Source of the DNA: Hassallia byssoidea VB512170
GTDB taxonomy: Bacteria > Cyanobacteriota > Cyanobacteriia > Cyanobacteriales > Nostocaceae
Assembly (NCBI RefSeq): GCF_000817785.2
Contig: NZ_JTCM02000007.1
Location: 77,368 to 141,367 of the forward strand
Length of the DNA: 64,000 bases
Direction: 5' to 3'
Shown: in pieces, positions 1 through 64,000 of the stretch
How the letters are laid out: each line of letters begins with the position of its first letter
Numbering within the stretch: the stretch's first letter is position 1
Position numbers and translations under genes: made by a program
Notes under the pieces: generated by a model
What the model was told of the DNA's origin: nothing
The model's database searches: none
What the model saw: only the letters and a program-made list of their open reading frames with translations

Positions 1-2265
1 ACTGCTAAATGCAACGCTACTTACAGGTAAGGAATGTCCAGTTAGGGTACGAATTAGTTTGCCAGTGCTGCTGTCCCAGATTTTGATCGTCTTGTCAGCA
101 CTTCCAGAAACAATTTTGCCATCACTGCTAAATGCGACGCTAAATACATATGAGGAATGTCCAGTTAAGGTGCGAATTAGTTTGCCGGTGCTGCTGTCCC
201 AGATTTTGATCGTCTTGTCGTCACTTCCAGAAGCAATAGTTTTGCCATCACTGCTAAATGCGACGCTAAATACATATGAGGAATGTCCAGTTAGGGTGCG
301 AATTAGTTTGCCGGTGCTGCTGTCCCAGATTTTGATCGTCTTGTCGTCACTTCCAGAAGCAACTGTTTTGCCATCACTGCTAAATGCGACGCTATATACA
401 GTTGAGGAATGTCCAGTTAAAGTGCGAATTACTTTGCCGGTGCTCCTGTCCCAGATTTTGATCGTGTTGTCGTCACTTCCAGAAGCAACTGTTTTGCCAT
501 CACTGCTAAATGCGACGCTATATACAGATGAGGAATGTCCCTCCAAGGTATTTGTTTCTTGAATCTCCGCTAAAATCTCTTGGATGCTCAATATGGGACT
601 CAAAGCAGGGTAATCGACAATCGAGGGCTTTTCTTTCACCAACTTCTTGAGAGTTTGCCCAGCTTGCATTGCCATGACTAAACTTTGAACACTTTCATAT
701 TCATTCGATTTAAACTGTTCTAAAGCATAGCTGCCTTGTTGTTCCACTTCACTAATACTAAAAGCCCTTTGTCTAGCTTGTTCTACCAGTGCTGCTACTC
801 CTACCGCTCCCAGCAGTGTCACTCCCAAAATAGCAGCCCCAATATAAGTTTGTCGTCGTGTTTTTTGTTGCGCTTGCGCTAAACGCTGATTCGCTTGTCT
901 CTCTTCTTCTAAAGCGATTTCTGCTTTCTGTTGTGCTTCTGCTAATATTTGCTTCGCTTGTATTTCCGCATCCAAGGCAATTTGCACTTCTTGCCGGTCT
1001 AACTGCTGACTTGCAGCTAAAAATTGATAATCGCGATCGCTTAAACTTTTGCCCACAGTCCATGTCTGAGCATCTCGCAATGTTTGCCCCCGCAACAAAC
1101 GCGATTCATCCTGACAATCAGAATCAAACCACGCTGTTAACGCTTGTGCATAGGGACGCAGTTTGGCAAATGCTTGATCGACCCAACTTTGATTAAAAAC
1201 CGCTGCGTAAATGCGGTTAGAAACTCTTAATGCCTGCTGCTTCACAACCAACCCGGAAAGCCGCAATTCCATTTGCTCTGAACTGTCATCCCCCGCAACT
1301 TCACCGTGTTGCAATATTTGCTGATATAATCCCAGCAAACGCCCAGCACGCTGCTGATTTTGCAACAAGCGATCGCGTATCGTCCGCAAATGCTCTGGTT
1401 CATCCTGCGATTCCCAATTTCTGATAATGCGCGATCGGACTAACTCTTCAATTTGGGATTCGACGGAGAAGACGCGATTAATCGCGTCACTACGGACTAA
1501 TTTACAAACCTTCTGGGTGAGAAACGGTTGTCCACCAGTCCAAGTTAAAATCTCTCGCAGCACTGCTTGCGGATTACTCACCTTGCCCACAAACCCTTCA
1601 GCTAATGGTGCTGCTTCAGCGAATTGAAAACCAGTCAGTGCGATCGCTCTACCAATATTAAACGGTGTCCGCTTTTTATCCGCAATCAAATCTGAAGGTG
1701 TCGCTACCCCAAACAGCGTGAAAGTAATCCGCTTATACTCTGGATTATCAGCACGCAAGTTATAGCAACTTCTAATTAAAGCAAAAAAATCGTCTATCGA
1801 AAAACTCAAACTCAGGATGCTATCGATTTCATCCACAAAAATGACAATTTGTCCAGAAATCTCCACCAACAAAACATCTTCGATAAACTTGCCGAATCGC
1901 TGCACCGGAGAAAGTAAACCGTGACTCTCCCACCAGCTATCTAAATCAAATCTATCGTATAAATACAAACTACCAACTATACTATCAATCACCCCCGCAT
2001 ACCATTGCTCAGGTGTGATATCCCAAGTTCCAATCGCGGTAATATCAATCGCCGCACAAGCAATTCCCTCACCCTGCAAGCGTTCCATAGTTCGCACCCG
2101 CAAGCTGGATTTTCCCATTTGCCGCGAGTTCAACACATAGCAAAACTCCGCCTCCTTCAAGCCGATGTATAAATCATCATCAGCCTGCCGCGTCACGTAA
2201 GTGGGAGCATCAGCCGGTAGACTTCCCCCAACTTGATATTCATACTTTGGGTGGGGTGGTTTCAT
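1..2265 (-). CDS. AAA-like ATPase with C-terminal WD40 repeats, 3' end beyond window
   Basis: A large signalling ATPase, about 755 codons visible and still open at position 1. Residues 1-400 form an AAA_35-type (AAA-like) ATPase: a degenerate Walker [10 protein letters not shown] at about 46-54 and a Walker B VIFVDEID at about 141-148. A charged coiled coil follows (about 400-470), then one transmembrane helix (about 473-495), then WD40 repeats from about residue 570, each ending in the IKIWD type of motif. Proteins of this architecture are abundant in filamentous cyanobacteria; the client is unknown. The ATG at 2265 lacks a clear Shine-Dalgarno and sits just after a purine-rich tract. The WD40 part is almost identical from repeat to repeat, which suggests recent repeat expansion. 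Family assignment is firm, function is not. Confidence 0.9.
38..540. repeat. Near-identical WD40 coding repeats, 126-bp period
   Basis: The string CCAGTTA recurs at 38, 161, 287 and 413, so the units are 123, 126 and 126 bp, that is 41-42 residues, one WD40 blade each. The units differ by only a few bases. One unit has lost a codon (around 107-116). Such DNA-level identity points to recent duplication or gene conversion within the array. Confidence 0.9.
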
Positions 2266-2270
2266 TAGGG

Positions 2271-2332
2271 GAGGGGGAGAGGGGGGGAGGGGGAGGACAA
2301 GGGGGAGGGGGAGGACAAGGGGGGGAGGTTTA
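2271..2332. repeat. Purine-rich low-complexity tract
   Basis: An almost pure G/A tract (units like GAGGGGGAGGACAAGGGG) directly upstream of the AAA/WD40 gene. It resembles the STRR-type tracts elsewhere in the window. No gene is seen in it. Confidence 0.7.
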
Positions 2333-2490
2333 AATTTAATAATGATATCAATAAAGCGGCATCTGTCCCGACGATTAAAATCGCCCGATGCAACTATTTA
2401 TATAACCATAATTAAAAGTAAAATAGCGATCGCTCGGACTGCCTACCTAATTAACCTTGTAATTAAAATTTACGTATATATTGCTTTGAT

Positions 2491-3585
2491 ATGAGTTCGC
2501 AATCTGACAAAATTCTCGTTGTAGACGATTCTCCTGATAACATATTTTTAATCAAAAGCATTTTGGAGGAAGAAGGCTACACAGTTAGCACGGCAGAAAA
2601 TGGTGCTTCAGCGTTAGCAGAAATTGAAACATCTGGTTGTGACTTGGTATTGCTAGATTTGATGATGCCGGGAATGGATGGTTACGAAGTTACAAACCGT
2701 GTGCGTGGCAATACGCAATTGCCATATATTCCGATTCTGCTGATTACGGCACATGACGCACCGAATGTTGCTCAAGGATTAGATTTGGGTGCTGATGATT
2801 TTATCCGCAAACCTGTAACCGTGGATGAATTATTAGCACGAGTGCGATCGCTTCTGCGACTCAAACACAGCATAGACGAACGTGACGAAATAGCAAAACA
2901 GCGAGAAGATTTTGTCTCCCGTCTCACCCACGACTTACGCACCCCTTTAGTAGCAGCAGATCGAATACTCATGCTGTTTCAGCAAGGTGCTTTAGGAAAT
3001 CTATCGGCACAAATGGAGGAAGTTATTGTTATCATGGCTCGCAGCAATACCAACCTGCTAGCAATGGTGAATACCTTATTAGAAGTTTACCGCTTTGAAG
3101 CCGGTCGCAAAACCTTGGCATTTCAACCAATTAATCTGCGATCGTTATTAGAAGAAGTTGCAGGAGAACTAACACCTTTAGCGCAAGCCAAATCACTTTG
3201 TATAAATCTGGATTTGACAGAAGAGTTAACCAGTAAAATGATAGGCGATCGCTTAGAACTACATCGCTTATTCACCAACCTTGTAGGCAATGCTATCAAA
3301 TTTACCGACACCGGCTCAATTACCATCCGCTTAACTTCTCAAGCTGAAATTGTTACCATTGAAGTAGCAGATACAGGTTCAGGTATTCCCCCCCAAGAAC
3401 AAACCACCTTATTTGAACGATTTCGCCAAGGAAGCCACAAAAGTTCTGGTAGTGGTTTAGGACTTTATCTTTCTCGTCGAATCGTCGAAGCACATGAAGG
3501 AACAATTCGAGTCAATTCCGAATTCGGTAAAGGTAGTGTATTTATTGTTAATTTACCCGTCAAATCAACGCATATTAAAACGTAG
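2491..3585 (+). CDS. Hybrid response regulator / histidine kinase
   Basis: A 364-residue cytoplasmic signalling protein. The N-terminal receiver domain has the acidic pair D12-D13, phosphoacceptor D56 in LLDLMMPGMDG and K107 in RKP. A HisKA domain follows with the H-box SRLTHDLRTPL (H147). The HATPase_c domain carries N267 (NLVGNAIKF), the G1 box DTGSGIP (294-300) and the G2 box GSGLGL (320-325). It has no membrane segment or sensor domain of its own, so its input probably comes by phosphotransfer to D56. It stands alone between intergenic regions, and the partner is not in the window. All catalytic boxes are present, so it should be active. Confidence 0.93.
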   Translation: MSSQSDKILVVDDSPDNIFLIKSILEEEGYTVSTAENGASALAEIETSGCDLVLLDLMMPGMDGYEVTNRVRGNTQLPYIPILLITAHDAPNVAQGLDLGADDFIRKPVTVDELLARVRSLLRLKHSIDERDEIAKQREDFVSRLTHDLRTPLVAADRILMLFQQGALGNLSAQMEEVIVIMARSNTNLLAMVNTLLEVYRFEAGRKTLAFQPINLRSLLEEVAGELTPLAQAKSLCINLDLTEELTSKMIGDRLELHRLFTNLVGNAIKFTDTGSITIRLTSQAEIVTIEVADTGSGIPPQEQTTLFERFRQGSHKSSGSGLGLYLSRRIVEAHEGTIRVNSEFGKGSVFIVNLPVKSTHIKT

Positions 3586-3690
3586 TATCCCAATTTTTAC
3601 CAAATCCAAATAACTCTAACTCATACTCCGCGCACCTTTGCGTATACCTCAGCGCCACTCTGCGTTTCCAAATAAACTCAAACATTTTGA

Positions 3691-5082
3691 ATGTTAGAAA
3701 AAAACATGCATACTAACTTATCCATCCCTGATATTATCCGCAAACAACGTGACTTTTTTCAAACAGGAGAAACCAAAAGTATTGATTTTCGCCTTGCCCA
3801 ATTAAAAACTCTCAAACAAGCAGTAATTGAGCATACACAACTTATTCTCGAAGCACTGCAAGCCGATTTAAAGAAACCAGAATTTGAAGCTTATGCTACA
3901 GAAGTTTTAGTATATAAGGAAATTGATTCTGCAATAAAAGATATTAAAAATTGGACTCAGCCTAAGAAAGCACCAGTTTCCCTTGACTTTTTCCCTGCAT
4001 CGGCACGAATTTATCCCGAACCGCTGGGAGTGGTTTTAATTATTAGTCCTTGGAACTATCCATTGCAGTTGATTATATCCCCATTAGTGGGTGCGATCGC
4101 TGCCGGCAACTGTGCAATTCTCAAACCTTCAGAACTCGCACCTCATACCTCTCGTGTTTTAACAGAAATCATTAGCAAATCTTTCGATCCGGCTTATATT
4201 ACAGTGTTAGAAGGAGGTGTGGAAACAAGTCAACAACTATTAGCAGAAAAGTTTGACCACATCTTTTTCACTGGGGGTACAGCAGTCGGTAAAATAGTCA
4301 TGGAAGCTGCTGCAAAACACCTCACACCAGTTACTTTAGAATTAGGCGGTAAAAGTCCTTGCATTGTCGATGATGACATCAATCTTGAACAAACTGCCAG
4401 ACGTATTACTTGGGGTAAATTTCTCAACGCAGGACAAACTTGTATTGCACCTGATTATCTTTTAGTTGATAAAAAAATCAAAGATAATTTGTTAGCTGGC
4501 ATCCAAAAATGCTTGAAAGAATTTTATGGTGATAATCCGGCAACAAGTCCTGATTATGCCAGAATTATTAATCAAAAACACTTTGACAGGTTGGTTAACT
4601 TATTAAAAGATGGTAAAATTATAGTTGGTGGAGAAAGTAATTCTTCAGAATCTTATATTGCCCCAACGGTGATTGATAAAGTTTCCTCAGCAGATGCAGT
4701 GATGCAGGAGGAAATTTTTGGACCGATTTTGCCTGTGATTGAATACACAGATATTGGTGAAGCGATCGCCTTAATTAATTCTCGACCAAAACCCCTAGCT
4801 TTATATTTATTTTCCCAAAACAAAAACCTGCAAAAGCAAGTATGTCAGCAAACTTCATCCGGAGGAGTTTGCATCAACCACACAATAATACAATTTGGTG
4901 TCTCATCTTTACCATTTGGTGGTGTAGGTGAAAGCGGTATTGGTAGCTATCACGGTAAAGCTAGTTTTGACACATTCTCCCATTACAAAAGCGTCTTACA
5001 CAAGCCTTTCCTGCTAGACGTTAAATGGCTGTACCCTCCCTACAAAGGTAAATTATCCTTACTAAAGCGAATTCTTGGGTAA
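3691..5082 (+). CDS. Aldehyde dehydrogenase, class 3 / fatty-aldehyde type
   Basis: 463 residues, the length of class 3 NAD(P)-dependent aldehyde dehydrogenases. Visible landmarks are PWNYP (N122, oxyanion), the cofactor-loop motif FTGGTAVG (193-200), the general base E217 in LELGGKSP, and the nucleophile C251 in NAGQTCIAPDY. The enzyme oxidises long-chain or apocarotenoid aldehydes to acids; cyanobacterial relatives act on fatty aldehydes from alkane synthesis turnover, which is a family inference here. The start is either M1 or M6 (3706); neither has a strong Shine-Dalgarno. The C-terminus is basic and hydrophobic (KWLYPPYKGKLSLLKRILG), which may favour membrane association. Confidence 0.93.
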   Translation: MLEKNMHTNLSIPDIIRKQRDFFQTGETKSIDFRLAQLKTLKQAVIEHTQLILEALQADLKKPEFEAYATEVLVYKEIDSAIKDIKNWTQPKKAPVSLDFFPASARIYPEPLGVVLIISPWNYPLQLIISPLVGAIAAGNCAILKPSELAPHTSRVLTEIISKSFDPAYITVLEGGVETSQQLLAEKFDHIFFTGGTAVGKIVMEAAAKHLTPVTLELGGKSPCIVDDDINLEQTARRITWGKFLNAGQTCIAPDYLLVDKKIKDNLLAGIQKCLKEFYGDNPATSPDYARIINQKHFDRLVNLLKDGKIIVGGESNSSESYIAPTVIDKVSSADAVMQEEIFGPILPVIEYTDIGEAIALINSRPKPLALYLFSQNKNLQKQVCQQTSSGGVCINHTIIQFGVSSLPFGGVGESGIGSYHGKASFDTFSHYKSVLHKPFLLDVKWLYPPYKGKLSLLKRILG

Positions 5083-5247
5083 TTGAGAATTGGGAATTGG
5101 TAATAGGTAATTTTGTTGAGGGGTAAAGGGTAAAGGGCAAGAAAGAAGAAATATTTCTCAAGAAAGCTTTCCCTGCTTCCCCTGCTTCCTTGTCTCCCTT
5201 GTCTCCCTTGTCTCCCTTCTCCCCCATTCCCCATTCCCCATTCCCCA
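5083..5247. repeat. STRR-type spacer
   Basis: Spacer between convergent genes made of short tandem units: GAATTGG/GGTAAAG at the left and CTTGTCTCC and CCCCATT units at the right. Reading frames through it are artefacts of the repeats. Confidence 0.85.
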
Positions 5248-5844
5248 TTAAAAGCTGCTATAACGTTCTTCAGCCCAAGGTTCACCACGACGGTGATAAC
5301 CATTACGTTCCCAAAAACCGAGTTCTTCGCGCTCTAAAAATTCTAAACCATTAATCCATTTAGCACTTTTCCAAGCGTAAAGATGGGGAACAACTAACCG
5401 CATTGGACCACCATGTTCTGTTTGCAAATCTTCATCAAATACTTTAAAAGCAAAGAAGTTTTCTTCGCGCACAAAATCTTCCATTGCAATATTAGTAGTG
5501 TAGCCACCGTAGCTGTGTTCCATAATGTGAGCCGCTTTCGGGTCTACCTCAATCAGCTTCATAAAATCTGTAACTTTAATCCCAGTCCACTTGACATCGA
5601 GTTTTGACCAACGTGTTACACAGTGAAAATCTGCTGTGAATTGATGTTGGGGTAATGCCATAAAATCAGACCAAGTAAAAGTTTGGGGTTTTGCCAAACC
5701 CCAAACTTTAAATTTCCATTCATCTATGTTAATTTTCGGCGTTGCACCGTAAGTTAAGACAGGGAAGCCTTTAGTTAAATATTGTCCTTGAGGAACGCGA
5801 TCGCTTTCTTCTTTTTGTGGTTTCTGAAAAAATTTACCTAGCAT
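5248..5844 (-). CDS. Molybdopterin-binding oxidoreductase, sulfite-oxidase fold
   Basis: 198 residues, matching the catalytic-subunit-only members of the sulfite oxidase / YedY (MsrP) superfamily. The core motif ADFHCVTRW carries C75, the Mo ligand. The region HGGPMRLVVPHLYAWKSAKW is the typical molybdopterin-contacting stretch and YHRRGEPWAEERY ends the domain. There is no Tat signal peptide, so unlike MsrP this form is probably cytoplasmic. The substrate is unknown. The ATG at 5844 is followed by a lysine-rich leader. Confidence 0.88.
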   Translation of the reverse strand: MLGKFFQKPQKEESDRVPQGQYLTKGFPVLTYGATPKINIDEWKFKVWGLAKPQTFTWSDFMALPQHQFTADFHCVTRWSKLDVKWTGIKVTDFMKLIEVDPKAAHIMEHSYGGYTTNIAMEDFVREENFFAFKVFDEDLQTEHGGPMRLVVPHLYAWKSAKWINGLEFLEREELGFWERNGYHRRGEPWAEERYSSF

Positions 5845-5915
5845 AATTGAAGAAAAATAAGTTTTCGGAAGATAAGTAGGTGAGCGTAATTAAATATAAA
5901 ATGTACTCCTAATTC

Positions 5916-5972
5916 GTAGTGAGCGGTTTACCGCTCATAGCAAAGATTTTGAGGGCTAGAGCCGCTCACTAC
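5916..5972. repeat. Nested inverted repeat (small hairpin element)
   Basis: Outer arms GTAGTGAGCGG (5916-5926) and CCGCTCACTAC (5962-5972) are perfect complements; inside lies a second hairpin GAGCGG-TTTA-CCGCTC (5921-5936). It lies between the divergent-side leader of the molybdoprotein and rpmF. This looks like a dispersed palindromic repeat rather than a gene-specific terminator, as no T-run follows. Confidence 0.75.
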
Positions 5973-6040
5973 ATTTAAAAGCGTTTATCTTACACTCATT
6001 TACTTAATTAATCTTTATATGATTATTTATGCCTTGGTCA

Positions 6041-6150
6041 TCGGTCATCGGTAATAGATAATGGGTAATGGGTAATGGGTAATGAGTGATGGGTGATGGA
6101 TTTTACCAATTCCCAATTACCTATTACCAATTCCCAATTCCTGATTAACT
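6041..6150. repeat. STRR-type tract GGTAATG / CAATTCC
   Basis: Left half has repeated GGTAATGG units, right half CCAATTCCCAATT units. The remainder of the 5845-6176 gap is AT-rich with no reading frame I can support. Confidence 0.75.
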
Positions 6151-6176
6151 TTTCTAACTACCTATTCAAGAGTAAA

Positions 6177-6353
6177 TTATGATTCCTCTTCTTCCTCTTC
6201 TTCAGCAGTTGGATAGACAAATGTAGAACGTCCAGACAAAATCGACTTGCCTAAAGAGAGAGCTTTCTGAGCTTCAATTACAGCTTTGTGCCTCCAGGTA
6301 GCTCGGCGTTTATCTCTTTTGGACTTCGATGTTTTCTTCTTAGGAACAGCCAT
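6177..6353 (-). CDS. rpmF: 50S ribosomal protein L32
   Basis: 58 residues starting [17 protein letters not shown], the diagnostic N-terminus of bL32, followed by ATWRH. The C-terminus ends in an acidic tail of about eight glutamates, as in cyanobacterial L32. It lacks the CxxC zinc ribbon of some bacterial L32, also typical for cyanobacteria. The longer frame starting at 6380 is rejected because all L32 proteins begin at MAVPKK. Confidence 0.96.
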
Positions 6354-6380
6354 GACAGCAGATATCGCAATTTTTGACAA

Positions 6381-6695
6381 CCTTTTTATTCTAAGCCATC
6401 AATTGTCAATCAGTTAGTAATTGATTTTCACAAATATTCTGCTCCATACCCTTCTAGGGTATGGCTACAAAAACGAAGCCTGCGGAGGCAGGCTTTGTTA
6501 GTATAGCCGAGCCAGTGCGTTGGGGAGCCAGTGCCGTGGTGAGGCAACGCGGTCTTGGGGGTCTCCCCCATGAGCGATTGCCGAAAGGGTTTCCCGACTT
6601 GAGGCATCTGGCGTCCGGCAATGCCCGACAGTCACGCACCTGGCGTCCAGGCTGAAGCCTGAGGGCGTGAGGGCGTGAGGGCGTGTTTTTGCGCT
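6381..6695. other. Hairpin-rich intergenic repeat region
   Basis: No gene seen. It holds a hairpin AAGCCTG...CAGGCTT around 6477-6496, then a block rich in GC self-complementary segments (GTGCGTTGGGGAGCCAGTGC, TGGGGGTCTCCCCCA, TGGCGTCC twice) and ends in tandem GAGGGCGT units at 6661-6683. The composition matches dispersed palindromic repeats common in Nostocales spacers. Confidence 0.7.
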
Positions 6696-7025
6696 TTATC
6701 TTCCGAAGCTGAGGATCTTAGGCATGTGTCTTTGCAGCAAAATCGCTCCGAAATTAGACAGCAAACAGGTGATTGCTAGCCACATGAGGATATAAGTAGG
6801 AGCCATGACGACGCCGATCATGAACCAAGTATAGACATGCAATATCATCACTACAGCGAAAAACGTGGCAATTGTACACGCTTGCCATACTTGATGTGTT
6901 GGGCGGCGTAGTGCTGCCAGAATGATTGTTGAGGATGTTGCAAGTAAGTTGGCTGGCACGAGAAATGCACAAATAGTCGCGCAGTTGGCGCGGGATAACT
7001 CAGTTATGGTGTTGAAATCGAGCAT
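6696..7025 (-). CDS. Small membrane protein of unknown function
   Basis: 109 residues with three likely transmembrane helices (about 18-38, 50-72, 74-96) and a short basic C-terminus (RHMPKILSFGR). I do not recognise a named family. ATG start at 7025. It stands alone on the minus strand beside other small membrane proteins. An alternate frame inside it is a shadow. Confidence 0.6.
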   Translation of the reverse strand: MLDFNTITELSRANCATICAFLVPANLLATSSTIILAALRRPTHQVWQACTIATFFAVVMILHVYTWFMIGVVMAPTYILMWLAITCLLSNFGAILLQRHMPKILSFGR

Positions 7026-7156
7026 TAATTTGTTGGGATAATGTCAACATCTTAAGAATTTATTTATATTTAATCTATTTTTAGATAATTTAATTAACCT
7101 TAGCATACAGCTGAAGTGAAGAAATGAGGAATTTAACATAAATTAAAATACGCTGT

Positions 7157-7194
7157 TCATATCCCCGACAACTTTTACGAAGTCGGGGATATGA
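7157..7194. terminator. Perfect 13-bp hairpin, probable terminator/dispersed repeat
   Basis: Arms TCATATCCCCGAC (7157-7169) and GTCGGGGATATGA (7182-7194) with a 12-nt loop. The core CCCGACTT..AAGTCGGG is shared with the hairpin at 61145-61173, so it is a dispersed element. Position suits a terminator for the minus-strand gene ending at 7266, but no clear U-run follows. Confidence 0.65.
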
Positions 7195-7265
7195 GATATC
7201 AACAACAAGAAGATAGGGAGATAGGGAGATAGGGAGATTTCCCCCATTCCCTACTTCCTCAATTT

Positions 7266-7493
7266 TTAACGCCAAGATTCAATAATTACTGCTGCTGCTA
7301 ACAAGCACAACAGGATAATTCCTAACTTTTGAAACCAAGTTACTACGAAAGGTAGTAGTATTTGGGCAATAGGTAAGGCGTTAAAAGCTGTTGATAAAAT
7401 GTAGGCGATCGCAAAACCTAACATTACCAACAAGAAATACTTGAGAATTTTGGAAACCAATCTCATTAAAGGCGTATATTGATTCGTAGTCAT
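7266..7493 (-). CDS. Small membrane protein of unknown function
   Basis: 75 residues, two predicted transmembrane helices (about 17-38 and 47-71) flanked by a charged N-terminus MTTNQYTPLMRLVSKILK. No family recognised. ATG at 7493. Same strand as its neighbours but separated from them by spacers, so co-transcription is uncertain. Confidence 0.6.
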   Translation of the reverse strand: MTTNQYTPLMRLVSKILKYFLLVMLGFAIAYILSTAFNALPIAQILLPFVVTWFQKLGIILLCLLAAAVIIESWR

Positions 7494-7541
7494 AGTTATG
7501 CACTCACATTATGTTGCTGATTAAAAAAAGCTGAATCGCGT

Positions 7542-7805
7542 TTACAAGATGATCGATGATAAAAAAGGTTGCTTTGGCTTTTCTGGCACTGATTTTTTAT
7601 TTTGCTTACCATCATTAGCTAACAGCGATACTATTACCAGCATGGTGAAAATAAGCAGCAAAAATGAACCAAAACTAAATCGATTCCGATCTATTTCTCT
7701 ATCAAAACCGCATTTCAGGCAGACATATCTGTTAGGATTATGCGTGTCTTGGGCAAAAGGACAATGATTGCTTTCGCAATCGTGAGGACAGTCTTTTTGG
7801 AACAT
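7542..7805 (-). CDS. Zinc-ribbon-like membrane-anchored small protein
   Basis: 87 residues. The N-terminal half has Cys/His pairs, CPHDCESNHCPFAQDTH and a later CLKCGF, that look like a treble-cleft or ribbon metal site. One transmembrane helix (about 45-64) follows and then a basic tail (KQNKKSVPEKPK). No named family recognised. The topology suggests a cytoplasmic metal-binding head anchored in a membrane. Confidence 0.6.
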   Translation of the reverse strand: MFQKDCPHDCESNHCPFAQDTHNPNRYVCLKCGFDREIDRNRFSFGSFLLLIFTMLVIVSLLANDGKQNKKSVPEKPKQPFLSSIIL

Positions 7806-8224
7806 AATTTAACCCCGTAATTAAGAGTTAGCTAGTAAATGTTCGGACGTTTTCCTCAATTGAGTCAGTAAATACCTCAGGTAGTTTTAGATAACACAGC
7901 TTTAATTAGTCATTTATATATGTACTGTTGGCACAATTACTAACACTCCTTCTTTCACCGCAGTATCAGAGTTATAAAAAATATCTCCTCACCAAATTAA
8001 CTCTGAGCATTTCTGGAGATTGTGCCCTTTAAAGCTGGGTAGTAAACTTTATCTTTCATACTACAAAGTGTATTGAATAATTTATAGCTTGTCAGCCGGA
8101 TGAAGTGGGTACTTTCACTTACGAAATTTGTGGGAAAAAGTAGGTTCTGTGGAAATAAGTTGGAAAAAGTAGGAAAAATCACGCTACATTGAAAGAAAAA
8201 ACGATACTTCAACTTCAATAACCA
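7806..8224. other. Intergenic region upstream of the STAND ATPase
   Basis: About 420 bp without a supported gene. Near the right end GTGGGAAAAAGTAGG (from about 8129) and GTTGGAAAAAGTAGG (from about 8158) form a direct repeat, and AAGTGGGTACTTTCACTT around 8103-8120 is an imperfect palindrome. These may be control elements for the downstream gene. Confidence 0.4.
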
Positions 8225-10573
8225 ATGGGTGCGGAAGAAGCTTTAGAATTTGCCGACAGATTGGTGTTTGTAAAAACAGGGAGACACTTAGAACAACCCC
8301 AAAGGATTATATTTTCTGATTTATGGCAGGATCGGCGAAAGACGTATGATGACATTGCCAAGAGTTGTGCATACTCGTCTGTATATTTAAAAGAAGTTGG
8401 AGCGGCACTTTGGCAGTTACTCTCAGAGGTATTGGGAGAAAAAATCACAAAGGGAAGCTTTCAAAGCGCGGTGGAACGATGGAAACAGCAGTATGACAAC
8501 AACAGCGCAAGTATTGAATTGACAAATGGCGTTAGATCAAGTATTGATTCTAACTTTTTGGGACGCGATCGCGAAATAGCTGAACTCCACAACATCATCA
8601 ACAGTGGTGCGAAAGTGATTCTCATCCAAGCGGAAGGTGGTGTAGGCAAAACAACTCTAGCTCGTAAGTATTTCAAAGCGCAAAATTTCGACTTTGTTTT
8701 AGAACTGTGGATGGCAACAGAAATCCAAAACCTCACCCCTGTAGAGAGTGTAGTTGAAGAATGGTTGCGGCGAGATTTTAATGAAGAACCAGGAAGAGAT
8801 TTTGGGATAAACTTAGAGCGACTGCGACGAAAGCTGCGAAATCAATCTCGGAAAATTGGTGTATTTATTGACAATTTGGAAACTGCCCTTGAGAAAAATG
8901 GTAAGTTTTTAGAATCTCGTCGCCCTTATGTGGAACTATTAAGAGTATTAAGCGATTCGGATGTGCATTCAGTTACTTTAGTCACAAGTCGTGAGCGTCT
9001 GCGTGAGTCGAGTCTAGAAGTTCATCTTTACTCATTAGAAGGTTTAGATGAGCAGGTATGGCAACAATTTTTCAGCAGTCGTAACATAAATTGTAATTCA
9101 ACCGTCCTGAATGAAATGTGCAGAGCTTATGGAGGTAATGCCAAAGCAATGCAAATTCTCAGAGGAGCAATATTCACAGATTTTCAAGGTGATATAGATG
9201 CATATTGGCAAGAAAACTCTACAGATTTGCTAATCGAAAGAGAGTTAAAAGATTTAGTTGCTAGCCAATTTAATCGATTACAACAAATAGATTTAGAAGC
9301 TTATCGTCTTTTGTGTCGTTTGGGATGCTATCGCTATCAAGATATTCCTTCAGTACCTATCGAGGGAATTTTCTGTTTGCTTTGGGATGTACCTGAACAA
9401 CGCAGACGTGTGATTAAAGCCTTGCAAGATTTATCGTTGATAGAAGCTAAAAAAGGACAATATTGGCTGCACCCAGTAATTAGAGATGAAGCGATTGGTA
9501 GACTTAGATTAATAAGTGAAGAATGGGAATTAGTCAATCGCAAAGCCGCAGACTTTTGGACGCAGATAATTACAGAAGTCGAAAATACAACTGATGCCTT
9601 AAGCGCTTTAGAGGCTTTTTATCACTTTATTGAAATTAATGATTTTGAACAAGCAGGTGGTGTGATTCTCTACAGAAGAGATAATAAACAAAAAATTACT
9701 TTACCTTTAGGCAGTTCATTTTATCAATTAGGTTTAATTCAAAAAATAATTTCTGTAATAACGCAGATAATTGACAATATTAGCTGTCACGATCAACGTA
9801 GTAGGCTTTACAATATTCTCGGTTATAGTTATCGATTAATTGGGAGACTTTCCACAGCTTTAGAATGTCATGAAGAGTCAAGGATAATTGTAGAAGAATT
9901 TGAACTTAACATCCTGAAAATATCTCCCTTGTTTAATATAGGACTCTGCAAAATGGAGTTATGGGAGCTTGAAGAAGCTAAATTATTTTTCAATTCGGTT
10001 TGCTCGATTGTAGAACAAACTGAAACTTCATATGAGTATATCGTTTATTCAGAATGTTGTCTGGCTTTCGTCAACTCATGTTTAGAGCTAACAGAAGAGG
10101 CTTTTTCCCTAGCTGAAAAGGTGGAAACAGCCATGTCTACAACTAAATTGACAGCTTGGGGAACTGGATATAACTTATTATTTTTATGTTTCACTTATAA
10201 AAATTTAGGAAATATCCCAAAATCTTTCGAGTTATGTGAAAGAGCGATATTATATGCTGAAGAAAATCACTTTGCTCAGGTGAAAGCGAAAGCGATAAGT
10301 TGTTTAGGGGAACTTTATCGAGAACAGCAAGAATTTGATAAATCCCTTTTGCATCATTTAGAATCAATAAAAATACTTGACAAAATAGGCGCAAAATGTG
10401 ATTTAGCTGAAGCTTATTATCAATTAGCATTAACTAATCACAAAAAAGGTGAAGTTAACCAAAGTATAGAAAATTTTGAGAGTGCGATCGCTCTTTTTCA
10501 CGAAATGCAAGCACCCAAACAAATTGATAAAGTACAAACAGCTCTGGATGCTTTCATAAATAATCAGCCATAA
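8225..10573 (+). CDS. STAND NTPase: HTH-like N-terminus, NB-ARC, TPR repeats
   Basis: 782 residues. Residues 1-90 resemble the N-terminal HTH domain (vMAP-type) that precedes NTPases in cyanobacterial conflict-type proteins (YDDIAKSCAYSSVYLKEVG). The NB-ARC NTPase has Walker A GGVGKTT (138-144), Walker B GVFIDNLE (D216) and the sensor TSRE (254-257). A winged-helix-like part follows, then TPR-like helical repeats from about 500 to the end. STAND proteins of this plan act as ligand-triggered switches, in some cases in antiviral or stress signalling; the effector here is not obvious. A stop (TAA 8219-8221) lies just before the ATG and there is no Shine-Dalgarno, so translation may be weak or leaderless. 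The Uma2 gene lies 35 nt downstream on the same strand. Confidence 0.85.
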   Translation: MGAEEALEFADRLVFVKTGRHLEQPQRIIFSDLWQDRRKTYDDIAKSCAYSSVYLKEVGAALWQLLSEVLGEKITKGSFQSAVERWKQQYDNNSASIELTNGVRSSIDSNFLGRDREIAELHNIINSGAKVILIQAEGGVGKTTLARKYFKAQNFDFVLELWMATEIQNLTPVESVVEEWLRRDFNEEPGRDFGINLERLRRKLRNQSRKIGVFIDNLETALEKNGKFLESRRPYVELLRVLSDSDVHSVTLVTSRERLRESSLEVHLYSLEGLDEQVWQQFFSSRNINCNSTVLNEMCRAYGGNAKAMQILRGAIFTDFQGDIDAYWQENSTDLLIERELKDLVASQFNRLQQIDLEAYRLLCRLGCYRYQDIPSVPIEGIFCLLWDVPEQRRRVIKALQDLSLIEAKKGQYWLHPVIRDEAIGRLRLISEEWELVNRKAADFWTQIITEVENTTDALSALEAFYHFIEINDFEQAGGVILYRRDNKQKITLPLGSSFYQLGLIQKIISVITQIIDNISCHDQRSRLYNILGYSYRLIGRLSTALECHEESRIIVEEFELNILKISPLFNIGLCKMELWELEEAKLFFNSVCSIVEQTETSYEYIVYSECCLAFVNSCLELTEEAFSLAEKVETAMSTTKLTAWGTGYNLLFLCFTYKNLGNIPKSFELCERAILYAEENHFAQVKAKAISCLGELYREQQEFDKSLLHHLESIKILDKIGAKCDLAEAYYQLALTNHKKGEVNQSIENFESAIALFHEMQAPKQIDKVQTALDAFINNQP

Positions 10574-10608
10574 TTTTAGTAACCGCTGTCAAAGGAGAAT
10601 AGATATTA

Positions 10609-11154
10609 ATGGTAACTTCTACAATTCTTACAAATGTATCAACATTTTCCTTAGAAGACTGGATGCAAAATCCCCCTGAGAATACAGAATGGGTGGATGG
10701 GCAATTAGTGGAGAAAAACGGAGTGACACTTAAACATAGTCGGATACAGTTAAAACTAGGCTCTTATTGGATAAATTACAAAGAGTCTAGCGGACAAGGG
10801 GGAGAAGTGTATACAGAAGTACCTTGTCGCACCAACAAAGAAGGACGTGTTCCTGATGTTGCTTATCTCACACCAGAACTAATTACCCAGTTTGGTGAAC
10901 CTGCTGTTTTACCTCAAAGTTTTCCACTAATTGCTGAGATAGTTTCTCCTACAGATTTGGCTGAAGATGTAATTGCTAAATCTCAAGAATATTTGCAGTC
11001 TGGATGCGAAGAAGTTTGGTTAGTGTTTCCCGAAAATCGTTGGATAATTACGATTACCAAAAATCAGCGACTTGTGTTTACTGATAGTGAAATTGTCAGC
11101 ACTCAAACTATATTAAAAGGTTTCAATGTATCAGTTGATGAATTATTGGGCTAA
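10609..11154 (+). CDS. Uma2 family (DUF820) putative restriction-fold endonuclease
   Basis: 181 residues. Uma2 fold landmarks: GRVPDVAYL (catalytic Asp region), LIAEIVSPTDLAEDV, then KSQEYLQSGCEEVWLVFPENR. The family has a PD-(D/E)XK nuclease fold and is hugely expanded in cyanobacteria, with no settled function. Strong Shine-Dalgarno AAAGGAG at 10591-10597. It follows the STAND gene closely, so the two may be one transcript. A second, more distant Uma2 gene is at 50025. Confidence 0.88.
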   Translation: MVTSTILTNVSTFSLEDWMQNPPENTEWVDGQLVEKNGVTLKHSRIQLKLGSYWINYKESSGQGGEVYTEVPCRTNKEGRVPDVAYLTPELITQFGEPAVLPQSFPLIAEIVSPTDLAEDVIAKSQEYLQSGCEEVWLVFPENRWIITITKNQRLVFTDSEIVSTQTILKGFNVSVDELLG

Positions 11155-11159
11155 TTTAA

Positions 11160-11310
11160 AAAGTTAGGAGTTAAGAGTGATGAGCAAAAAAAGTTAGGAG
11201 TTAAGAGTGATGAGTGAGTAGTTAAATTGACAACTCCTAACTCCTAACTCCTAACTCCCCACTCCCCACTTTCCACTCCCAACTCCTAACTCCTAACTCC
11301 TAACTCCTAA
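11160..11310. repeat. STRR heptamer block (TTAGGAG / CTCCTAA)
   Basis: Units of AGTTAGGAGTTAAGAGTGATG at the left and repeated CTCCTAA at the right; the two halves are reverse complements, so a long hairpin between the convergent genes is possible. Confidence 0.9.
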
Positions 11311-12018
11311 CTAACGATACCCGAAAATCTCTGACATCGCTGCTACAATATCAAGATAAAAGTTACCTTGCACTGCCCGAAACAACTCAAATTTAGTTCC
11401 AGGTGCCCCAAAAAATGGTCTGAGAAACCATCCTAACTGCATCCCCACAAAAGCATAAAGAAATAGCCAGGATCTTAAAATAGTCGTGCGGGTTCGTTTT
11501 CCTACCTCATCTTGTTGAGAAAGTAACTGCATTCCTTCATAAAGGAATTTAACCCCAAATGCACCTGTGATGCCAAAAACTAACACATTCAATAGCTTGA
11601 AAAATTGATAAGAATCTGGTGCAGTAATCATAAAAAACAGCGTAACTGGTGCCAAGCTAAATAACAAAACACTAATCACTGACACAGCTGTGAGCAATAC
11701 TACAAAATGCTGTTGAATACTGCTACGGGAACCAAACAAAACATTAAAAAAGAACAAAGTTGGAAAACAAATGATGAGCGTTAATAAGTAAAACGCTGGT
11801 AATTTAATCGCACCAGATAACGCTTGTGCCCAACTATGAGATGCACCAATAATTCCCCCATATATGGCAAAGAAAATAGAACTAGAAACAAACAAAGAAG
11901 TAGTCTTACTTTGTAATCCCGTTCCCTGACGAATTTCTTCGAGAAAATTTTGGCGATCGCGCAATAAACTAATCAGAACAGCAAAGTGCTTTATTTGACG
12001 AGATTGCTTATGAAGCAT
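11311..12018 (-). CDS. Conserved polytopic membrane protein (paralogue A)
   Basis: 235 residues with about five transmembrane helices, starting with a soluble stretch that contains FLEEIRQGT. It is a clear paralogue of the next gene upstream (12233-12937): both share SSIFxAIYGGIIGAxHSW, the F/L-A-P-x-TLFF segment and the C-terminal LRPFFGxP and GNFYL motifs. The overall fold recalls Yip1-like membrane proteins but I cannot assign a function. ATG at 12018. Probably a tandem duplicate, the spacer between them being almost entirely STRR. Confidence 0.75.
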   Translation of the reverse strand: MLHKQSRQIKHFAVLISLLRDRQNFLEEIRQGTGLQSKTTSLFVSSSIFFAIYGGIIGASHSWAQALSGAIKLPAFYLLTLIICFPTLFFFNVLFGSRSSIQQHFVVLLTAVSVISVLLFSLAPVTLFFMITAPDSYQFFKLLNVLVFGITGAFGVKFLYEGMQLLSQQDEVGKRTRTTILRSWLFLYAFVGMQLGWFLRPFFGAPGTKFELFRAVQGNFYLDIVAAMSEIFGYR

Positions 12019-12042
12019 ATTAATTTTGTTGGTTGTTATTTG

Positions 12043-12232
12043 TGAGTTGTTAGTTGTGAGTTGTTATTTGTTGGTTGTTAGTTGTTAGTTGTTGGTTGTT
12101 GGTTGTTGGTTGTTGGTTGTTGGTTGTTGGTTATTGGTTGTTGGTTGTTGGTTGTTGGTTGTTGGTTCGAGCATTGCTATCTACTAACCACTATCCACTA
12201 ACAACTATCCACTATCCACTATCCACTATCCA
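12043..12232. repeat. STRR heptamer block (GTTGGTT, CCACTAT)
   Basis: More than a dozen tandem GTTGGTT-type heptamers followed by CACTATC-type heptamers, filling the spacer between the two paralogous membrane-protein genes. Confidence 0.93.
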
Positions 12233-12937
12233 CTAACGAAATCCTAAAAGGTAGCCAATAGCTTGAATAATACTCAAATAAAAATTACCTTCCCTTTCTC
12301 GAAACAGTTGAAAAGGAGAATCAGGTGTGCCGAAAAATGGTCTGAGAGTCCATCCTAACTGACTACCTACGAAAGCATAAAGTAATAACCAAAACTGTAA
12401 GATTTTCTTGCGGGTATTGCTACCTTGATTATCTTGTTCTAAAACCAAGCTGGTTGCTTGATATAAAGAAGAAATTCCAATAAATCCAGTTAAAGCAAAG
12501 ATAACTACATTTAACAAAATTAAAAATTGGTAATTATTAGTAGTTATCAAGAAAAACAGCGTGATTGGTGCAAAACTGAATAACAACACACTTGTTATTG
12601 AAACCGCAGTTAGCACCAATGCAAAATGCTGAGGAAAATTCCGCCTTGAGCCAAAAATAACATTAGAAAAATACAACGTCGGCAGACAAATCAGCAACGT
12701 GATTAAATAGAGAGATGGCAATTTGACAGCGGAAGATAAAGCTTGCATCCAACTATGATATGCACCGATAATTCCGCCATAAATCGCAATAAATATCGAA
12801 CTGCAAACTAGTAGAGAAATGATTTTACTTGGTAATCTCGTTCCTTCGCGAATTTCTTCTAGAAATGCTTGGCGATCGCGCAATAAACCAATTAGTACCG
12901 CAAAGTATTTTATCCCTTGAGATTGCCGTTCTATCAT
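12233..12937 (-). CDS. Conserved polytopic membrane protein (paralogue B)
   Basis: 234 residues, same length and topology as paralogue A, with roughly half of positions identical by eye over the full length. The N-terminal soluble part reads IKYFAVLIGLLRDRQAFLEE. The end reads LRPFFGTPDSPFQLFREREG then GNFYLSII. ATG at 12937. The pair probably arose by local duplication. No known catalytic motif is seen. Confidence 0.75.
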   Translation of the reverse strand: MIERQSQGIKYFAVLIGLLRDRQAFLEEIREGTRLPSKIISLLVCSSIFIAIYGGIIGAYHSWMQALSSAVKLPSLYLITLLICLPTLYFSNVIFGSRRNFPQHFALVLTAVSITSVLLFSFAPITLFFLITTNNYQFLILLNVVIFALTGFIGISSLYQATSLVLEQDNQGSNTRKKILQFWLLLYAFVGSQLGWTLRPFFGTPDSPFQLFREREGNFYLSIIQAIGYLLGFR

Positions 12938-12981
12938 ATTATTCTCACAAACGTTGTTGAAGTTGAATTTTTCTCAAATTA

Positions 12982-14526
12982 TCAATCAGAATAGTCACCA
13001 CCAGAACCATATTTCCAAGCATCAATCAAACGATGCCAGTAATATTGCTGTTCGCTTGGCAAACTTTTTACCCACGGTTCTAGCATTGGACTTAGCCGAA
13101 AGAAAACAGAATAAATACCTAAATTGCCATAATGCACCGTCCAATCTAGCAAACTTGTTAAACCTACTTGCGGTATGACTTTGGCAATCAATCCCGGATG
13201 CGCCAAACCCGTTTTTAAAAGTGTTTGCGTTAATGCCGGAAACTGCACCACATCTTGCAAAAAAGGCTTAAGTACAGGTTCACCTAACTGTTGCATTTCT
13301 TGAAATACCGCCGAGAGTAATTGATTAATTTGATCGGGGGCAATTTTTTGATTTACACCTGCACTCATCGCCTTTTGAAATAGCCAAGTTACAGTTAAAC
13401 TTGGCTGATATGGTTGTAGTATGGAAAGCGACTTTGCAGATAATTGATTTGTTTCCAGCGCTTCATGAATGCCAAATGTTAAACGCTTTAAATGACGCAC
13501 CATTGCCCCAAAACCACCAAAACTTAATGGGGATTGATTACCGCTGCTATCTCCCACTGGTAGAATGCGATTCCAACAAGTTTTTAGAGGACTTTGACGA
13601 TAAGTGGGAAAGAAGCCAAACAGCGCTCTTTGCAACTTCAGCTGACTCAATGCCACACCCTGATATTCTGGCATCAAGCGAAGATAATCCTCAAAAAGAG
13701 CTTCTAAACTCAAGCGTTGTGGATGTGCATCCATGTAGGTAAACATGTAAGTGGTTCTGCCATCTTTTGCCGGAAAAGCTTCCCAGAAATACTGACATTG
13801 ATTCTGCAAGGATGTGAATGATAACAACAAGTCCCCAGAATCATTTTCCGGAAATCCTTGAGCGCAACTTCCCACAACCAGACACAAAGCATCTGGTTTT
13901 TTTCCTTGTCGTGCTTGCTGCGTGATGGGAGAAAGATGTCCCATCGCGTCAATTAACAATCTGGTTTTGAACTTGCTGCCAGCAACCATCACACCATCTG
14001 GATGAACTACAGCTTCTGTAAATGGCGTGTTTTCAAACAATTTACCGCCAGCGGCAAGAAATCGCTCTTTTAAGGTATTCAGTAGATATACTGGGTCTAC
14101 ACCGATATTCAGTACATTTTCTACCCAAACTTCTGTACCACCTTGAAAGCTGACTCGCGCTGGATTGTATTCGGTTGCGATCGCCTGATTTAATTCCTCT
14201 TCTGTCAGCAAATTTAATTCCAAAAATACTTCTAACTCTTTGCGAGAAATATTCCACTCTTGCTCTCTACCACGCAAAATAAAGCGCTCAATCAACGCTA
14301 CCCGCAAGCCTTTCAAAGCTAAAGCGCAACCTATTAAAATGCCTAAAGTGCCACCGCAGATAACAACATCCCAATCCACAGCACCCAAAGACTGCTGACT
14401 TTCTTTGACTATTGTTGGTATGGATGCGTTGTTTTCCCTCAGGGATGCCAAAGTACGATCGCTCCGACGCAATCGGACCAAAACATCACCCGGTAATTGT
14501 GAAAGTATCTCTTCAGTTAAAGACAT
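12982..14526 (-). CDS. cruP: FAD-dependent oxidoreductase, CruP-like (lycopene cyclase paralogue)
   Basis: 514 residues from the ATG at 14526; the longer frame begins at a TTG (14547) and is less likely. A Rossmann FAD motif DVVICGGTLGILIGCALALKG lies near residue 52, followed by the stretch IERFILRGREQEWNISRKEL, which I know from cyanobacterial and plant CruP. RLLIDAMGHLSPI and LPVGDSSGNQSPLSFGGFG are further flavoprotein motifs. CruP is related to the CruA lycopene cyclase; in plants its role is linked to limiting beta-carotene epoxide and oxidative damage rather than simple cyclisation. The assignment rests on remembered motifs, so treat the symbol as probable. Confidence 0.78.
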   Translation of the reverse strand: MSLTEEILSQLPGDVLVRLRRSDRTLASLRENNASIPTIVKESQQSLGAVDWDVVICGGTLGILIGCALALKGLRVALIERFILRGREQEWNISRKELEVFLELNLLTEEELNQAIATEYNPARVSFQGGTEVWVENVLNIGVDPVYLLNTLKERFLAAGGKLFENTPFTEAVVHPDGVMVAGSKFKTRLLIDAMGHLSPITQQARQGKKPDALCLVVGSCAQGFPENDSGDLLLSFTSLQNQCQYFWEAFPAKDGRTTYMFTYMDAHPQRLSLEALFEDYLRLMPEYQGVALSQLKLQRALFGFFPTYRQSPLKTCWNRILPVGDSSGNQSPLSFGGFGAMVRHLKRLTFGIHEALETNQLSAKSLSILQPYQPSLTVTWLFQKAMSAGVNQKIAPDQINQLLSAVFQEMQQLGEPVLKPFLQDVVQFPALTQTLLKTGLAHPGLIAKVIPQVGLTSLLDWTVHYGNLGIYSVFFRLSPMLEPWVKSLPSEQQYYWHRLIDAWKYGSGGDYSD

Positions 14527-14890
14527 AATAAAAGTAAAATCCTGCAAAGTTACTACTTTTAATCGTATCTTTGCCTGATTCTACTTCATTAATTTTTCTT
14601 CCTTGACAATTAAATAATTACCCGTCCGATGGTACTTGACTTGTGTAATAAAATATGAAAATAATATAATTTCATCTACAAAAATAATATTTGATCGAAT
14701 CAATCAGCCATCTATATAAGCCTTTGAAGGTGATTATTACCTTCAAATAAATTTAATCTCTTCAAATAAGCTTTTAATTAAGTTTGTTTATTTAAAGAAA
14801 TTATAAAGGTATCCTAAAAAGTGTTTTTTCATCCGGAAAAAATATTATCTTAAAAAAAGTTAACAATGTAGGAGATTGTAAATTTTTTCT
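14527..14890. other. AT-rich intergenic region with one hairpin
   Basis: About 360 bp between divergent genes, no reading frame supported. A hairpin TTTGAAGGT (14723-14731) / ACCTTCAAA (14739-14747) with a 7-nt loop sits midway. Promoters of the polysaccharide block are expected here. AGGAG at 14870-14874 lies about 16 nt before the next start. Confidence 0.5.
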
Positions 14891-16201
14891 ATGAAAATCG
14901 CCTTTATAGTCAAGTATTTTCCAGTTTTATCAGAGACGTTCATCCTCAATCAAATTACAGGTTTGATTTCGCGTGGACACAAAGTTGATATTTATAGTTA
15001 TCCAACAGATGATATTGATAAAGTGCATCCTGATGTAGAAAAATATGACTTACTAAAACACACTCATTATTACCCGCATGTTCCCGAAAATTATTTGTGG
15101 CGCTTTATAAAAGGTCTAGAATTAGTATTTAGGCATTTTTTGAAAGCTCCTTTAGTGTTGATGCGATCGCTTAACATTTTCAAATATGGCAAACGAGCCG
15201 CTTCTCTGAGGTTATTGTATGCGATCGTACCCTTATTAAACACCGAAGCATACGATATTATTCATTGCCAATTTGGGATGTACGGAATTGATGGAATGAT
15301 TTACCGTGATATTGGTGCCATCAAAGGAAAGTTAATTACTTCATTTCGTGGTTACGATATCAGTTCGTATGTAAAAGAGCGCGGCAAAGACGTTTACAAA
15401 GAATTATTTGCCAAAGGAGATTTTTTTCTGGCAAACTGCGAATTTTTCAGACAACGAGCCATTAAACTTGGTTGTGATGAAAAAAAAATAGTCGTACATG
15501 GTTCGGGAATAGATTGCAATAAATTTACATTTAAAACACGATATCCCCACCCCGACGGCAAAATTCGCATAGCCACAACGGGTAGACTTGTCGAAAAAAA
15601 AGGTATAGAATACAGTATTCGCGCCGTCGCCAAACTAGCAAATATTCATCCAATTGAATATAATATTATCGGCGATGGATATTTGAAAGAACACTTACAG
15701 CAGCTTATTGAAGAACTGAGTGTTACCAAGCAAGTCAATTTACTTGGTTGGAAAAATCAAAAAGAAATTATTGAAATTTTAGATAAAACCCATCTATTTA
15801 TCGCTCCAAGCGTAACCGCTGAAGATGGAAACCAAGATGCACCCGTCAACACATTAAAAGAGGCAATGGCAATGGGTTTGCCAGTGATAGGAACTCTACA
15901 CGGTGGTATTCCAGAATTGGTAAAAGATGGAATTTCTGGTTTTCTTGTCCCAGAAAGAGATGTTGATGCTATATCTGAAAAATTAAGCTATTTCATTCAG
16001 CATCCAGAAATTTGGGAAAAAATGGGTTCATCTGGTCGTGCTTATGTAGAAAAGCACTACGATATCAACAAGCTTAATGATGAATTAGTAGAAATTTATG
16101 AACTAGTAGCGAAAAATAATTCACAACAAACAAGCGATCGCAATAGGTTTGCCAGTTATAGGAACTCTACAAGCTGGTATTCCCGAATTAATAGAACATA
16201 A
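14891..16201 (+). CDS. GT4 family glycosyltransferase
   Basis: 436 residues, GT-B fold. The N-terminal domain opens MKIAFIVKYFPVLSETFILNQ, typical of colanic-acid/exopolysaccharide GT4 enzymes. The C-terminal nucleotide-sugar domain has GRLVEKKGIEYSIRA, the EDGNQDAPVNTLKEAMAMG stretch with the E-x7-E type motif, and GIPELVKDGISGFLVPERD. It probably transfers a sugar in building the polymer or cap exported by the ABC system downstream. The last 25 or so residues (after VAKNNSQQ) are out of frame with a remnant of a second C-terminal domain, see 16134-16280, so the natural C-terminus was probably different. Confidence 0.9.
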   Translation: MKIAFIVKYFPVLSETFILNQITGLISRGHKVDIYSYPTDDIDKVHPDVEKYDLLKHTHYYPHVPENYLWRFIKGLELVFRHFLKAPLVLMRSLNIFKYGKRAASLRLLYAIVPLLNTEAYDIIHCQFGMYGIDGMIYRDIGAIKGKLITSFRGYDISSYVKERGKDVYKELFAKGDFFLANCEFFRQRAIKLGCDEKKIVVHGSGIDCNKFTFKTRYPHPDGKIRIATTGRLVEKKGIEYSIRAVAKLANIHPIEYNIIGDGYLKEHLQQLIEELSVTKQVNLLGWKNQKEIIEILDKTHLFIAPSVTAEDGNQDAPVNTLKEAMAMGLPVIGTLHGGIPELVKDGISGFLVPERDVDAISEKLSYFIQHPEIWEKMGSSGRAYVEKHYDINKLNDELVEIYELVAKNNSQQTSDRNRFASYRNSTSWYSRINRT

Positions 16202-16280
16202 TATTTCTGATTTTATTGTACTAAAGGAAGATGCTAATCCCATGTCGAAAAAGGTAAAATATCTCATCAACTTAAATAAG
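16134..16280 (+). pseudogene. Out-of-frame remnant of a second GT4 C-terminal domain
   Basis: Read from 16134 in frame +1 relative to the GT4 gene, the DNA gives IGLPVIGTLQAGIPELIEHN then ISDFIVLKEDANPMSKK, which aligns with MGLPVIGTLHGGIPELVKDG and ISGFLVPERDVDAISEK of the upstream gene. It is clearly diverged and lacks its upstream domain. The junction coincides with a HIP1 site at 16134-16141. It is best explained as the decayed 3' end of a tandem duplicate GT4 gene, deleted between the two copies. Confidence 0.85.
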
Positions 16281-16342
16281 TGCATTCTACATAACTCCTT
16301 TTAACCAAAACCTGATTTAATTGCTTTCACGAGGATTTCAAA

Positions 16343-17401
16343 ATGAATATACCCGCAATTGCCGAACCAGAAGTTACAATTATTGTTGCTCCGAGAGAGC
16401 GTTTTAGCTACACTCGTGAATCTTTAGAAAGCATTTACCAAAATACAGAATATCCATTCAAATTAATTTATGTAGATGGGAATTCACCATCTGATATCCA
16501 GCGTCATCTCGAAGAACAAGCGCAAGAAAAACAATTTAAACTGATTCGTACCGATTACTACCTTTCCCCCAACCGCGCTAGAAATTTAGGCTTGCGTCAA
16601 GTCAACAGCAAATATGTTGTATTCATGGATAACGACGTAATAGTTACTCCAGGCTGGTTAAAAGCGTTAGTAAATTGTGCAGAAGAAACCAAAGCTACCG
16701 TAGTTAGTCCCTTAATTTGTCAGAACCTCCCACTACATTCAGAAGTGCATTGTGCGGGTGGAGAATCTGGGGTAAAAGTGGAAATAAAAGGCGATAAAAC
16801 CAGACGCAAAATAATAGAAAAAATATATAAACAAGGACGAATGGTTGAGGATATTCTTCCTCAATTGCAACGGCAAAAAACTGGGCTTGCAGAGTTTCAC
16901 TGCATGATTGTACGTACAGAAATATTCAAGCAAATCGGCGTGTTAGATGAAAAATTAATGAATACCAAAGAACACGTAGATTTGTGTATGCTTGTTACCG
17001 AAGCCGGTGGTTCGATTTATTTAGAACCCGAATCTTTGATTACATACGTACCGGGACCACCTTTAAAGTGGACAGATTTACACTTTTACATGTTGCGTTG
17101 GAGCGATGCGTGGGAATTGTCTAGCCTCAAACATTTACGCGACAAATGGAATTTAACTGAAGACGAGTACTTTCAAAAAAGGTACGACACTTTAGGAAGA
17201 AGACGGCGTGATACAATTATTGCTCCTTTAATTAAAAGTGTTTTTGGACGGAGAATTTACCGCGCTGAGAGCTTGTTAATGAAGTTGGATCGTGCGCTAA
17301 ACCGTTATTTAAGCGATCGCTACGCCCGCAAACATCTCCAAAGTCTGCAAAATCAATCATCACAGCCTGTAAAGTCGGCGATCGCGGCTTCGCAAAGATA
17401 A
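16343..17401 (+). CDS. GT2 family glycosyltransferase
   Basis: 352 residues, GT-A fold. VTIIVAPRERFSYTRESLES starts the nucleotide-sugar domain, PNRARNLGLRQ follows, and the metal-binding DND motif lies at 96-98 in VVFMDNDVIVTPGWL. The acceptor part carries HCMIVRTEIFKQIGVLDEKL. The C-terminal basic tail (from about 300) may touch the membrane. It likely adds one sugar of the exported glycan. GAGG Shine-Dalgarno precedes the ATG. Part of a co-directional run of five genes. Confidence 0.9.
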   Translation: MNIPAIAEPEVTIIVAPRERFSYTRESLESIYQNTEYPFKLIYVDGNSPSDIQRHLEEQAQEKQFKLIRTDYYLSPNRARNLGLRQVNSKYVVFMDNDVIVTPGWLKALVNCAEETKATVVSPLICQNLPLHSEVHCAGGESGVKVEIKGDKTRRKIIEKIYKQGRMVEDILPQLQRQKTGLAEFHCMIVRTEIFKQIGVLDEKLMNTKEHVDLCMLVTEAGGSIYLEPESLITYVPGPPLKWTDLHFYMLRWSDAWELSSLKHLRDKWNLTEDEYFQKRYDTLGRRRRDTIIAPLIKSVFGRRIYRAESLLMKLDRALNRYLSDRYARKHLQSLQNQSSQPVKSAIAASQR

Positions 17402-17439
17402 CGTATATGTGCATTCTTTACCGCAAGAGGTGAGAAATC

Positions 17440-18312
17440 TTGAAGCCAAATAATACCCTTAAATCTCAGCTATCTGAGGTTATTTATACACCCGAAAGTC
17501 TGCTCAAACATCCTTTAAAATTATTCCAACAAATGTGGCGAGATTTGTTAGCTTCTCGCGAACTTGCTCGACGCTTAATGATGCGGGATATCAGCGCTCA
17601 ATATCGGCAATCATTTTTAGGAATAATTTGGGCTTTTTTACCGCCAATTTTCATGGCAACTGGATTTACTCTTGCTAGTAATGCCAATGTAATTAATGTT
17701 GGCAAAACTGATTTACCCTATCCAGCTTATGTCATGTTCAGCACTGCATTGTGGCAAACTTTTGTCGAAGCTTTAAACGGTCCAATACAAGCAGTGACAG
17801 TCGCAAAACCAATGTTAGCAAGAGTCAACTTTCCTAGAGAAGCATTGATTTTGGCAAAGATAGGCGAAGTTTTTTTTAACTTTGCTATCAAGCTGATTTT
17901 AATCGTAGCGTTGTTTATTTGGTTTCGCGTTTCCGTAAGCTGGACAGTAATTTTAACTCCAGTGGCATTAATTCATTTAGTTTTATTAGGGACATTTATC
18001 GGTATTTTATTAGCTCCATTCGGTGTTTTATATCAAGATGTATCTAAAGCGTTAACTTTATTTACAGGCTTTTGGTTGTTTTTAACTCCCGTAGTTTATC
18101 CAATTCCCAGCGCTGGAACTTTTGGGTTTTTAGTAAAGCTAAATCCCGTTACACCTTTATTAGTAACAGCGCGAGAGTTAGCCACTACAGGAGTAGTATC
18201 AGATCCTTGGCGATTTTGGATAGTAAGTGTAATTACTATAGTTGGTTTGCTGTTAACTTGGATTGGATTTCGTCTAGCTATGCCTTATGTGGTTGAAAGA
18301 GTGAGTTCTTAA
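17440..18312 (+). CDS. ABC-2 type polysaccharide export permease (Wzm/TagG-like)
   Basis: 290 residues with six expected transmembrane helices. The N-terminal amphipathic part LASRELARRLMMRDISAQYR precedes TM1 (QSFLGIIWAFLPPIF), a signature of O-antigen/teichoic-acid exporters. It starts at TTG (17440) with a good Shine-Dalgarno AAGAGGTGAG about 6 nt upstream. The ATPase gene begins 2 nt after its stop, so the two are translationally coupled. It would export a lipid-linked glycan across the inner membrane. Confidence 0.92.
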   Translation: MKPNNTLKSQLSEVIYTPESLLKHPLKLFQQMWRDLLASRELARRLMMRDISAQYRQSFLGIIWAFLPPIFMATGFTLASNANVINVGKTDLPYPAYVMFSTALWQTFVEALNGPIQAVTVAKPMLARVNFPREALILAKIGEVFFNFAIKLILIVALFIWFRVSVSWTVILTPVALIHLVLLGTFIGILLAPFGVLYQDVSKALTLFTGFWLFLTPVVYPIPSAGTFGFLVKLNPVTPLLVTARELATTGVVSDPWRFWIVSVITIVGLLLTWIGFRLAMPYVVERVSS

Positions 18313-18314
18313 AA

Positions 18315-19589
18315 ATGACTAATTTTCTAGAACAAACCAAAGATACTGATGTAGTTATTTCGGTTGAAAACCTTTCTAAAAAGTTTTGTAGAGATTTAAA
18401 ACGGTCTTTATTATATGGCGTTCAAGATATTGCCACTGAGTTAGTAGGAGCAAATAGAAAAAGTGAAACTCTTCGTCCAAAAGAATTTTGGGCACTGAAT
18501 AATCTCAGCTTTCAACTGCGACGGGGAGAAGCACTAGGCTTAGTAGGTTCAAATGGAGCCGGTAAAAGTACGCTACTGAGAATAATTAGCGGTTTGATAA
18601 AACCTGATAGTGGCTGTGTGAAAGTTAGGGGAAAAGTAGCACCATTAATTGCATTAGGAGCCGGGTTTAATCCTATTCTCACCGGTCGAGAAAATATATA
18701 TGCAAATATGTCAATTCTCGGTCTATCAACTAAAGAAATCGAAGAGAGATTTAAAGATGTGATAGATTTTGCCGAAATTGCCGATGCGATTGATGCGCCG
18801 GTACAAACTTATAGTTCTGGTATGGCTGCAAGACTGGGATTTGCTTGTGCAGTTCATATAGAACCAGATATTTTACTAATCGATGAAGTGCTTGCCGTAG
18901 GTGATATTAAATTTAAAATGAAATGTCATCGCCAGTTATCTAAAATGCGAGAAAAAGGTACAGCTTTTATATTAGTTTCTCATAACTCTCATAGCGTATT
19001 AAATATTTGTGAATCTTCCGTATATCTTTCTAAGGGTAAGTTAATCGCTTTTGGAAGTACTGAAGCCGTAATTCGTAAATATGAAGAAGACTTGTGTCTA
19101 ATTGGCACAGAAAATGCTTTAGGTAAAATGGTTTTACCTGAAAAGCCAGAAAAAGAAAGTTTAGGTTTAGATATTGTTTCTCTTAGTTTTAAAGATGAAC
19201 AACAAAAAGCAATAGACACGCTGCTTTCTGGTGAGTCTGCTTATTTATGCGTCGAATGCAAAGCTTATAAGGAGGTGAAAAATGCAAATCTCGGTCTTTT
19301 AGTGACAGCGCTATCAGGAGAAAATGGTCTGGTTTTATATTTAACATCCAGTAGTGACAATGAAGAACTAACTATACCTCCAGGAAAATCAGAAATCCAA
19401 ATGTATATGCCTTACTGTTCTTTAATTCCTGGTGTATACAGTGCCAAAATCTACATTAGAAAAGGTGTTTACTCTTTTGATATTGTTGATTCTTTTAGAT
19501 TCACTGTAAAAACAAACAAAACTATCAGTCGATGTTTATTTTATCAACCACGTAAATGGCAAGTTGTCAGGAAGGTAGATAATGCATAA
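18315..19589 (+). CDS. ABC transporter ATPase with glycan-binding tail (Wzt/TagH-like)
   Basis: 424 residues. Walker A GSNGAGKST (78-86), signature YSSGM (166-170) and Walker B ILLIDEVLAVGD (186-197). About 150 residues after the ATPase (from about 265) form a beta-rich Wzt C-terminal domain, which in Wzt proteins recognises the terminal modification of the polymer. That implies the exported chain is capped before export, probably by one of the neighbouring glycosyltransferases. Partner of the permease directly upstream. Confidence 0.93.
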   Translation: MTNFLEQTKDTDVVISVENLSKKFCRDLKRSLLYGVQDIATELVGANRKSETLRPKEFWALNNLSFQLRRGEALGLVGSNGAGKSTLLRIISGLIKPDSGCVKVRGKVAPLIALGAGFNPILTGRENIYANMSILGLSTKEIEERFKDVIDFAEIADAIDAPVQTYSSGMAARLGFACAVHIEPDILLIDEVLAVGDIKFKMKCHRQLSKMREKGTAFILVSHNSHSVLNICESSVYLSKGKLIAFGSTEAVIRKYEEDLCLIGTENALGKMVLPEKPEKESLGLDIVSLSFKDEQQKAIDTLLSGESAYLCVECKAYKEVKNANLGLLVTALSGENGLVLYLTSSSDNEELTIPPGKSEIQMYMPYCSLIPGVYSAKIYIRKGVYSFDIVDSFRFTVKTNKTISRCLFYQPRKWQVVRKVDNA

Positions 19590-19695
19590 AATTCAAGTTT
19601 CCAGGGTAATTCTACATATAGCACTTTAACGAGTAACCGACATGACTGTAATGGTTGTGAAAGCTAGTTGTTTTATTACATTGAAGTAAATAAAA

Positions 19696-20694
19696 ATGGA
19701 AAAACTTGTTTCAGTAATAATACCCTGCTTTAATGCAGAAAGATGGATCGCAGAAGCAATTGATAGCTGTTTACGACAAACTTATCCAAACATCGAAATC
19801 ATTGTAATTGATGATGGCTCAACTGACAAGTCTTTAGAGATTATCAAAAGTTATGGAAATAAAATTATCTGGGAAAGTCTGCCTCATCAAGGAGGAAATC
19901 ATGCGAGAAATAGAGCTTTTGTTTTATCAAGAGGAGACTATATTCAGTATTTAGATGCGGATGACTATATTTTGCCGGAAAAAATAGAAAGGCAAGTTCG
20001 TTTTTTAGAGGAAACCGGCGCAGATGTTGTTTATGGTGATTGGAGACATCAACATCATTATAATGGAAGAAGTTTTTTGGATAAAATACAGGTTTCTAAA
20101 GCGCAAGTAGACATTTTAGAGTCATTACTAACAAATTGGTGGACAGCTGTTGCTTCTTTACTTTATAAAAGAAGCGCAGTAATAAATAGTGGTGGATGGG
20201 ATGAAAGTTTCCTGGCTGCCCAAGATAGAGATTTTTTCATCTCAGTGGTAATCAATGATGCCAAAGTTGTATATCAACCAGGTTGCTATTCAGTTTATAG
20301 ACGATACGGTAATGTAACAGTTTCTAGTTGGTCTGTAAGTTTATGGGTAAAAAGCCACTATTTAGTATTAGAAAAGGCAGAAAAAAAGCTATTAAACTTG
20401 AAAAAACTTTCTCTGAAGTATCGCTATGCTTTAGCTAAATCTTATTTCGATTTGGCTCGAGAATCTTTGTTTTTTGACTATTCACAATACTTACGATATT
20501 TAGAAAAAGCTTTAACTATCTTTCCTGATTTTAAGGGAAATAGTACAAAGGCAGTTTATAAATTTGCTCAAAATATTTGTGGCTTTCGGAGAGCCGAAAG
20601 AATTGCCTGTCGTATCTTCTTTGTCAGAAGAATTGTCAATTCAATTAGCGATCGCCTTTTTGACACAAAAGGCAAATTTGGTGTCACACCATAG
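19696..20694 (+). CDS. GT2 family glycosyltransferase
   Basis: 332 residues. The GT-A domain shows VSVIIPCFNAERWIAEAIDS, IDDGSTDKS and the DADD metal motif in IQYLDADDYILPEK. AQDRDFF is the usual catalytic-base region. The C-terminal third is basic and helical. Separated by 106 nt from the Wzt gene, same strand, so it likely belongs to the same polysaccharide pathway. Confidence 0.9.
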   Translation: MEKLVSVIIPCFNAERWIAEAIDSCLRQTYPNIEIIVIDDGSTDKSLEIIKSYGNKIIWESLPHQGGNHARNRAFVLSRGDYIQYLDADDYILPEKIERQVRFLEETGADVVYGDWRHQHHYNGRSFLDKIQVSKAQVDILESLLTNWWTAVASLLYKRSAVINSGGWDESFLAAQDRDFFISVVINDAKVVYQPGCYSVYRRYGNVTVSSWSVSLWVKSHYLVLEKAEKKLLNLKKLSLKYRYALAKSYFDLARESLFFDYSQYLRYLEKALTIFPDFKGNSTKAVYKFAQNICGFRRAERIACRIFFVRRIVNSISDRLFDTKGKFGVTP

Positions 20695-20775
20695 CACAAT
20701 CACGAACTTATGTCAAGCAAAAATCCCACGTTTCTGAAAAACTTGGGAATGTAATTACTTACGTATTTTTCCTAT

Positions 20776-21261
20776 TTAAAATCTTAAACCGACACCACCC
20801 TGCACGGAAAGAGCAGTACCCCCACCATCGCGGTAAGCATCAAAGGCAATGATCGCATTACCAAAAATCACCGTGTTACTATTCGGTACGACGTAATCAA
20901 CTCCCGGTTGCAAAGCAAAGCTGATTTTATTACCCACAGGTGAAGGTGTATCACCACCTGCCAGCACCAAACCAGCACCCAAATAAGCGTCAGTTTGCCA
21001 GTTTAGGGGCAAATCGTAAGAAACTGTGGGCACAACCGCTGTGCTTTGACCAACTAAAGCTTGTGCGCGAAAAGAAACAGGAGTTTCTAGAAGCTTGTAG
21101 CGGAAAGCAAGAACTCCCCCAATTTGACCACCGTCTGAAAGACCAACAGTCGGACCGACACCGACATAGCTACCATAAGCTACTTGAGCTTGTGCTGGTT
21201 GGGCAAAACTCACAAATGAACTAGCCAGAACTACTGACACTAAATACGGAAGATGCTTCAT
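20776..21261 (-). CDS. Secreted beta-barrel-like outer membrane protein
   Basis: 161 residues from the ATG at 21261, which has AGGAG seven nt upstream; an ATG at 21276 is possible. A Sec signal peptide MKHLPYLVSVVLASSFVSFAQPAQA precedes glycine-rich alternating strands that end in the phenylalanine-terminated GGVGLRF, the C-terminal signature of outer-membrane beta-barrels. About eight strands would fit. Function unknown. Confidence 0.75.
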   Translation of the reverse strand: MKHLPYLVSVVLASSFVSFAQPAQAQVAYGSYVGVGPTVGLSDGGQIGGVLAFRYKLLETPVSFRAQALVGQSTAVVPTVSYDLPLNWQTDAYLGAGLVLAGGDTPSPVGNKISFALQPGVDYVVPNSNTVIFGNAIIAFDAYRDGGGTALSVQGGVGLRF

Positions 21262-21367
21262 TTTCCGACTCCTCATATCACTTTAGATTATCGATGTTCA
21301 GTTTGATATTGACAAGCCTTGTTTGAAAAATAGCTACCTGACTCAAGGAAAGCTAGGCATAGTACAA

Positions 21368-21733
21368 TTAATTTCCTAAGGTTAACACTCCTAAAGGCAT
21401 ATCTACTAACAAATGACGAGTTTTTAACCACTGACGACTAAGTAAAACTTCTGACACCCCTTGTCCTACATGAACAGGAATGTCAAATTCATTTTCATCA
21501 ATTCGGACTTTTCCAGCATAGATATCAAATTTAACTTCTCCTCTTGCCATTCGCATATCTCGTTCACCAACACGAGTCCAATCAAGTCCTTGTAAGTCTT
21601 GTTCATCAATTACCAGCCAGCCAGAGAAGCCTGTATCTAGCATTACATCAATTGGCAGTTCTAATTCATCACCAGCAATCAGTTCAATCTCGAAAAACAA
21701 CTCATCTCTTTCACCAAACCAGCCCTCAATCAT
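21368..21733 (-). CDS. Clan AA (retropepsin-like) aspartic protease
   Basis: 121 residues, single-domain size expected for a homodimeric retropepsin. The catalytic motif is MLDTGFSGWLVI (DTG at 33-35), preceded by LPIDV. A second hydrophobic motif EVLLSRQWL near the end corresponds to the conserved ILG-type strand. ATG overlaps the upstream stop as ATGA, so it is translationally coupled to the 105-aa gene. Small proteases of this family are frequent in cyanobacteria but have no assigned target; within this toxin-antitoxin-like island the pair may act as a unit. Confidence 0.85.
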   Translation of the reverse strand: MIEGWFGERDELFFEIELIAGDELELPIDVMLDTGFSGWLVIDEQDLQGLDWTRVGERDMRMARGEVKFDIYAGKVRIDENEFDIPVHVGQGVSEVLLSRQWLKTRHLLVDMPLGVLTLGN

Positions 21734-22047
21734 ATTGTTCCAGATACCCCAGTCTCATTAATCTGGAAGAGATAAAAAGGAGCGTTAGGGTGCTTTTGAC
21801 GACACATATTCATAACCGCAATTTCATCTTTATCAATGAAATAATCTCCACTATTCGGTTCAACAGTTATGTACCAGTTGTAGTGAGTTTTAATTAACTC
21901 TGGTTGAACCTTGTCAAAAATCGGTTTGCAGCGTTGATAAAATGCCTCACGTTCAGCTTGTCGTTTGGCTTTCTGTTCTTCCGTCCACTGAATTTCTGGG
22001 AATATTCTTCCTCGTCGTGCTGTGCGCGTTGGTTTTGCTTCGGTCAT
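21730..22047 (-). CDS. Small charged protein coupled to aspartic protease
   Basis: 105 residues, basic N-terminal half (TRTARRGRIFPEIQWTEEQK then a KRQAEREAF helix) and a globular end with NWYITVEPNSGDYFIDKDE. I do not recognise a Pfam function. Its stop overlaps the protease start by 4 nt, and the order small partner first, enzyme second matches the MazF and ParE cassettes nearby. Confidence 0.7.
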   Translation of the reverse strand: MTEAKPTRTARRGRIFPEIQWTEEQKAKRQAEREAFYQRCKPIFDKVQPELIKTHYNWYITVEPNSGDYFIDKDEIAVMNMCRQKHPNAPFYLFQINETGVSGTI

Positions 22048-22156
22048 TGTTGTTTTATCAGCGTGTCTATTCTTTAATTTTTGCGTATTTTGGCTTTGTC
22101 TGCGCGTGGCGATCGCAGATATTTATTTCTTCCTTTATGATTGAAGCGATCGCTCT

Positions 22157-22678
22157 TTAACTTTTCCTATTTATCCAATCTTCCCCACCAGCTAATTGAG
22201 CTAGATAATCATCCATAATCGCTGGTAATTCTTTTGCCGAATAAGTATATGTTAAGGCAAGAAATCTAGTTGTTGTAGTTAAAATCTGCTTTCTATCCAG
22301 AATTGCTGATAGTTGAGAGCGAGTATATTTTCCGTGAAAAACTTCCAGACTTGCATCAGCTATAGCATCTTCAATTACTTCCTCTTCTATAAACGTTTCC
22401 CATTCATCTTTATTGATGTAGTAAGATGTTTTATTCTCTTTGATATTTAACTTTTTAATTTCTCTGATTGAATTGCGAATAGAATTTACCCAAGAACCAG
22501 TTAATCGCTGTTCTATTTGGTTTTTTATCAAATGAATCAACAGAATGTTTAAATAAGATTGAATATTACGCAGAATAGCTTGTTTACTCATGCCCTCTAA
22601 TTCATCAAGAATTACTAAAGCATCTGCGTATCTTCCTTCCAGGATACTATTTCTTAGTTCGATTAATTCTTGTGTCAT
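22157..22678 (-). CDS. DUF29 family protein
   Basis: 173 residues from the ATG at 22678 (AGGT upstream); the longer frame starts at TTG and is disfavoured. The helical core LIELRNSILEGRYADALVIL followed by LNILLIHLIKNQIEQRLTGSW matches DUF29 proteins, widespread in cyanobacteria and often near toxin-antitoxin genes. Function unknown. The C-terminal half, with KTSYYINKDEW, is an added domain. Confidence 0.72.
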   Translation of the reverse strand: MTQELIELRNSILEGRYADALVILDELEGMSKQAILRNIQSYLNILLIHLIKNQIEQRLTGSWVNSIRNSIREIKKLNIKENKTSYYINKDEWETFIEEEVIEDAIADASLEVFHGKYTRSQLSAILDRKQILTTTTRFLALTYTYSAKELPAIMDDYLAQLAGGEDWINRKS

Positions 22679-22779
22679 TTGTATTACCTGCAAGACTTAA
22701 CGGTGATAATCTAAATTTAACACTTGGAAGTCCCTATAAAAGCTAGTTGATAACAATAAGTTGAATTACTTAAGACTTA

Positions 22780-22855
22780 CCCAAAGAAACCCGGTTTTTA
22801 GGAAAAATCGTTGGTTTTACAACTAAATTTGGACGAATAAACCGGGTTTATGGCT
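22780..22855. repeat. Inverted-repeat element (AAACCCGGTTT)
   Basis: Arms AAACCCGGTTT (22787-22797) and AAACCGGGTTT (22839-22849) are perfect complements, with CTTAC/GTAAG flanks further out. It is a small hairpin-forming element in the spacer between the DUF29 gene and the MazF cassette. Confidence 0.75.
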
Positions 22856-22885
22856 GTTGCGTGCGTAAGTCCCGTTACTAACGCA

Positions 22886-23233
22886 TTACAAACCCAAACA
22901 GTAGCGAACCGCAGCTTCTACTTCCAGCATCTTGATATCTGACATCTTACCACCTGGGTCAGCAGGAAAGCGATTTGGGTCTAAAGAACGAACTTGAAAA
23001 CACAGGAAAACAGTTTCTATAGATAACCCACTATCACTTGGAGAAACTCTTACATTTGTTGGATAATCGCGCTTAATATTTGTTCCTTTTGTACCCACTA
23101 CTACAGTTACAACCAAAGGTAATTGATTTATAGTGTCTATAGATAACACCAAAACGGGTCGGGTTCCTGCCTGTTCTCTACCCTGTACGGGATTAAGATT
23201 AACAAAATAAATTTGTCCCCGCTCAATGCTCAC
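22886..23233 (-). CDS. MazF/PemK-like endoribonuclease toxin
   Basis: 115 residues. The opening RGQIYFVNLNPVQGREQAGT and RPVLVLS are diagnostic of MazF, an mRNA interferase. Conserved basic and acidic residues (R in the loop, T in TKGT) are present, so it should be active. It starts at GTG (23233) inside the antitoxin stop (GTGA overlap), which couples the two. Ends just before an inverted-repeat element. Confidence 0.9.
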   Translation of the reverse strand: MSIERGQIYFVNLNPVQGREQAGTRPVLVLSIDTINQLPLVVTVVVGTKGTNIKRDYPTNVRVSPSDSGLSIETVFLCFQVRSLDPNRFPADPGGKMSDIKMLEVEAAVRYCLGL

Positions 23234-23481
23234 AGTTTTTCTAAACCATCCATTTCAGTAACAGTAAATTCATCGTTGATAGAAGTAATTTCTCTTTGTA
23301 TATCTAAATCGCTAGCCATTGCAGCTAACTGCTCATCCATATATTTTTTCTCAATAAATTTATATGCTATTAGCTTCTTTTCTTGCACTTGTCTTTTAAT
23401 ACGTTCTAGAAGCCACTCTTGTTCTTCTAAAGACAAAGTACGGATTGAACGCTCTATTTCTAGTAAATGTGGTGATATCAT
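23230..23481 (-). CDS. MazF-associated antitoxin
   Basis: 83 residues, mostly helical and highly charged, LSLEEQEWLLERIKRQVQEK in the middle, ending in an acidic DEFTVTEMDGLEKL tail of the kind that wraps MazF. AAGG Shine-Dalgarno. It is not the classical AbrB-like MazE; this helical type is common in cyanobacterial MazF pairs. Assigned from position and charge. Confidence 0.8.
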   Translation of the reverse strand: MISPHLLEIERSIRTLSLEEQEWLLERIKRQVQEKKLIAYKFIEKKYMDEQLAAMASDLDIQREITSINDEFTVTEMDGLEKL

Positions 23482-23680
23482 ATTGCCTTTGTGCCAACAA
23501 CAGCCGATTTCATAAACATATTGTAGTTAACAAGACTGAGAATTCGCTCTTTACTCGTTTTAACTCACCCAAATACAACTTGACGGGAAATATCGATTGG
23601 GGTTTGTTCTGTAAGTCCAACCTACAGGATAAAGTTTACTATATAGCAAAACACCATAGTTTGAGGATTCATAGCAAGAG

Positions 23681-23932
23681 ATGAGGCAAGTAATTATGTA
23701 TAAAGATGAGGATAACTATTGGGTTGTGGAATGCCCAAGCCTGAAGGGATGTGTTAGCCAGGGTAAAACACAAGAAGAAGCGTTGTCAAATATTAAGGAA
23801 GCTATAACAGGCTACATTGCTGCTTTGGAAGAAGACGGTTTGCCTGTTCCAGAAGAAAATTTTGTATCTTTGCTAAGGAGCGATCGCCCTACAATGAATA
23901 AGGCAGCAAATCAGAGTAATCTTAAAATATAA
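23681..23932 (+). CDS. HicB-like antitoxin, orphan
   Basis: 83 residues, HicB fold: YKDEDNYWVVECPSLKGCVSQGKTQEEAL then NIKEAITGYIAALEEDGLPVP. HicB neutralises the HicA ribonuclease, but no HicA frame is found on either side. The following DNA is a broken DUF433 gene, so either HicA was lost or this HicB acts alone as a regulator. ATG at 23681 without a strong Shine-Dalgarno. Confidence 0.85.
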   Translation: MRQVIMYKDEDNYWVVECPSLKGCVSQGKTQEEALSNIKEAITGYIAALEEDGLPVPEENFVSLLRSDRPTMNKAANQSNLKI

Positions 23933-23953
23933 CCCAATCAATTTGGCAATCCT

Positions 23954-24186
23954 ATGAGTTGGCAAGAGCGAATCGTGATTAACCCAGAGATTCTGGTCGG
24001 TAAACCCACTATTAAGGGGACACGCAAGGCTTGTAGAATTTATCATTGAGCTGCTGGCAGAAGGATGTGCAAAATGCAGATATTTTGAGAAACTATCCAG
24101 GCTTAACGGTTGAAGATATCCAGGCTTGTTTAAGCTATGCCAGTATAATGTTGAAAGCTGAAAAAGTTTACCTATTACAGGTTTAA
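23954..24186 (+). pseudogene. Frameshifted DUF433 (VapB-like) gene
   Basis: From ATG 23954 it reads MSWQERIVINPEILVGKPTI then KGTR, the N-terminus of DUF433, a small antitoxin-like DNA-binding family. The frame breaks near 24027; another frame continues LVEFIIELLAEG, and a third frame gives NADILRNYPGLTVEDIQACL up to the stop at 24184. At least two indels are therefore needed. All parts are conserved, so the decay looks recent. Confidence 0.85.
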
Positions 24187-24190
24187 GTTG

Positions 24191-24526
24191 CTATTCATCC
24201 TCACTCATACCGAGTGTTTGTTGTGCAGCGTGTCTGATGTGCAGAATGCGGACAGTCAAGATATTTTCACCTTCCACAATGGTAAAAAGGATACGGTATG
24301 AGTTACGTCCTTGACCGTAGAGAAGTTGCCGAATTTCGTTGCTGAAATATTCATTCTCTCGTGCTATGGGACAACGCTTTGGCATTGTCGATAAAGATTC
24401 GATTGCTTTGAGCAACCCTGCATACCACTGGCTTGCGCTATGTTCAGATGTGATTTGAGATATCCTTAGAAATGCACCATCCGCCTCAGCTTCAGCCACA
24501 CTGGAAATTTCAATGCGGTATTTCAT
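24191..24526 (-). CDS. ParE/RelE-family toxin
   Basis: 111 residues with the RelE/ParE layout: MKYRIEISSVAEAEADGAFL start, helical ASQWYAGLLKAIESL, then the beta-sheet IRQLLYGQGRNSYRILFTI and the terminal TVRILHIRHAAQ. RelE cleaves ribosome-bound mRNA, ParE poisons gyrase; the residues seen do not decide between them. ATG overlaps the antitoxin stop (ATGA). Confidence 0.88.
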   Translation of the reverse strand: MKYRIEISSVAEAEADGAFLRISQITSEHSASQWYAGLLKAIESLSTMPKRCPIARENEYFSNEIRQLLYGQGRNSYRILFTIVEGENILTVRILHIRHAAQQTLGMSEDE

Positions 24527-24777
24527 GAATCGGTTGGCAGATTATACTTGCGACGTTGTTCTTCGGCAAACTCATCAAAAGAACGGAACCGCGCTGCCTC
24601 AAAATCATCCAACCCACGCTGGATACCCTCAATAGCTTCTTGCGAGTCTTGCGCTTCCCACTCCAAAACGCTAGCCAGCATTTGGGCTGCAACAATACTT
24701 ACATCCTGTCCGCTTTGTGCAGCTTTTTCACGAAGTCGCGCTTCGACTTCCGGACTGAGAGAAATTACTATGGTCAT
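24523..24777 (-). CDS. Antitoxin of ParE/RelE pair
   Basis: 84 residues from the ATG at 24777, which has AAGGAAG eight nt upstream; the longer GTG frame (24810) is rejected. MTIVISLSPEVEARLREKAA is a ribbon-helix-helix-like DNA-binding start, and FRSFDEFAEEQRRKYNLP is a toxin-binding tail. It should repress its own operon with the toxin. Confidence 0.85.
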   Translation of the reverse strand: MTIVISLSPEVEARLREKAAQSGQDVSIVAAQMLASVLEWEAQDSQEAIEGIQRGLDDFEAARFRSFDEFAEEQRRKYNLPTDS

Positions 24778-24865
24778 AGACTTGCTTCCTTTAATATCAA
24801 GCCTCTGCACGTCATTCTAACAGAGCTAGATAACAATTGTTTGCTGTTTGAATGAAGGCGATCGT

Positions 24866-24923
24866 CGCACTTTGCACAAACACAAAGAGCGAGTATTGCA
24901 CTTAATCTAAACTTGAAACCATA
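24866..24923. repeat. 58-bp dispersed repeat, copy 1
   Basis: Starts CGCACTTTGCACAAACACAA and ends GAAACCATA. It matches 26598-26655 at nearly every position. It lies upstream of the ParE cassette. Neither copy contains a reading frame. Confidence 0.85.
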
Positions 24924-24988
24924 TTGTTGTGTATCGATAAACTAAATTAACACTCTACAGCTTACCAAAACCGAAGTCGCAACAAATT

Positions 24989-25195
24989 TTACTCGTTTTT
25001 ATCGAAAGTCGATTGCTGAATTTGGGATTCAAGGTCTTGTTCCCACTGATTATTATCTGGGTCAATGGTAATCATACGTCCCGATGCTTTGGAACGATCT
25101 ATATATAGATGAAACGCTTCTAAATCTTCTCGGTGAGTCAAAACATATTGACGTAACTCGTCAATACTCATTGCGTCATAATTTGCCGTTGTCAT
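24989..25195 (-). CDS. DUF6887-like small protein
   Basis: 68 residues: MTTANYDAMSIDELRQYVLT and HREDLEAFHLYIDRSKASG then MITIDP. This is the pattern I remember for DUF6887, a small acidic protein always paired in cyanobacteria with a DUF6888 gene. ATGA overlap with the upstream gene. Function unknown; antitoxin-like pairing is only an inference from gene order. Confidence 0.75.
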   Translation of the reverse strand: MTTANYDAMSIDELRQYVLTHREDLEAFHLYIDRSKASGRMITIDPDNNQWEQDLESQIQQSTFDKNE

Positions 25196-25383
25196 GCCTC
25201 GTAACCTCCTGTTGGTTTAATCTCAAAGTCGAGGTTGTCTCCAGCTAACACGTATAGATTCCCAGTACGCTCATCTGTTCTGACAATTTCAACGCTTCTA
25301 TACTGCCACCCAGGATAGATAACATTTGTTAATCGATAGCATAGCCGATAAAGCCCTTGGGCTTGTTTATCTGTGGGTTCCAT
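25192..25383 (-). CDS. DUF6888-like small protein
   Basis: 63 residues. YRLCYRLTNVIYPGWQYRSV, then DERTGNLYVLAGDNLDFEIK and PTGGYEA is the layout I recall for DUF6888. First gene of an ATGA-coupled pair. It shares the cassette architecture of the neighbouring MazF and ParE systems, but no toxin fold is visible. Confidence 0.72.
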   Translation of the reverse strand: MEPTDKQAQGLYRLCYRLTNVIYPGWQYRSVEIVRTDERTGNLYVLAGDNLDFEIKPTGGYEA

Positions 25384-25528
25384 ACTCCTAAAAGTTTAAC
25401 TTACACACCTGATAATAGCGGCTTTGAGTATCGCATTTAGCCGCAGGGATTACGAGTGCGATACTCTTACAGAGTCACTCCGTGAACGCATTATTCCCTC
25501 AAATACCAAAAGCGCAGAGAAAGCAATC

Positions 25529-26371
25529 CTATTTATATACATCAATATCATCAAGCATTCTCAGTATATCCTGCTTGCTATATTGAATTTCCGCATTCTC
25601 AGGAATTTCTTTGGATAATAATTTCAAGGTTCTGTTTACTGAAAGTATTATATTAGCATTTCCATCAGTTACATTATAATTACCTACTCCTTCCTTATTG
25701 AAAGAGTTTTCTATAAGTTGAAATTTGCAAAAACCTGTTTTGGCAGGAACAATTGATGGTAAAGGTTTATTCATGCTAGTGTCATATTCATAATGAGTTA
25801 GAGTTTGATTTTCAACTTCCAATGTATTTAAATTTACAGACGCGAAATAATCATCTGCTTTTTGATAATAGTCATAAGATTGTTCATTATACTCTAGGGT
25901 TTGATCGGTTAAATTAAAAACACATTTTGGAAAATACATCCAAGTCTTTCTCCGAGAATTATTTGGATCTATAGAATAGGTACCGTCGCCAATAAAAGTC
26001 ATTGTGCCTCTACTAGCTCTTCCATAGTAAATAACTAACCCGTTCTTTTTAAAAAGTTTGAAAGCATGGAAAGAACGAATATAAGGATTGTATTCTGGTG
26101 GAAAGTTCTTATCCTTATTTTTGTCAACTATACTAAAGTAAGCTGGATCTGGCATGAATGTAGAAATTGTAGGCAAGCTAAATGGTTCCTTTACAAAATA
26201 GAACTCATTTCCATAGCTGTCTTGCCATACACTTCTGTACTCTGTTGTATCCACTTCTATTAATGGCTCAGAGTTAATAGCCTGTTCTTTGCTAGACTCA
26301 CAGCCAAAACTTAAGATCATGACTGTGATGATATTGATGACAAATATAATTCTTCTAGAAATTAGTCCCAT
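25529..26371 (-). CDS. Putative lipoprotein of unknown function
   Basis: 280 residues from the ATG at 26371. MGLISRRIIFVINIITVMIL precedes the lipobox LSFGC (C24), so it should be a lipid-anchored periplasmic protein. An upstream ATG at 26446 would bury the signal peptide and is rejected. The body is beta-rich with many Tyr/Asp, and EYRSVWQDSYGNEFYFVKEP is typical. No family recognised. Base composition is more AT-rich than in the housekeeping genes. Confidence 0.7.
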   Translation of the reverse strand: MGLISRRIIFVINIITVMILSFGCESSKEQAINSEPLIEVDTTEYRSVWQDSYGNEFYFVKEPFSLPTISTFMPDPAYFSIVDKNKDKNFPPEYNPYIRSFHAFKLFKKNGLVIYYGRASRGTMTFIGDGTYSIDPNNSRRKTWMYFPKCVFNLTDQTLEYNEQSYDYYQKADDYFASVNLNTLEVENQTLTHYEYDTSMNKPLPSIVPAKTGFCKFQLIENSFNKEGVGNYNVTDGNANIILSVNRTLKLLSKEIPENAEIQYSKQDILRMLDDIDVYK

Positions 26372-26597
26372 TGTTTTATTTATCAACTCCGTAAAAAGCT
26401 TCACTAGATAATTAGATATCACAGAGCTTACATAGCTCAAGCTCATCGTATACGAGCAGGGACGATACCTCGTTTAGTAGAGATACGGAATTTAAATAGT
26501 TAAAACTAAAATGTATCTCAGTATAATTAGTCGCCTCCTGAAAGCCTAACCACAAGCACTTATACTCTCAAAGGTAACTTTGGATCGGGAGAGCGAT

Positions 26598-26655
26598 CGC
26601 ACTTTGCACAGACACCAAGAGCGCGTATTGCAATTTATCTAAACTTAAAACCGTA
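26598..26655. repeat. 58-bp dispersed repeat, copy 2
   Basis: Second copy of the element at 24866-24923, same orientation. It differs at a few positions (CAGACACC for CAAACACA). It lies in the 26447-26729 spacer, in which no gene is seen. Confidence 0.85.
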
Positions 26656-26729
26656 GGTTGATTTAAGCAAAACGCAACCTAATCGTATTATTTTGTTAGG
26701 TGTTGGTTCGTTTTACCCAATTTACAATT

Positions 26730-27134
26730 CTATAACCAAGCTTTTAAGTCATAGCCTCGGCTTCCAGAAGAATGTTCTATAAATTCATAGTCTACAGGGT
26801 ATAAAGGATGCATTAGTTCTAATAGATTTCCTGTATTTACTTCTCAGACAACTGAATGAGCAATCAGTTTTGCAGCTTTAGGAAAAAATGTAATGACGTA
26901 GCCTGAAACCTGTATGAGATTTTTGTTGATTGAAGCGTATTTACGAGCTGTCGTATGGCAGAGATCATCCTTCAAATCATCAGGCTGTTGATAGGCATGA
27001 TTTTCAGGTAGGGCAATCCTTCTAGAAAAATTGCAGCTATTAAGAGCAGATAAAATTTCCTGGAGTTCGCTTTTACTCAGTTTCTCTGTAGCAAAATCAT
27101 TACTTCTATAAATATCGATATTTCTGAATTTCAT
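26730..27134 (-). pseudogene. Hypothetical gene interrupted by one in-frame TGA
   Basis: The frame from ATG 27134 gives 96 residues and stops at TGA (26844-26846). The same frame then continues without any other disruption for 37 codons, EVNTGNLLELMHPLYPVDYE then FIEHSSGSRGYDLKAWL, to a TAG at 26730-26732. One CGA-to-TGA transition would explain it. No family recognised. Read-through or recoding is possible but no evidence supports it. Confidence 0.75.
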
Positions 27135-27273
27135 AAAATTTCACTAGTAGGGTATTTGAATAAAATCTTAACTTTATCCTTACTCAGACAAATTAGCCGT
27201 ATTTTTACTGATAACGTTTAATTTATCTTACGTCAACATAGTGGAGTAAACGAGCAACCATAGAGGGTAGCTA

Positions 27274-28266
27274 ATGAGCGACAACGAGTTTCAAGAATAC
27301 ATGGATATAGTCTCAAAATCTATCGAAGTAGCTAAAAGACTTAAAGAACGACTCAATAATGGTACTCCATATCTAGAAAATACGGATGAAGATTTGTCTG
27401 GCTTAGACCTATCTTGCCTGAACCTTTCCAAGTTTGACTTTAGCAATGCCAATCTTTCAAAAACGAACTTGACAGCATCAATTCTACAAGAAGCTTCTTT
27501 GCAAGATGTGAACCTCACTGAAGCAAATTTGCGAGGTTCTGATTGTAGAAAAGCTGTTCTGAGCGGAGCAAATCTTACAAAAGCAAATCTTTCTGGAGCA
27601 GATTTAAGAGGTGCTATTCTTTCAAGAGCAAGTTGGTTGGAGCCATTTGAAACAGAAACAGGAGATTTAAACTCTACAGAACGCACAGGAGAAAGGACAA
27701 TCCTAAACGGTGCTGATCTGACAGGTGCTGATTTAACAGAAGCTGATCTTCAAGATGCCGACCTATCAGAAGCTAATCTCTCTGGAGCTAACCTCTACAA
27801 AGCTAATTTGGAGAGGGCAAACCTCAAAAATGCTAATTTGGAGCAGGCAAACCTTGAAGGAGCTGTTCTTCGGGGAAGTAATTTAGAAGGTGCTTGGCTC
27901 TACAAAGCAAACCTTACAGACGTAGATCTAATGCTAATTGTACCGAGAAAAGAAGACATGGATGAGCAAACTTCATTGCCTAAACCAGCTAATCTGGCAA
28001 AAGCCGTTCTCCGAGAAGCTAATCTAAGACGGGCAAAAATGAGAGGTTGTAATCTTAAAAATGCAATTTTAGTGAAAGCCAACTTAACGGAGACAGACCT
28101 CACAGGATCTGATGTCACAGGAGCAGATTTCAAAGGTGCAATCCTGATTAAAACTAACATTAATAATATTTTTTCTTCGTCAAATCATCCAGGATTTGAC
28201 ATTTTTACTGAACTTACTTTATCTAATGGCAAAATTGTTAGCTCTAGATCATTCGTAAGAGATTAA
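27274..28266 (+). CDS. Pentapeptide-repeat protein
   Basis: 330 residues. From about 45 to 300 it is a run of A(D/N)LxX pentapeptides (LSGADLRGAILSRA, ANLKNANLEQANLEGAVLRG), interrupted by two loops (FETETGDLNSTERTGERT and PRKEDMDEQTSLPKP). The fold is a right-handed quadrilateral beta-helix. N-terminal 40 residues are helical. Cyanobacteria encode dozens; functions are mostly unknown, a few mimic DNA. GAGGG Shine-Dalgarno before ATG 27274. Confidence 0.92.
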   Translation: MSDNEFQEYMDIVSKSIEVAKRLKERLNNGTPYLENTDEDLSGLDLSCLNLSKFDFSNANLSKTNLTASILQEASLQDVNLTEANLRGSDCRKAVLSGANLTKANLSGADLRGAILSRASWLEPFETETGDLNSTERTGERTILNGADLTGADLTEADLQDADLSEANLSGANLYKANLERANLKNANLEQANLEGAVLRGSNLEGAWLYKANLTDVDLMLIVPRKEDMDEQTSLPKPANLAKAVLREANLRRAKMRGCNLKNAILVKANLTETDLTGSDVTGADFKGAILIKTNINNIFSSSNHPGFDIFTELTLSNGKIVSSRSFVRD

Positions 28267-28370
28267 GGCAAGCTGGGAAAGACAGCATAATTGGTGTTAT
28301 TTCACACTAATCCAAAATTATTCTGTGGGTAGATGTGTAGAGACGCGATCGCTCACGTCTCCACAAATAC

Positions 28371-29345
28371 CTAAACGCTCATCTCTAACATCCGCTGCAT
28401 CGGACGCAACGCTGCTAACCGTATCTCTTCAGACATTGTAATTTCCGGCGCCCGATTCTTCATCGCCAAATACAACTTCTCCAGCGTATTCAACCGCATA
28501 AACGGACACTCGTTACAATTACAATTATTCATCGGCGGTGCGGGAATAAACTGTTTGTGCGGTGCTAATTTTTGCATTTGGTGGATGATTCCTGGCTCTG
28601 TAGCCACGATGAATTCTTTTGTTGGACTTTCTTGACAATATTTGAGTAAAGCCGCTGTAGAGCCAATAAAACTGGCGTGGCGCAATACGGAAGTTTCACA
28701 TTCTGGGTGGGCGATCGCCTCTGCTTGGGGATGTGCTATTTTTAACTGCACCATCTTCTTCTCAGAAAAGGTTTCATGCACTATACAGCTTCCTTGCCAC
28801 AGTACCAAGTCTCGCTTTGTTTGTTCCATCACATACCGTCCCAAGTTGCGATCGGGAGCAAAAATAATCGGTTGCTCTTTCGGTATCTGCTGCACTATCT
28901 TCACAGCATTGGAACTGGTGCAGATAATATCGCTCATCGCCTTAATTTCGGCGGAACAGTTGATGTAAGAAATCACCAAATGTCCGGGATGCGCTGCTTT
29001 AAAGTCTGCAAAATCCTGCGGTGGACAACTATCAGCTAAAGAACAACCAGCAGTCAAATCTGGTAAAAGTACCAATTTGTCAGGATTGAGAATCTTTGCC
29101 GTTTCTGCCATGAAGTGAACACCAGCAAAGACAATTACATCAGCATGAGTTTTCGCTGCTGCATTTGCCAGTTGTAGTGAATCGCCAATAAAGTCTGCGA
29201 TATCCTGAATATCTGGCTCTTGATAATAATGTGCCAGAATTACGGCGTTGAGTTCTTTTTTCAGACTCTCAATCGCGGCAAATAAATCGCGTGGTAATGC
29301 ACCCAGTTGGGTGTTGTCTCGTTGAGCAAGTGCAGTGGTAAACAC
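28371..29345 (-). CDS. nadA: Quinolinate synthase A
   Basis: 324 residues. NadA condenses iminoaspartate with DHAP to quinolinate in de novo NAD synthesis using a [4Fe-4S] cluster. Cluster ligands are visible: C101 ([10 protein letters not shown]), C187 (WQGSCIVHE) and C280 (NCNECPFM). Substrate-binding motifs ILAHYYQ, GDSLQLA and [12 protein letters not shown] are all intact. Start codon is GTG (29345). No nadB or nadC is in the window. Confidence 0.97.
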
Positions 29346-29500
29346 AGTTAGGAGTTGCTAAAAGATGCAAGTAATTGTCTTGTGGAATCAATTATAGTAG
29401 TTTTTACCAAAAATAGGAGACGGTTAATCCTCCTTCTTTGGGATTGTGTCAAAATCAGCTTGAGTTTCCTATGCTGGAAGAAGATGGCAAGGAAGATGGC

Positions 29501-30424
29501 ATGAGCAGTCAGAAAAAAACAAGCATGGTGAAAATAGCTGTAGTCGGAGATGTTCACGACCAATGGGAAGAAGAAGATGGAATTGCGCTGAAACATCTGG
29601 GTATTGACTTAGTGCTGTTTGTCGGCGATTTTGGTAACGAGTCGGTAAATGTGGTAAAAGCGATCGCTTCCCTTGACATCCCCAAAGCTGCGGTGATGGG
29701 AAACCACGATGCATGGTACTCGGCAACAGATTGGGGACGCAGAAAGTGTCCCTACGATCGCACTAAAGAAGATTGGGTACAGCAACAACTCGATTTATTG
29801 GGTAAAATTCATGTCGGTTACAGCAAGCTGGATTTTCCCGAATTAAATTTATCTGTGGTGGGGAGTCGTCCCTTTAGCTGGGGTGGACCGCAGTGGAAAA
29901 ATAATGATTTTTACGAAGAACGGTATGGAGTGACGAGTTTTAAAGAATCTTGCGATCGCATTGTCGCCGCAGCAAATAGCGCCGCTTATGAGACAATTAT
30001 TTTTATCGGTCACAATGGACCCGTTGGTTTAGGCGATCGTCCTGAAGACCCTTGTGGTAAAGATTGGGAACCGAAAGGTGGAGACTTTGGCGATCCAGAT
30101 TTTACCGAGGCGATCGCTTCTGTTCGCGCTGCTGGAAAAAGCATTCCTCTGGTAACATTTGGTCACATGCACCACAGTCTGCGACACACAAAGAAAATGC
30201 TGCGAAAGTCGCTTGTAGCCACAGAAAACACGATTTATTTAAATGCAGCGAGCGTGCCGAGAATTGTACAAAATAATAGCGATCGCTTGCGTAATTTCTC
30301 GATAGTCACCTTGAAAGCAGGTGTTGTTTCCCAAGTCTCTTTAGTTTGGGTTGGCAAAGATTTCACCGTCGCTTCAGAAGAAATTTTATATGAACAACCC
30401 AATCAAGTAGTGCAAACTGCGTAA
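29501..30424 (+). CDS. Metallophosphoesterase (cyanobacterial/plant TIGR04168-type)
   Basis: 307 residues from the ATG at 29501, supported by AAGGAAG five nt upstream; an ATG at 29471 is possible. Calcineurin-like metal-site motifs are in order: GDVHDQW, GDFGNESV, GNHDAW, GHNGP and GHMHHSL. The family has chloroplast homologues. Substrate unknown. Divergent from nadA with a short shared promoter region. Confidence 0.92.
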   Translation: MSSQKKTSMVKIAVVGDVHDQWEEEDGIALKHLGIDLVLFVGDFGNESVNVVKAIASLDIPKAAVMGNHDAWYSATDWGRRKCPYDRTKEDWVQQQLDLLGKIHVGYSKLDFPELNLSVVGSRPFSWGGPQWKNNDFYEERYGVTSFKESCDRIVAAANSAAYETIIFIGHNGPVGLGDRPEDPCGKDWEPKGGDFGDPDFTEAIASVRAAGKSIPLVTFGHMHHSLRHTKKMLRKSLVATENTIYLNAASVPRIVQNNSDRLRNFSIVTLKAGVVSQVSLVWVGKDFTVASEEILYEQPNQVVQTA

Positions 30425-30468
30425 ATGAGATATAGTATGATATGTCTGTCTTAGCTGACAGTCTACCT

Positions 30469-30553
30469 GGAGAGGTGGCAGAGTGGTCGATTGCGTCCGA
30501 CTTGAAATCGGATGATGTGAAAGCATCCGGGAGTTCGAATCTCCCCTTCTCCG
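30469..30553 (+). tRNA. trnS-UGA: tRNA-Ser (anticodon UGA)
   Basis: Class II tRNA with a long variable arm. Acceptor 5' strand GGAGAGG (30469-30475) pairs with CTTCTCC (30546-30552), one G-U pair, discriminator G at 30553. Anticodon stem TCCGA/TCGGA encloses the loop CTTGAAA with anticodon TGA at 30503-30505. T-loop GTTCGAATC is canonical. CCA is not encoded. Confidence 0.97.
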
Positions 30554-30879
30554 TTTTTAGGTGAGGGATTCAGTTTGTATACGTAGGACAGAAGCATAAA
30601 AGCAAGCAGCAAATTGAGTAAAGCACCAATCCTAAGATTTCCCCATCAGTCAAGATGGGATTATACCTCTTGCATAAATATTTATTTGCCTCACGCATTC
30701 GCCTTTAGGCGTTCCCGCAGGGTAGGCGCAAAGAAGAGTGCGAAAAGAACGACTTTTGCAAGAAGTCTATTGTATATGCAGGTGATCGCTTTAAGCAGTC
30801 AACGAGGGAAATTATTTTTGCAGAAGATTAATGACTCCACTCTCTTCACTTATTGAGCGAGCTTTATTTAAGGTTGATT
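30554..30879. other. Intergenic region with a fragment of dispersed repeat
   Basis: No gene supported. It contains CGCCTTTAGGCGTTCCCGCA followed by GGGTAGGCGC at about 30700-30729, a self-complementary repeat common in Nostocales spacers. Confidence 0.55.
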
Positions 30880-32322
30880 TTAAAAAATCCGTGTTTTCCA
30901 CCAAGGAGTATTTTTAATTTCATTTTCCAAATTTCTGATTTCTTGTTGAAGATTTCTTACTTCACTTAACATTGACTTTTTATAAAAAATAGTGATTGCT
31001 AGCTTGAAATCTTCTATTGCTTCTTTATTTTTTCCTTGTTTTTTACGAATAGAACCACGTTTTACATATGCAAAAGCATAATTGGGATCAATTTGTATGG
31101 CTTGATTATAGTCTTGAATTGCTCCTTTGAAATCTCTTTGCAGACTGCGACTATTACCTCTTTTAAAGTATGCATCAACAGATTCAGATTGATTTTTAAT
31201 AACTAAAGTATAATCTGCAATAGCACCATTGTAATCCTTAAGAATAGCACGAGCGTCAGCACGGCTTAATAAGCAAGGTACATCATTAGGACGAATCTTG
31301 ATAACTTGAGTAAAATCTGCAATTGCTTGATGATAATTTTCGTTTGCTAAATAAGCATTAGCTCTATATAAGTGTGCATCGGCTAAATTATAGTTCTTTT
31401 CTATAATGTAAGTAAAATCTTTTATTGCTTCTTTATAGTCTTTTAAATCAATAAATATGGAACCTCTGATAAAGTAAGCATCAAATTTTCGTTGATCCAA
31501 TCTAATTACTTGCGTGTAGTCTGATAAAGCACATTTGTACTCTTTAATCTCAATATATATCCTTCCTCTTCTTTCATAAATCTCTATTTCATTTGGTTTT
31601 ATGGTAATACATTGTGTATAATCGGAAATAGCACCATCATAATTTTTTTGTGCAGCTAAAAGATGCCCTCTATTACAATAAGCCTCAAAATGCTCAGGAT
31701 TAATTATGATTGTCTGTGAGTAATCAGTAATAGCTCCTCGGTAGTCATGAACGTCAGAGCGAATACATCCCCTTAAAAAATACGCTTCATCCCATTCAGG
31801 GTTAATTTCTATTGCTTTAGAAAAATCTTCAATGGCTTCTTGATACTCACGAGCATCAAAATAAATACAACCCCTTAAGAAATATGCTTCGGAATATTGA
31901 GGGTTGATTTCTATTGCTTTGGAAAAATCTTCAAGTGCCTCTGTATACTGTTCATTTTCAAGCCTCTCAACCCCTCTTTTAAAAAAATCCTCATCGCTTT
32001 TGAATATATCAATAAACCCTAAAAATCCTCCTGTTATTCCTTTGGTTGCATAACCAACTACGGAACCTACTCCAGATGCTACACTTTCAACTATAGAACC
32101 TATACTTCTTGCTGCATTTTTAACTGAAGACTCTCCTTTTGCACCAGCCAAAACTCCTCCGGCTATAGCTACAGGTATTGCAATTGGGCCTGTCAAACCT
32201 AAAGCACCTATTGCACACAATGCTCCTACACCACCTGCTACTGCCCCTACTTTGTTACTACTAGTAAATTCATTTAATATACATTCTTCAGCAACATCTA
32301 CAACAAATTCTTCTATACTCAT
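30880..32322 (-). CDS. TPR repeat protein with glycine-rich hydrophobic N-terminus
   Basis: 480 residues. Residues 24-105 are glycine/alanine/valine-rich and hydrophobic (KVGAVAGGVGALCAIGALGL), resembling a glycine-zipper or membrane-inserting segment. From about 113 to 455 come ten 34-residue TPR units with the pattern AYFLRGCIYFDAREYQEAIE. TPRs would bind partner proteins. Excellent Shine-Dalgarno GGAGGAT before ATG 32322. A glycine-zipper head fused to TPRs suggests a membrane-associated scaffold; no specific role can be named. Confidence 0.85.
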   Translation of the reverse strand: MSIEEFVVDVAEECILNEFTSSNKVGAVAGGVGALCAIGALGLTGPIAIPVAIAGGVLAGAKGESSVKNAARSIGSIVESVASGVGSVVGYATKGITGGFLGFIDIFKSDEDFFKRGVERLENEQYTEALEDFSKAIEINPQYSEAYFLRGCIYFDAREYQEAIEDFSKAIEINPEWDEAYFLRGCIRSDVHDYRGAITDYSQTIIINPEHFEAYCNRGHLLAAQKNYDGAISDYTQCITIKPNEIEIYERRGRIYIEIKEYKCALSDYTQVIRLDQRKFDAYFIRGSIFIDLKDYKEAIKDFTYIIEKNYNLADAHLYRANAYLANENYHQAIADFTQVIKIRPNDVPCLLSRADARAILKDYNGAIADYTLVIKNQSESVDAYFKRGNSRSLQRDFKGAIQDYNQAIQIDPNYAFAYVKRGSIRKKQGKNKEAIEDFKLAITIFYKKSMLSEVRNLQQEIRNLENEIKNTPWWKTRIF

Positions 32323-32849
32323 TTATCCTCCAATCTTATCCAGAAAAATTTTGATTTAAAATAATGCCTATTGCGAGCATTTATGTACTTTATAAATAGT
32401 AATAGCATTTTGATTATTTTCCATTTGTGGAAACTCTGAAGTTTTATAAAAAAGTTCTTCAACTTCAAGTAAATGTTGAAAATTAAGTAAGTATAAATTC
32501 GGTGACAACAACTCAAAATAATAAACCTTTACTTGGTATTACCTCATAAAAATAGTTGAATTACTGCCATGAATAGCTTGTAATTTTTATACAATTAATG
32601 GCAATAATTAATCCTGGGTACTCTTACGTAAACTTGAAAATTACGTGATAATACATAACATAATTTGGCTGGTAAATCTTAAAATCTCTATTTGCTGGTA
32701 ATAGTGGGAATTTTGCACAATCTATGTAATTCACATCCAACAAACAATTTAGCGATCGCACAGACAAATAATTTGCGCGATCGCTCCCTCTCCCCTCCCA
32801 GCTTGCATTCTGCTAGCATAAAGTATAAATCCTGCTTGGAGGTCAACCA
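32323..32849. other. Intergenic region, no gene seen
   Basis: About 530 bp, AT-rich. A TTG-initiated 65-codon frame ending at 32319 has biased composition and no homology cues and is not accepted. Two HIP1-like sites and a C-rich stretch lie near 32750-32800, just before the VapB gene. Confidence 0.5.
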
Positions 32850-33116
32850 ATGGCTACCCTTTATGTAAGAAATTTACCCGATGATTTGTATGCAAAGCTG
32901 CAAGAGTTAGCTGCATCTCAGCACCGTTCAATAAATGCTCAAGTTATCACTTTGTTAGAACAAGTCTTGACAACTCAAGCACAAGAAACAGAAGAACAAA
33001 AGCGACAAAATGTCCCAAAAGTTTTAGAGGAAATTCGTCAACGTCGTGAAAATCGTCGGACTGATATCGAATGGCTCGATAGCACTGCTATGATCCGAGA
33101 AGACCGCGATAGATGA
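32850..33116 (+). CDS. FitA/VapB-like antitoxin
   Basis: 88 residues. Ribbon-helix-helix start MATLYVRNLPDDLYAKLQEL and AASQHRSINAQVITLLEQ, the FitA-type DNA-binding domain; charged tail RRENRRTDIEWLDSTAMIRE binds the PIN toxin. Shine-Dalgarno TTGGAGG. Overlaps the toxin start by 4 nt. Confidence 0.9.
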   Translation: MATLYVRNLPDDLYAKLQELAASQHRSINAQVITLLEQVLTTQAQETEEQKRQNVPKVLEEIRQRRENRRTDIEWLDSTAMIREDRDR

Positions 33117-33565
33117 CTACTCCTTTTAGGTGTGTCGTGGATGCTAATGTAGGCATTAAGCAATTCATCCCCGACCCGCTAACCCCTAAAGTTAATCAAC
33201 TGTTTGCTCACCTGAGCAATCCACAAACACAAATCTTTGTCCCAGACCTATTTTACATTGAGTGTGGCAACATCCTTTGGAAGTATGTGCGTGCTGGACT
33301 TTATGCTGTTGCTGATGTCCCAGCAGATTTAGCTAGTCTCAAAGCTTTTCCCTTGCGTGTCGTCTCCACTGCTGATTTAATGGCAGATGCTGTAAGTATT
33401 GCTTTGGCTCATGGGATTTCGGCTTATGATGCTTCTTATGTTGCGCTTTCACAACAAGTTAATGCTACTTTGCTGACTCTTGATCAAAAGCTTGTTAAGG
33501 CTTTAGCTACTACTTCTTACGATGTTGTCTCGTTTAATGATTTTGAGGTTCCGCTCTTGTCCTGA
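33113..33565 (+). CDS. VapC-like PIN-domain ribonuclease toxin
   Basis: 150 residues. PIN-domain acidic residues are all present: D10 (CVVDANV), E50 (FYIECGN), D106 (SAYDASYV) and D124 (LLTLDQKL). VapC toxins cleave tRNA or rRNA. Start ATGA overlaps the antitoxin stop, so this is a complete VapBC-type module. Confidence 0.92.
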   Translation: MTTPFRCVVDANVGIKQFIPDPLTPKVNQLFAHLSNPQTQIFVPDLFYIECGNILWKYVRAGLYAVADVPADLASLKAFPLRVVSTADLMADAVSIALAHGISAYDASYVALSQQVNATLLTLDQKLVKALATTSYDVVSFNDFEVPLLS

Positions 33566-33604
33566 ATTTAAACGCCGATCAATTAGAATACATAAAACAA
33601 CCAA

Positions 33605-34033
33605 ATGAACAATCTTAACCACGATTATCATCGACGCGATGAAATTGTTTTTGGTGAGCGTATAAATTGGGATGAAGATTTAGGTGGTGCAGAGCGTTTC
33701 CACAACTTGTCTTTGAATCAGCTAGAGAAGTTGTTAAAAGAGGGATTTGCTAACCCACAGGAAAAACAAAACTTTTCTCCCACAATTGAACAGTTCTACG
33801 AATTTGGCAAAAAGTGTCTTGCCAGAGGTTATAATCCAGTCTTTATTGGATATGCAATTTCCCCCGATCGAGAAGATTACCGAACCAGCATTGAGGGAAT
33901 TGAAGTAAGGATAGAGACGGAACTAATTGAATCTCGAATTGATTTTAATCTCAGAGATAAGTTTGAGAAATTTGCAGAAAGCGCTGATGAAACAGAGATA
34001 AATTTTAGTGTGCTGTATGCTTGGTGGGATTAA
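33605..34033 (+). CDS. Hypothetical protein, acidic
   Basis: 142 residues, soluble, acidic, rich in aromatic residues (FGKKCLARGYNPVFIGYAIS). No family recognised. It starts 39 nt after vapC on the same strand and could be a third gene of that operon. ATG at 33605. Confidence 0.65.
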   Translation: MNNLNHDYHRRDEIVFGERINWDEDLGGAERFHNLSLNQLEKLLKEGFANPQEKQNFSPTIEQFYEFGKKCLARGYNPVFIGYAISPDREDYRTSIEGIEVRIETELIESRIDFNLRDKFEKFAESADETEINFSVLYAWWD

Positions 34034-34045
34034 CTAGCAACGCGC

Positions 34046-34258
34046 TTACTCCTCGATTACTTCAACCAAATCCTCAATCATCACATCAAACAAACGGGCT
34101 AATTTCTGGATTGCCGTAAAGTCAACGCTTCCCATCCCAGGCGATCGTGCATAGGCTCTTACGGTACTATACACTAATCCGGAACGGTCAGACACTTCTT
34201 TCAACGTCCAACCCTTTTCATCAGCAAATTCTCTAATTTTTAACCTAACAAGCCCCAT
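34046..34258 (-). CDS. XRE-family HTH regulator, copy 1 of 3
   Basis: 70 residues from the ATG at 34258; a longer frame to 34360 is rejected since the paralogues begin at MG(L/M/V)(V/I)RL. The HTH reads LKEVSDRSGLVYSTVRAYAR, followed by VDFTAIQKLARLFDVMIEDL. Two more copies lie at 34599 and 35032, each 70 residues. Upstream at 34306-34320 is an element shared by all three. Confidence 0.88.
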   Translation of the reverse strand: MGLVRLKIREFADEKGWTLKEVSDRSGLVYSTVRAYARSPGMGSVDFTAIQKLARLFDVMIEDLVEVIEE

Positions 34259-34305
34259 TTTGCGCTTGACAAGTGATACTTTATTGTCGTTTAATAATTG
34301 TAAGC

Positions 34306-34320
34306 TATAAAACGATCGCC
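34306..34320. promoter_or_regulatory. Conserved element TATAAAACGATCGCC, copy 1
   Basis: Identical 15-mer found upstream of all three XRE genes at 48, 47 and 47 nt from their start codons. It contains CGATCG and an AT-rich half, so it could be an operator or part of the promoter of the minus-strand gene. Confidence 0.6.
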
Positions 34321-34412
34321 TTAAGTCGTAGAAAACAAGAAAGGCGATCGCATTATTCATATTCCGTAAACGGGATGGAATTTTCGTCCAAATCCGCTCA
34401 CAGGTCTATTTT

Positions 34413-34590
34413 ATGTTATCATCACTCAAGCCAAAAACGCTCGTCATCCGCGAATGAAAAATTGTTCACAAATCGTCCATTCGCCACTTCATCAAAGCGA
34501 TTTGTCACAGAATCGGCGTTGAAATCATGTTTAATATCAATCAGTGAAGATATTTATCTAGTGGAATGAGAAGCGATATATAAATTACGA
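34413..34590 (+). pseudogene. Decayed copy of the divergent ORF at 35434
   Basis: ATG 34413 opens MLSSLKPKTLVIRE and then a TGA where the intact copy has TCA (Ser). Downstream the DNA still matches 35434 onward up to about 34585 (GAAGATATTTAT and GTGGAATG are shared), with indels, and then ends at the next XRE gene. The C-terminal two thirds are missing. Confidence 0.8.
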
Positions 34591-34598
34591 TTAGTTGC

Positions 34599-34811
34599 CT
34601 ACTCCCGTACTACCTCCACTAAGTCCTCAATCATCACATCAAACGTGCGGGCTAACTTCTGGATTGCTGTGAAGTCAACAGTTTCTAATCCAGGCGATCG
34701 CGCATATGTTCTCAGGGTGCTGTAGACCACGCCGGAACGGTCAGATACTTCTTTTATCGTCCAACCCTTCTGTGCAGCAAATTCTCGAACGCGCAGCCTA
34801 ATCATTCCCAT
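34599..34811 (-). CDS. XRE-family HTH regulator, copy 2 of 3
   Basis: 70 residues: MGMIRLRVREFAAQKGWTIK, HTH IKEVSDRSGVVYSTLRTYAR and the end FDVMIEDLVEVVRE. About 80% identical by eye to copies 1 and 3. A small DNA-binding protein, probably autoregulatory and able to cross-regulate its paralogues. The intact reading frame shows that all three copies are under some selection. Confidence 0.88.
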   Translation of the reverse strand: MGMIRLRVREFAAQKGWTIKEVSDRSGVVYSTLRTYARSPGLETVDFTAIQKLARTFDVMIEDLVEVVRE

Positions 34812-34857
34812 AATTTACTTGACAATTGATTTATATGAGTCTTTAATAATTGTAGTC

Positions 34858-34872
34858 TATAAAACGATCGCC
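34858..34872. promoter_or_regulatory. Conserved element TATAAAACGATCGCC, copy 2
   Basis: Same 15-mer as 34306-34320, 47 nt upstream of XRE copy 2. Confidence 0.6.
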
Positions 34873-34966
34873 CCCCGGCGTAGTCAACACTAAAGCGCGA
34901 TCGCGAAAGTTCAAATCCCCTAAACAAGATGGAATTTTCGGACAAATCCGCTCACAGGTTTACTTT

Positions 34967-35031
34967 ATGTTATCATCACTCAAACCAATAGCGATAAAGG
35001 GCGATCGCCATAAAAATTCTTACAAGATAGC
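34967..35031 (+). pseudogene. Short remnant of the divergent ORF
   Basis: ATG 34967 reads MLSSLKPIAI and loses similarity after that, ending at TAG next to XRE copy 3. The 60 bp before the ATG (CAAATCCGCTCACAGGT and neighbours) nearly match those before 34413, confirming that the module was duplicated including its leader. Confidence 0.75.
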
Positions 35032-35244
35032 CTAGTCCTCAACGACTTCAACTAAATCCTCAATCATCACATCAAAGGTGCGAGCTAATTTCTGGATTGC
35101 AGTAAAGTCAACCATTGACATCCCAGGCGAACGGGCATAGGTTCTCAAAGTACTGTACACCACGCCGGAACGATCTGACACTTCCTTAATTGTCCAGCCT
35201 TTCTCAGCAGCAAGTTCTCTAATGCGTAGCCTAATTACTCCCAT
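35032..35244 (-). CDS. XRE-family HTH regulator, copy 3 of 3
   Basis: 70 residues: MGVIRLRIRELAAEKGWTIK, same HTH, ends FDVMIEDLVEVVED. This copy faces the only intact divergent ORF (35434), which begins 190 nt from its start. It may control both itself and that gene. Confidence 0.88.
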   Translation of the reverse strand: MGVIRLRIRELAAEKGWTIKEVSDRSGVVYSTLRTYARSPGMSMVDFTAIQKLARTFDVMIEDLVEVVED

Positions 35245-35290
35245 TCCCTATTGACGATTGACTATCTTTAGTCGTTTAATTATACTATAG

Positions 35291-35305
35291 TATAAAACGA
35301 TCGCC
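35291..35305. promoter_or_regulatory. Conserved element TATAAAACGATCGCC, copy 3
   Basis: Same 15-mer, 47 nt upstream of XRE copy 3, within the divergent spacer to the intact ORF. Confidence 0.6.
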
Positions 35306-35433
35306 TTTTGGCGTAGGAAACTGAAAGGCGATCGCTAGTTCAGAAAAACCATATTTCGTCAAACGAGAATCCCTTAAATCAAGAGGTATTTCATTAATCA
35401 AGAGGTATCTCATTAAAACGTGAGGTTTACTTT

Positions 35434-35928
35434 ATGTTATCATCACTCAAGCCAAAAGCGATAGTCATCCGTGAATCAAAAATAGTACACAAATCGTCGA
35501 TTCGCCACAACAGCTCGCGATTTGTCACAGAAGAAGCAGTGACAATCATGTTTAACATTAACTTTGAAGATATTTATGTAGTGGAATGCTGGCGATATAT
35601 AGTTTACGTCCACGCCAAGGGAGTGAGTAAATTTGTCAGCTACGCTGATTTTCCGCCAATAATAGGAGTAGAGCCACCCACCACAGCCGACTTCATCAAA
35701 TGGCGCAAGCGTTGGAAAAAGCAAAATGAACAAGGAAGAAGAAGCAAAGCGCCTGAGTTGTGGGTGAAATTTTTTCTAAACGAATTTTGGCGATCGCCCT
35801 CAGAAGCTGTGTTGTACACTTGGGGCAAATTGGTCGCGTTAATTAAATTTGCGTTTCATGAAGAAAGATTGCAGGAACTGCGAGACAGCTATCGCCAACA
35901 GAGTAAGTGGTTAGTCGTTAGTAGTTAG
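35434..35928 (+). CDS. Hypothetical protein divergent from XRE regulator
   Basis: 164 residues. N-terminal 35 residues are basic (MLSSLKPKAIVIRESK). The centre has YVVECWRYIVYVHAKGVSKF and the C-terminal part is helical and basic-aromatic (ELWVKFFLNEFWRSPSEAVL then YTWGKLVALIKFAFHEERLQ). No family recognised. GAGG Shine-Dalgarno. The last few residues (KWLVVSS) come from an STRR tract into which the gene end has run, so the native end may have been different. Two decayed copies lie at 34413 and 34967. Confidence 0.7.
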   Translation: MLSSLKPKAIVIRESKIVHKSSIRHNSSRFVTEEAVTIMFNINFEDIYVVECWRYIVYVHAKGVSKFVSYADFPPIIGVEPPTTADFIKWRKRWKKQNEQGRRSKAPELWVKFFLNEFWRSPSEAVLYTWGKLVALIKFAFHEERLQELRDSYRQQSKWLVVSS

Positions 35929-36030
35929 TCGTTAGTGGTTAGTCGTTAGTAGTTAGTCGTTAGTGGAAAAACAACCATCAACCAACAACCAACAACCATC
36001 AACCAACAACTATCAACCAACAACTATCAA
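35908..36030. repeat. STRR block (GTTAGTC / CAACCAA)
   Basis: Tandem GTTAGTCGTTAGTAG units pass into CAACCAACAACCATC units. It overlaps the last codons of the 35434 gene and abuts the end of the S1 gene. Confidence 0.9.
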
Positions 36031-36936
36031 CTAGCTTTCTTCAGCTTTGTTCGACGCACGCGCTGCACGCGCTTCGGCTGAAGCCATTACCTCGTCCATA
36101 TTCTCCAGAATTTCGCCTGGGAAGTTTTCCAAAACTCTGGTAGAAAGAGCAACGCGACCTTTACCTTCATCCAAGTCAATAATTACAGCTTTAACGTCCT
36201 GACCGACTTGAAAGACTTTTTCTAGATTGTCAATAAATTTTTGGCTTACCTGCTTAATGTGGAGTAAGGCACTAATACCTGACAAATCAACAAACACGCC
36301 AAAAGGCTTGATACCAGTAACTTTACCTTCGACCAACTGACCATTAGTCAACATACTGAAGCCGGCAGAACGAGTCGCCAAGCGCTGAGAAAGTATGAGC
36401 TTATTATTACTGCGATCAATTTCTAAAAAGCCAGTAGTTAAAGTTTGACCTTTAAGAGCTTCTAAATTATCACGCTCAACCAAGTGCGATCGCGGAATAA
36501 ATCCCCGCAAACCTAGCAAATCAACGGTGACACCACCTTTATTCACGCCCATTACCCGCACTTGTACCGTCTGGCTATTTTCCTGCATTTGCACCAGCCG
36601 TTCCCAGATGTGCTTAATTTCCAGTTGTTTCCGAGACAGGGTAACTTGACCTTCTGCATCCTGTTCTCGGATAATTATAAATTCCAGTTCTTCTTGTAGC
36701 GGCAACACCTCCGACAAATTGGTTACTGCTCTCAAAGAAGCCTCATCGCGGGGGATAAAAGCTGACGATTTGCCGCCAATATCGACATATGCTCCATCAT
36801 GGTCAAGCTGGAACACTTTACCGTGTACCACCTGTCCCTTTTGAAACTGATAGTCGTGTTTTTCCAGTGCTTTGGCAAAATCGTCCATTGTGAATGACGA
36901 GTTGGCTTTTTGAGAAAGTTTCGCTTCGGAATTCAT
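36031..36936 (-). CDS. rps1: S1-domain ribosomal protein (small cyanobacterial S1)
   Basis: 301 residues from ATG 36936; 64 codons of upstream frame lack S1 character and overlap the next gene. Three S1 OB-fold domains: about 32-103 (GQVVHGKVFQLDHDGAYVDI), 122-188 (VQVRVMGVNKGGVTVDLLG) and 198-268 (GQLVEGKVTGIKPFGVFVDL). The length fits the shorter S1-type protein of cyanobacteria. It binds mRNA during initiation. Acidic-helical tail with alanine-arginine repeats. Confidence 0.92.
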   Translation of the reverse strand: MNSEAKLSQKANSSFTMDDFAKALEKHDYQFQKGQVVHGKVFQLDHDGAYVDIGGKSSAFIPRDEASLRAVTNLSEVLPLQEELEFIIIREQDAEGQVTLSRKQLEIKHIWERLVQMQENSQTVQVRVMGVNKGGVTVDLLGLRGFIPRSHLVERDNLEALKGQTLTTGFLEIDRSNNKLILSQRLATRSAGFSMLTNGQLVEGKVTGIKPFGVFVDLSGISALLHIKQVSQKFIDNLEKVFQVGQDVKAVIIDLDEGKGRVALSTRVLENFPGEILENMDEVMASAEARAARASNKAEES

Positions 36937-37105
36937 GATCTTTTCAGATAAATTGCTATATAGAGCTGATGCCACTGGAGTTTTATTAACCGCCAAACAA
37001 CGTCCACTTAACAACTCAGTAGTAGTTATGCGTGCAGTCAGGCGGTTCTTTGGTGAGCGAATCGCGAATTGCAACGCGAAGATGCCAATTGCAAGGCGTT
37101 TGTTT

Positions 37106-37849
37106 CTACACCGCCAGCTGGCTGTCAAACAGTTGTTTCACCTGCTCCCAAGCATCAGCCGCCGATGAAGGATTATAGCTGGCGCGATGGTTACAGAAAA
37201 ATCCGTGGTCAGCTCCATCGTAGCGAAACACACGATGCTCGATTTTATATTTTTCTAACTCTGCCTCTATTTGATCTACCTGCTCTTGAGGAATGCTGGC
37301 ATCTTCCTTGCCAAAAAAAGCATATAATGTGCCTTTGATATCTGGAGTGAGGGTAAGGGTGGGAGCGCCGCCTCCAGGTGTGCGGCTGGTAATGCCTGCG
37401 CCGTAGAATGAAGCGGTAGCTTTAATATCTGGTAAAGTAGAGGTGAGATATGCTACATGACCGCCAAAGCAAAAGCCAATACACCCAAAACCATCTTTTT
37501 TCACTTTGGGGAGGGTTTTGAGGTAGTCAATCGCCGTTTGAACATCGCTCAGTAACTCTGATGCTTTAGTTTGCATCGCATAGTTTCTGCCAGTTTCAAT
37601 ATCTTCTGGGGTATAGCCAGTTTCAAAACCTGGAGCGATACGTTGAAAAATTGCTGGGGCGATCGCTACATATCCAAGTTTGGCGATACGTTCTGTAACT
37701 TCGCGAATATGGGCGTTGACACCAAAAATTTCTTGCAATACCACAATACCTGGGTAGGAACCTGGTTCTTGTGGTTGTGCCAGATAAGCCTCTATTTCTA
37801 GATTGCCTTGGGAAAGCTTAACCGTTTTGGTATCGATTGCTTGAATCAT
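37106..37849 (-). CDS. Dienelactone hydrolase family protein
   Basis: 247 residues, alpha/beta hydrolase. Catalytic triad C127 (GCIGFCFGG), D183 (FGKEDASIP) and H215 (DGADHGFFC) are intact. Oxyanion region VVLQEIFGVN is typical. The true substrate is unknown in cyanobacteria. ATG at 37849. Confidence 0.93.
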   Translation of the reverse strand: MIQAIDTKTVKLSQGNLEIEAYLAQPQEPGSYPGIVVLQEIFGVNAHIREVTERIAKLGYVAIAPAIFQRIAPGFETGYTPEDIETGRNYAMQTKASELLSDVQTAIDYLKTLPKVKKDGFGCIGFCFGGHVAYLTSTLPDIKATASFYGAGITSRTPGGGAPTLTLTPDIKGTLYAFFGKEDASIPQEQVDQIEAELEKYKIEHRVFRYDGADHGFFCNHRASYNPSSAADAWEQVKQLFDSQLAV

Positions 37850-38283
37850 AATTATTTTTACTCATGCTTTGTAATTATCAGATATAACTATGCCAGGATC
37901 TCAACTTCATCTCAACAAGTCGCTTTCTTCTCCTTCTCCTGTCACGCCTACGCTGCGCGAACACGCGGACGCGATCGCGCACTTATTTTGGCGACGACGC
38001 TTGGACGCTTGATTAAAAATTAAAAATGAGAAATAAAGAATAATTTTCTTCCCCAATACCCAGTTTTCCTTTGCTCCCCCTCCTATACCTTCCGAGGGAA
38101 ACGCTCAATGAAATTGTGCGCGCTGCCTCACCAGTCCCAAGTTTAAATCAAACTACCAATTAGGAATTATTGACTGCATAAGAAATTTCCACGCCTATCA
38201 ATTCCATGTACGAATAAAATATTTGACAAGTAGCATATGCAGCTGGTCGCATACCACTACTAGCACATGAAGGAGGTTTGGTG
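37850..38283. other. Intergenic region, no gene seen
   Basis: About 430 bp between divergent genes. It holds a GC-rich self-complementary stretch (GCGCGAACACGCGGACGCGA near 37955) and otherwise AT-rich DNA. Promoters of both neighbours are expected. AGGAGG at 38271-38276 is the Shine-Dalgarno of the GntR gene. Confidence 0.5.
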
Positions 38284-39270
38284 ATGATTCAATTCCGTAT
38301 TCAGCCAGACAGTGAAATTCCCGCATCAACCCAGCTGTTTAATCAAATCCGGTTTGCGATCGCTTCCCGGCAATATCCACCTGGGTACAAATTGCCAAGC
38401 ACGCGAGCGCTGGCAATGCAGACGGGGTTACATCGCAATACGATCAGCAAAGTTTACCGCCAGTTAGAAGAAGAGGGATTTGTCGAAAGTCTCGCTGGTT
38501 CCGGAATTTACGTCCGCGCTCAAGGTCATGAAGGCGGAAGTCGGCTGAAATCGCCAATTCTCAAGCAACATCCCGAAGCATACAAAGTTGTCCAACTAGC
38601 AATGGATGAACTGCTTTCTCAAGGCTGCTCGCTCAATCAAGCTCGTGAGATATTCTTGGCAGAAATTGATTGGCGCTTGCGTTGTAGTGCGCGGGTACTA
38701 GTGGCGGCTCCATCTCAAGATATTGGTGCTGGCGAGTTAATGATGTATGAATTAGAACAATCCCTGAAAATACCAGTACAGTTGGTAGCGATGGAAAATT
38801 TAATTACAGTGTTAGACCAAACATCCTCTGCCACTGTGGTTACAAGTCGGTATTTTATCGCGGAAGTGGAAGCGATCGCTGCCCCGAAAACTGTGCGAGT
38901 CATTCCCCTAGATATCTACGACTACGCCAAAGAAATCAATTTGGTGAGAACCCTACCAAAAGATAGCTGTGTGGGCATAGTCAGCCTCAGTTCTGGCATT
39001 CTCCGCGCCACAGAAGTGATCATCCACGGCTTTCGGGGAGATGAACTACTCGTGATGACTTCTCAACCAAAAGATGCCTACAAACTTCAAGCGCTCGTTA
39101 AACGTGCCGAAGTGATTTTTAGCAGCGATCAAGTCAGTTTTTCCGCAGTCCAAGCCGCAGTCCAAGCCGCTCAAGAGGACATTATTCGTCCACCTAAACT
39201 GATTCGCAGTGAAAATTACATTGGTACTAAATCGATTAACTTGCTCAAAAGAGAACTGGGTTTGGGGTAA
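38284..39270 (+). CDS. GntR-family transcriptional regulator
   Basis: 328 residues from ATG 38284, seven nt after a perfect AGGAGG; TTG/GTG codons just upstream are also in frame. N-terminal winged HTH: QLFNQIRFAIASRQYPPGYK and LPSTRALAMQTGLHRNTISK then VYRQLEEEGFVE. The C-terminal 240 residues are not an aminotransferase domain as in MocR, nor obviously UTRA; they look like a periplasmic-binding-like or bespoke sensing fold. Ligand and targets are unknown. Confidence 0.88.
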   Translation: MIQFRIQPDSEIPASTQLFNQIRFAIASRQYPPGYKLPSTRALAMQTGLHRNTISKVYRQLEEEGFVESLAGSGIYVRAQGHEGGSRLKSPILKQHPEAYKVVQLAMDELLSQGCSLNQAREIFLAEIDWRLRCSARVLVAAPSQDIGAGELMMYELEQSLKIPVQLVAMENLITVLDQTSSATVVTSRYFIAEVEAIAAPKTVRVIPLDIYDYAKEINLVRTLPKDSCVGIVSLSSGILRATEVIIHGFRGDELLVMTSQPKDAYKLQALVKRAEVIFSSDQVSFSAVQAAVQAAQEDIIRPPKLIRSENYIGTKSINLLKRELGLG

Positions 39271-39372
39271 GCTTACCAAGTCACGCCGTTAGGCGTAAGC
39301 AGTTGGTTAAATAAGTATTCACAAGCGCGGGAAAAAACTAGCTATTACCCATTACCCATTACCCATTACCCC

Positions 39373-40275
39373 TTATTTCAAAAACTCTCGCACCAGCCGT
39401 AAATAAGTTGGTGCGTCTTCCAACATCGGGAAATGAGCAGTACGCTTAATCAGGGCATATTCTACTTTATCGTTTAATGCCGCTGCTTGATGCCCCATCT
39501 GAGCGGGTATAATTTTGTCATATTCCCCCGCCACCAGCAAGGTAGGAACTGTCACTTTCGCGAATTCATCGGGCATTAACTCAGATGCCGCCTTGCTTAC
39601 AGAAGTAAAAATTGTGCCTAAGGCAGCATCATAATCTGCTAGCAAAAAATCTTGCAAAAAAGCCTGACGTTCCGCCGCTGGTATGGGACGATGTAAAAAT
39701 CGCGCCATAAACATTCGGTCAACAAATGGTATTTTTCCTAACCATTTGGGACGGAATTTAACTACGTAACCACCGAATTTATGAAAGGCTGCAAACGCTT
39801 TTTCATCGTACTCAAAAATGCCGCTACAAGTCAAAATTGCTCGTTCTACTCGTTGGGGGTAGCGGTTGAGAAATAAAGTAGCAATTGAGGCGCCCATTGA
39901 ATGAGCATTAATATAAACCTGCTGTAGTTGCAACTTATCTAGCAACACTTTCAAGTCGTCAGCATATTCTTCTAATTCATAAGTTAACTCAGCGATCGCC
40001 CGATCTTCTTCTTCTACTGACTGCGACTCAACTGACTCAACCACAGATTCACTTGCTTTAGCTACAATTGGTTGTCCACCGGAACGCCCAAAACCGCGCA
40101 AATCATAAAGCAAACAATCAAATTTATCTGATAAAGCATGAGCGGTGCTTTGCCAATACCTAGCCGAACCCGCCCAACCATGAATAAAAACCATCACTGG
40201 TTTCACCTGCGAACCAGATAATTTTTTTATCCACTCGTAATAGTGTTCAACACCCCGAACATTAATGTAAGGCAT
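39373..40275 (-). CDS. Alpha/beta hydrolase
   Basis: 300 residues. Oxyanion HGWAG, nucleophile elbow AHSMGAS, acid D254 region (VAGEYDKIIP) and catalytic H in KRTAHFPMLED. An acidic insertion after the lid start (VESVESQSVEEEDRAIAE) is unusual and of low complexity. Substrate unknown. ATG at 40275. Confidence 0.88.
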   Translation of the reverse strand: MPYINVRGVEHYYEWIKKLSGSQVKPVMVFIHGWAGSARYWQSTAHALSDKFDCLLYDLRGFGRSGGQPIVAKASESVVESVESQSVEEEDRAIAELTYELEEYADDLKVLLDKLQLQQVYINAHSMGASIATLFLNRYPQRVERAILTCSGIFEYDEKAFAAFHKFGGYVVKFRPKWLGKIPFVDRMFMARFLHRPIPAAERQAFLQDFLLADYDAALGTIFTSVSKAASELMPDEFAKVTVPTLLVAGEYDKIIPAQMGHQAAALNDKVEYALIKRTAHFPMLEDAPTYLRLVREFLK

Positions 40276-40372
40276 TTGTCAAAAGTCAAAAGTCAAAAGT
40301 CAAAAGTCAAAAGTCAAAAGTTAAAAGTCAAGAGCCCTTTTACTAATGACTAATGACTCTTGACTAATGACT
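40276..40372. repeat. STRR block (AAAAGTC / TAATGAC)
   Basis: Heptamer AAAAGTC repeated about seven times, then CTAATGA units, between the hydrolase and clpX. A similar CCCATTA block lies at 39343-39372. Confidence 0.9.
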
Positions 40373-40374
40373 CT

Positions 40375-41727
40375 CTATGCTGATTCTGGCTTGGGTAGTG
40401 AGGATGGATGCATCAGCAATTCGGCGGTCGATCGCTTCTCTACCATCTCTCGCGTTACTGTACAGCGAGTCACATCTTTACGAGAGGGTAACTCGTACAT
40501 TACATCCAACATCAGTTCTTCCACAATACCGCGCAGCGCCCTCGCACCGGTTTTGCGGCGATAGGCTTCTTGAGCGATCGCTTTCAAGGCATCTGGTTTA
40601 AAGTCTAGCTGGACGTTATCCATCTTCAGCAGTTTTTGGTACTGTTTCACCAAGGCGCTGCGGGGTTGCGTCATAATCGCCATCAGTGCTTCTTCATCCA
40701 ACGGATCTACTACCGCTACCATTGGTATCCGTCCAATGAATTCGGGAATCATCCCAAACTTCACTAGATCGTCTGGTTCTAGATGGCGCAGAGTATCTGC
40801 CACTCGCTTTTCTTTGGATACACCTTCTCCAGGTTGGACAAAGCCCATTGACTTTTTGCCAACTCTCTGATCTACAACTTTTTCCAGACCTACAAAAGCG
40901 CCGCCACAGATGAATAAAATATTACTTGTATCAATTTGTATACAATCTTGATACGGATGCTTGCGTCCTCCTTGGGGTGGTACGTTGGCGATCGTTCCTT
41001 CTAACATCTTCAGCAAAGCTTGCTGCACGCCTTCGCCAGAAACATCCCGTGTAATCGAGGGGTTTTCGCTTTTGCGAGCAATCTTGTCTATTTCGTCGAT
41101 GTAGATTATTCCTCTTTGGGCTTCTTCCACATCTAAATCGGCTACTTGCAACAGTCGCAGCAAGATATTTTCTACATCTTCTCCTACATACCCTGCTTCC
41201 GTCAGCGTTGTGGCATCAGCGACGGCAAAGGGTACATCTAAAATTTTCGCCAAAGTTTGTGCTAATAGAGTTTTACCGCAACCGGTCGGTCCCATCAGCA
41301 AAATGTTGGACTTTTGCAACTCTACAGCATCATCTGCCCCAGGTTTGCCACTGCCTTTAGACTGGACAATCGCCAATCGTTTGTAATGATTGTAAACCGC
41401 CACTGACAGCACTTTCTTGGCTTCGTCTTGACCAATAACGTGTTCGTCGAGATATTTCTTAATCTCTTGTGGCTTGGGTATTTGATTAAATGAGATACTG
41501 TTAGACCGAGCGCGACGTTTTTGAGGCGGTTCTGACCGGGGTGCGGCTGGTGGTGTTGCCGCACCATTCGTGTCGAGTAACTCCTCATCTAGTATTTCAT
41601 TACACAAGTCTACGCATTCATCGCATATGTAGACTCCTGGTCCGGCGATTAATTTACGCACCTGCTCTTGAGACTTGCCACAAAATGAACATTTTAAATG
41701 GGAGTCGTACTTAGTCATACCAGCCAT
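40375..41727 (-). CDS. clpX: ATP-dependent Clp protease unfoldase ClpX
   Basis: 450 residues. Zinc-binding domain C13, C16, C35, C38. AAA+ core with Walker A GPTGCGKT (146-153), Walker B IIYIDEID (207-214) and pore loop GYVGED. C-terminal sensor 2 TGARALRG is intact. Start is the ATG at 41727 with GAGG upstream. It lies 9 nt after clpP, in the order tig-clpP-clpX, and unfolds tagged substrates for ClpP. Confidence 0.98.
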
Positions 41728-41736
41728 ACCAGCCTC

Positions 41737-42432
41737 TTATTTCACAATGGTGACGTTTTCCCCAGCGGTGGGTAGATTTTGTCTGGAAATAACTTGGTCG
41801 ATCAAACCGTAGTTTTTCGCTTCTTCTGCCGACATGAAGAAGTCGCGCTCAGTATCAGCCTCGATTCTTTCTAAGGGTTGACCAGTATGCTCAGACAATA
41901 ACTGATTCAACTTTGACTTAATGTAAAGAATTTCTCTTGCCTGAATTTCTATGTCAATTGCTTGCCCTTGAGCGCCACCGAGCGGTTGGTGAATCATAAT
42001 CCGAGAATCGGGTAGAGACATCCGCTTACCAGCGGTTCCAGCAGTCAGCAGAAACGCCCCCATGCTCGCAGCTAATCCGAAACAAATAGTTACAACATCC
42101 GGGCGAATTTGTTGTATTGTATCATAGATTGCCATTCCCGCGTAGACGGAGCCGCCGGGAGAATTGATGTACAGTTGAATGTCTTTTTCTGAGTCTTCGG
42201 CATCCAAAAACAGCAACTGAGCAACAATTGAGTTAGCAATAGTATCGTCGATTGGCGTGCCCAAAAAGATAATCCGCTCTCGCAGCAAGCGGGAGAAGAT
42301 ATCGAAAGCTCTTTCTCCCATACCAGATTGCTCTACCACCATCGGGACGATGTTGCTAGGGCTGCTTTGAGAGTTAATTTGTCTTAGACCCAAACTGTTG
42401 ATTGGGTCATTTCCCGACTGCGATATAAGCAT
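41737..42432 (-). CDS. clpP: ATP-dependent Clp protease proteolytic subunit
   Basis: 231 residues. Catalytic triad S123 (GLAASMGAF), H148 (IMIHQPLGG), D197 (TERDFFM). The N-terminal extension of about 30 residues before [16 protein letters not shown] is longer than usual; a start at 42342 is an alternative, but cyanobacterial ClpP isoforms next to tig and clpX often carry such an extension. Forms the proteolytic chamber with ClpX. Confidence 0.97.
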
Positions 42433-42559
42433 AAAAGAACGTTTGAGAATAATTAGGACAAAGATAAAGGCGCGATTTGCTGCCTAACACGAGCGAATTT
42501 GATTTGTATTTTAGCTATGTGTTAACCATTATGCCTTATATAAATAGCTCTCGTGTTAC

Positions 42560-42835
42560 ACACTATCAAGCTTGGGCGGTAATCTGGGTATAAAAGAGGG
42601 GGGGATGGGGGGATGGGGGGGGACAAGGAGAGGGGGAGAGGGGGGATGGGGAGAGGGGGAGAAATTCGTCCTTGTCCCCCAAGTCTGCCTTGTCCCCGTT
42701 GTCTCCGTTGTCTCCGTTGTCTTCCTTGTCCCCTTGTCCCCCAAGTCTGCCTTGTCCCCCAAGTCTGCCTTGTCCCCAAGTCTGCCTTGTCCCCTTGTCC
42801 CCAAGTCTGCCTTGTCCCCCCTGCCCCCTATCTCT
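42560..42835. repeat. Large STRR block (GGGGGGAT, then CCTTGTCCCCCAAGTCTG)
   Basis: G-rich units pass to repeats of CTTGTCCCCAAGTCTGC (about six copies at 42668-42822) between tig and clpP. Frames in it are repeat-encoded artefacts on both strands. It lengthens the tig-clpP spacer to about 400 bp. Confidence 0.92.
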
Positions 42836-44308
42836 CTACTCTGGAGTAGATTCGCCGTTTTGTTCTTCTATCTCAGGTGCTGCTGCTTCTAATTTTGGTG
42901 ATGCTTCTTCAGTAGGAGTAAGAGTTCCTTCAGGTACAAGTTCAGCTGCTTCTAATTCTGGTGATGCCTCTTCAGTAGGAGTAAGAGTTCCTTCAGGTAC
43001 AAGTTCGACTGATGAGTGTTCTATCAGCCAATCGACGATTTTTTCGGTTGAGAGTTCATTTTCGACTACTGCGCGGAGTCTTTCGGGATCAACATCTTGA
43101 TCTGCGTACTCTTGCATCAGTTCTGTGACTCTTGCCTCGATTTCTTCCGGTGTGGCTTCGATGGACTCGCGTTTACCGATTTCTATAAGTGCAAGCGATC
43201 GCTTTAAGCGTTCAATTGCTTCCGGACGCGATCGCTCCCGCAACTGAGGAATAATATCTTGGGTAAACAGTTTCTTAACGTCCAACCCCTGTTGAGAAAG
43301 TCGCATCGCTGTTTGCGTCAGCATCTGATCGACTTCTTGCGAAATCATCGTTTCTGGTAAGTCTACTTCTACGTGCTTGAGCAATTCTGCTAACAAAGCT
43401 TCCTGTTTATTTGCTTTAGTTTTGGTAGCAGCCTCTTTTTCATATCGCTCTTCTAAAGAAGCACGCAATTCGGCTAAAGTATCAAAATCGCTCATTTCTT
43501 GAGCCAAATCATCATTTAATTCCGGTAGCTCTTTTTCTTTAATTTCTTTGAGCGTTACCGTGAATTTGGCGGCTTTTCCGGCTAATTCTTCGTTCGCATA
43601 CGGATCGGGAAACTGAGCGGAAATTTCTTTGGTTTCCCCAGGATTCATCCCTACCATCCCCGTCACAAAACCGGGAATAAACTTATCTTCCTGCAACTCT
43701 ACTTGAAAATCTTGTGCCTCACCCCCAGGAATTGGCTCGGGTTCTGCGGTTTCGTCTTCTCCTTTGAAGTAGACACCTTGAAAATCCACCACAGCCACAT
43801 CGCCGATTTGCGCTGCACGTCCTTCCACAGGAATTAATGTTCCCATTTCCTGACGTTGGCTCTCTAGGACTGTATCCACTTTCTCTGGATCGGATTTTAC
43901 TTCCTCAGCTTTAACTTCAAAGTCAGTATACTTAACCAGATTTACTTTTGGTTCTACATCTACACCAGCGGAAAATATCAGAGCTTTGCCCGGTTCATAA
44001 TTATTAATCAATTCCTCAAACGACGATCGCAAGCGCGGTTGTCCGATCGCCTGGATGTTTTCTTGTTTTACCGCTTTCTCGATCCCATCTTGAATTATTT
44101 CTTCCAGTGCTGCTGCTTTAACTCTAGCTGTACCGATGCGCTGTAGCAATATGGGGCGAGGCACCTTGCCTTTGCGAAACCCAGGAATATTAGCATCTTT
44201 AGTAAAGTTCTTAATGACCTTTTCGTAAGTTTGCTTAGTCATTTCTGGCGTAATCTCGATTTCCAGCCCTATTTGGCTTGCGGGAAGTTTTTCCTGGGTG
44301 ACTTTCAT
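42836..44308 (-). CDS. tig: Trigger factor chaperone
   Basis: 490 residues. N-terminal ribosome-binding domain with the signature IPGFRKGKVPRPIL (about 41-54), then a PPIase domain (GDVAVVDFQG), then the helical C-domain. The C-terminal tail beyond about 435 is extra: a 21-residue unit (ELVPEGTLTPTEEASP core) occurs twice in tandem. The usual end of the C-domain lies just before it. Trigger factor helps nascent chains fold; tig upstream of clpP-clpX is a conserved layout. Confidence 0.96.
   Translation of the reverse strand: MKVTQEKLPASQIGLEIEITPEMTKQTYEKVIKNFTKDANIPGFRKGKVPRPILLQRIGTARVKAAALEEIIQDGIEKAVKQENIQAIGQPRLRSSFEELINNYEPGKALIFSAGVDVEPKVNLVKYTDFEVKAEEVKSDPEKVDTVLESQRQEMGTLIPVEGRAAQIGDVAVVDFQGVYFKGEDETAEPEPIPGGEAQDFQVELQEDKFIPGFVTGMVGMNPGETKEISAQFPDPYANEELAGKAAKFTVTLKEIKEKELPELNDDLAQEMSDFDTLAELRASLEERYEKEAATKTKANKQEALLAELLKHVEVDLPETMISQEVDQMLTQTAMRLSQQGLDVKKLFTQDIIPQLRERSRPEAIERLKRSLALIEIGKRESIEATPEEIEARVTELMQEYADQDVDPERLRAVVENELSTEKIVDWLIEHSSVELVPEGTLTPTEEASPELEAAELVPEGTLTPTEEASPKLEAAAPEIEEQNGESTPE
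42885..43010. repeat. 63-bp tandem duplication within tig 3' end
   Basis: Copies 42885-42947 and 42948-43010 differ at only a few bases. They encode two 21-residue units of the acidic proline-rich tail, so the frame is preserved. Confidence 0.92.
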
Positions 44309-45114
44309 GCTTCGTCTGTGTTGTCTGCTATTTTTACTCGGAGTGGACTAGAGACGCACACCATGTAGAGCGTCTAGATTGAAAAATGGATGCCCTTCAG
44401 CAGAGATCCAGTTTACTGCTAATGTCAAAGCACTTGACACTAATCGCGTAATAACTTTACGTGGGGCATTGGGCAATGGTAATTGGGCATGGGGCATTGG
44501 GAAGAAAGGAGGGGTAAAGGGGAAAGGGGAAAGGGGAAAGGGAAAAACTCTTCTTCCTTTACCCTTTACCCAAAACCCTTTTCCCCTCTTCAAAAACCCA
44601 TTCCCCATTCCCCATTCCCCATTCCCTGCGATCCCAAATCGAAATTAGTTTTTCGTCGGGCTTACACCGTGATATCCTGGTTCTCAACCAGCAGTTCGTC
44701 TTTGTGCTTTTAGCCTCAAGCGCCAGTTGCCTTGAGGTATAGCTCAAAAACGTCCATTTGCATCATAGTATATCCATCATTCTGGCAACCTAGTTTACAG
44801 AGAATGGAAGATTTAGGCGATCGCATCCGGCTTCTACGGCAACAATAGTGCAGATATCAAACTTGTTTTCACGCTAAATAACAGTTTGTTGTATAATGTT
44901 TATTTTAAATTGGTAGGAATTTTTCCAAGTAATTGTTGTAAATTGCAACATTACTAATATGACCAATAAAATAAATAATGTATTAGATTAAAAGATACCA
45001 TCTGGAACTATTGAGATTTATTTTATATCAGAAGATTGATAATTAAATATGGATAAATTAGGGATTTGACCAACAAGAAATTACAAATACTTATGAAGTC
45101 AGGAGGAAGCAAAT
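44309..45114. other. 800-bp spacer between tig and asd with STRR and hairpins
   Basis: Divergent spacer. STRR GGGGAAA and CCCCATT units fill 44466-44632. Hairpins CTGGTTCTCAACCAG (44677-44691) and CCTCAAG/CTTGAGG (44714-44720 / 44731-44737) follow. The rest (44780-45100) is AT-rich promoter-like DNA for asd. No gene accepted. Confidence 0.7.
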
Positions 45115-46158
45115 TTGTCTAAATCCTATAGTGTAGCTATTTTAGGAGCGACTGGTGCAGTTGGCAAAGAATTACTGCAATTGTTAGAAAGTCGTAATTT
45201 TCCAGTTGATAATTTAAAGTTATTAGCGTCCGCTCGTAGTGCAGGGCAGACTCTACCGTTTAAAGGAGAAAATTTACCAGTAGAGGCAGTAAGCGATGAT
45301 GCCTTTGATAATGTAGATATTGTGCTGGCTAGCGCCGGAGGTTCGATATCCAAAGTTTGGGCACCAATTGCTGTCGCAGCGGGTGCGGTGGTAATTGATA
45401 ATTCCAGCGCTTTTCGGATGAATCCAGAAGTACCTTTGGTAGTTCCAGAGGTAAATCCCCAAGCCGCAGCTAACCATACTGGCATTATTGCTAACCCCAA
45501 CTGTACGACAATTTTAATGGCGTTAGCAGTATATCCATTGCATCAAGTTAAGCCTGTACAGCGCATTGTCGCTGCAACTTATCAATCTGCTAGTGGCGCC
45601 GGTGCGAAAGCAATGGCAGAAGTAACAACCCAAACAAGCGCCATTTTACAAGGAAAAAAACCAGTTGCGGAAGTATTTCCTTACCCGTTGGCGTTTAATT
45701 TATTCCCGCACAACTCCCCATTGAATGATTTGGGATACTGCGAAGAAGAAATGAAAATGGTTAACGAAACCCGAAAGATATTTGGAAATCAAGATATAAG
45801 AATTACCGCAACTTGTGTACGGGTTCCCGTACTTCGCGCTCACTCGGAAGCAATTAATTTAGAATTTGCCACACCTTTTGCTGTGGAAGCAGCGAGAGAA
45901 ATTTTAAGTAATTCCCCTGGTATCAAATTGGTAGAAAATTGGGAAACAAATCATTTTCCGATGCCAATTGAAGCTAGCGGGCAAGATGACGTTTTAGTTG
46001 GGAGAATTCGTCAGGATATATCTCATCCGTGCGGATTAGAACTGTGGCTGTGTGGCGACCAAATTCGTAAAGGCGCGGCGTTAAATGCAGTGCAAATTGC
46101 GGAGTTGTTGGTAGAAAAAAATATACTCAAACCGATGGCAAGTTACGTTTCTAGTTAA
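45115..46158 (+). CDS. asd: Aspartate-semialdehyde dehydrogenase
   Basis: 347 residues. NADPH site GATGAVG (11-17) and catalytic C130 in ANPNCTT; the catalytic histidine lies in RVPVLRAHSE. It makes aspartate semialdehyde for lysine, threonine and methionine. Starts at TTG (45115) eight nt after a perfect AGGAGG. Directly followed by dapA, the lysine branch enzyme. Confidence 0.97.
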   Translation: MSKSYSVAILGATGAVGKELLQLLESRNFPVDNLKLLASARSAGQTLPFKGENLPVEAVSDDAFDNVDIVLASAGGSISKVWAPIAVAAGAVVIDNSSAFRMNPEVPLVVPEVNPQAAANHTGIIANPNCTTILMALAVYPLHQVKPVQRIVAATYQSASGAGAKAMAEVTTQTSAILQGKKPVAEVFPYPLAFNLFPHNSPLNDLGYCEEEMKMVNETRKIFGNQDIRITATCVRVPVLRAHSEAINLEFATPFAVEAAREILSNSPGIKLVENWETNHFPMPIEASGQDDVLVGRIRQDISHPCGLELWLCGDQIRKGAALNAVQIAELLVEKNILKPMASYVSS

Positions 46159-46322
46159 GAAAAAAAGTAAATTTATATCGCGAAAATTGCTAACTAAGAT
46201 ACAGAAAAAGAAATGAAAATGTGCGAGTCACGCTTTTATAGCAATTTGCAGATCGGTTATGACAAGAGAAAGCCACCAAGATACAAAAAAATAGCATCCA
46301 TTTAATTAGGAGTGAAAAAAGG

Positions 46323-47219
46323 GTGGTAGATTTTGGTAGAGTTTTAACCGCGATGATTACGCCGTTTAAAGCAGACGGCAGTGTTAATTACGATGTAGCC
46401 GCAGAATTGGCAGCACATCTAGCGAAAAACGGTACAGATACACTGGTGGTATGCGGGACAACTGGGGAATCTCCAACTCTTACTTGGGAAGAGGAATATC
46501 AGTTGTTTGTTGTGGTGTCCGAGGCGGTTGCAGGAAAAGCTAAAATAATGGCAGGATGTGGTTCTAATTCTACGAAAGAAGCGATCGCTGCTACTCAAAA
46601 AGCCGCTAAAATAGGAATAGATGGATCTTTACAAGTTGTACCTTATTACAACAAACCGCCGCAAGCCGGCTTAAAAGCGCACTTTCAGGCGATAGCCCTT
46701 GCCTGTCCCGACCTCCCAATGTTGTTATACAATGTCCCAGGTCGTACTGGTCAAAACCTCAGTGCAGAAACAGTAGCAGGTTTAGCCGAGGTAAACAACA
46801 TTGTCGGCATCAAAGAAGCTAGCGGTAATATAGACCAGGCAAGTGAAATTCGGCGCTTGACACCGAAAGAATTTCAGATTTACTCTGGAGATGATTCACT
46901 AACTTTGCCTTTGTTAGCGATCGGGGCAAAGGGAGTAGTCAGCGTGGCGAGTCATCTGGTAGGAACCCAACTACAGCAGATGATCCAAGCCTTTTCAACG
47001 GGGAAAACTCAAGTTGCTACTGAGATTCATTTGCAATTATTTCCGTTGTTTAAAGCTTTATTTAAAACTACAAATCCCATTCCACTTAAGAAAGCTTTGC
47101 AACTTCAAGGTTGGGAGGTAGGTTCAACTCGTCTACCGCTGTGTGAAGCCGACGCAGAAGTAACTCAAAAATTAAAGTCGGTTCTTCAGGAACTTAATTT
47201 AATTCAAGCACAAACTTGA
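46323..47219 (+). CDS. dapA: 4-hydroxy-tetrahydrodipicolinate synthase
   Basis: 298 residues. GTTGES (45-50) binds pyruvate carboxyl, Y136 (LLYNVPGRT) is the proton relay and K164 (GIKEASG) the Schiff-base lysine. Condenses pyruvate with aspartate semialdehyde. GTG start with AGGAG ten nt upstream. asd and dapA form a lysine/diaminopimelate unit. Confidence 0.97.
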
Positions 47220-47479
47220 TGAGAAACAAGCAAATTAGCTTAGTCGCAGTTACTGAGAAAAAGACGTAATTTTAACCAGGTTGTACAGATGAAGCCTGTG
47301 TTAAGACTAACGATATAGTATGAAATTTCAGTGTGTAAAGTCAATTTTATTGAACAACAGTTTTATCTGAATTTAAAATTCACGCTTTTTTAAAGTGACA
47401 TAAAACACAAATACTGTTGCCTGTAATAGAAGACAGCTTACTTACAACTTATTAACCGCAAACAACAATCCAGGAGAAA

Positions 47480-49258
47480 ATGGTTAAAAACGAAGCTAAC
47501 TCCGCCCTAAAAATCATTCCATTGGGCGGCTTACATGAAATTGGTAAAAATACCTGCGTTTTCGAGTATGAAGACGAAATTATCCTGTTAGATGCAGGTT
47601 TGGCTTTCCCGACAGAGGCGATGCACGGAGTAAACATTGTTCTGCCGGATACAACTTATCTGCGGGAAAATCGCCACAAAATTAAAGGGATGATCGTTAC
47701 CCACGGTCATGAAGACCATATCGGCGGTATCGCTTTTCACCTAAAGCAATTTGACATTCCGGTGATTTATGGACCGAGACTAGCACTGGCAATGCTAGAA
47801 GGGAAATTAGAAGAAGCTGGTGTACGCGATCGCACTGAATTAAGAACAGTCAGACCCCGTGATGTCGTGCGGTTTGGCAAATCGTTTGTGGTCGAGTATA
47901 TCCGTAATACTCACTCCATCGCCGATAGTTTCACCGTAGCAATTAACACCCCCGTTGGTGTAATCATTCACACAGGCGACTTTAAATTTGACCACACCCC
48001 AGTCGATGGTGAGCATTTTGACTTGCAACGGTTAGCCGAACACGGCGAAAAAGGCGTACTTTGTTTGATGAGTGACTCAACCAACTCAGAAGTACCCGGA
48101 TTTACCCCTTCAGAACGTTCAGTTTATCCCAACTTAGAGCGCATCTTCATGCAAACACCTGGGCGACTGTTCGTGACTACCTTCGCTTCCAGCGTGCATC
48201 GCATCAACATGACTTTACAGCTAGCGCAGAAGTATAACCGAGTAGTGGCAGTTGTCGGGCGTTCAATGCTGAATTTGATTGCCCATGCGCGTAATCTTGG
48301 TTACATCAAGTGCGAAGATAATCTTTTACAGCCGTTACACGCGGTTCGGAATTTACCAGAAGATAAAGTGCTGATTTTGACTACGGGTTCTCAGGGCGAA
48401 CCGATGTCAGCAATGACACGGATTGCTAACAAAGAACACCCCCATATCAGAATCAGGCAAGGCGATACAGTGGTATTCTCTGCTAACCCGATTCCCGGAA
48501 ATACGATCGCTGTCGTCAACACCATCGATAAGTTGATGATGCAGGGCGCAAATGTAATTTACGGTAGAGAAAAAGGAATACACGTATCCGGTCACGGCTG
48601 TCAAGAAGACCAAAAGCTGATGATGGCGTTGACTCGCCCGAAGTTCTTTTTACCGATTCACGGCGAACATCGGATGCTGGTGAAGCACTCCCAGACGGCT
48701 CAAAGTGTGGGCATTCCGGCAGAGAACATGGTGATTATACAGAATGGAGATGTAATAGAATTAACGGAAAATTCTATTAAAGTTGCTGGTAAAGTGCCCT
48801 CTGGTATAGAGTTGGTGGATACTTCTAGTTCTGGCATGGTTAGCTCCAAAGTATTGCAAGAACGGCAACGCATGGCTTCAGAAGGTATCGTCACCATCGC
48901 TGCGGCAATAGATTGGAGTGGCAAGCTGATGGCAAAACCAGAAATTCACCTGCGCGGGGTGGTGACAAGTATAGAGCGATCGCTGCTGCAAAAATGGGTG
49001 CAACAGCGGATTGAAGAAATCCTCAGCGTGCGTTGGTCTGAATTTAGCAATCCTGGCTTTGAAAGCGAGCAATCAGAGATGGACTGGGGTGGATTGCAAG
49101 GCGTTTTAGAGCGGGAATTGCAACGATCCATCAGAAAGGAATTGCAATGTCAACCATCTGTGACTTTGTTGATGCAAACTCCTGATGAACCTCCTGTGAA
49201 AGTTGCCACCGATGGCAGAAGGCGTCGGACTCGCACTGCTGCTCAAGTGGCGTCGTAG
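47480..49258 (+). CDS. rnj: Ribonuclease J
   Basis: 592 residues, metallo-beta-lactamase/beta-CASP RNase. HGHEDHIGG (75-83) holds the zinc ligands, IIHTGDFKFD another, and GHGCQEDQKLM the beta-CASP motif. The C-terminal 100 residues form the dimerisation domain. It combines endo- and 5'-exonuclease activity in RNA turnover. Placement after dapA is a common cyanobacterial arrangement, sometimes misleadingly annotated as a lysine gene. CAGGAG upstream of ATG. Confidence 0.96.
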   Translation: MVKNEANSALKIIPLGGLHEIGKNTCVFEYEDEIILLDAGLAFPTEAMHGVNIVLPDTTYLRENRHKIKGMIVTHGHEDHIGGIAFHLKQFDIPVIYGPRLALAMLEGKLEEAGVRDRTELRTVRPRDVVRFGKSFVVEYIRNTHSIADSFTVAINTPVGVIIHTGDFKFDHTPVDGEHFDLQRLAEHGEKGVLCLMSDSTNSEVPGFTPSERSVYPNLERIFMQTPGRLFVTTFASSVHRINMTLQLAQKYNRVVAVVGRSMLNLIAHARNLGYIKCEDNLLQPLHAVRNLPEDKVLILTTGSQGEPMSAMTRIANKEHPHIRIRQGDTVVFSANPIPGNTIAVVNTIDKLMMQGANVIYGREKGIHVSGHGCQEDQKLMMALTRPKFFLPIHGEHRMLVKHSQTAQSVGIPAENMVIIQNGDVIELTENSIKVAGKVPSGIELVDTSSSGMVSSKVLQERQRMASEGIVTIAAAIDWSGKLMAKPEIHLRGVVTSIERSLLQKWVQQRIEEILSVRWSEFSNPGFESEQSEMDWGGLQGVLERELQRSIRKELQCQPSVTLLMQTPDEPPVKVATDGRRRRTRTAAQVAS

Positions 49259-49275
49259 GGAATTTAAGAGAAAAG

Positions 49276-49334
49276 CTCACGCAAAGGCGCAAAGACGCAA
49301 AGGAAAACTTTAAGTCTTTGCGTTTTGGCGTGAG
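49276..49334. repeat. CGCAAAG-type inverted repeat
   Basis: CTCACGC (49276-49282) pairs with GCGTGAG (49328-49334), with internal GCGCAAAGACGCAAAG / CTTTGCG also complementary. It sits just after rnj and could terminate it, though it resembles dispersed repeats at 3630-3670 and 50615-50665. Confidence 0.65.
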
Positions 49335-49336
49335 AT

Positions 49337-50005
49337 TTGAACCAGACGGCAATTAATACTACCGACGAGCCTGATATTGATGGCGTTGTAATCCACTTAC
49401 ACGCCCGACCACAGTTACAGGGTAAAAATAGTATTGATGCCAACTTCCCGGCGGTAGTAGTAACATCGTGTGATTCACTGCCGTTATTTGGTAATGCACT
49501 GATAAAAAGGGTTGTTATAGCTCCTCCTTCGGCGCTGGCATATTTAGAAGCATTGATTAGCAATCTGCCTCTAGGGACACTATACTGTCACACCTGCCAA
49601 CACCCACACCTAGACCTTGGTGACTTCGCTAAAAACCCGCATAAAAAGCACTTCTGTGGTAACTGCGGCGTTGATTCTAACTGGTCAAAGGAACCTATCG
49701 TTAGCAGTCCCCTCAGCGAATTAGCAAACAAACTCACAAAAAACCCAGACTTTGTTGATAGCGATCGCATCCTTGACCTGAGAGACTACCAAAATTGTCA
49801 AGTCAAGGTGTGGTCATCAACACCAGCTGTTCTTTGGACTAGCGATCTGCCTCAAGAGGCAGGTATTCACGTCCACATCTACCAAGATAAAAGGAAGATT
49901 GTAGATGACACGTTTGGACAAGTTACATGGTTCGACGGTTCGCAGCTTGAGCGCGATCGGCTTCTGGCTACGATGTTAGATAAAACCAAAAAACCTGCCG
50001 CTTGA
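49337..50005 (+). CDS. Hypothetical protein with zinc-ribbon
   Basis: 222 residues from TTG 49337; a stop (TGA 49331) precedes it so the frame cannot be longer. Two CxxC pairs (YCHTCQHPHLD and HFCGNCGVD) 21 residues apart form a zinc ribbon in the middle, with beta-rich domains either side (PAVLWTSDLPQEAGIHVHIY). The C-terminus is basic. I do not recognise the family. 19 nt ahead of the Uma2 gene, so likely co-transcribed with it. The N-terminus may be truncated. Confidence 0.65.
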   Translation: MNQTAINTTDEPDIDGVVIHLHARPQLQGKNSIDANFPAVVVTSCDSLPLFGNALIKRVVIAPPSALAYLEALISNLPLGTLYCHTCQHPHLDLGDFAKNPHKKHFCGNCGVDSNWSKEPIVSSPLSELANKLTKNPDFVDSDRILDLRDYQNCQVKVWSSTPAVLWTSDLPQEAGIHVHIYQDKRKIVDDTFGQVTWFDGSQLERDRLLATMLDKTKKPAA

Positions 50006-50024
50006 TACTGAAAAGGCGATCGCT

Positions 50025-50585
50025 ATGACGAAAACACCAATCAAAATTGCCACTCTTGAGGATTACCTAAATTTTGATGACGGTACGGACAAGCGCTATC
50101 AACTTGAGGATGGGGTGCTGGTAGAAATGCCTCCTGGTACTGGCAAACATGAAGCGATTATCACCCTACTTTTAGTTAGCTTCTTTTTAGAAATTCAAAA
50201 AAGCGGATTGCCTTTACAACCCCGTCCCAACGGTACAGAGGTGCTGACTAACAAACAACCCAGACGACCTGATGTTTGTGTGATTACTAACGACCAAGCA
50301 CAAAGTATTGAGAGTACCTCAGCTATCCTCAAGACTGCTCCACCGCTAATAGTTGAGGTAGTAAGTCCCGAATCTGTTGACCGAGACTATAACCAAAAAA
50401 CTTCTGAATATGCCGCTATTGGTGTTATAGAGTATTGGATTGTTGACCCTCTGGAAAATAAGGTGACGGTGTGTCTGCTAGACCAAGGTAGTTACAAGCA
50501 AACTGTTTTTACCGGAAACCAACTAATTATTTCTCAAATTTTTCCCCAACTAACCTTGAATACTCAACAAGTGCTTTCAGCTTAG
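50025..50585 (+). CDS. Uma2 family (DUF820) putative restriction-fold endonuclease
   Basis: 186 residues. RRPDVCVI holds the catalytic Asp, PLIVEVVSPESVDRDY the Glu, then KTSEYAAIGVIEYWIVDPLE. Closely follows the zinc-ribbon gene. Core residues present, so nuclease activity is plausible, target unknown. ATG at 50025. Confidence 0.88.
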   Translation: MTKTPIKIATLEDYLNFDDGTDKRYQLEDGVLVEMPPGTGKHEAIITLLLVSFFLEIQKSGLPLQPRPNGTEVLTNKQPRRPDVCVITNDQAQSIESTSAILKTAPPLIVEVVSPESVDRDYNQKTSEYAAIGVIEYWIVDPLENKVTVCLLDQGSYKQTVFTGNQLIISQIFPQLTLNTQQVLSA

Positions 50586-50683
50586 TACACGCATTCATGA
50601 CGAAAATTTCTCACAAAAACTCTGCGTCACTCTGCGCTTACCTCCGCGCTCCTCTGCGTTTAAAAACGTGACCTTCTAAAGTA

Positions 50684-51901
50684 CTAATGAACCCACAAAT
50701 AAACCAGAAATAAAGTACATACAGTCAACGGCGCCCCAAAGCGTAAATGCTCCCAAAAAGTCAGCTTGTAACCTAACTCATTTGCAGCTTCTGCGACTAT
50801 TAAGTTAGCAACGGAACCAAACAAAGTTAGATTACCAGCTAAAGTTGATCCGGCTGCTAGTAACAGCCAGGAATGTGTGTCATCTTTAGAAATCAACGGT
50901 TGCAGCAGAAGTACTGCTGGAACATTAGAAATCAAATTAGATAAGATAGCTGTCACCCCTAATAAACCAACAGCAGAGTTAATTGCATGAGTGAACGGCT
51001 GCAATAAATTTAACTTTTGCGTCACTCTTGTCAAGATAAAGAGTCCAGAAAACATTACCAACAGATTCCAATCGACTTTTTTGAGGATGCGCTGTGGTTT
51101 TACTCGGCGAGTGATTAGCAATAAGCTAGCAGCAACTAAGGCAGATTCTGTTAGAGGTAAGCCGGCAACAAAGGCAATGAGTAATCCGGTGGTGATGATT
51201 AAAGTTTTTTGATAAAGAGGTTTGAAAATACGTGTTTTTGTGGTGAATAAATTATCGCACGCTTGAAGCGATACCTGCGGCACACTCCGTGAACGCACTT
51301 CTGGATAAAGCAACCACAGCAATCCTATCTGAATTATCAAGCCAATCACGGCAACTGGACTTAATGCCCGTAAAAACTCTAAATAGCCGATACCGGAAAA
51401 CGAGCCAATCAATATATTTTGCGGATTCCCGCTCAAAGTTGCTACCGAGCCAATATTAGTTGCTCCCGCAACAGCTAGTAAATAAGGAATCGGATTTAAA
51501 CCCAAAGCTTGAGTCAAGCTCAATGTTAATGGTGTAAAAATCAGCGCTATCGTGTCATTGAGAAAAATCGCCGAGAGGATACCACTGCCAAAAGTTAAGG
51601 CTATTAATACACCTAGAGGACTCCGGGTAAAACTCAATAACACCGACAGTGCCTGGGGAAAAAATCCTGCATAGGCTAAATTAGCGTTGACTACCATCAT
51701 GCTCAAAAGAAACACGATGGTTTTGGCATCAATTGCTTCCCAAGCTTCGTGTAAAGTCACCACACCCAAAGCAATTAGAAAGGCAGATCCAACTAAAGCG
51801 ATCGTGGCACGGTTCATCCGTAACCCAGGTAGGCTACCCAACGCTAACCCTAAGTAAGTCAACCCTAATACGCTATAAATCCCATATTTAAGGACAATCA
51901 C
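50684..51901 (-). CDS. SLC13/ArsB-type anion permease
   Basis: 405 residues from the GTG at 51901, the start I favour. About eleven transmembrane helices with the repeated SGNPQNILIGS and NDTIALIFTP motifs of the ion transporter superfamily (citrate/sodium, ArsB). The frame extends to 52087 but those 62 codons are STRR-encoded (NWELVIGN, PLPITHYPLPITHSPFPI) and the window upstream has no start signal, so they are probably not translated or are a recent extension. Substrate cannot be told from the sequence. Confidence 0.85.
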   Translation of the reverse strand: MIVLKYGIYSVLGLTYLGLALGSLPGLRMNRATIALVGSAFLIALGVVTLHEAWEAIDAKTIVFLLSMMVVNANLAYAGFFPQALSVLLSFTRSPLGVLIALTFGSGILSAIFLNDTIALIFTPLTLSLTQALGLNPIPYLLAVAGATNIGSVATLSGNPQNILIGSFSGIGYLEFLRALSPVAVIGLIIQIGLLWLLYPEVRSRSVPQVSLQACDNLFTTKTRIFKPLYQKTLIITTGLLIAFVAGLPLTESALVAASLLLITRRVKPQRILKKVDWNLLVMFSGLFILTRVTQKLNLLQPFTHAINSAVGLLGVTAILSNLISNVPAVLLLQPLISKDDTHSWLLLAAGSTLAGNLTLFGSVANLIVAEAANELGYKLTFWEHLRFGAPLTVCTLFLVYLWVH

Positions 51902-51934
51902 TTTTTTACCCAAGACTGGGAACAACCGATTGGG

Positions 51935-52075
51935 AATTGGGGACTGGGTAATGGGGAATGGGGAATGGGTAATGGGTAATGGGTAATGGGTAATGGGTAA
52001 TGGTTTTGTCCAATTCGCTTTTTCCCAATTACCAATTCCCAATTCCCAATGACCAATTTGCAAATTCCAGTAAAA
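51935..52075. repeat. STRR block overlapping the permease 5' frame
   Basis: GGGTAAT units (51957-52005) and CCCAATT units (52018-52060). They read through in frame with the permease, adding the low-complexity N-terminus described there. Confidence 0.88.
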
Positions 52076-52374
52076 ATACTGGCACAAATCACTTGCATTA
52101 AATTTTGTAAATGTTACAATAAAACCTGTCTAAAGGCAGATGTCTTTATTAAAATTTAAACTGTGTCAAGTTATCAACAAGATAGTACTAGTAGACTTCC
52201 ACTTCTGGGAAAAGTGCGGTTAACTTGACGTAGTAAGAAATAGATTCTGATTTAAGTAGCTACATAAACATCAGAGTGTGTCTAAGTCAAAACACGATTT
52301 TCGTTTGAAAGTAATTTACACCTTGTAGAGAGTCATCGGATTCTGTGACCCTCACAAACACAGAGGAGCGAACC

Positions 52375-52752
52375 ATGAAGGTATTTCATAGTACCACGCC
52401 AAAGATTTTTTTAGCAAGCTGGGTATCGTTAAATCCCGCAAATGCATCTGACACCCAAGTACACGCGCTGTACAGTCGTTCCTCAGAGCCTGACCGTGAT
52501 ATTCTTCAACCACTGCGGCTGTGGATAGACAATGTTAAAGTAAGCGATCGCACTTTAGCTCACCGCTTGTGCAAATTGATTCCGGCTCAATGTCCGTTTG
52601 AGCGCGATGTGAAATTATTCGGTAAAACCTTATTTCATATCCCACCGATGTGTAAGCTCAACCCCTTATATGAAGAAGTGGTTGGATTACGCTTTCGAGC
52701 GCTGTGCTATCTAGCCGATGATTGCGGCGAGGATATATCACAGTACTGTTAA
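52375..52752 (+). CDS. Mo-dependent nitrogenase C-terminal-domain protein
   Basis: 125 residues from ATG 52375, which has GAGGAG seven nt upstream; the GTG at 52345 is unlikely. DRDILQPLRLWIDNVKVSDR then LAHRLCKLIPAQCPFERDVK and LFGKTLFHIPPMCKLNPLYE match the Mo-nitro_C family (PF06967), a small cyanobacterial protein found in nitrogen-fixing strains and others. Its function is not known, and no nif gene is in this window. A strong terminator follows. Confidence 0.85.
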   Translation: MKVFHSTTPKIFLASWVSLNPANASDTQVHALYSRSSEPDRDILQPLRLWIDNVKVSDRTLAHRLCKLIPAQCPFERDVKLFGKTLFHIPPMCKLNPLYEEVVGLRFRALCYLADDCGEDISQYC

Positions 52753-52786
52753 TAATGAAAGGCGCGGTAGAGACGTTCCGGGGGCG

Positions 52787-52823
52787 GTAGAGACGTTCCG
52801 GTGGAACGTCTCTACTATTTTTT
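52787..52823. terminator. Rho-independent terminator (also dispersed repeat)
   Basis: Perfect 13-bp stem GTAGAGACGTTCC / GGAACGTCTCTAC with a 3-nt loop, then TATTTTTTTT. A tandem half copy GGTAGAGACGTTCCG precedes it at 52766. It terminates the Mo-nitro_C gene and overlaps the stop codon of the convergent caspase-like gene. Confidence 0.9.
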
Positions 52824-54716
52824 TTGCCATTTTTGAATCGCTGTTTGAGCTTCTTCGTAAGGTGCTGTTACCTCTGGAACTAAAGTAGCGGTTTCAATTG
52901 CGGCTTTAAATTCGCCTCTAGCAGCACGTCTTTTGGCGAGAGATAAAATTATTTGACTCCATTTATTCATCGATTTTTGCGCTTCATCGAAGCCTGGTTG
53001 ACCGGGTGATACTTTCTTCGCTACTTCGATCGCCCGATTATAAGTAGATGCTTGTCCGGGTTGAATTAAGCGATTGGCTGCGTCTAAAACGGTGGTATTA
53101 CTAACATACTGCTTTGCTTCTAACCGCCACTGAGTAATTGCAGCTTGAGCTTTGGGATAATTTGGCTCGCTTTTGGTGATTAATGCTGCTGCGGCGATCG
53201 CACTGCTATATTGTTTTTGCTTGGCGCGACCCTCGGCTAAATCTAAAATCATCTGGCTCCAAATCTTAATATTCTCCTGAGCTTGATCGTAAAGCGGTTC
53301 ACCAGCTTTGATTTTCCGAGCAGTAAGAATCGCCATTCTTAAGTCGCTAGCTTGAGTTTGTCTTAGCGACTTTTTCGCCAAATCTAATACAGCTTGGTTT
53401 CGCTGTTGCGATTTGGAAATAAAGCTTGTTTGCTTTGGTTGATTTTTTGGTGTAACTGGTGCGGTTGTTTCGGAAATAGAGCGGACAGTTGGTGTTTTGA
53501 CCACATTTATATCACTATTGGCAGTATTAGATGCTTTTGGCAATATTTCCGCAAATTTAAATCCTGTCTTATTGCGGACACAAATTAGCACGATTGAAGT
53601 TAGTACCATTGTGGTGCCGACACCCCACAATACTAGCTGTTTCCACAATCGAGCATATCTCCTTCTTCTTTGGGGAAAGTTGGTTGTGTGAGAAGCAGAT
53701 AATTGAGAGACGTAAGATTCAGGTGAAGGAATAAATCTTCTACCTGTAGTCGTCTGTGGCGAATTTGGGGTAGAAATATCTTCTGATGTTGCTTGACCTC
53801 CTCCGAAGCTACGAGATATAGAAGTTATAGTTGGGGCTTCTCCCCAGGTTAGTGGCTCAAGTGGAACTTGTTGTAACTGAGCCGAATCTCTAAAAGAATT
53901 TTCTTGGAGCGAGGGAGCCGAAACAGCAACAGCAAAGATTTCTTCTGTAGGAAAAATTGAGGCTTCGTCACTGTCGCTTGTCTGAGTTTGGTAAGGTAAG
54001 ATTTGTTGCGGTTTTGATGGAATAATCACAACAGGATTTTGTGTCGGACGCCAGTAGTGTTGAGAAAATTCTGGCGTGCGGAGGCTTAAATAATTTTTTA
54101 ACTCTGTTAAGCTGCTACCATGACCGGAATGCAAAGCTGCTAACAATGCTTCGGTAAAAATTCCGTGACCGAGTTCGTTACTTTCGTAAGAGAATTGTTC
54201 GCTTTGACAAGAAAGAATTGTGGCAATTTGTAGTTCTTGCGCTAAGTCTAGAGTTTCTTTGCCAACGGGAGTATTTCCTTGAGCGCCAAAAGTGCGGTTG
54301 ATATCGAACACTAGGACAACATTCAAGTTCGCAAATTGCAGACTTTGCATCAGCGATCGCACTTGTATGCCAGTATGAAGCACCTCAGCCGGATTTCCTT
54401 CTTGTGGCATTAAATAATCGTTGCCGTTGTAATTAACTCCGTAACCGCTAAAGAATAACCATACGTAGTCTTGCGGTTGCCAAAAATTGGCTAGCAAATC
54501 CTCAACCAAAACGAGAATATTTTCTTTGCTGGGATAGGTCGATCTATTGCCAATAGGTGGCGAAGTATCTGTCATCAACAAACACTGTTGCGACGAAAAA
54601 CCCGCTTGTGTAACGAAAAAATCTAAGACTGCCTCAGCATCTGCTTGAGCGCAACCTAAAGGCTGAAAGAATTGATATTGATTGATGCCTATAGCGATCG
54701 CCCAATGATTTGCCAT
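52815..54716 (-). CDS. Caspase-fold protein lacking the His/Cys dyad, with helical tail
   Basis: 633 residues. Residues 1-225 match the peptidase C14 (p20-like) fold: WAIAIGINQYQ, then FFSGYGVNYNGNDYLMP where active members have SGHG (Y92 replaces His) and LVFDINRTFG where active members have DxC (N140 replaces Cys). Both catalytic residues are thus lost and it is probably a pseudo-orthocaspase. A disordered Ser/Pro/Thr linker (240-345), one transmembrane helix (361-380) and a periodic helical repeat domain (about 425-630, each unit around ILDLAEGRAKQKQYSSAIAA) follow. It may act as a membrane scaffold or regulator of other caspases. Confidence 0.85.
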   Translation of the reverse strand: MANHWAIAIGINQYQFFQPLGCAQADAEAVLDFFVTQAGFSSQQCLLMTDTSPPIGNRSTYPSKENILVLVEDLLANFWQPQDYVWLFFSGYGVNYNGNDYLMPQEGNPAEVLHTGIQVRSLMQSLQFANLNVVLVFDINRTFGAQGNTPVGKETLDLAQELQIATILSCQSEQFSYESNELGHGIFTEALLAALHSGHGSSLTELKNYLSLRTPEFSQHYWRPTQNPVVIIPSKPQQILPYQTQTSDSDEASIFPTEEIFAVAVSAPSLQENSFRDSAQLQQVPLEPLTWGEAPTITSISRSFGGGQATSEDISTPNSPQTTTGRRFIPSPESYVSQLSASHTTNFPQRRRRYARLWKQLVLWGVGTTMVLTSIVLICVRNKTGFKFAEILPKASNTANSDINVVKTPTVRSISETTAPVTPKNQPKQTSFISKSQQRNQAVLDLAKKSLRQTQASDLRMAILTARKIKAGEPLYDQAQENIKIWSQMILDLAEGRAKQKQYSSAIAAAALITKSEPNYPKAQAAITQWRLEAKQYVSNTTVLDAANRLIQPGQASTYNRAIEVAKKVSPGQPGFDEAQKSMNKWSQIILSLAKRRAARGEFKAAIETATLVPEVTAPYEEAQTAIQKWQKK

Positions 54717-54911
54717 CGCGCTTTTTCTACTTATTGTTTACTTGCATAAAATTGCGGTTGGCTTTGCTGAAAAAACAAGGCTAACCTATGTCATATAGTT
54801 CAGGTGATTCTGAATGGGTCTTCTGATTATGTGTAATTTTTATTACATTTTTTATCCGAAAATACCTTTGCTTATTTCAAATTACAAATCATCAGTAAGG
54901 AGCATAAAGTC

Positions 54912-55508
54912 ATGAGCAGAAGTGTTGCTCACCAACTATCATCCATCATTCCCTTTCCAGTTATTAGCCAAATTGCCAAACAAATCCGGATAGTTCCTTT
55001 AATTGTTTTGCTCGGTACTGCAATTCCGGTTTGGGTTGTGTGTGAAGCGATCGCGCCGCAGAGTGTGCAAGCTTATACCGCGAGAGTGGACTTAGCGATT
55101 GACAGCTTACCAGAAGAAAACTACGAAACCATCCTCAGAAGGGCGGAAGCGGCAGCTAGGGCAGCGGCTCAACGCAGCTTTGACCAAGATATTTTAGTTA
55201 CAGACGTTTCCGTAGTTGTATCCGCGCAAAATTATGGGGCGATCGCTCCAGTTTTGGCATTAGAAGTTAGTCGTCTGCAATGGCGAAATCGTCCCGATCC
55301 GCAAGTTTGGGCAACTTACTTTAAAACTGCGCGATCGCTTTTATTTTTTGGACGAAATTCCACAACCACAAATTCTCCTCCACCAGTTCCTGCTACCCCG
55401 ACGGCAACCCCACCAGCACCCCCAACTCCCGATTTGAACAAAACCCCACAACCTACCAATATTCCCTTAGTTCCACCACCTCTAGCAAACCCGGAACCGA
55501 AGCGTTGA
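54912..55508 (+). CDS. Secreted/membrane-anchored protein with proline-rich tail
   Basis: 198 residues. An N-terminal hydrophobic helix (about 28-46, PLIVLLGTAIPVWVVCEAIA) ends at a possible signal peptidase site SVQAYT, after which a small folded domain (ARVDLAIDSLPEENYETILR, VTDVSVVVSAQNYG) and a Pro/Thr-rich tail follow. No family recognised. AAGGAG upstream. The tail PPPVPATPTATPPAPPTPDL would cross the periplasm or bind cell wall. Confidence 0.65.
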   Translation: MSRSVAHQLSSIIPFPVISQIAKQIRIVPLIVLLGTAIPVWVVCEAIAPQSVQAYTARVDLAIDSLPEENYETILRRAEAAARAAAQRSFDQDILVTDVSVVVSAQNYGAIAPVLALEVSRLQWRNRPDPQVWATYFKTARSLLFFGRNSTTTNSPPPVPATPTATPPAPPTPDLNKTPQPTNIPLVPPPLANPEPKR

Positions 55509-55667
55509 AAATTGGGAATTGGGAATTGGGAAAAAGGTAATTGGGAATTGGTAATTGGGAAAAAGGTAGTTGCGAATTGGTAATTGCGAATTGGTAATTG
55601 GGAACGTGTTCTTTTCCCTTTCCCCCCTGCCCCCTGCCCCCTGCCCCCTGCCCCCTGCCCCACTCCC
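55509..55667. repeat. STRR block (GGGAATT, CCCTGCC)
   Basis: Repeated GGGAATTG/GGTAATT and CCCCTGCC units fill the convergent spacer. Confidence 0.9.
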
Positions 55668-56648
55668 CTATCTAGCTTTCGGTACAAATATCAAGTAAGT
55701 TCCTCCCAATCCTTCAACAATTGTGCGGGTATTTGCCGTCATCATTTTCTGGTAGGTTTCTCCCTCGCTTCCTGGTTCACCCAAACTATCGGTAAAAAGT
55801 TCTCTTTGGGAAACTTTGACTCTCGCTTGTCTTGCTACAGACTCTATTAAGTTGGGGTTGATTGTCGTTTCGGCAAAAATTGTCGGCACTCTCGCCTGCT
55901 TGATATTATTTACTAAACTTTTGACACGCGCATCTGTTGGTTTTCCTTCGGTGCTGATGCCTGACAAAGTGCCTTTTAATGAAAGTCCGTAAGAAGAAGC
56001 ATAATAACCCATTGCATTATGAATGGTAACTAATTCGCGTTGATTGGCGGGAATAGTTGTAATTGTTGACTTAACCCAACTATCGAGCTGAGTTAGCTCA
56101 CTTTTGATTTGTTGCGAATTTCTGGTATAAAGCGTTGCGTTTTCTGGTGAGACTTTTTCTAGGTTGCGACTGATGACATCCACCATTGCGATCGCATTCT
56201 TGACATTATGCCAAACATGAGGATCGTTTACCTTCTTACCTTGCTGAAACTGTTGTGGTTTGGGAACCGCAACTTGACCTACTGCAATTTTCGGTGTTTG
56301 GTTTTTACTAGCTTTAATCAATCTAATTAAACTCGGCTCCAAACTGTAACCGTTGTATAAAATAAGCACTGCCGTCTGCATCGCTTCCCGGTCTTCCTGC
56401 TTAGGTTGATAAACGTGCGGATCTGCTCCTGGGGGAATCAAGCAGGTAAGATTAACTGAGTTTCCCGCTACTTGTCTAGTTAAATCACACAGGATGCTTG
56501 TAGTCGCTACTACTTGAGGCAAATTATTATTTCTACTATTGGTTTGCGTGAAAGCGGTGTTTGTATTTTGATTACACCCAACCAATCCAATCGCTAGAAC
56601 AAGAAAAGCTATTCGCAAGGAATTAGTTGATGGTATTGTTTTTGACAT
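55668..56648 (-). CDS. Zinc/manganese ABC transporter solute-binding lipoprotein (ZnuA-type)
   Basis: 326 residues from ATG 56648, preceded by AAGGAG; the GTG at 56651 is a second choice. Lipobox LVGC follows a short signal. Metal ligands are visible: H in GADPHVYQP, H in DPHVWHN, H in VTIHNAMGYY, acidic ligand in FAETTINPNLI. This set fits the cluster 9 (Zn/Mn) binding proteins; a zinc role is favoured by the Zur-like site at 56676-56690 and neighbouring COG0523 gene. No ABC ATPase or permease is adjacent. Confidence 0.87.
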   Translation of the reverse strand: MSKTIPSTNSLRIAFLVLAIGLVGCNQNTNTAFTQTNSRNNNLPQVVATTSILCDLTRQVAGNSVNLTCLIPPGADPHVYQPKQEDREAMQTAVLILYNGYSLEPSLIRLIKASKNQTPKIAVGQVAVPKPQQFQQGKKVNDPHVWHNVKNAIAMVDVISRNLEKVSPENATLYTRNSQQIKSELTQLDSWVKSTITTIPANQRELVTIHNAMGYYASSYGLSLKGTLSGISTEGKPTDARVKSLVNNIKQARVPTIFAETTINPNLIESVARQARVKVSQRELFTDSLGEPGSEGETYQKMMTANTRTIVEGLGGTYLIFVPKAR

Positions 56649-56675
56649 CACTAACTCCTTGAGGCGCTACAATAA

Positions 56676-56690
56676 CAATAATCTTTATCA
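56676..56690. promoter_or_regulatory. Zur-box-like palindrome upstream of znuA-type gene
   Basis: CAATAATCTTTATCA agrees at 11 of 14 positions with the cyanobacterial Zur consensus as I remember it, TGATAATNATTATCA. It sits 28 nt before the start of the metal-binding protein. Confidence is limited because the base composition is AT-rich. Confidence 0.6.
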
Positions 56691-56894
56691 TGAACGTGAA
56701 GTGAAATCCCAGCGTTTTTAAAACTTGGTTGTCAAATAGTGAAGCGTTAACGCACTCATACAAGTTGATTTGACAAACCAAGTCGGGCATCTGTTGGAAA
56801 TTGTAGCAGCGACAGGACTTACCCAAGCAAAATAAATAAATAGGGGTACAGCGCGACGGACGTTGTACCCCTACTACTCATAAGTTATAACTTT

Positions 56895-57161
56895 TTAAAT
56901 GCCAGCAAATGGTAGCTTACCTTGCAGTAGCTGAGAATTAGCTTTAACGCAAGTAGGGCAATTACAACCAAGTTGATCTGTGATAGGATTAGATTCTTGA
57001 GTTAATGGTGTTACCGATTGGGAAATTGGTTGTGTAGAGACCAAAGTAACCTGAGATGCAGCAGGTGTGTTCGCAATCGACGCTGCGGCAGGTAAGGCAA
57101 GCATGAATGCTGAAGCTACAACTACAGGAAAGGCAAGCAAAATCAGTTTGGCTATCTTCAT
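56895..57161 (-). CDS. Small secreted CxCxxC protein A
   Basis: 88 residues from ATG 57161. Signal peptide MKIAKLILLAFPVVVASAFM then LALPAAASIA (cleavage AAA-SIA likely). The mature C-terminus is LGCNCPTCVKANSQLLQGKL, i.e. CNCPTC followed by a conserved LQGxLP. It is a paralogue of the gene at 57254. Three cysteines spaced CxCxxC are a plausible soft-metal site. Not recognised as a named family. Confidence 0.7.
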   Translation of the reverse strand: MKIAKLILLAFPVVVASAFMLALPAAASIANTPAASQVTLVSTQPISQSVTPLTQESNPITDQLGCNCPTCVKANSQLLQGKLPFAGI

Positions 57162-57253
57162 AAATTTATAGATTACAGAGGGGGTTGCAGATACAGCATA
57201 TCCCAATAAATTGTTTACCATCAACTCAGAAGAGTGAATGTTAAGAATTTGGC

Positions 57254-57565
57254 TTATTGAGGTTGAGGCAGATTACCTTGTAGCATTATTTGACTAGCAG
57301 CGGATTGACAGCTAGAACAGTCGCAGCCAAACATCTGAATGGCAACCTCTTTGACTCTTTCACTTGATTGGATGGTTGGGAATTCGGTGTCTTTTTTAGC
57401 CGCAGGTGCATTCACTGTTTGTTCAATAGATGGTTGCAACTTGGGAGTAGCTAAATCTTGAGGAGTTGCCTTTTTCGCAAAAGCTGGATTGACTGTTAGT
57501 AGCATTGCGCTAAAAAAGCTGGAGGAGCAAAGCAAAGTCAGTGCAAGTTTATTCATTGCTGACAT
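57254..57565 (-). CDS. Small secreted CxCxxC protein B
   Basis: 103 residues from ATG 57565; an in-frame ATG at 57556 is equally possible. Signal peptide MNKLALTLLCSSSFFSAMLL followed by NPAFAKK. Mature C-terminus FGCDCSSCQSAASQIMLQGN then LPQPQ repeats the CxCxxC-x-(A)xSQ-LQGxLP pattern of its neighbour. The two genes lie in tandem between the ZnuA-type and WD40 genes, so a periplasmic metal function is inferred. Confidence 0.7.
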   Translation of the reverse strand: MSAMNKLALTLLCSSSFFSAMLLTVNPAFAKKATPQDLATPKLQPSIEQTVNAPAAKKDTEFPTIQSSERVKEVAIQMFGCDCSSCQSAASQIMLQGNLPQPQ

Positions 57566-57637
57566 CAATAGAACTGATTTTAAGCTGAGTATAAGTGATA
57601 GCGTTGAAAATAAACATTAAATTTCTCAGCTAGTCCC

Positions 57638-57698
57638 TAGGGTGCGTTACACTGCGTTAACGCACCACATGAAAATGGTGCGTTAGTAACGCACCCTA
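57638..57698. repeat. Nested inverted repeat (GGTGCGTTA element)
   Basis: Outer arms TAGGGTGCGTTAC (57638-57650) and GTAACGCACCCTA (57686-57698) are perfect complements with an inner GCACCACAT...ATGGTGC hairpin. It is the kind of small palindromic element seen in many copies in Nostocales and may act as a bidirectional terminator. Confidence 0.8.
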
Positions 57699-57721
57699 CA
57701 TATTTTCCCCTCTTCCTTCAT

Positions 57722-58780
57722 TTAACTTCGCCCGAATCCTTGACCCCGCGTAACTTTTGACCAAACGAATAATTCGCCATTTTCGCCACCAGCAGCAAGT
57801 AACTTGCCTTGGGGATGCCAAGCTAGGCAGGAAAAGCCTGCTGATGCACCTGTGAGAACTTGTGAGACTTGCTTGGCTTTGTTCCACAAACACAGCCAGC
57901 CATCACTAGCAGCGGAAGCGAGAATAAAGCTGTTGGGTGCAAAAGCGATCGCCTGAATGACATCCACATGATTTGTTAACACTGTCGCTTCCCATCCCAA
58001 AGCTTCATCTTCTAGCTTTTCCCATACAACAATACCCTCAACGCTGGAAGAAGCTAAAATCGGCGCACCTACTTGGGTGGTAGCTTCTGACCATGCTAAA
58101 TGGCGAATTTTACCAGGAAAGCCGCGCATTACCCAAGGGTCGGGATTATCCCATTCCAACACGGTAACGCTGCGATCCATGTTACCAGAAGCCAGAAATT
58201 TACCATCGGGCGACCAAGCCATAGCTACACTAACTGTAGGCATTTCCAAAACGTATGGTTCCTCATCCCAATCTTGAGAATTCCATACTTTGACAGCCTG
58301 ATAACCGCTAACAGCTAAGTATTGTCCATCACTTCGCCAATCAATACCCAATACTGAGGAATTTTCAAAATTTAGCGTGACAACTGTTTCTTGTAAGTCG
58401 GCATCCCATACTTGTACGTAACGCCCCAAACTAAAAGCTAACAAGTTGCTAGTATGACTCCAAGCCAGCTTGTCAACCCAAGCCGGGGCATTTTCCAAAG
58501 TAGCAATTAACTCACTTTGCCGCCAAATTTTCACCCTTCCATCTTGTCCCCCAACGGCTAAATATTGCCCATCTGGGGAAAAGGCTACACAGTTTACTGA
58601 TTCACCGTTACCAGCTTGGAGAATTGCTAAATCGCCATCAAGCCAAAGCGCGACTTCCCCAGCAGCGGAGGTTGCAGCTATTGTATTATTTGGCGACCAA
58701 GCGATCGCTGTCACATAATCTGAAAGCGTCCCGGAAAAGTGCTGCTCGAATTCTTTGGAATTGGCGGTTAGGGGGTTCAT
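57722..58780 (-). CDS. WD40-repeat protein next to COG0523 GTPase
   Basis: 352 residues from ATG 58780; upstream codons (to 58903) are STRR-encoded and rejected. Seven WD40 blades can be counted: VTAIAWSPNNTIAATSAAGE, VNCVAFSPDGQYLAVGGQDG and so on to the last FSCLAWHPQGKLLAAGGENG, so a complete beta-propeller. The repeats are diverged, unlike those at position 1-560. Adjacent and co-oriented with the COG0523 gene, so possibly in the same operon. Confidence 0.88.
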   Translation of the reverse strand: MNPLTANSKEFEQHFSGTLSDYVTAIAWSPNNTIAATSAAGEVALWLDGDLAILQAGNGESVNCVAFSPDGQYLAVGGQDGRVKIWRQSELIATLENAPAWVDKLAWSHTSNLLAFSLGRYVQVWDADLQETVVTLNFENSSVLGIDWRSDGQYLAVSGYQAVKVWNSQDWDEEPYVLEMPTVSVAMAWSPDGKFLASGNMDRSVTVLEWDNPDPWVMRGFPGKIRHLAWSEATTQVGAPILASSSVEGIVVWEKLEDEALGWEATVLTNHVDVIQAIAFAPNSFILASAASDGWLCLWNKAKQVSQVLTGASAGFSCLAWHPQGKLLAAGGENGELFVWSKVTRGQGFGRS

Positions 58781-58930
58781 TGTGGGGGAGTGGGGAGTGG
58801 GGAGTGGGGAGTGGGGAGTGGACAAGGGGGACAAGGAGGACAAGGAGGACAAGGAGACAAGGAGACAAGGAGAAATTTCCCCCCTGCTCCTCATCCCCCC
58901 CACTCCCTACTCCCCATTCCCCATTCCCTC
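58781..58930. repeat. STRR block (GGGGAGT, GGACAAG, CCCCATT)
   Basis: Tandem GTGGGGA, GGACAAGGA and CCCCATT units between the WD40 and COG0523 genes. Confidence 0.9.
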
Positions 58931-59899
58931 TTAAATCAAACAAGCGCGGAAATCTTCTCTAAGTTTGGCTTCGTCAAGATTGCGACCGATGAAGACAAGT
59001 TCGTTTTTGCGGGTTTCGTTTGGTTTCCAGGGGCGATCGCCTTTACCATCAAACAACATATGCACTCCTTGGAACACAAAGCGGTTATCTTCGCCGGCGA
59101 TATTCAAAATACCTTTCATCCTAAAGATATCTGGTCCTTGAGTACGTAATAACTCGGATAGCCAATTATTTAATTTTTGTCCATCCACTTCGCCCTGTTC
59201 TACCAAAGCTACAGAATACACGCTTTCATCATGTACGTGAGCATCTTCCCCTAAGAAATTCGGGTCAATTTCCAAAGCGCGATCTAAATCAAAAGCTTGT
59301 ACACCCAATAAAGCGTCCATTCCTAACTCAGAATTGCGGGTACGGTAAATTTTCGCCATTGCATTCATTGACCGAATCCGCTTTTCTAATTCATCCAACT
59401 GTTCTGGTGCTACCAAATCAGTTTTATTTAACAAAATCACATCCGCAAAGGCAATTTGTTCTTGTGCTTCGTCTGCATCCCAATGTTGCCAGATATGCTT
59501 GGCATCGACAACTGTCACCACTGCATCCAAAGACAGTTGAGTTTGCATATCTTCATCAACAAAGAACGTCTGAATCACCGGTGCTGGGTCTGCTAATCCA
59601 GTAGTTTCAATCACCAAATGGTCAAATTTATCACGCCGCTTCATTAAGTTGCCGATGATGCGAATCAAGTCACCGCGCACTGTACAGCAGATGCAGCCGT
59701 TGTTCATTTCAAAGATTTCTTCATCTGCATCGATAATTAATTGATTATCAATGCCTACTTCCCCAAATTCATTGACGATGACAGCGACTTTCTTGCCGTG
59801 TTCGTAGGTGAGGATGTGATTGAGAAGTGTCGTTTTCCCTGCACCCAGGTAGCCCGTCAGAACGGTTACAGGCACTGTATTCGGTGTTTCCGTAAACAT
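58931..59899 (-). CDS. COG0523 (CobW/ZNG1-like) GTPase, putative zinc chaperone
   Basis: 322 residues. G1 loop GYLGAGKT (16-23), the CxCC metal motif C69-I-C71-C72 in NNGCICCTVRGDL, Walker B-like VIETTGLADP and the guanine motif NKTD. C-terminal CobW_C domain with FRMKGILNIAGEDNRFVFQG. Zinc-type COG0523 proteins deliver zinc to target enzymes during limitation. A Zur-like site is upstream (59927-59941). The ATG at 59899 is the clear start. Confidence 0.92.
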   Translation of the reverse strand: MFTETPNTVPVTVLTGYLGAGKTTLLNHILTYEHGKKVAVIVNEFGEVGIDNQLIIDADEEIFEMNNGCICCTVRGDLIRIIGNLMKRRDKFDHLVIETTGLADPAPVIQTFFVDEDMQTQLSLDAVVTVVDAKHIWQHWDADEAQEQIAFADVILLNKTDLVAPEQLDELEKRIRSMNAMAKIYRTRNSELGMDALLGVQAFDLDRALEIDPNFLGEDAHVHDESVYSVALVEQGEVDGQKLNNWLSELLRTQGPDIFRMKGILNIAGEDNRFVFQGVHMLFDGKGDRPWKPNETRKNELVFIGRNLDEAKLREDFRACLI

Positions 59900-59926
59900 A
59901 CTCTGAATGCCTTTTTTTCACCTTTT

Positions 59927-59941
59927 AGATTATCATTACCA
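59927..59941. promoter_or_regulatory. Zur-box-like palindrome upstream of COG0523 gene
   Basis: AGATTATCATTACCA, 11 of 14 positions as in TGATAATNATTATCA, located 27 nt upstream of the minus-strand start at 59899. One of three similar sites in this cluster. Confidence 0.6.
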
Positions 59942-60099
59942 CCTATCATAAGTCTTTTTATATTTTTGTGGTGATTTATTGTTTGTTGAGTTGGCAGAAC
60001 AGCTTATTGAAACAATTTAATTTTTATACATCTGCCAATAGAAATATATATTAAAATATTTGCCAAAAATCGGATTGACAATTTGTAACAAATCGTTAA

Positions 60100-60135
60100 T
60101 TGACAGGGAGAGTAATTTCATGATAATCATTATCG
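60100..60135 (+). promoter_or_regulatory. Promoter with near-perfect Zur box
   Basis: TTGACA (60100-60105), 16-bp spacer, GATAAT (60122-60127), and TGATAATCATTATCG (60121-60135), which matches 13 of 14 positions of the remembered Zur palindrome and overlaps the -10. It lies 35 nt before the start of the PEP-CTERM gene. A repressor bound here would block RNA polymerase directly. Confidence 0.8.
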
Positions 60136-60170
60136 CTGGGCAAGGAATTATACTTTTCTGGAGAAACGTG

Positions 60171-61109
60171 GTGGTTTTAAATAACACTACTGGCTCGAAA
60201 AAGTCAGGGACTCAAACAGGGCAAGCGATCGCGTCTATTGCAGTCAGCTTTTTGGCTGCTGGTGGGGTTTTATCTACTACTTTTGCACCGGCACAAGCTC
60301 ATGGTAATGATAGCGACCATGACCACACCGACTATTTCATCGGGTTAGATAATTTAGATGTTCTCAACCGAGGGACATACACTGGATTGGACAACCCGAA
60401 TTACAATCGTCTGACCTATTTGTTTGCACATAGGGAAGAAGACCCGACAACGAACCATTTCCACGGTATTGGTGCTTATAGCTATTCAGGAACTGTAGAC
60501 AGTCCAATTATTAATTCAACCAGTACAAATAATCGAATTCCGGAGACTTACACAAATCAGCCACCGCTAACATTATTACCAGGTAAGGGAATTTATCGCG
60601 ATCGCTTGATTAGCGGTTTAACAAACGACGAGTACAGCAATCTGAAGATAGAACCTATAGCGTCTCTAAAAAATTCTCCAGAACCAGAAGACCAGTATTT
60701 GTACAATAGCTCTAATGGTCGCTGGCAGCGATCGCTTGAGGGTGCAACAATTGGTTTACAATTAGCTTCAATTAGCAGTGGATTGAATATTGTTGATTCA
60801 GCAGGGGTTGATATCCTCAAGTCAGTTGGCGATATTTATACAATCGGCAGCGGTGATAATTTTTCGTTCACCCCTACTTTTTGGACTGACAAGGCTGCAC
60901 CACTAGGAACTTACTCAGCAACATTCAAACTAGTGGATTTAGGTACTGACAATAATCGCACTGCCTTTAAAGAGTCTGGCACATTCAGTTTAGATTTTCA
61001 AGTCAAGAAAGTGCCTGAACCGTCAGTTATTCTTGGTCTGGGGATAATTGGTTTACTAGCAGTTTCTCTTTCTCAACTCAAGAAACGTACTGGCAGTAGC
61101 TTAAATTAA
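60171..61109 (+). CDS. PEP-CTERM protein, all3515-like, probably Zur-repressed
   Basis: 312 residues from GTG 60171 (TGGAG seven nt upstream); the longer frame would overlap the promoter and Zur box. Signal segment IASIAVSFLAAGGVLSTTFA then QAHG. Right after it comes the His/Asp cluster HGNDSDHDHTDYF, a likely metal-binding start. The C-terminus is a sorting signal: VPEPSVILGLGIIGLLAVSL then KKRTGSS. This fits the all3515 family of Zur-repressed PEP-CTERM proteins as I recall it, likely a zinc-storing or zinc-sparing surface protein. Confidence 0.85.
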   Translation: MVLNNTTGSKKSGTQTGQAIASIAVSFLAAGGVLSTTFAPAQAHGNDSDHDHTDYFIGLDNLDVLNRGTYTGLDNPNYNRLTYLFAHREEDPTTNHFHGIGAYSYSGTVDSPIINSTSTNNRIPETYTNQPPLTLLPGKGIYRDRLISGLTNDEYSNLKIEPIASLKNSPEPEDQYLYNSSNGRWQRSLEGATIGLQLASISSGLNIVDSAGVDILKSVGDIYTIGSGDNFSFTPTFWTDKAAPLGTYSATFKLVDLGTDNNRTAFKESGTFSLDFQVKKVPEPSVILGLGIIGLLAVSLSQLKKRTGSSLN

Positions 61110-61144
61110 TCTTTAGTCTCGCATCAATAAGTTAGGTTGGTCAG

Positions 61145-61173
61145 ATTCCCGACTTCTTCAAAAAGTCGGGAAT
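61145..61173. terminator. Bidirectional hairpin between convergent genes
   Basis: ATTCCCGACTT (61145-61155) and AAGTCGGGAAT (61163-61173), 7-nt loop. Lies between the stop codons at 61109 and 61177, a suitable shared terminator. Its core CCCGACTT...AAGTCGGG is shared with 7157-7194. Confidence 0.75.
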
Positions 61174-61176
61174 TTC

Positions 61177-62073
61177 TCAGCCCAAAAAATCCTGAACTGC
61201 TTCTATAACGACTGCGGGGTATTCTTCATGCAGTCCCAGAGAACCAGGGATAACAGCGCTTTTAACTCCTGGCAAAGCTGCTAAAGCTTCCATATCTGCT
61301 TTTGATTTGGGGGGACTAGATTCCCCAATTATCACCATCAGCGGTACAGACAAACGCTTTGCCAGAGCGAGAAAATCAGCTTGGCTGCGTACTGCGTCGA
61401 GGTTGCCGGTGACGAAAGCTGCGGGAGCAAATCTTGCTCCAGGCTGTTGAGTGTTGCGCCACTTATGCTGAATGAAACTGGGTGTAAGTATAGCAGAATC
61501 GGCGTAAACGTGGCGGCGGTACATCAAACTTAAGAAAGATGGTGTAGTGTTGAGCTTGTAGAGAGCTTGACCGAGAATAGGCGATCGCACTAATCCTCTA
61601 AACATACCCGCAATCTGCTGACTTGCCCCCATTGTCGGCAAAGGACCTCGCCAAGTCGGGGCTAACAACACAATTCGCGAAACAACATCTGGCTGATTAA
61701 CAGCTAATTGCAGCACATAACTGGCAGCATGTCCAGCTCCAATTACTGCAATTGGCGTATTAAAAATCGATTTGACAAAATCTTGCAGAAATTGGTGATA
61801 TAATTCAGGTCGATAATCTAAACTGGCGCGTGACGATTCTCCAAAACCAAGCCAATCTACAGCGACAACTTGAAAATGTGGAGATAAAAGCTTGGCAAGT
61901 TCGCCCATTTCCGATCGCATGGAAACAGTACTGAAAGCTGGAAGCAATAATATCGGCGAACCTGTACCCAAAGTTTCATAAACAACGCGCAATTGCTGGT
62001 TTTCCAAGAGACAGAGATATTCTTGAACTACACCACCAATGCCGACAGCAGGAGATAATAAATCAGTTGACAT
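61177..62073 (-). CDS. Alpha/beta hydrolase fold protein without nucleophile serine
   Basis: 298 residues from ATG 62073; upstream STRR-coded residues (to 62163) are not accepted. Fold landmarks: LLLPAFSTVSMRSEM, VVAVDWLGFGESS, LLAPTWRGPLP and VPLMVIIGESSPPKS; a His lies near the end in SLGLHEEYP. The elbow is AVIGAGHAASYVLQL, in which Gly stands where the catalytic Ser would be. It may be a non-hydrolytic binding protein or use another residue. Function unknown. Confidence 0.8.
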   Translation of the reverse strand: MSTDLLSPAVGIGGVVQEYLCLLENQQLRVVYETLGTGSPILLLPAFSTVSMRSEMGELAKLLSPHFQVVAVDWLGFGESSRASLDYRPELYHQFLQDFVKSIFNTPIAVIGAGHAASYVLQLAVNQPDVVSRIVLLAPTWRGPLPTMGASQQIAGMFRGLVRSPILGQALYKLNTTPSFLSLMYRRHVYADSAILTPSFIQHKWRNTQQPGARFAPAAFVTGNLDAVRSQADFLALAKRLSVPLMVIIGESSPPKSKADMEALAALPGVKSAVIPGSLGLHEEYPAVVIEAVQDFLG

Positions 62074-62084
62074 CAGATTAGATT

Positions 62085-62201
62085 TTGGTAATTGGTAATT
62101 GGTAATTGGTAATTGGTAATTGATAACTATTGTTTGTTCTATTCCCCATTCCCCATTCCCCATTCCCCATTCCCCATTCCCGATTCCCGATTCCCCAGTC
62201 C
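62085..62201. repeat. STRR block (GGTAATT, CCCCATT)
   Basis: TTGGTAA units at 62088-62119 and CCCCATT units at 62142-62181, overlapping the non-coding start of the hydrolase frame. Confidence 0.9.
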
Positions 62202-62642
62202 CTAATTAGACATATCTAACTTACATTCGAGCGCTTTTTTTTGCATGGTTTTGAAAATGTTGTAAAACCCATTAGCGCGGGAAGGTGTCAGGCTAACATT
62301 TAAACCAGTTTCTTGGATAAAATCTGGAGTTAGTTGGACAATTTCCGTAGGTGTTAGTCCATTCAACCCTTCAACCAAAAGTCCTACTAATCCTTTGGTT
62401 AACTGAGAATCAGAATCGCCTTGAAAAACCACCTTATCATCATCCAAGTTTGCTGTGATATAAACCTGAGAAACGCAACCTGGAACTTTGTTTTCTGGTA
62501 TTTTATCAGATAAAGGAAACTCTTTGAGCTTCTGTCCGTACCAAATTAACTGTTCGTAGCGTCGCTTTGGGTCAGAAGCGCGTTGAAAGCGTTGGACTAT
62601 TTTAGCAAGAGCTGGTGGCAAGGAGTCTATAGTCGAGGACAT
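62202..62642 (-). CDS. sufE: SufE-family sulfur transfer protein
   Basis: 146 residues. ALAKIVQRFQRASDPKRRYE and LIWYGQKLKEFPLSDKIPEN precede the acceptor loop VPGCVSQVY (C56). SufE takes the persulfide from SufS for Fe-S cluster assembly. Sequence matches cyanobacterial SufE end to end. ATG at 62642. No suf operon neighbours in the window. Confidence 0.95.
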   Translation of the reverse strand: MSSTIDSLPPALAKIVQRFQRASDPKRRYEQLIWYGQKLKEFPLSDKIPENKVPGCVSQVYITANLDDDKVVFQGDSDSQLTKGLVGLLVEGLNGLTPTEIVQLTPDFIQETGLNVSLTPSRANGFYNIFKTMQKKALECKLDMSN

Positions 62643-62779
62643 AACAAAGGCAGGAAATAATCGCTATCACCTTGAGTTTAGATTATCCTTGGGGTGTTGG
62701 TTGCCGCGCCAAGAAGAAAATTCGGCAAGTTATGAATATGGTAGAGCAATTGACATCCTGTAAAAGTTTTAAGGGAAAC

Positions 62780-62968
62780 CGCTCCCGGCACGAAACAGAC
62801 CGCTCCCGTCACGAAACAGACCGCTCCCGGCACGAAACAGACCGCTCCCGGCACGAAACAGACCGCTCCCGGCACGAGGCAGACCGCTCCCGGCACGAGG
62901 CAGACCGCTCCCGGCACGAGGCAGACCGCTCCCGGCACGAGGCAGACCGCTCCCGGCACGAGGCAGAC
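62780..62968. repeat. 21-bp minisatellite, nine copies
   Basis: Nine contiguous copies of CGCTCCCGGCACGA-(AACAGAC or GGCAGAC). Copies 1-4 carry AACAGAC, 5-9 carry GGCAGAC; copy 2 has one base change (CCGTCACG). A partial tenth copy follows. The period being a multiple of three gives long open frames on both strands, encoding DRSRHET/DRSRHEA on plus and VCFVPGA on minus, none of which I accept as a gene. Confidence 0.95.
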
Positions 62969-63122
62969 CGCTTCAGTTTGTTGGGGAGTGTGTAGAGGCA
63001 AAGCGATTTGTTGCTAGATATCACTGCGTAGGCAAAACTCAACTTACGCGATCGCAGTTTTTGACCTCCTACTCCTGTACAGACGCGACCGCGAAGGTCT
63101 CTACAACTCCGAACTCCTTGTA

Positions 63123-63524
63123 CTAGCGATCTGCTTTTTTGTGCAGTTTAAAAGTTTGAGCATCCCAAGCCCAAAGCTGATAATCTTCATCTTGGGGTCG
63201 TTGGTAAAAGATACGATATCCGTCATCAATGCTTGCACGCTTGCAACCAAACAGTAGTTTTATCATCTGCTTGCAGCTTATTGATGTCTCTACAAGCATT
63301 TCGCACTCGTAATATTTGACATTTGAGATGGTGCGGATTCCCTTATATGCTAGCTTTTCACAGTAAAACTCAATCTTTTCGTCTTTTTGCCAAACAAAAT
63401 TAGCGGTTCCGTTGTCGGCTAAAACGAACGTTCCGATATTGGGTGCGAGGTAGACTATGTTCGGCGGTGGACTAGCGGCAAAGTTATAGTCTACAATCGC
63501 CGTGCCAAAGGTTTGGAGAAACAT
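63123..63524 (-). CDS. Hypothetical protein
   Basis: 133 residues, beta-rich, four cysteines including YYECEMLVETSISCKQM. The N-terminus MFLQTFGTAIVDYNFAASPP has no signal peptide. No family recognised. ATG at 63524. Confidence 0.6.
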   Translation of the reverse strand: MFLQTFGTAIVDYNFAASPPPNIVYLAPNIGTFVLADNGTANFVWQKDEKIEFYCEKLAYKGIRTISNVKYYECEMLVETSISCKQMIKLLFGCKRASIDDGYRIFYQRPQDEDYQLWAWDAQTFKLHKKADR

Positions 63525-63779
63525 AAGACTTATTAAAATGAGTTTTCTGTCTCCTCATTTTGGGTAATCCGTAGATTTTCTGACAGTACCCTTGAGAGTA
63601 CCTTTTTTGATATATCTTTCGTACAATTCTCCTGTGGGGTGTGGAAAGCTAATACGATAACAAGCGAGTGAGAAAGAGCAAGACGGTAATTATATGAAGT
63701 TATGACAAAATCTGTAAATTATTGCTGCAAATTGCCAGTGTACTGTTGAATTTGTTTACCCAAAGTTCAGATTATACTT

Positions 63780-64000
63780 TTATTCAATAAAAATTTTGTC
63801 GAAAATCAGTTGATTACATCCACCTTGCTTGCTGTTCCCACAACGCCGTTGCAATAAAGTCCGACAGTAGGGATAATTATGATTCTCACCCAATGTGATT
63901 GCGATCGCCTTCGGTAAATCCAGTATCAAGTATCCCAGTTCAGAACCAGCTTTGCCTTCATCCAAGTTTTTTGGTGGTTTTGGTTTACCTGCGCTATTAG
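63780..64000 (-). CDS. C-terminal end of unknown protein, 5' part outside window
   Basis: The frame is open from the right window edge to the stop at 63780, giving about 73 visible codons: GKPKPPKNLDEGKAGSELGY, then PYCRTLLQRRCGNSKQGGCN. Three cysteines cluster near the end. No family recognised. Confidence 0.5.
   Translation of the reverse strand, partial: NSAGKPKPPKNLDEGKAGSELGYLILDLPKAIAITLGENHNYPYCRTLLQRRCGNSKQGGCNQLIFDKIFIE

What the first reader, a model, noticed from the sequence alone, without database searches (positions are those of the whole stretch)
34046..35928. Triplicated XRE-regulator / divergent-ORF module, decayed in two copies
Three 70-aa XRE proteins each have the same 15-mer TATAAAACGATCGCC 47-48 bp upstream and, beyond it, the start of a divergent ORF beginning MLSSLKP. 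The ORF is intact only next to copy 3; copy 1 has a stop and indels, copy 2 keeps about ten codons. The regulators stayed intact while the partners decayed, as if the regulators are retained as antidotes or repressors.
Basis: seen in the sequence. Interest (0 to 1): 0.75.

Follow-up and report, generated by a model that had tools for sequence, protein, structure and literature searches.

The report
Cyanobacterial repressor with divergent orphan effector
In filamentous cyanobacteria a tiny DNA-binding repressor sits head-to-head with an unexplained basic protein, and the repressor's recognition helix and the DNA palindrome in the partner's promoter have changed together, so the pair looks like a regulated unit rather than a poison and its antidote.

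Summary
In detail: three tandem 70-aa XRE genes (X) each face the start of the same divergent ORF (T), intact only beside copy 3. Pair and orientation are conserved: 52 of 55 examined T loci have a divergent X. T is an orphan basic family, found so far only within the window's order. The 15-mer is probably not X's binding site. It is the 5' arm of a stem-loop (H1) with compensatory changes in T's predicted mRNA leader. The likely operator is a palindrome nearer X, in the spacer of a TTGACA-TTTAAT promoter facing T; its sequence co-varies with X's recognition helix (partial Mantel 0.50, 0/2000). 'Antidote' is not supported: among loci with one intact partner 12 keep X and 8 keep T, and seven genomes carry intact T with no X found. 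X alone stays under strong purifying selection (ω 0.02-0.09). Best reading: an autoregulated repressor-effector unit. Promoter, leader and first codons resemble those of an unrelated cargo (P75) beside other X genes. T's activity, expression and binding are untested.

The parts
34046..34258 (-). X1: 70-aa XRE (HTH_26) regulator, copy 1; recognition helix SGLVYSTVRAYARSPG
34266..34295 (+). Promoter-like TTGACA-N18-TTTAAT facing the T1 remnant; operator-like TGATACTTTATTGTCG at 34274-34289 inside the spacer
   Evidence: only 4 of 8 pairs complementary: weak palindrome
34307..34355 (+). H1 stem-loop, copy 1 (the 15-mer 34306-34320 is its 5' arm)
   Evidence: (48.4 bits)
34413..34590 (+). T1 remnant: matches residues 1-44, TGA at codon 15, then indels
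34599..34811 (-). X2: 70-aa XRE regulator, copy 2; recognition helix SGVVYSTLRTYARSPG
34819..34847 (+). Promoter-like TTGACA-N17-TTTAAT facing the T2 remnant; operator-like TGATTTATATGAGTCT at 34827-34842
34859..34908 (+). H1 stem-loop, copy 2, decaying (36.9 bits; not formed in the predicted minimum-energy fold)
34967..34997 (+). T2 remnant, about ten codons
35032..35244 (-). X3: 70-aa XRE regulator, copy 3, partner of the intact T; recognition helix SGVVYSTLRTYARSPG
35251..35280 (+). Predicted T promoter TTGACG-N18-TTTAAT; operator-like TGACTATCTTTAGTCG at 35259-35274. An overlapping TTGACT-N17-TATACT at 35258-35286 is also possible
35292..35339 (+). H1 stem-loop in the predicted T leader (15-mer 35291-35305 is the 5' arm)
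   Evidence: 56.2 bits; leader z -3.5
35434..35928 (+). T: intact 164-aa basic orphan protein (calculated pI 9.8)

Best explanation
An autoregulated chromosomal repressor-effector unit. X, a minimal Cro/C1-type regulator, probably acting as a dimer, binds a palindromic operator lying between the -35 and -10 of the divergent sigma70-type promoter of T and close beside X's own start codon. It thereby shuts off T and, by position, probably limits its own transcription. When X is lifted T is transcribed; its about 150-nt leader begins with a conserved stem-loop (H1) and in some loci has a second hairpin near the start codon, suggesting further control of translation or stability. T itself is most likely a nucleic-acid-binding or repressor-interacting effector, not a poison that X must neutralise. 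In the window X2 and X3 (same recognition helix) probably both repress the surviving T, while X1 probably recognises its own operator. Shown by sequence: pairing, promoter and operator geometry, helix-operator co-variation, H1 covariation, selection, both directions of loss. Inferred: binding, repression, autoregulation, leader function, T's activity.
For: 52 of 55 T loci have an X on the opposite strand upstream (includes 3 own-genome loci and some species held in both collections; X is partial in L003 and L036). In 113 X upstream regions TTGACA is exact in 95 and the best spacer 17-18 in 101; at least 6 of 8 palindrome pairs in 68 of 113 against 10% in shuffles and 5.7% in other upstream windows; centre within one base of the same place in 94 of 113. 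In the 86 of 113 with a clear palindrome and a 60-80 aa X, operator similarity follows recognition-helix similarity (partial r 0.54; rest of protein given helix -0.04); on 67 unique combinations partial Mantel 0.50, 0/2000; strongest protein positions 35, 39, 31, 34, 29, 33; Arg34 with A at operator base 3 in 37 of 37 in both half-sites, Lys34 with another base in 22 of 27 (left) and 18 of 27 (right). Six of six locus-B X-only copies keep a palindrome of 5-7 of 8 pairs; eight inspected T-only loci lack H1, and in the six with a readable promoter the palindrome is at chance level. H1: 7 of 10 pairs with changes on both sides, 19 cells against 8.3 in shuffles, 0/500. In 24 genomes all 21 listed model hits above 43 bits (20 sites, one also on its other strand) lie at X genes (most of these sites or close relatives trained the model).
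Against: No expression or binding data. The window's own X1 and X3 are not in the helix-operator set: both scored 4 of 8 (X3 with the alternative promoter frame). The generic promoter scan of this region finds 2 sites against 4.5 expected by chance, and not the TTTAAT form, which its rules exclude. Weaker associations also occur outside the helix (residues 11, 7, 50, 47). RNAalifold found no consensus pair; the number of further pair types in H1 does not exceed shuffles (178/500), and the covariation score slid by +3 is nearly as high (0.110 against 0.119). H1 arms are HIP1-like, and the model also hits hairpins without X below 43 bits, where a few true X sites fall too. In 12 loci X is kept without an intact local T, so X may have other targets; a strict promoter-operator pattern found only copies 1 and 3 in this genome, against 1 for the reversed control. 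Related sequences are not independent events.
Confidence: 0.8

Rival explanations
1. A type II-like toxin-antitoxin pair: T is a growth inhibitor and X its antidote and repressor; orphan X genes remain as protection.
For: Xre proteins are antitoxins in several known systems (PMC2701414, passages). T is patchy, sometimes multi-copy and often broken; X stays intact in 12 loci where T is broken or gone (13 if G697:C318 is counted).
Against: Seven genomes have intact T and no X found by query X3 at E<=1e-8, nor a convincing one by profile around T (one match of E 0.1 in L145), with T under purifying selection (ω 0.12-0.25, four pairs). T and X are divergent, not an operon. T matches no toxin or defence family and is absent from the plasmid and phage collections. 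Losses go both ways, 12 against 8 (binomial p 0.50, not corrected for kinship).
Confidence: 0.12
2. Remnant of a prophage or other mobile immunity region (Cro/C1 repressor with a divergent early gene).
For: X matches phage repressor families weakly; divergent Cro/C1-like geometry.
Against: No T in 50,697 phage records or 72,556 plasmids; no close relative in the viral contigs (a scan that finds close relatives only); recurrent chromosomal neighbours (ribosomal S1 paralogue and dienelactone hydrolase at locus A; DNA methylase and GDSL hydrolase at locus B) across many genera. Phage genes further out were not looked for.
Confidence: 0.06
3. H1 is a DNA element, for example part of X's leftward promoter or a pair of HIP1 sites, and not an RNA structure.
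For: HIP1-like arms; X's own promoter must lie in or near this region; many low-scoring matches lie away from X; mixed covariation controls.
Against: Compensatory changes in 7 of 10 pairs; a conserved asymmetric loop; H1 is weak or absent in 4 of 6 locus-B X-only copies (28.1 and 16.6 bits, two without a match there; the other two 45.9 and 35.0) although X is under strong selection.
Confidence: 0.25

Closest known systems
Xre-associated type II toxin-antitoxin families listed by Makarova et al. 2009 (PMC2701414; passages read)
   Same: Small Xre/Cro HTH protein in a recurrent two-gene pair; multiple copies; patchy distribution.
   Different: Divergent instead of operonic; T matches no family in the libraries searched; intact T occurs without a detectable X.
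Xre-COG2856 (ImmR/ImmA) and Xre-Bro regulatory pairs (PMC2701414)
   Same: An Xre repressor paired with a protein that may act on it or on its regulon.
   Different: No protease or antirepressor family match for T; mechanism unknown.
SinR / DdrO / phage Cro-C1-type repressors
   Same: Weak sequence similarity of X to solved chains: an XRE regulator (6jq1), SinR and DdrO (E 0.002-0.007); HTH family.
   Different: X is little more than the HTH domain (70 aa) and lies head-to-head with T.
RNA families of Rfam 15
   Same: H1 would be a stem-loop in a 5' leader.
   Different: No Rfam family matches H1 in the 11 loci and the window searched (matches at or near it are sub-threshold eukaryotic families).

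Membership tests
Cro/C1-type (XRE) HTH regulator | Match to a curated HTH model above its cut-off | tested here: met
   PF13443 HTH_26: 34.9, 32.8, 32.1 bits, cut-off 22
Cro/C1-type (XRE) HTH regulator | Binds a palindromic operator through helix 3 | tested here: inconclusive
   Palindrome and helix-3 co-variation; binding itself not measured
Type II toxin-antitoxin system | Partner belongs to a known toxin family | tested here: not met
   No Pfam, NCBIfam or PADLOC match for T
Type II toxin-antitoxin system | Toxin not maintained intact without its antitoxin | tested here: not met
   Seven genomes with intact T and no X at E<=1e-8; a distant or unrelated antitoxin elsewhere is not excluded
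Type II toxin-antitoxin system | Expression of T alone inhibits growth; X relieves it | not testable with these tools
   -
Prophage or mobile immunity region | Present in phage or plasmid records | tested here: not met
Prophage or mobile immunity region | Phage or integrase genes nearby | not tested
   Only the immediate neighbours were examined
Known Rfam RNA family (for H1) | Match to a covariance model | tested here: not met
Known structural fold (for T) | Clear match to a solved or viral structure | tested here: inconclusive
   AF2 pLDDT 86.6; no Foldseek match E<=0.001 in PDB or BFVD; best VIA Z 5.3, rmsd 2.3, 67 residues

The most novel reading that the evidence does not exclude
A cyanobacterial regulatory cassette with exchangeable cargo. 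The X gene, the operator-bearing promoter, the H1 leader and the first about eight codons form one transferable control unit, joined to at least two unrelated proteins (T and the P75 family). Tandem copies escape cross-talk because X's recognition helix and the operator diverge together. A distant T-like protein also stands divergent from a second, longer HTH-like protein, so regulators and cargo have been reshuffled more than once.
Probability: 0.45. Interest if true: 0.75.

Novelty: new variant of a known kind. Interest (0 to 1): 0.6.

Why it matters
It gives an orphan protein family a control circuit that can be tested directly, and offers a natural set of dozens of repressor-operator pairs in which specificity can be read from sequence. 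Reciprocal loss at one chromosomal site (X kept in some genera, T in others) helps to separate regulation from addiction, which usually cannot be told apart from sequence. The shared leader and first codons over unrelated cargo hint at how small regulatory cassettes acquire new effectors.

Tried and rejected
Rejected: the 15-mer as operator; a phage or plasmid origin; an Rfam family for H1; homology of T with P75 beyond the first residues (16 columns, probability 0.3%); further close operator copies in this genome (only copies 1 and 3). Led nowhere: fold searches with T; PDB by sequence for T (none); RNAalifold on the unedited alignment and the sequence-only model R1 (unused); the promoter scan. 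Literature: one listing hit for XRE family + divergently + palindrom + cyanobacteria, a Paracoccus plasmid paper by title; none for HIP1 stem-loop + Nostoc or five of six recognition-helix terms; listings only; passages of one paper. I saw no report of this pair in those searches; that is not proof of absence.

Errors noticed: the S1 query was translated out of frame; one search repeated it in frame (75 of 145 loci searched hold S1; many of the rest are other loci or short stretches). In one search the promoter of window copy 3 was assigned to the overlapping TTGACT/TATACT alternative. In one search G697:C318 was scored as both broken; its second X has an in-frame stop near its start but passes the frame check, which would make 13 against 8. 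The states were entered by hand; one search recomputed T frames and the X frames at covered places. G350's T passes the length rule but is counted as broken because its frame shifts near residue 128. For the six locus-B X-only loci T was entered as broken although in L168 and L170 no T remnant was recognised.

Rows dropped: nine tandem X copies without their own promoter region, of 122 upstream regions. For H1: of 122 regions 91 passed the hairpin filter, 63 were non-redundant and 52 were aligned; 11 were left out as mis-picked, missing or with a divergent loop, among them two real hairpins (L026, L044 distal copy), so A2 is selected for good hairpins. For the helix-operator test 86 of 113 were used, the window's X1 and X3 not among them.

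Full report
Observation. The three X genes, the three exact 15-mers and the three T starts are as described. T is intact only beside X3; T1 has a TGA at codon 15 and indels, T2 keeps about ten codons. The X copies are old: dS 0.8-1.2 between them, ω 0.07-0.17. The nearest relative found (Spirirestis, L044) has two X, one T remnant and one T. Its X next to T is identical in protein to window X2, while its distal X is nearest to window X3, which suggests recombination between the tandem copies.

Families. X matches PF13443 HTH_26 above cut-off. T matches nothing convincing in Pfam, PHROGs, NCBIfam, PADLOC or PDB sequences. T occurs in 140 of 388 sampled genomes of the order and, by profile, in 27 of 386 sampled genomes of the phylum, all 27 listed as own genome or same genus, family or order; how many of the 386 lie outside the order is not shown, and mostly nine candidates per genome were scored. 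The order is Cyanobacteriales by the organism names and GTDB usage (name recalled). T is absent from the phage and plasmid collections, and the viral-contig scan, which finds close relatives only, gave none. The AlphaFold2 model (41 rows, mean pLDDT 86.6) has an N-terminal part of short helices and three strands and a C-terminal part of four helices, without a convincing structural match. T is basic (calculated pI 9.8; median 9.5 over 41 rows).

Pairing. Of 55 T loci, 52 have an X upstream on the opposite strand; the exceptions are two Mastigocoleus loci and one T fragment. Tandem X copies recur: three or four X beside one T in other genomes (L076, L080, L081). In 80 genomes of the family, 54 of 77 X places have T or a T remnant in divergent position within 4 kb and 23 do not.

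Two chromosomal sites explain much of this. Locus A lies beside a ribosomal S1 paralogue and a dienelactone hydrolase, as in the window. Locus B lies between a DNA methylase and a GDSL hydrolase. At locus B six genomes keep X with T decayed or gone (remnants readable in some) and six keep T with X gone, while L039 and L043, two close loci from another family, keep both beside the GDSL gene. Over 63 loci scored by hand, 37 have both intact, 12 X only, 8 T only, 6 neither (frames rechecked). Seven of the eight T-only genomes (G691, G386, G270, G701, G353, G380, G679) have no X match at E<=1e-8. Both orphans are constrained: locus-B X-only ω 0.02-0.09 over 15 pairs; T-only ω 0.12-0.25 over four pairs.

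Operator. Reading from X towards T, 113 upstream regions have, 2-19 nt from X's start, a -35-like hexamer (TTGACA exactly in 95) and a -10-like hexamer, most often TTTAAT (46), at a spacing of 17-18 in 101. Inside the spacer lies a palindrome whose sequence differs between X types: TGACTnnnnnnAGTC, GATnnAATTnnATC, GGTGTTATAACACC, GATGCnnnnGCATC and others. Operator likeness follows likeness of residues 26-41 and not of the rest (86 of 113 used). The protein positions with the strongest association, 35, 39, 31, 34, 29 and 33, fall in the recognition helix of this HTH type (placing of the helix recalled from the family, not from a call); weaker ones (11, 7, 50, 47) lie outside it. Arg34 goes with A at base 3 in 37 of 37; Lys34 with another base in 22 of 27 on the left half-site and 18 of 27 on the right. 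Eight inspected T-only loci lack H1 upstream of T; six of them keep a TTGRCA-TTTAAT promoter with a chance-level palindrome, at most 5 of 8. Window X1 shares its helix with L022 and L049, whose operators also begin TGATAC; X2 and X3 share the helix that goes with TGACT-type operators.

Leader. The 15-mer is the 5' arm of H1: consensus AAAAGCGATCGCCCnCCGGnCTnGnAAACTnAAGGGCGATCGC (52 sequences selected from 63). Of ten pairs seven show changes on both sides, 19 cells against 8.3 in shuffles; 86.4% of cells pair, against 23-43% when slid. Against this, further pair types do not exceed shuffles (178/500) and the +3 slide has a similar covariation score; RNAalifold found no pair. The predicted T leader of the window folds with z -3.5; that of copy 1 -2.1; copy 2 -1.5, without H1 in the minimum-energy structure. 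Some leaders show a second hairpin near the start codon that includes a purine-rich stretch (L028, L033, L178). In 24 relatives the 21 listed matches above 43 bits (20 sites) all lie at X genes; lower-scoring ones whose stretches were examined mostly do not, though a few X sites, window copy 2 among them, also score lower. Five of the high-scoring sites were not in the training alignment: G001:C167, G001:C79, G001:C110, G003:C45 and G708:C93.

Exchangeable cargo. Nine X loci of the first survey carry, instead of T, a protein of about 65-77 aa (P75) behind the same kind of promoter and palindrome; a tenth is G001:C167. The H1 facing P75 scores 40-56 bits in seven of the nine and is weak in two (L174 27.8, L187 of this genome 22.2). 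P75 is not related to T, but its first eight residues (for example MISTLKPK against MLSSLKPK) and their codons resemble those of T. P75 relatives occur in 70 of 80 family genomes. The nine X-linked ones are the nine best matches and the only listed rows that align from residue 1; every other listed row starts at residue 4 or later (the query was itself an X-linked P75). A distant T-like protein (residues 31-72 of T alike, hhalign probability 96) stands divergent from a different HTH-like protein of 133-143 aa (PF13443 20.9 bits, just below its cut-off of 22) in four of four loci, all one genus.

Mechanism and limits. The geometry implies repression of T by X and probable autorepression, plus leader control. 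What T does is open; a basic protein whose N-terminal domain recurs opposite HTH regulators is most simply a nucleic-acid-binding or repressor-interacting effector (inference, about 0.35). Nothing here measures binding, transcription or toxicity, and counts are not corrected for shared ancestry.

Noticed in passing
window 32850-33565 (+): FitA-like RHH antitoxin and PIN-domain toxin pair just beside the X array; a PIN relative lies next to X at many locus-A loci in other genera.
   Followed up: partly
window 36031-36936 (-): Paralogue of ribosomal protein S1 (three S1 stretches; below NCBIfam's S1 cut-off), the recurrent neighbour of locus A.
   Followed up: partly
window 35910-36020: Short tandem-like repeats (gttagtcgttagtagttag, then caaccatcaac) into which the end of T runs; several T relatives end in similar LVVS-type residues.
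   Followed up: no
L157, L158, L159, L156/L160: T is interrupted near codon 80-90 in three genomes (gaps of 0.1-1.7 kb); in a fourth the match stops at residue 53, 228 nt before a contig end, and residues 129-161 lie at the start of another contig. Inserts not identified.
   Followed up: no
L187 2386-2621 (-) (own genome, contig C89): HEARO RNA (RF02033, 94 bits) near an X-P75 pair and the end of a ribosomal RNA operon.
   Followed up: no
Locus B, e.g. L165 378-1277 and 2610-3677: X or T lies between an N4/N6 DNA methylase and a GDSL hydrolase in several genera of the family.
   Followed up: partly
P75 family, 80 family genomes: A small-protein family present in 70 of 80 genomes, often in several copies; the one copy tested has no Pfam match.
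   Followed up: no
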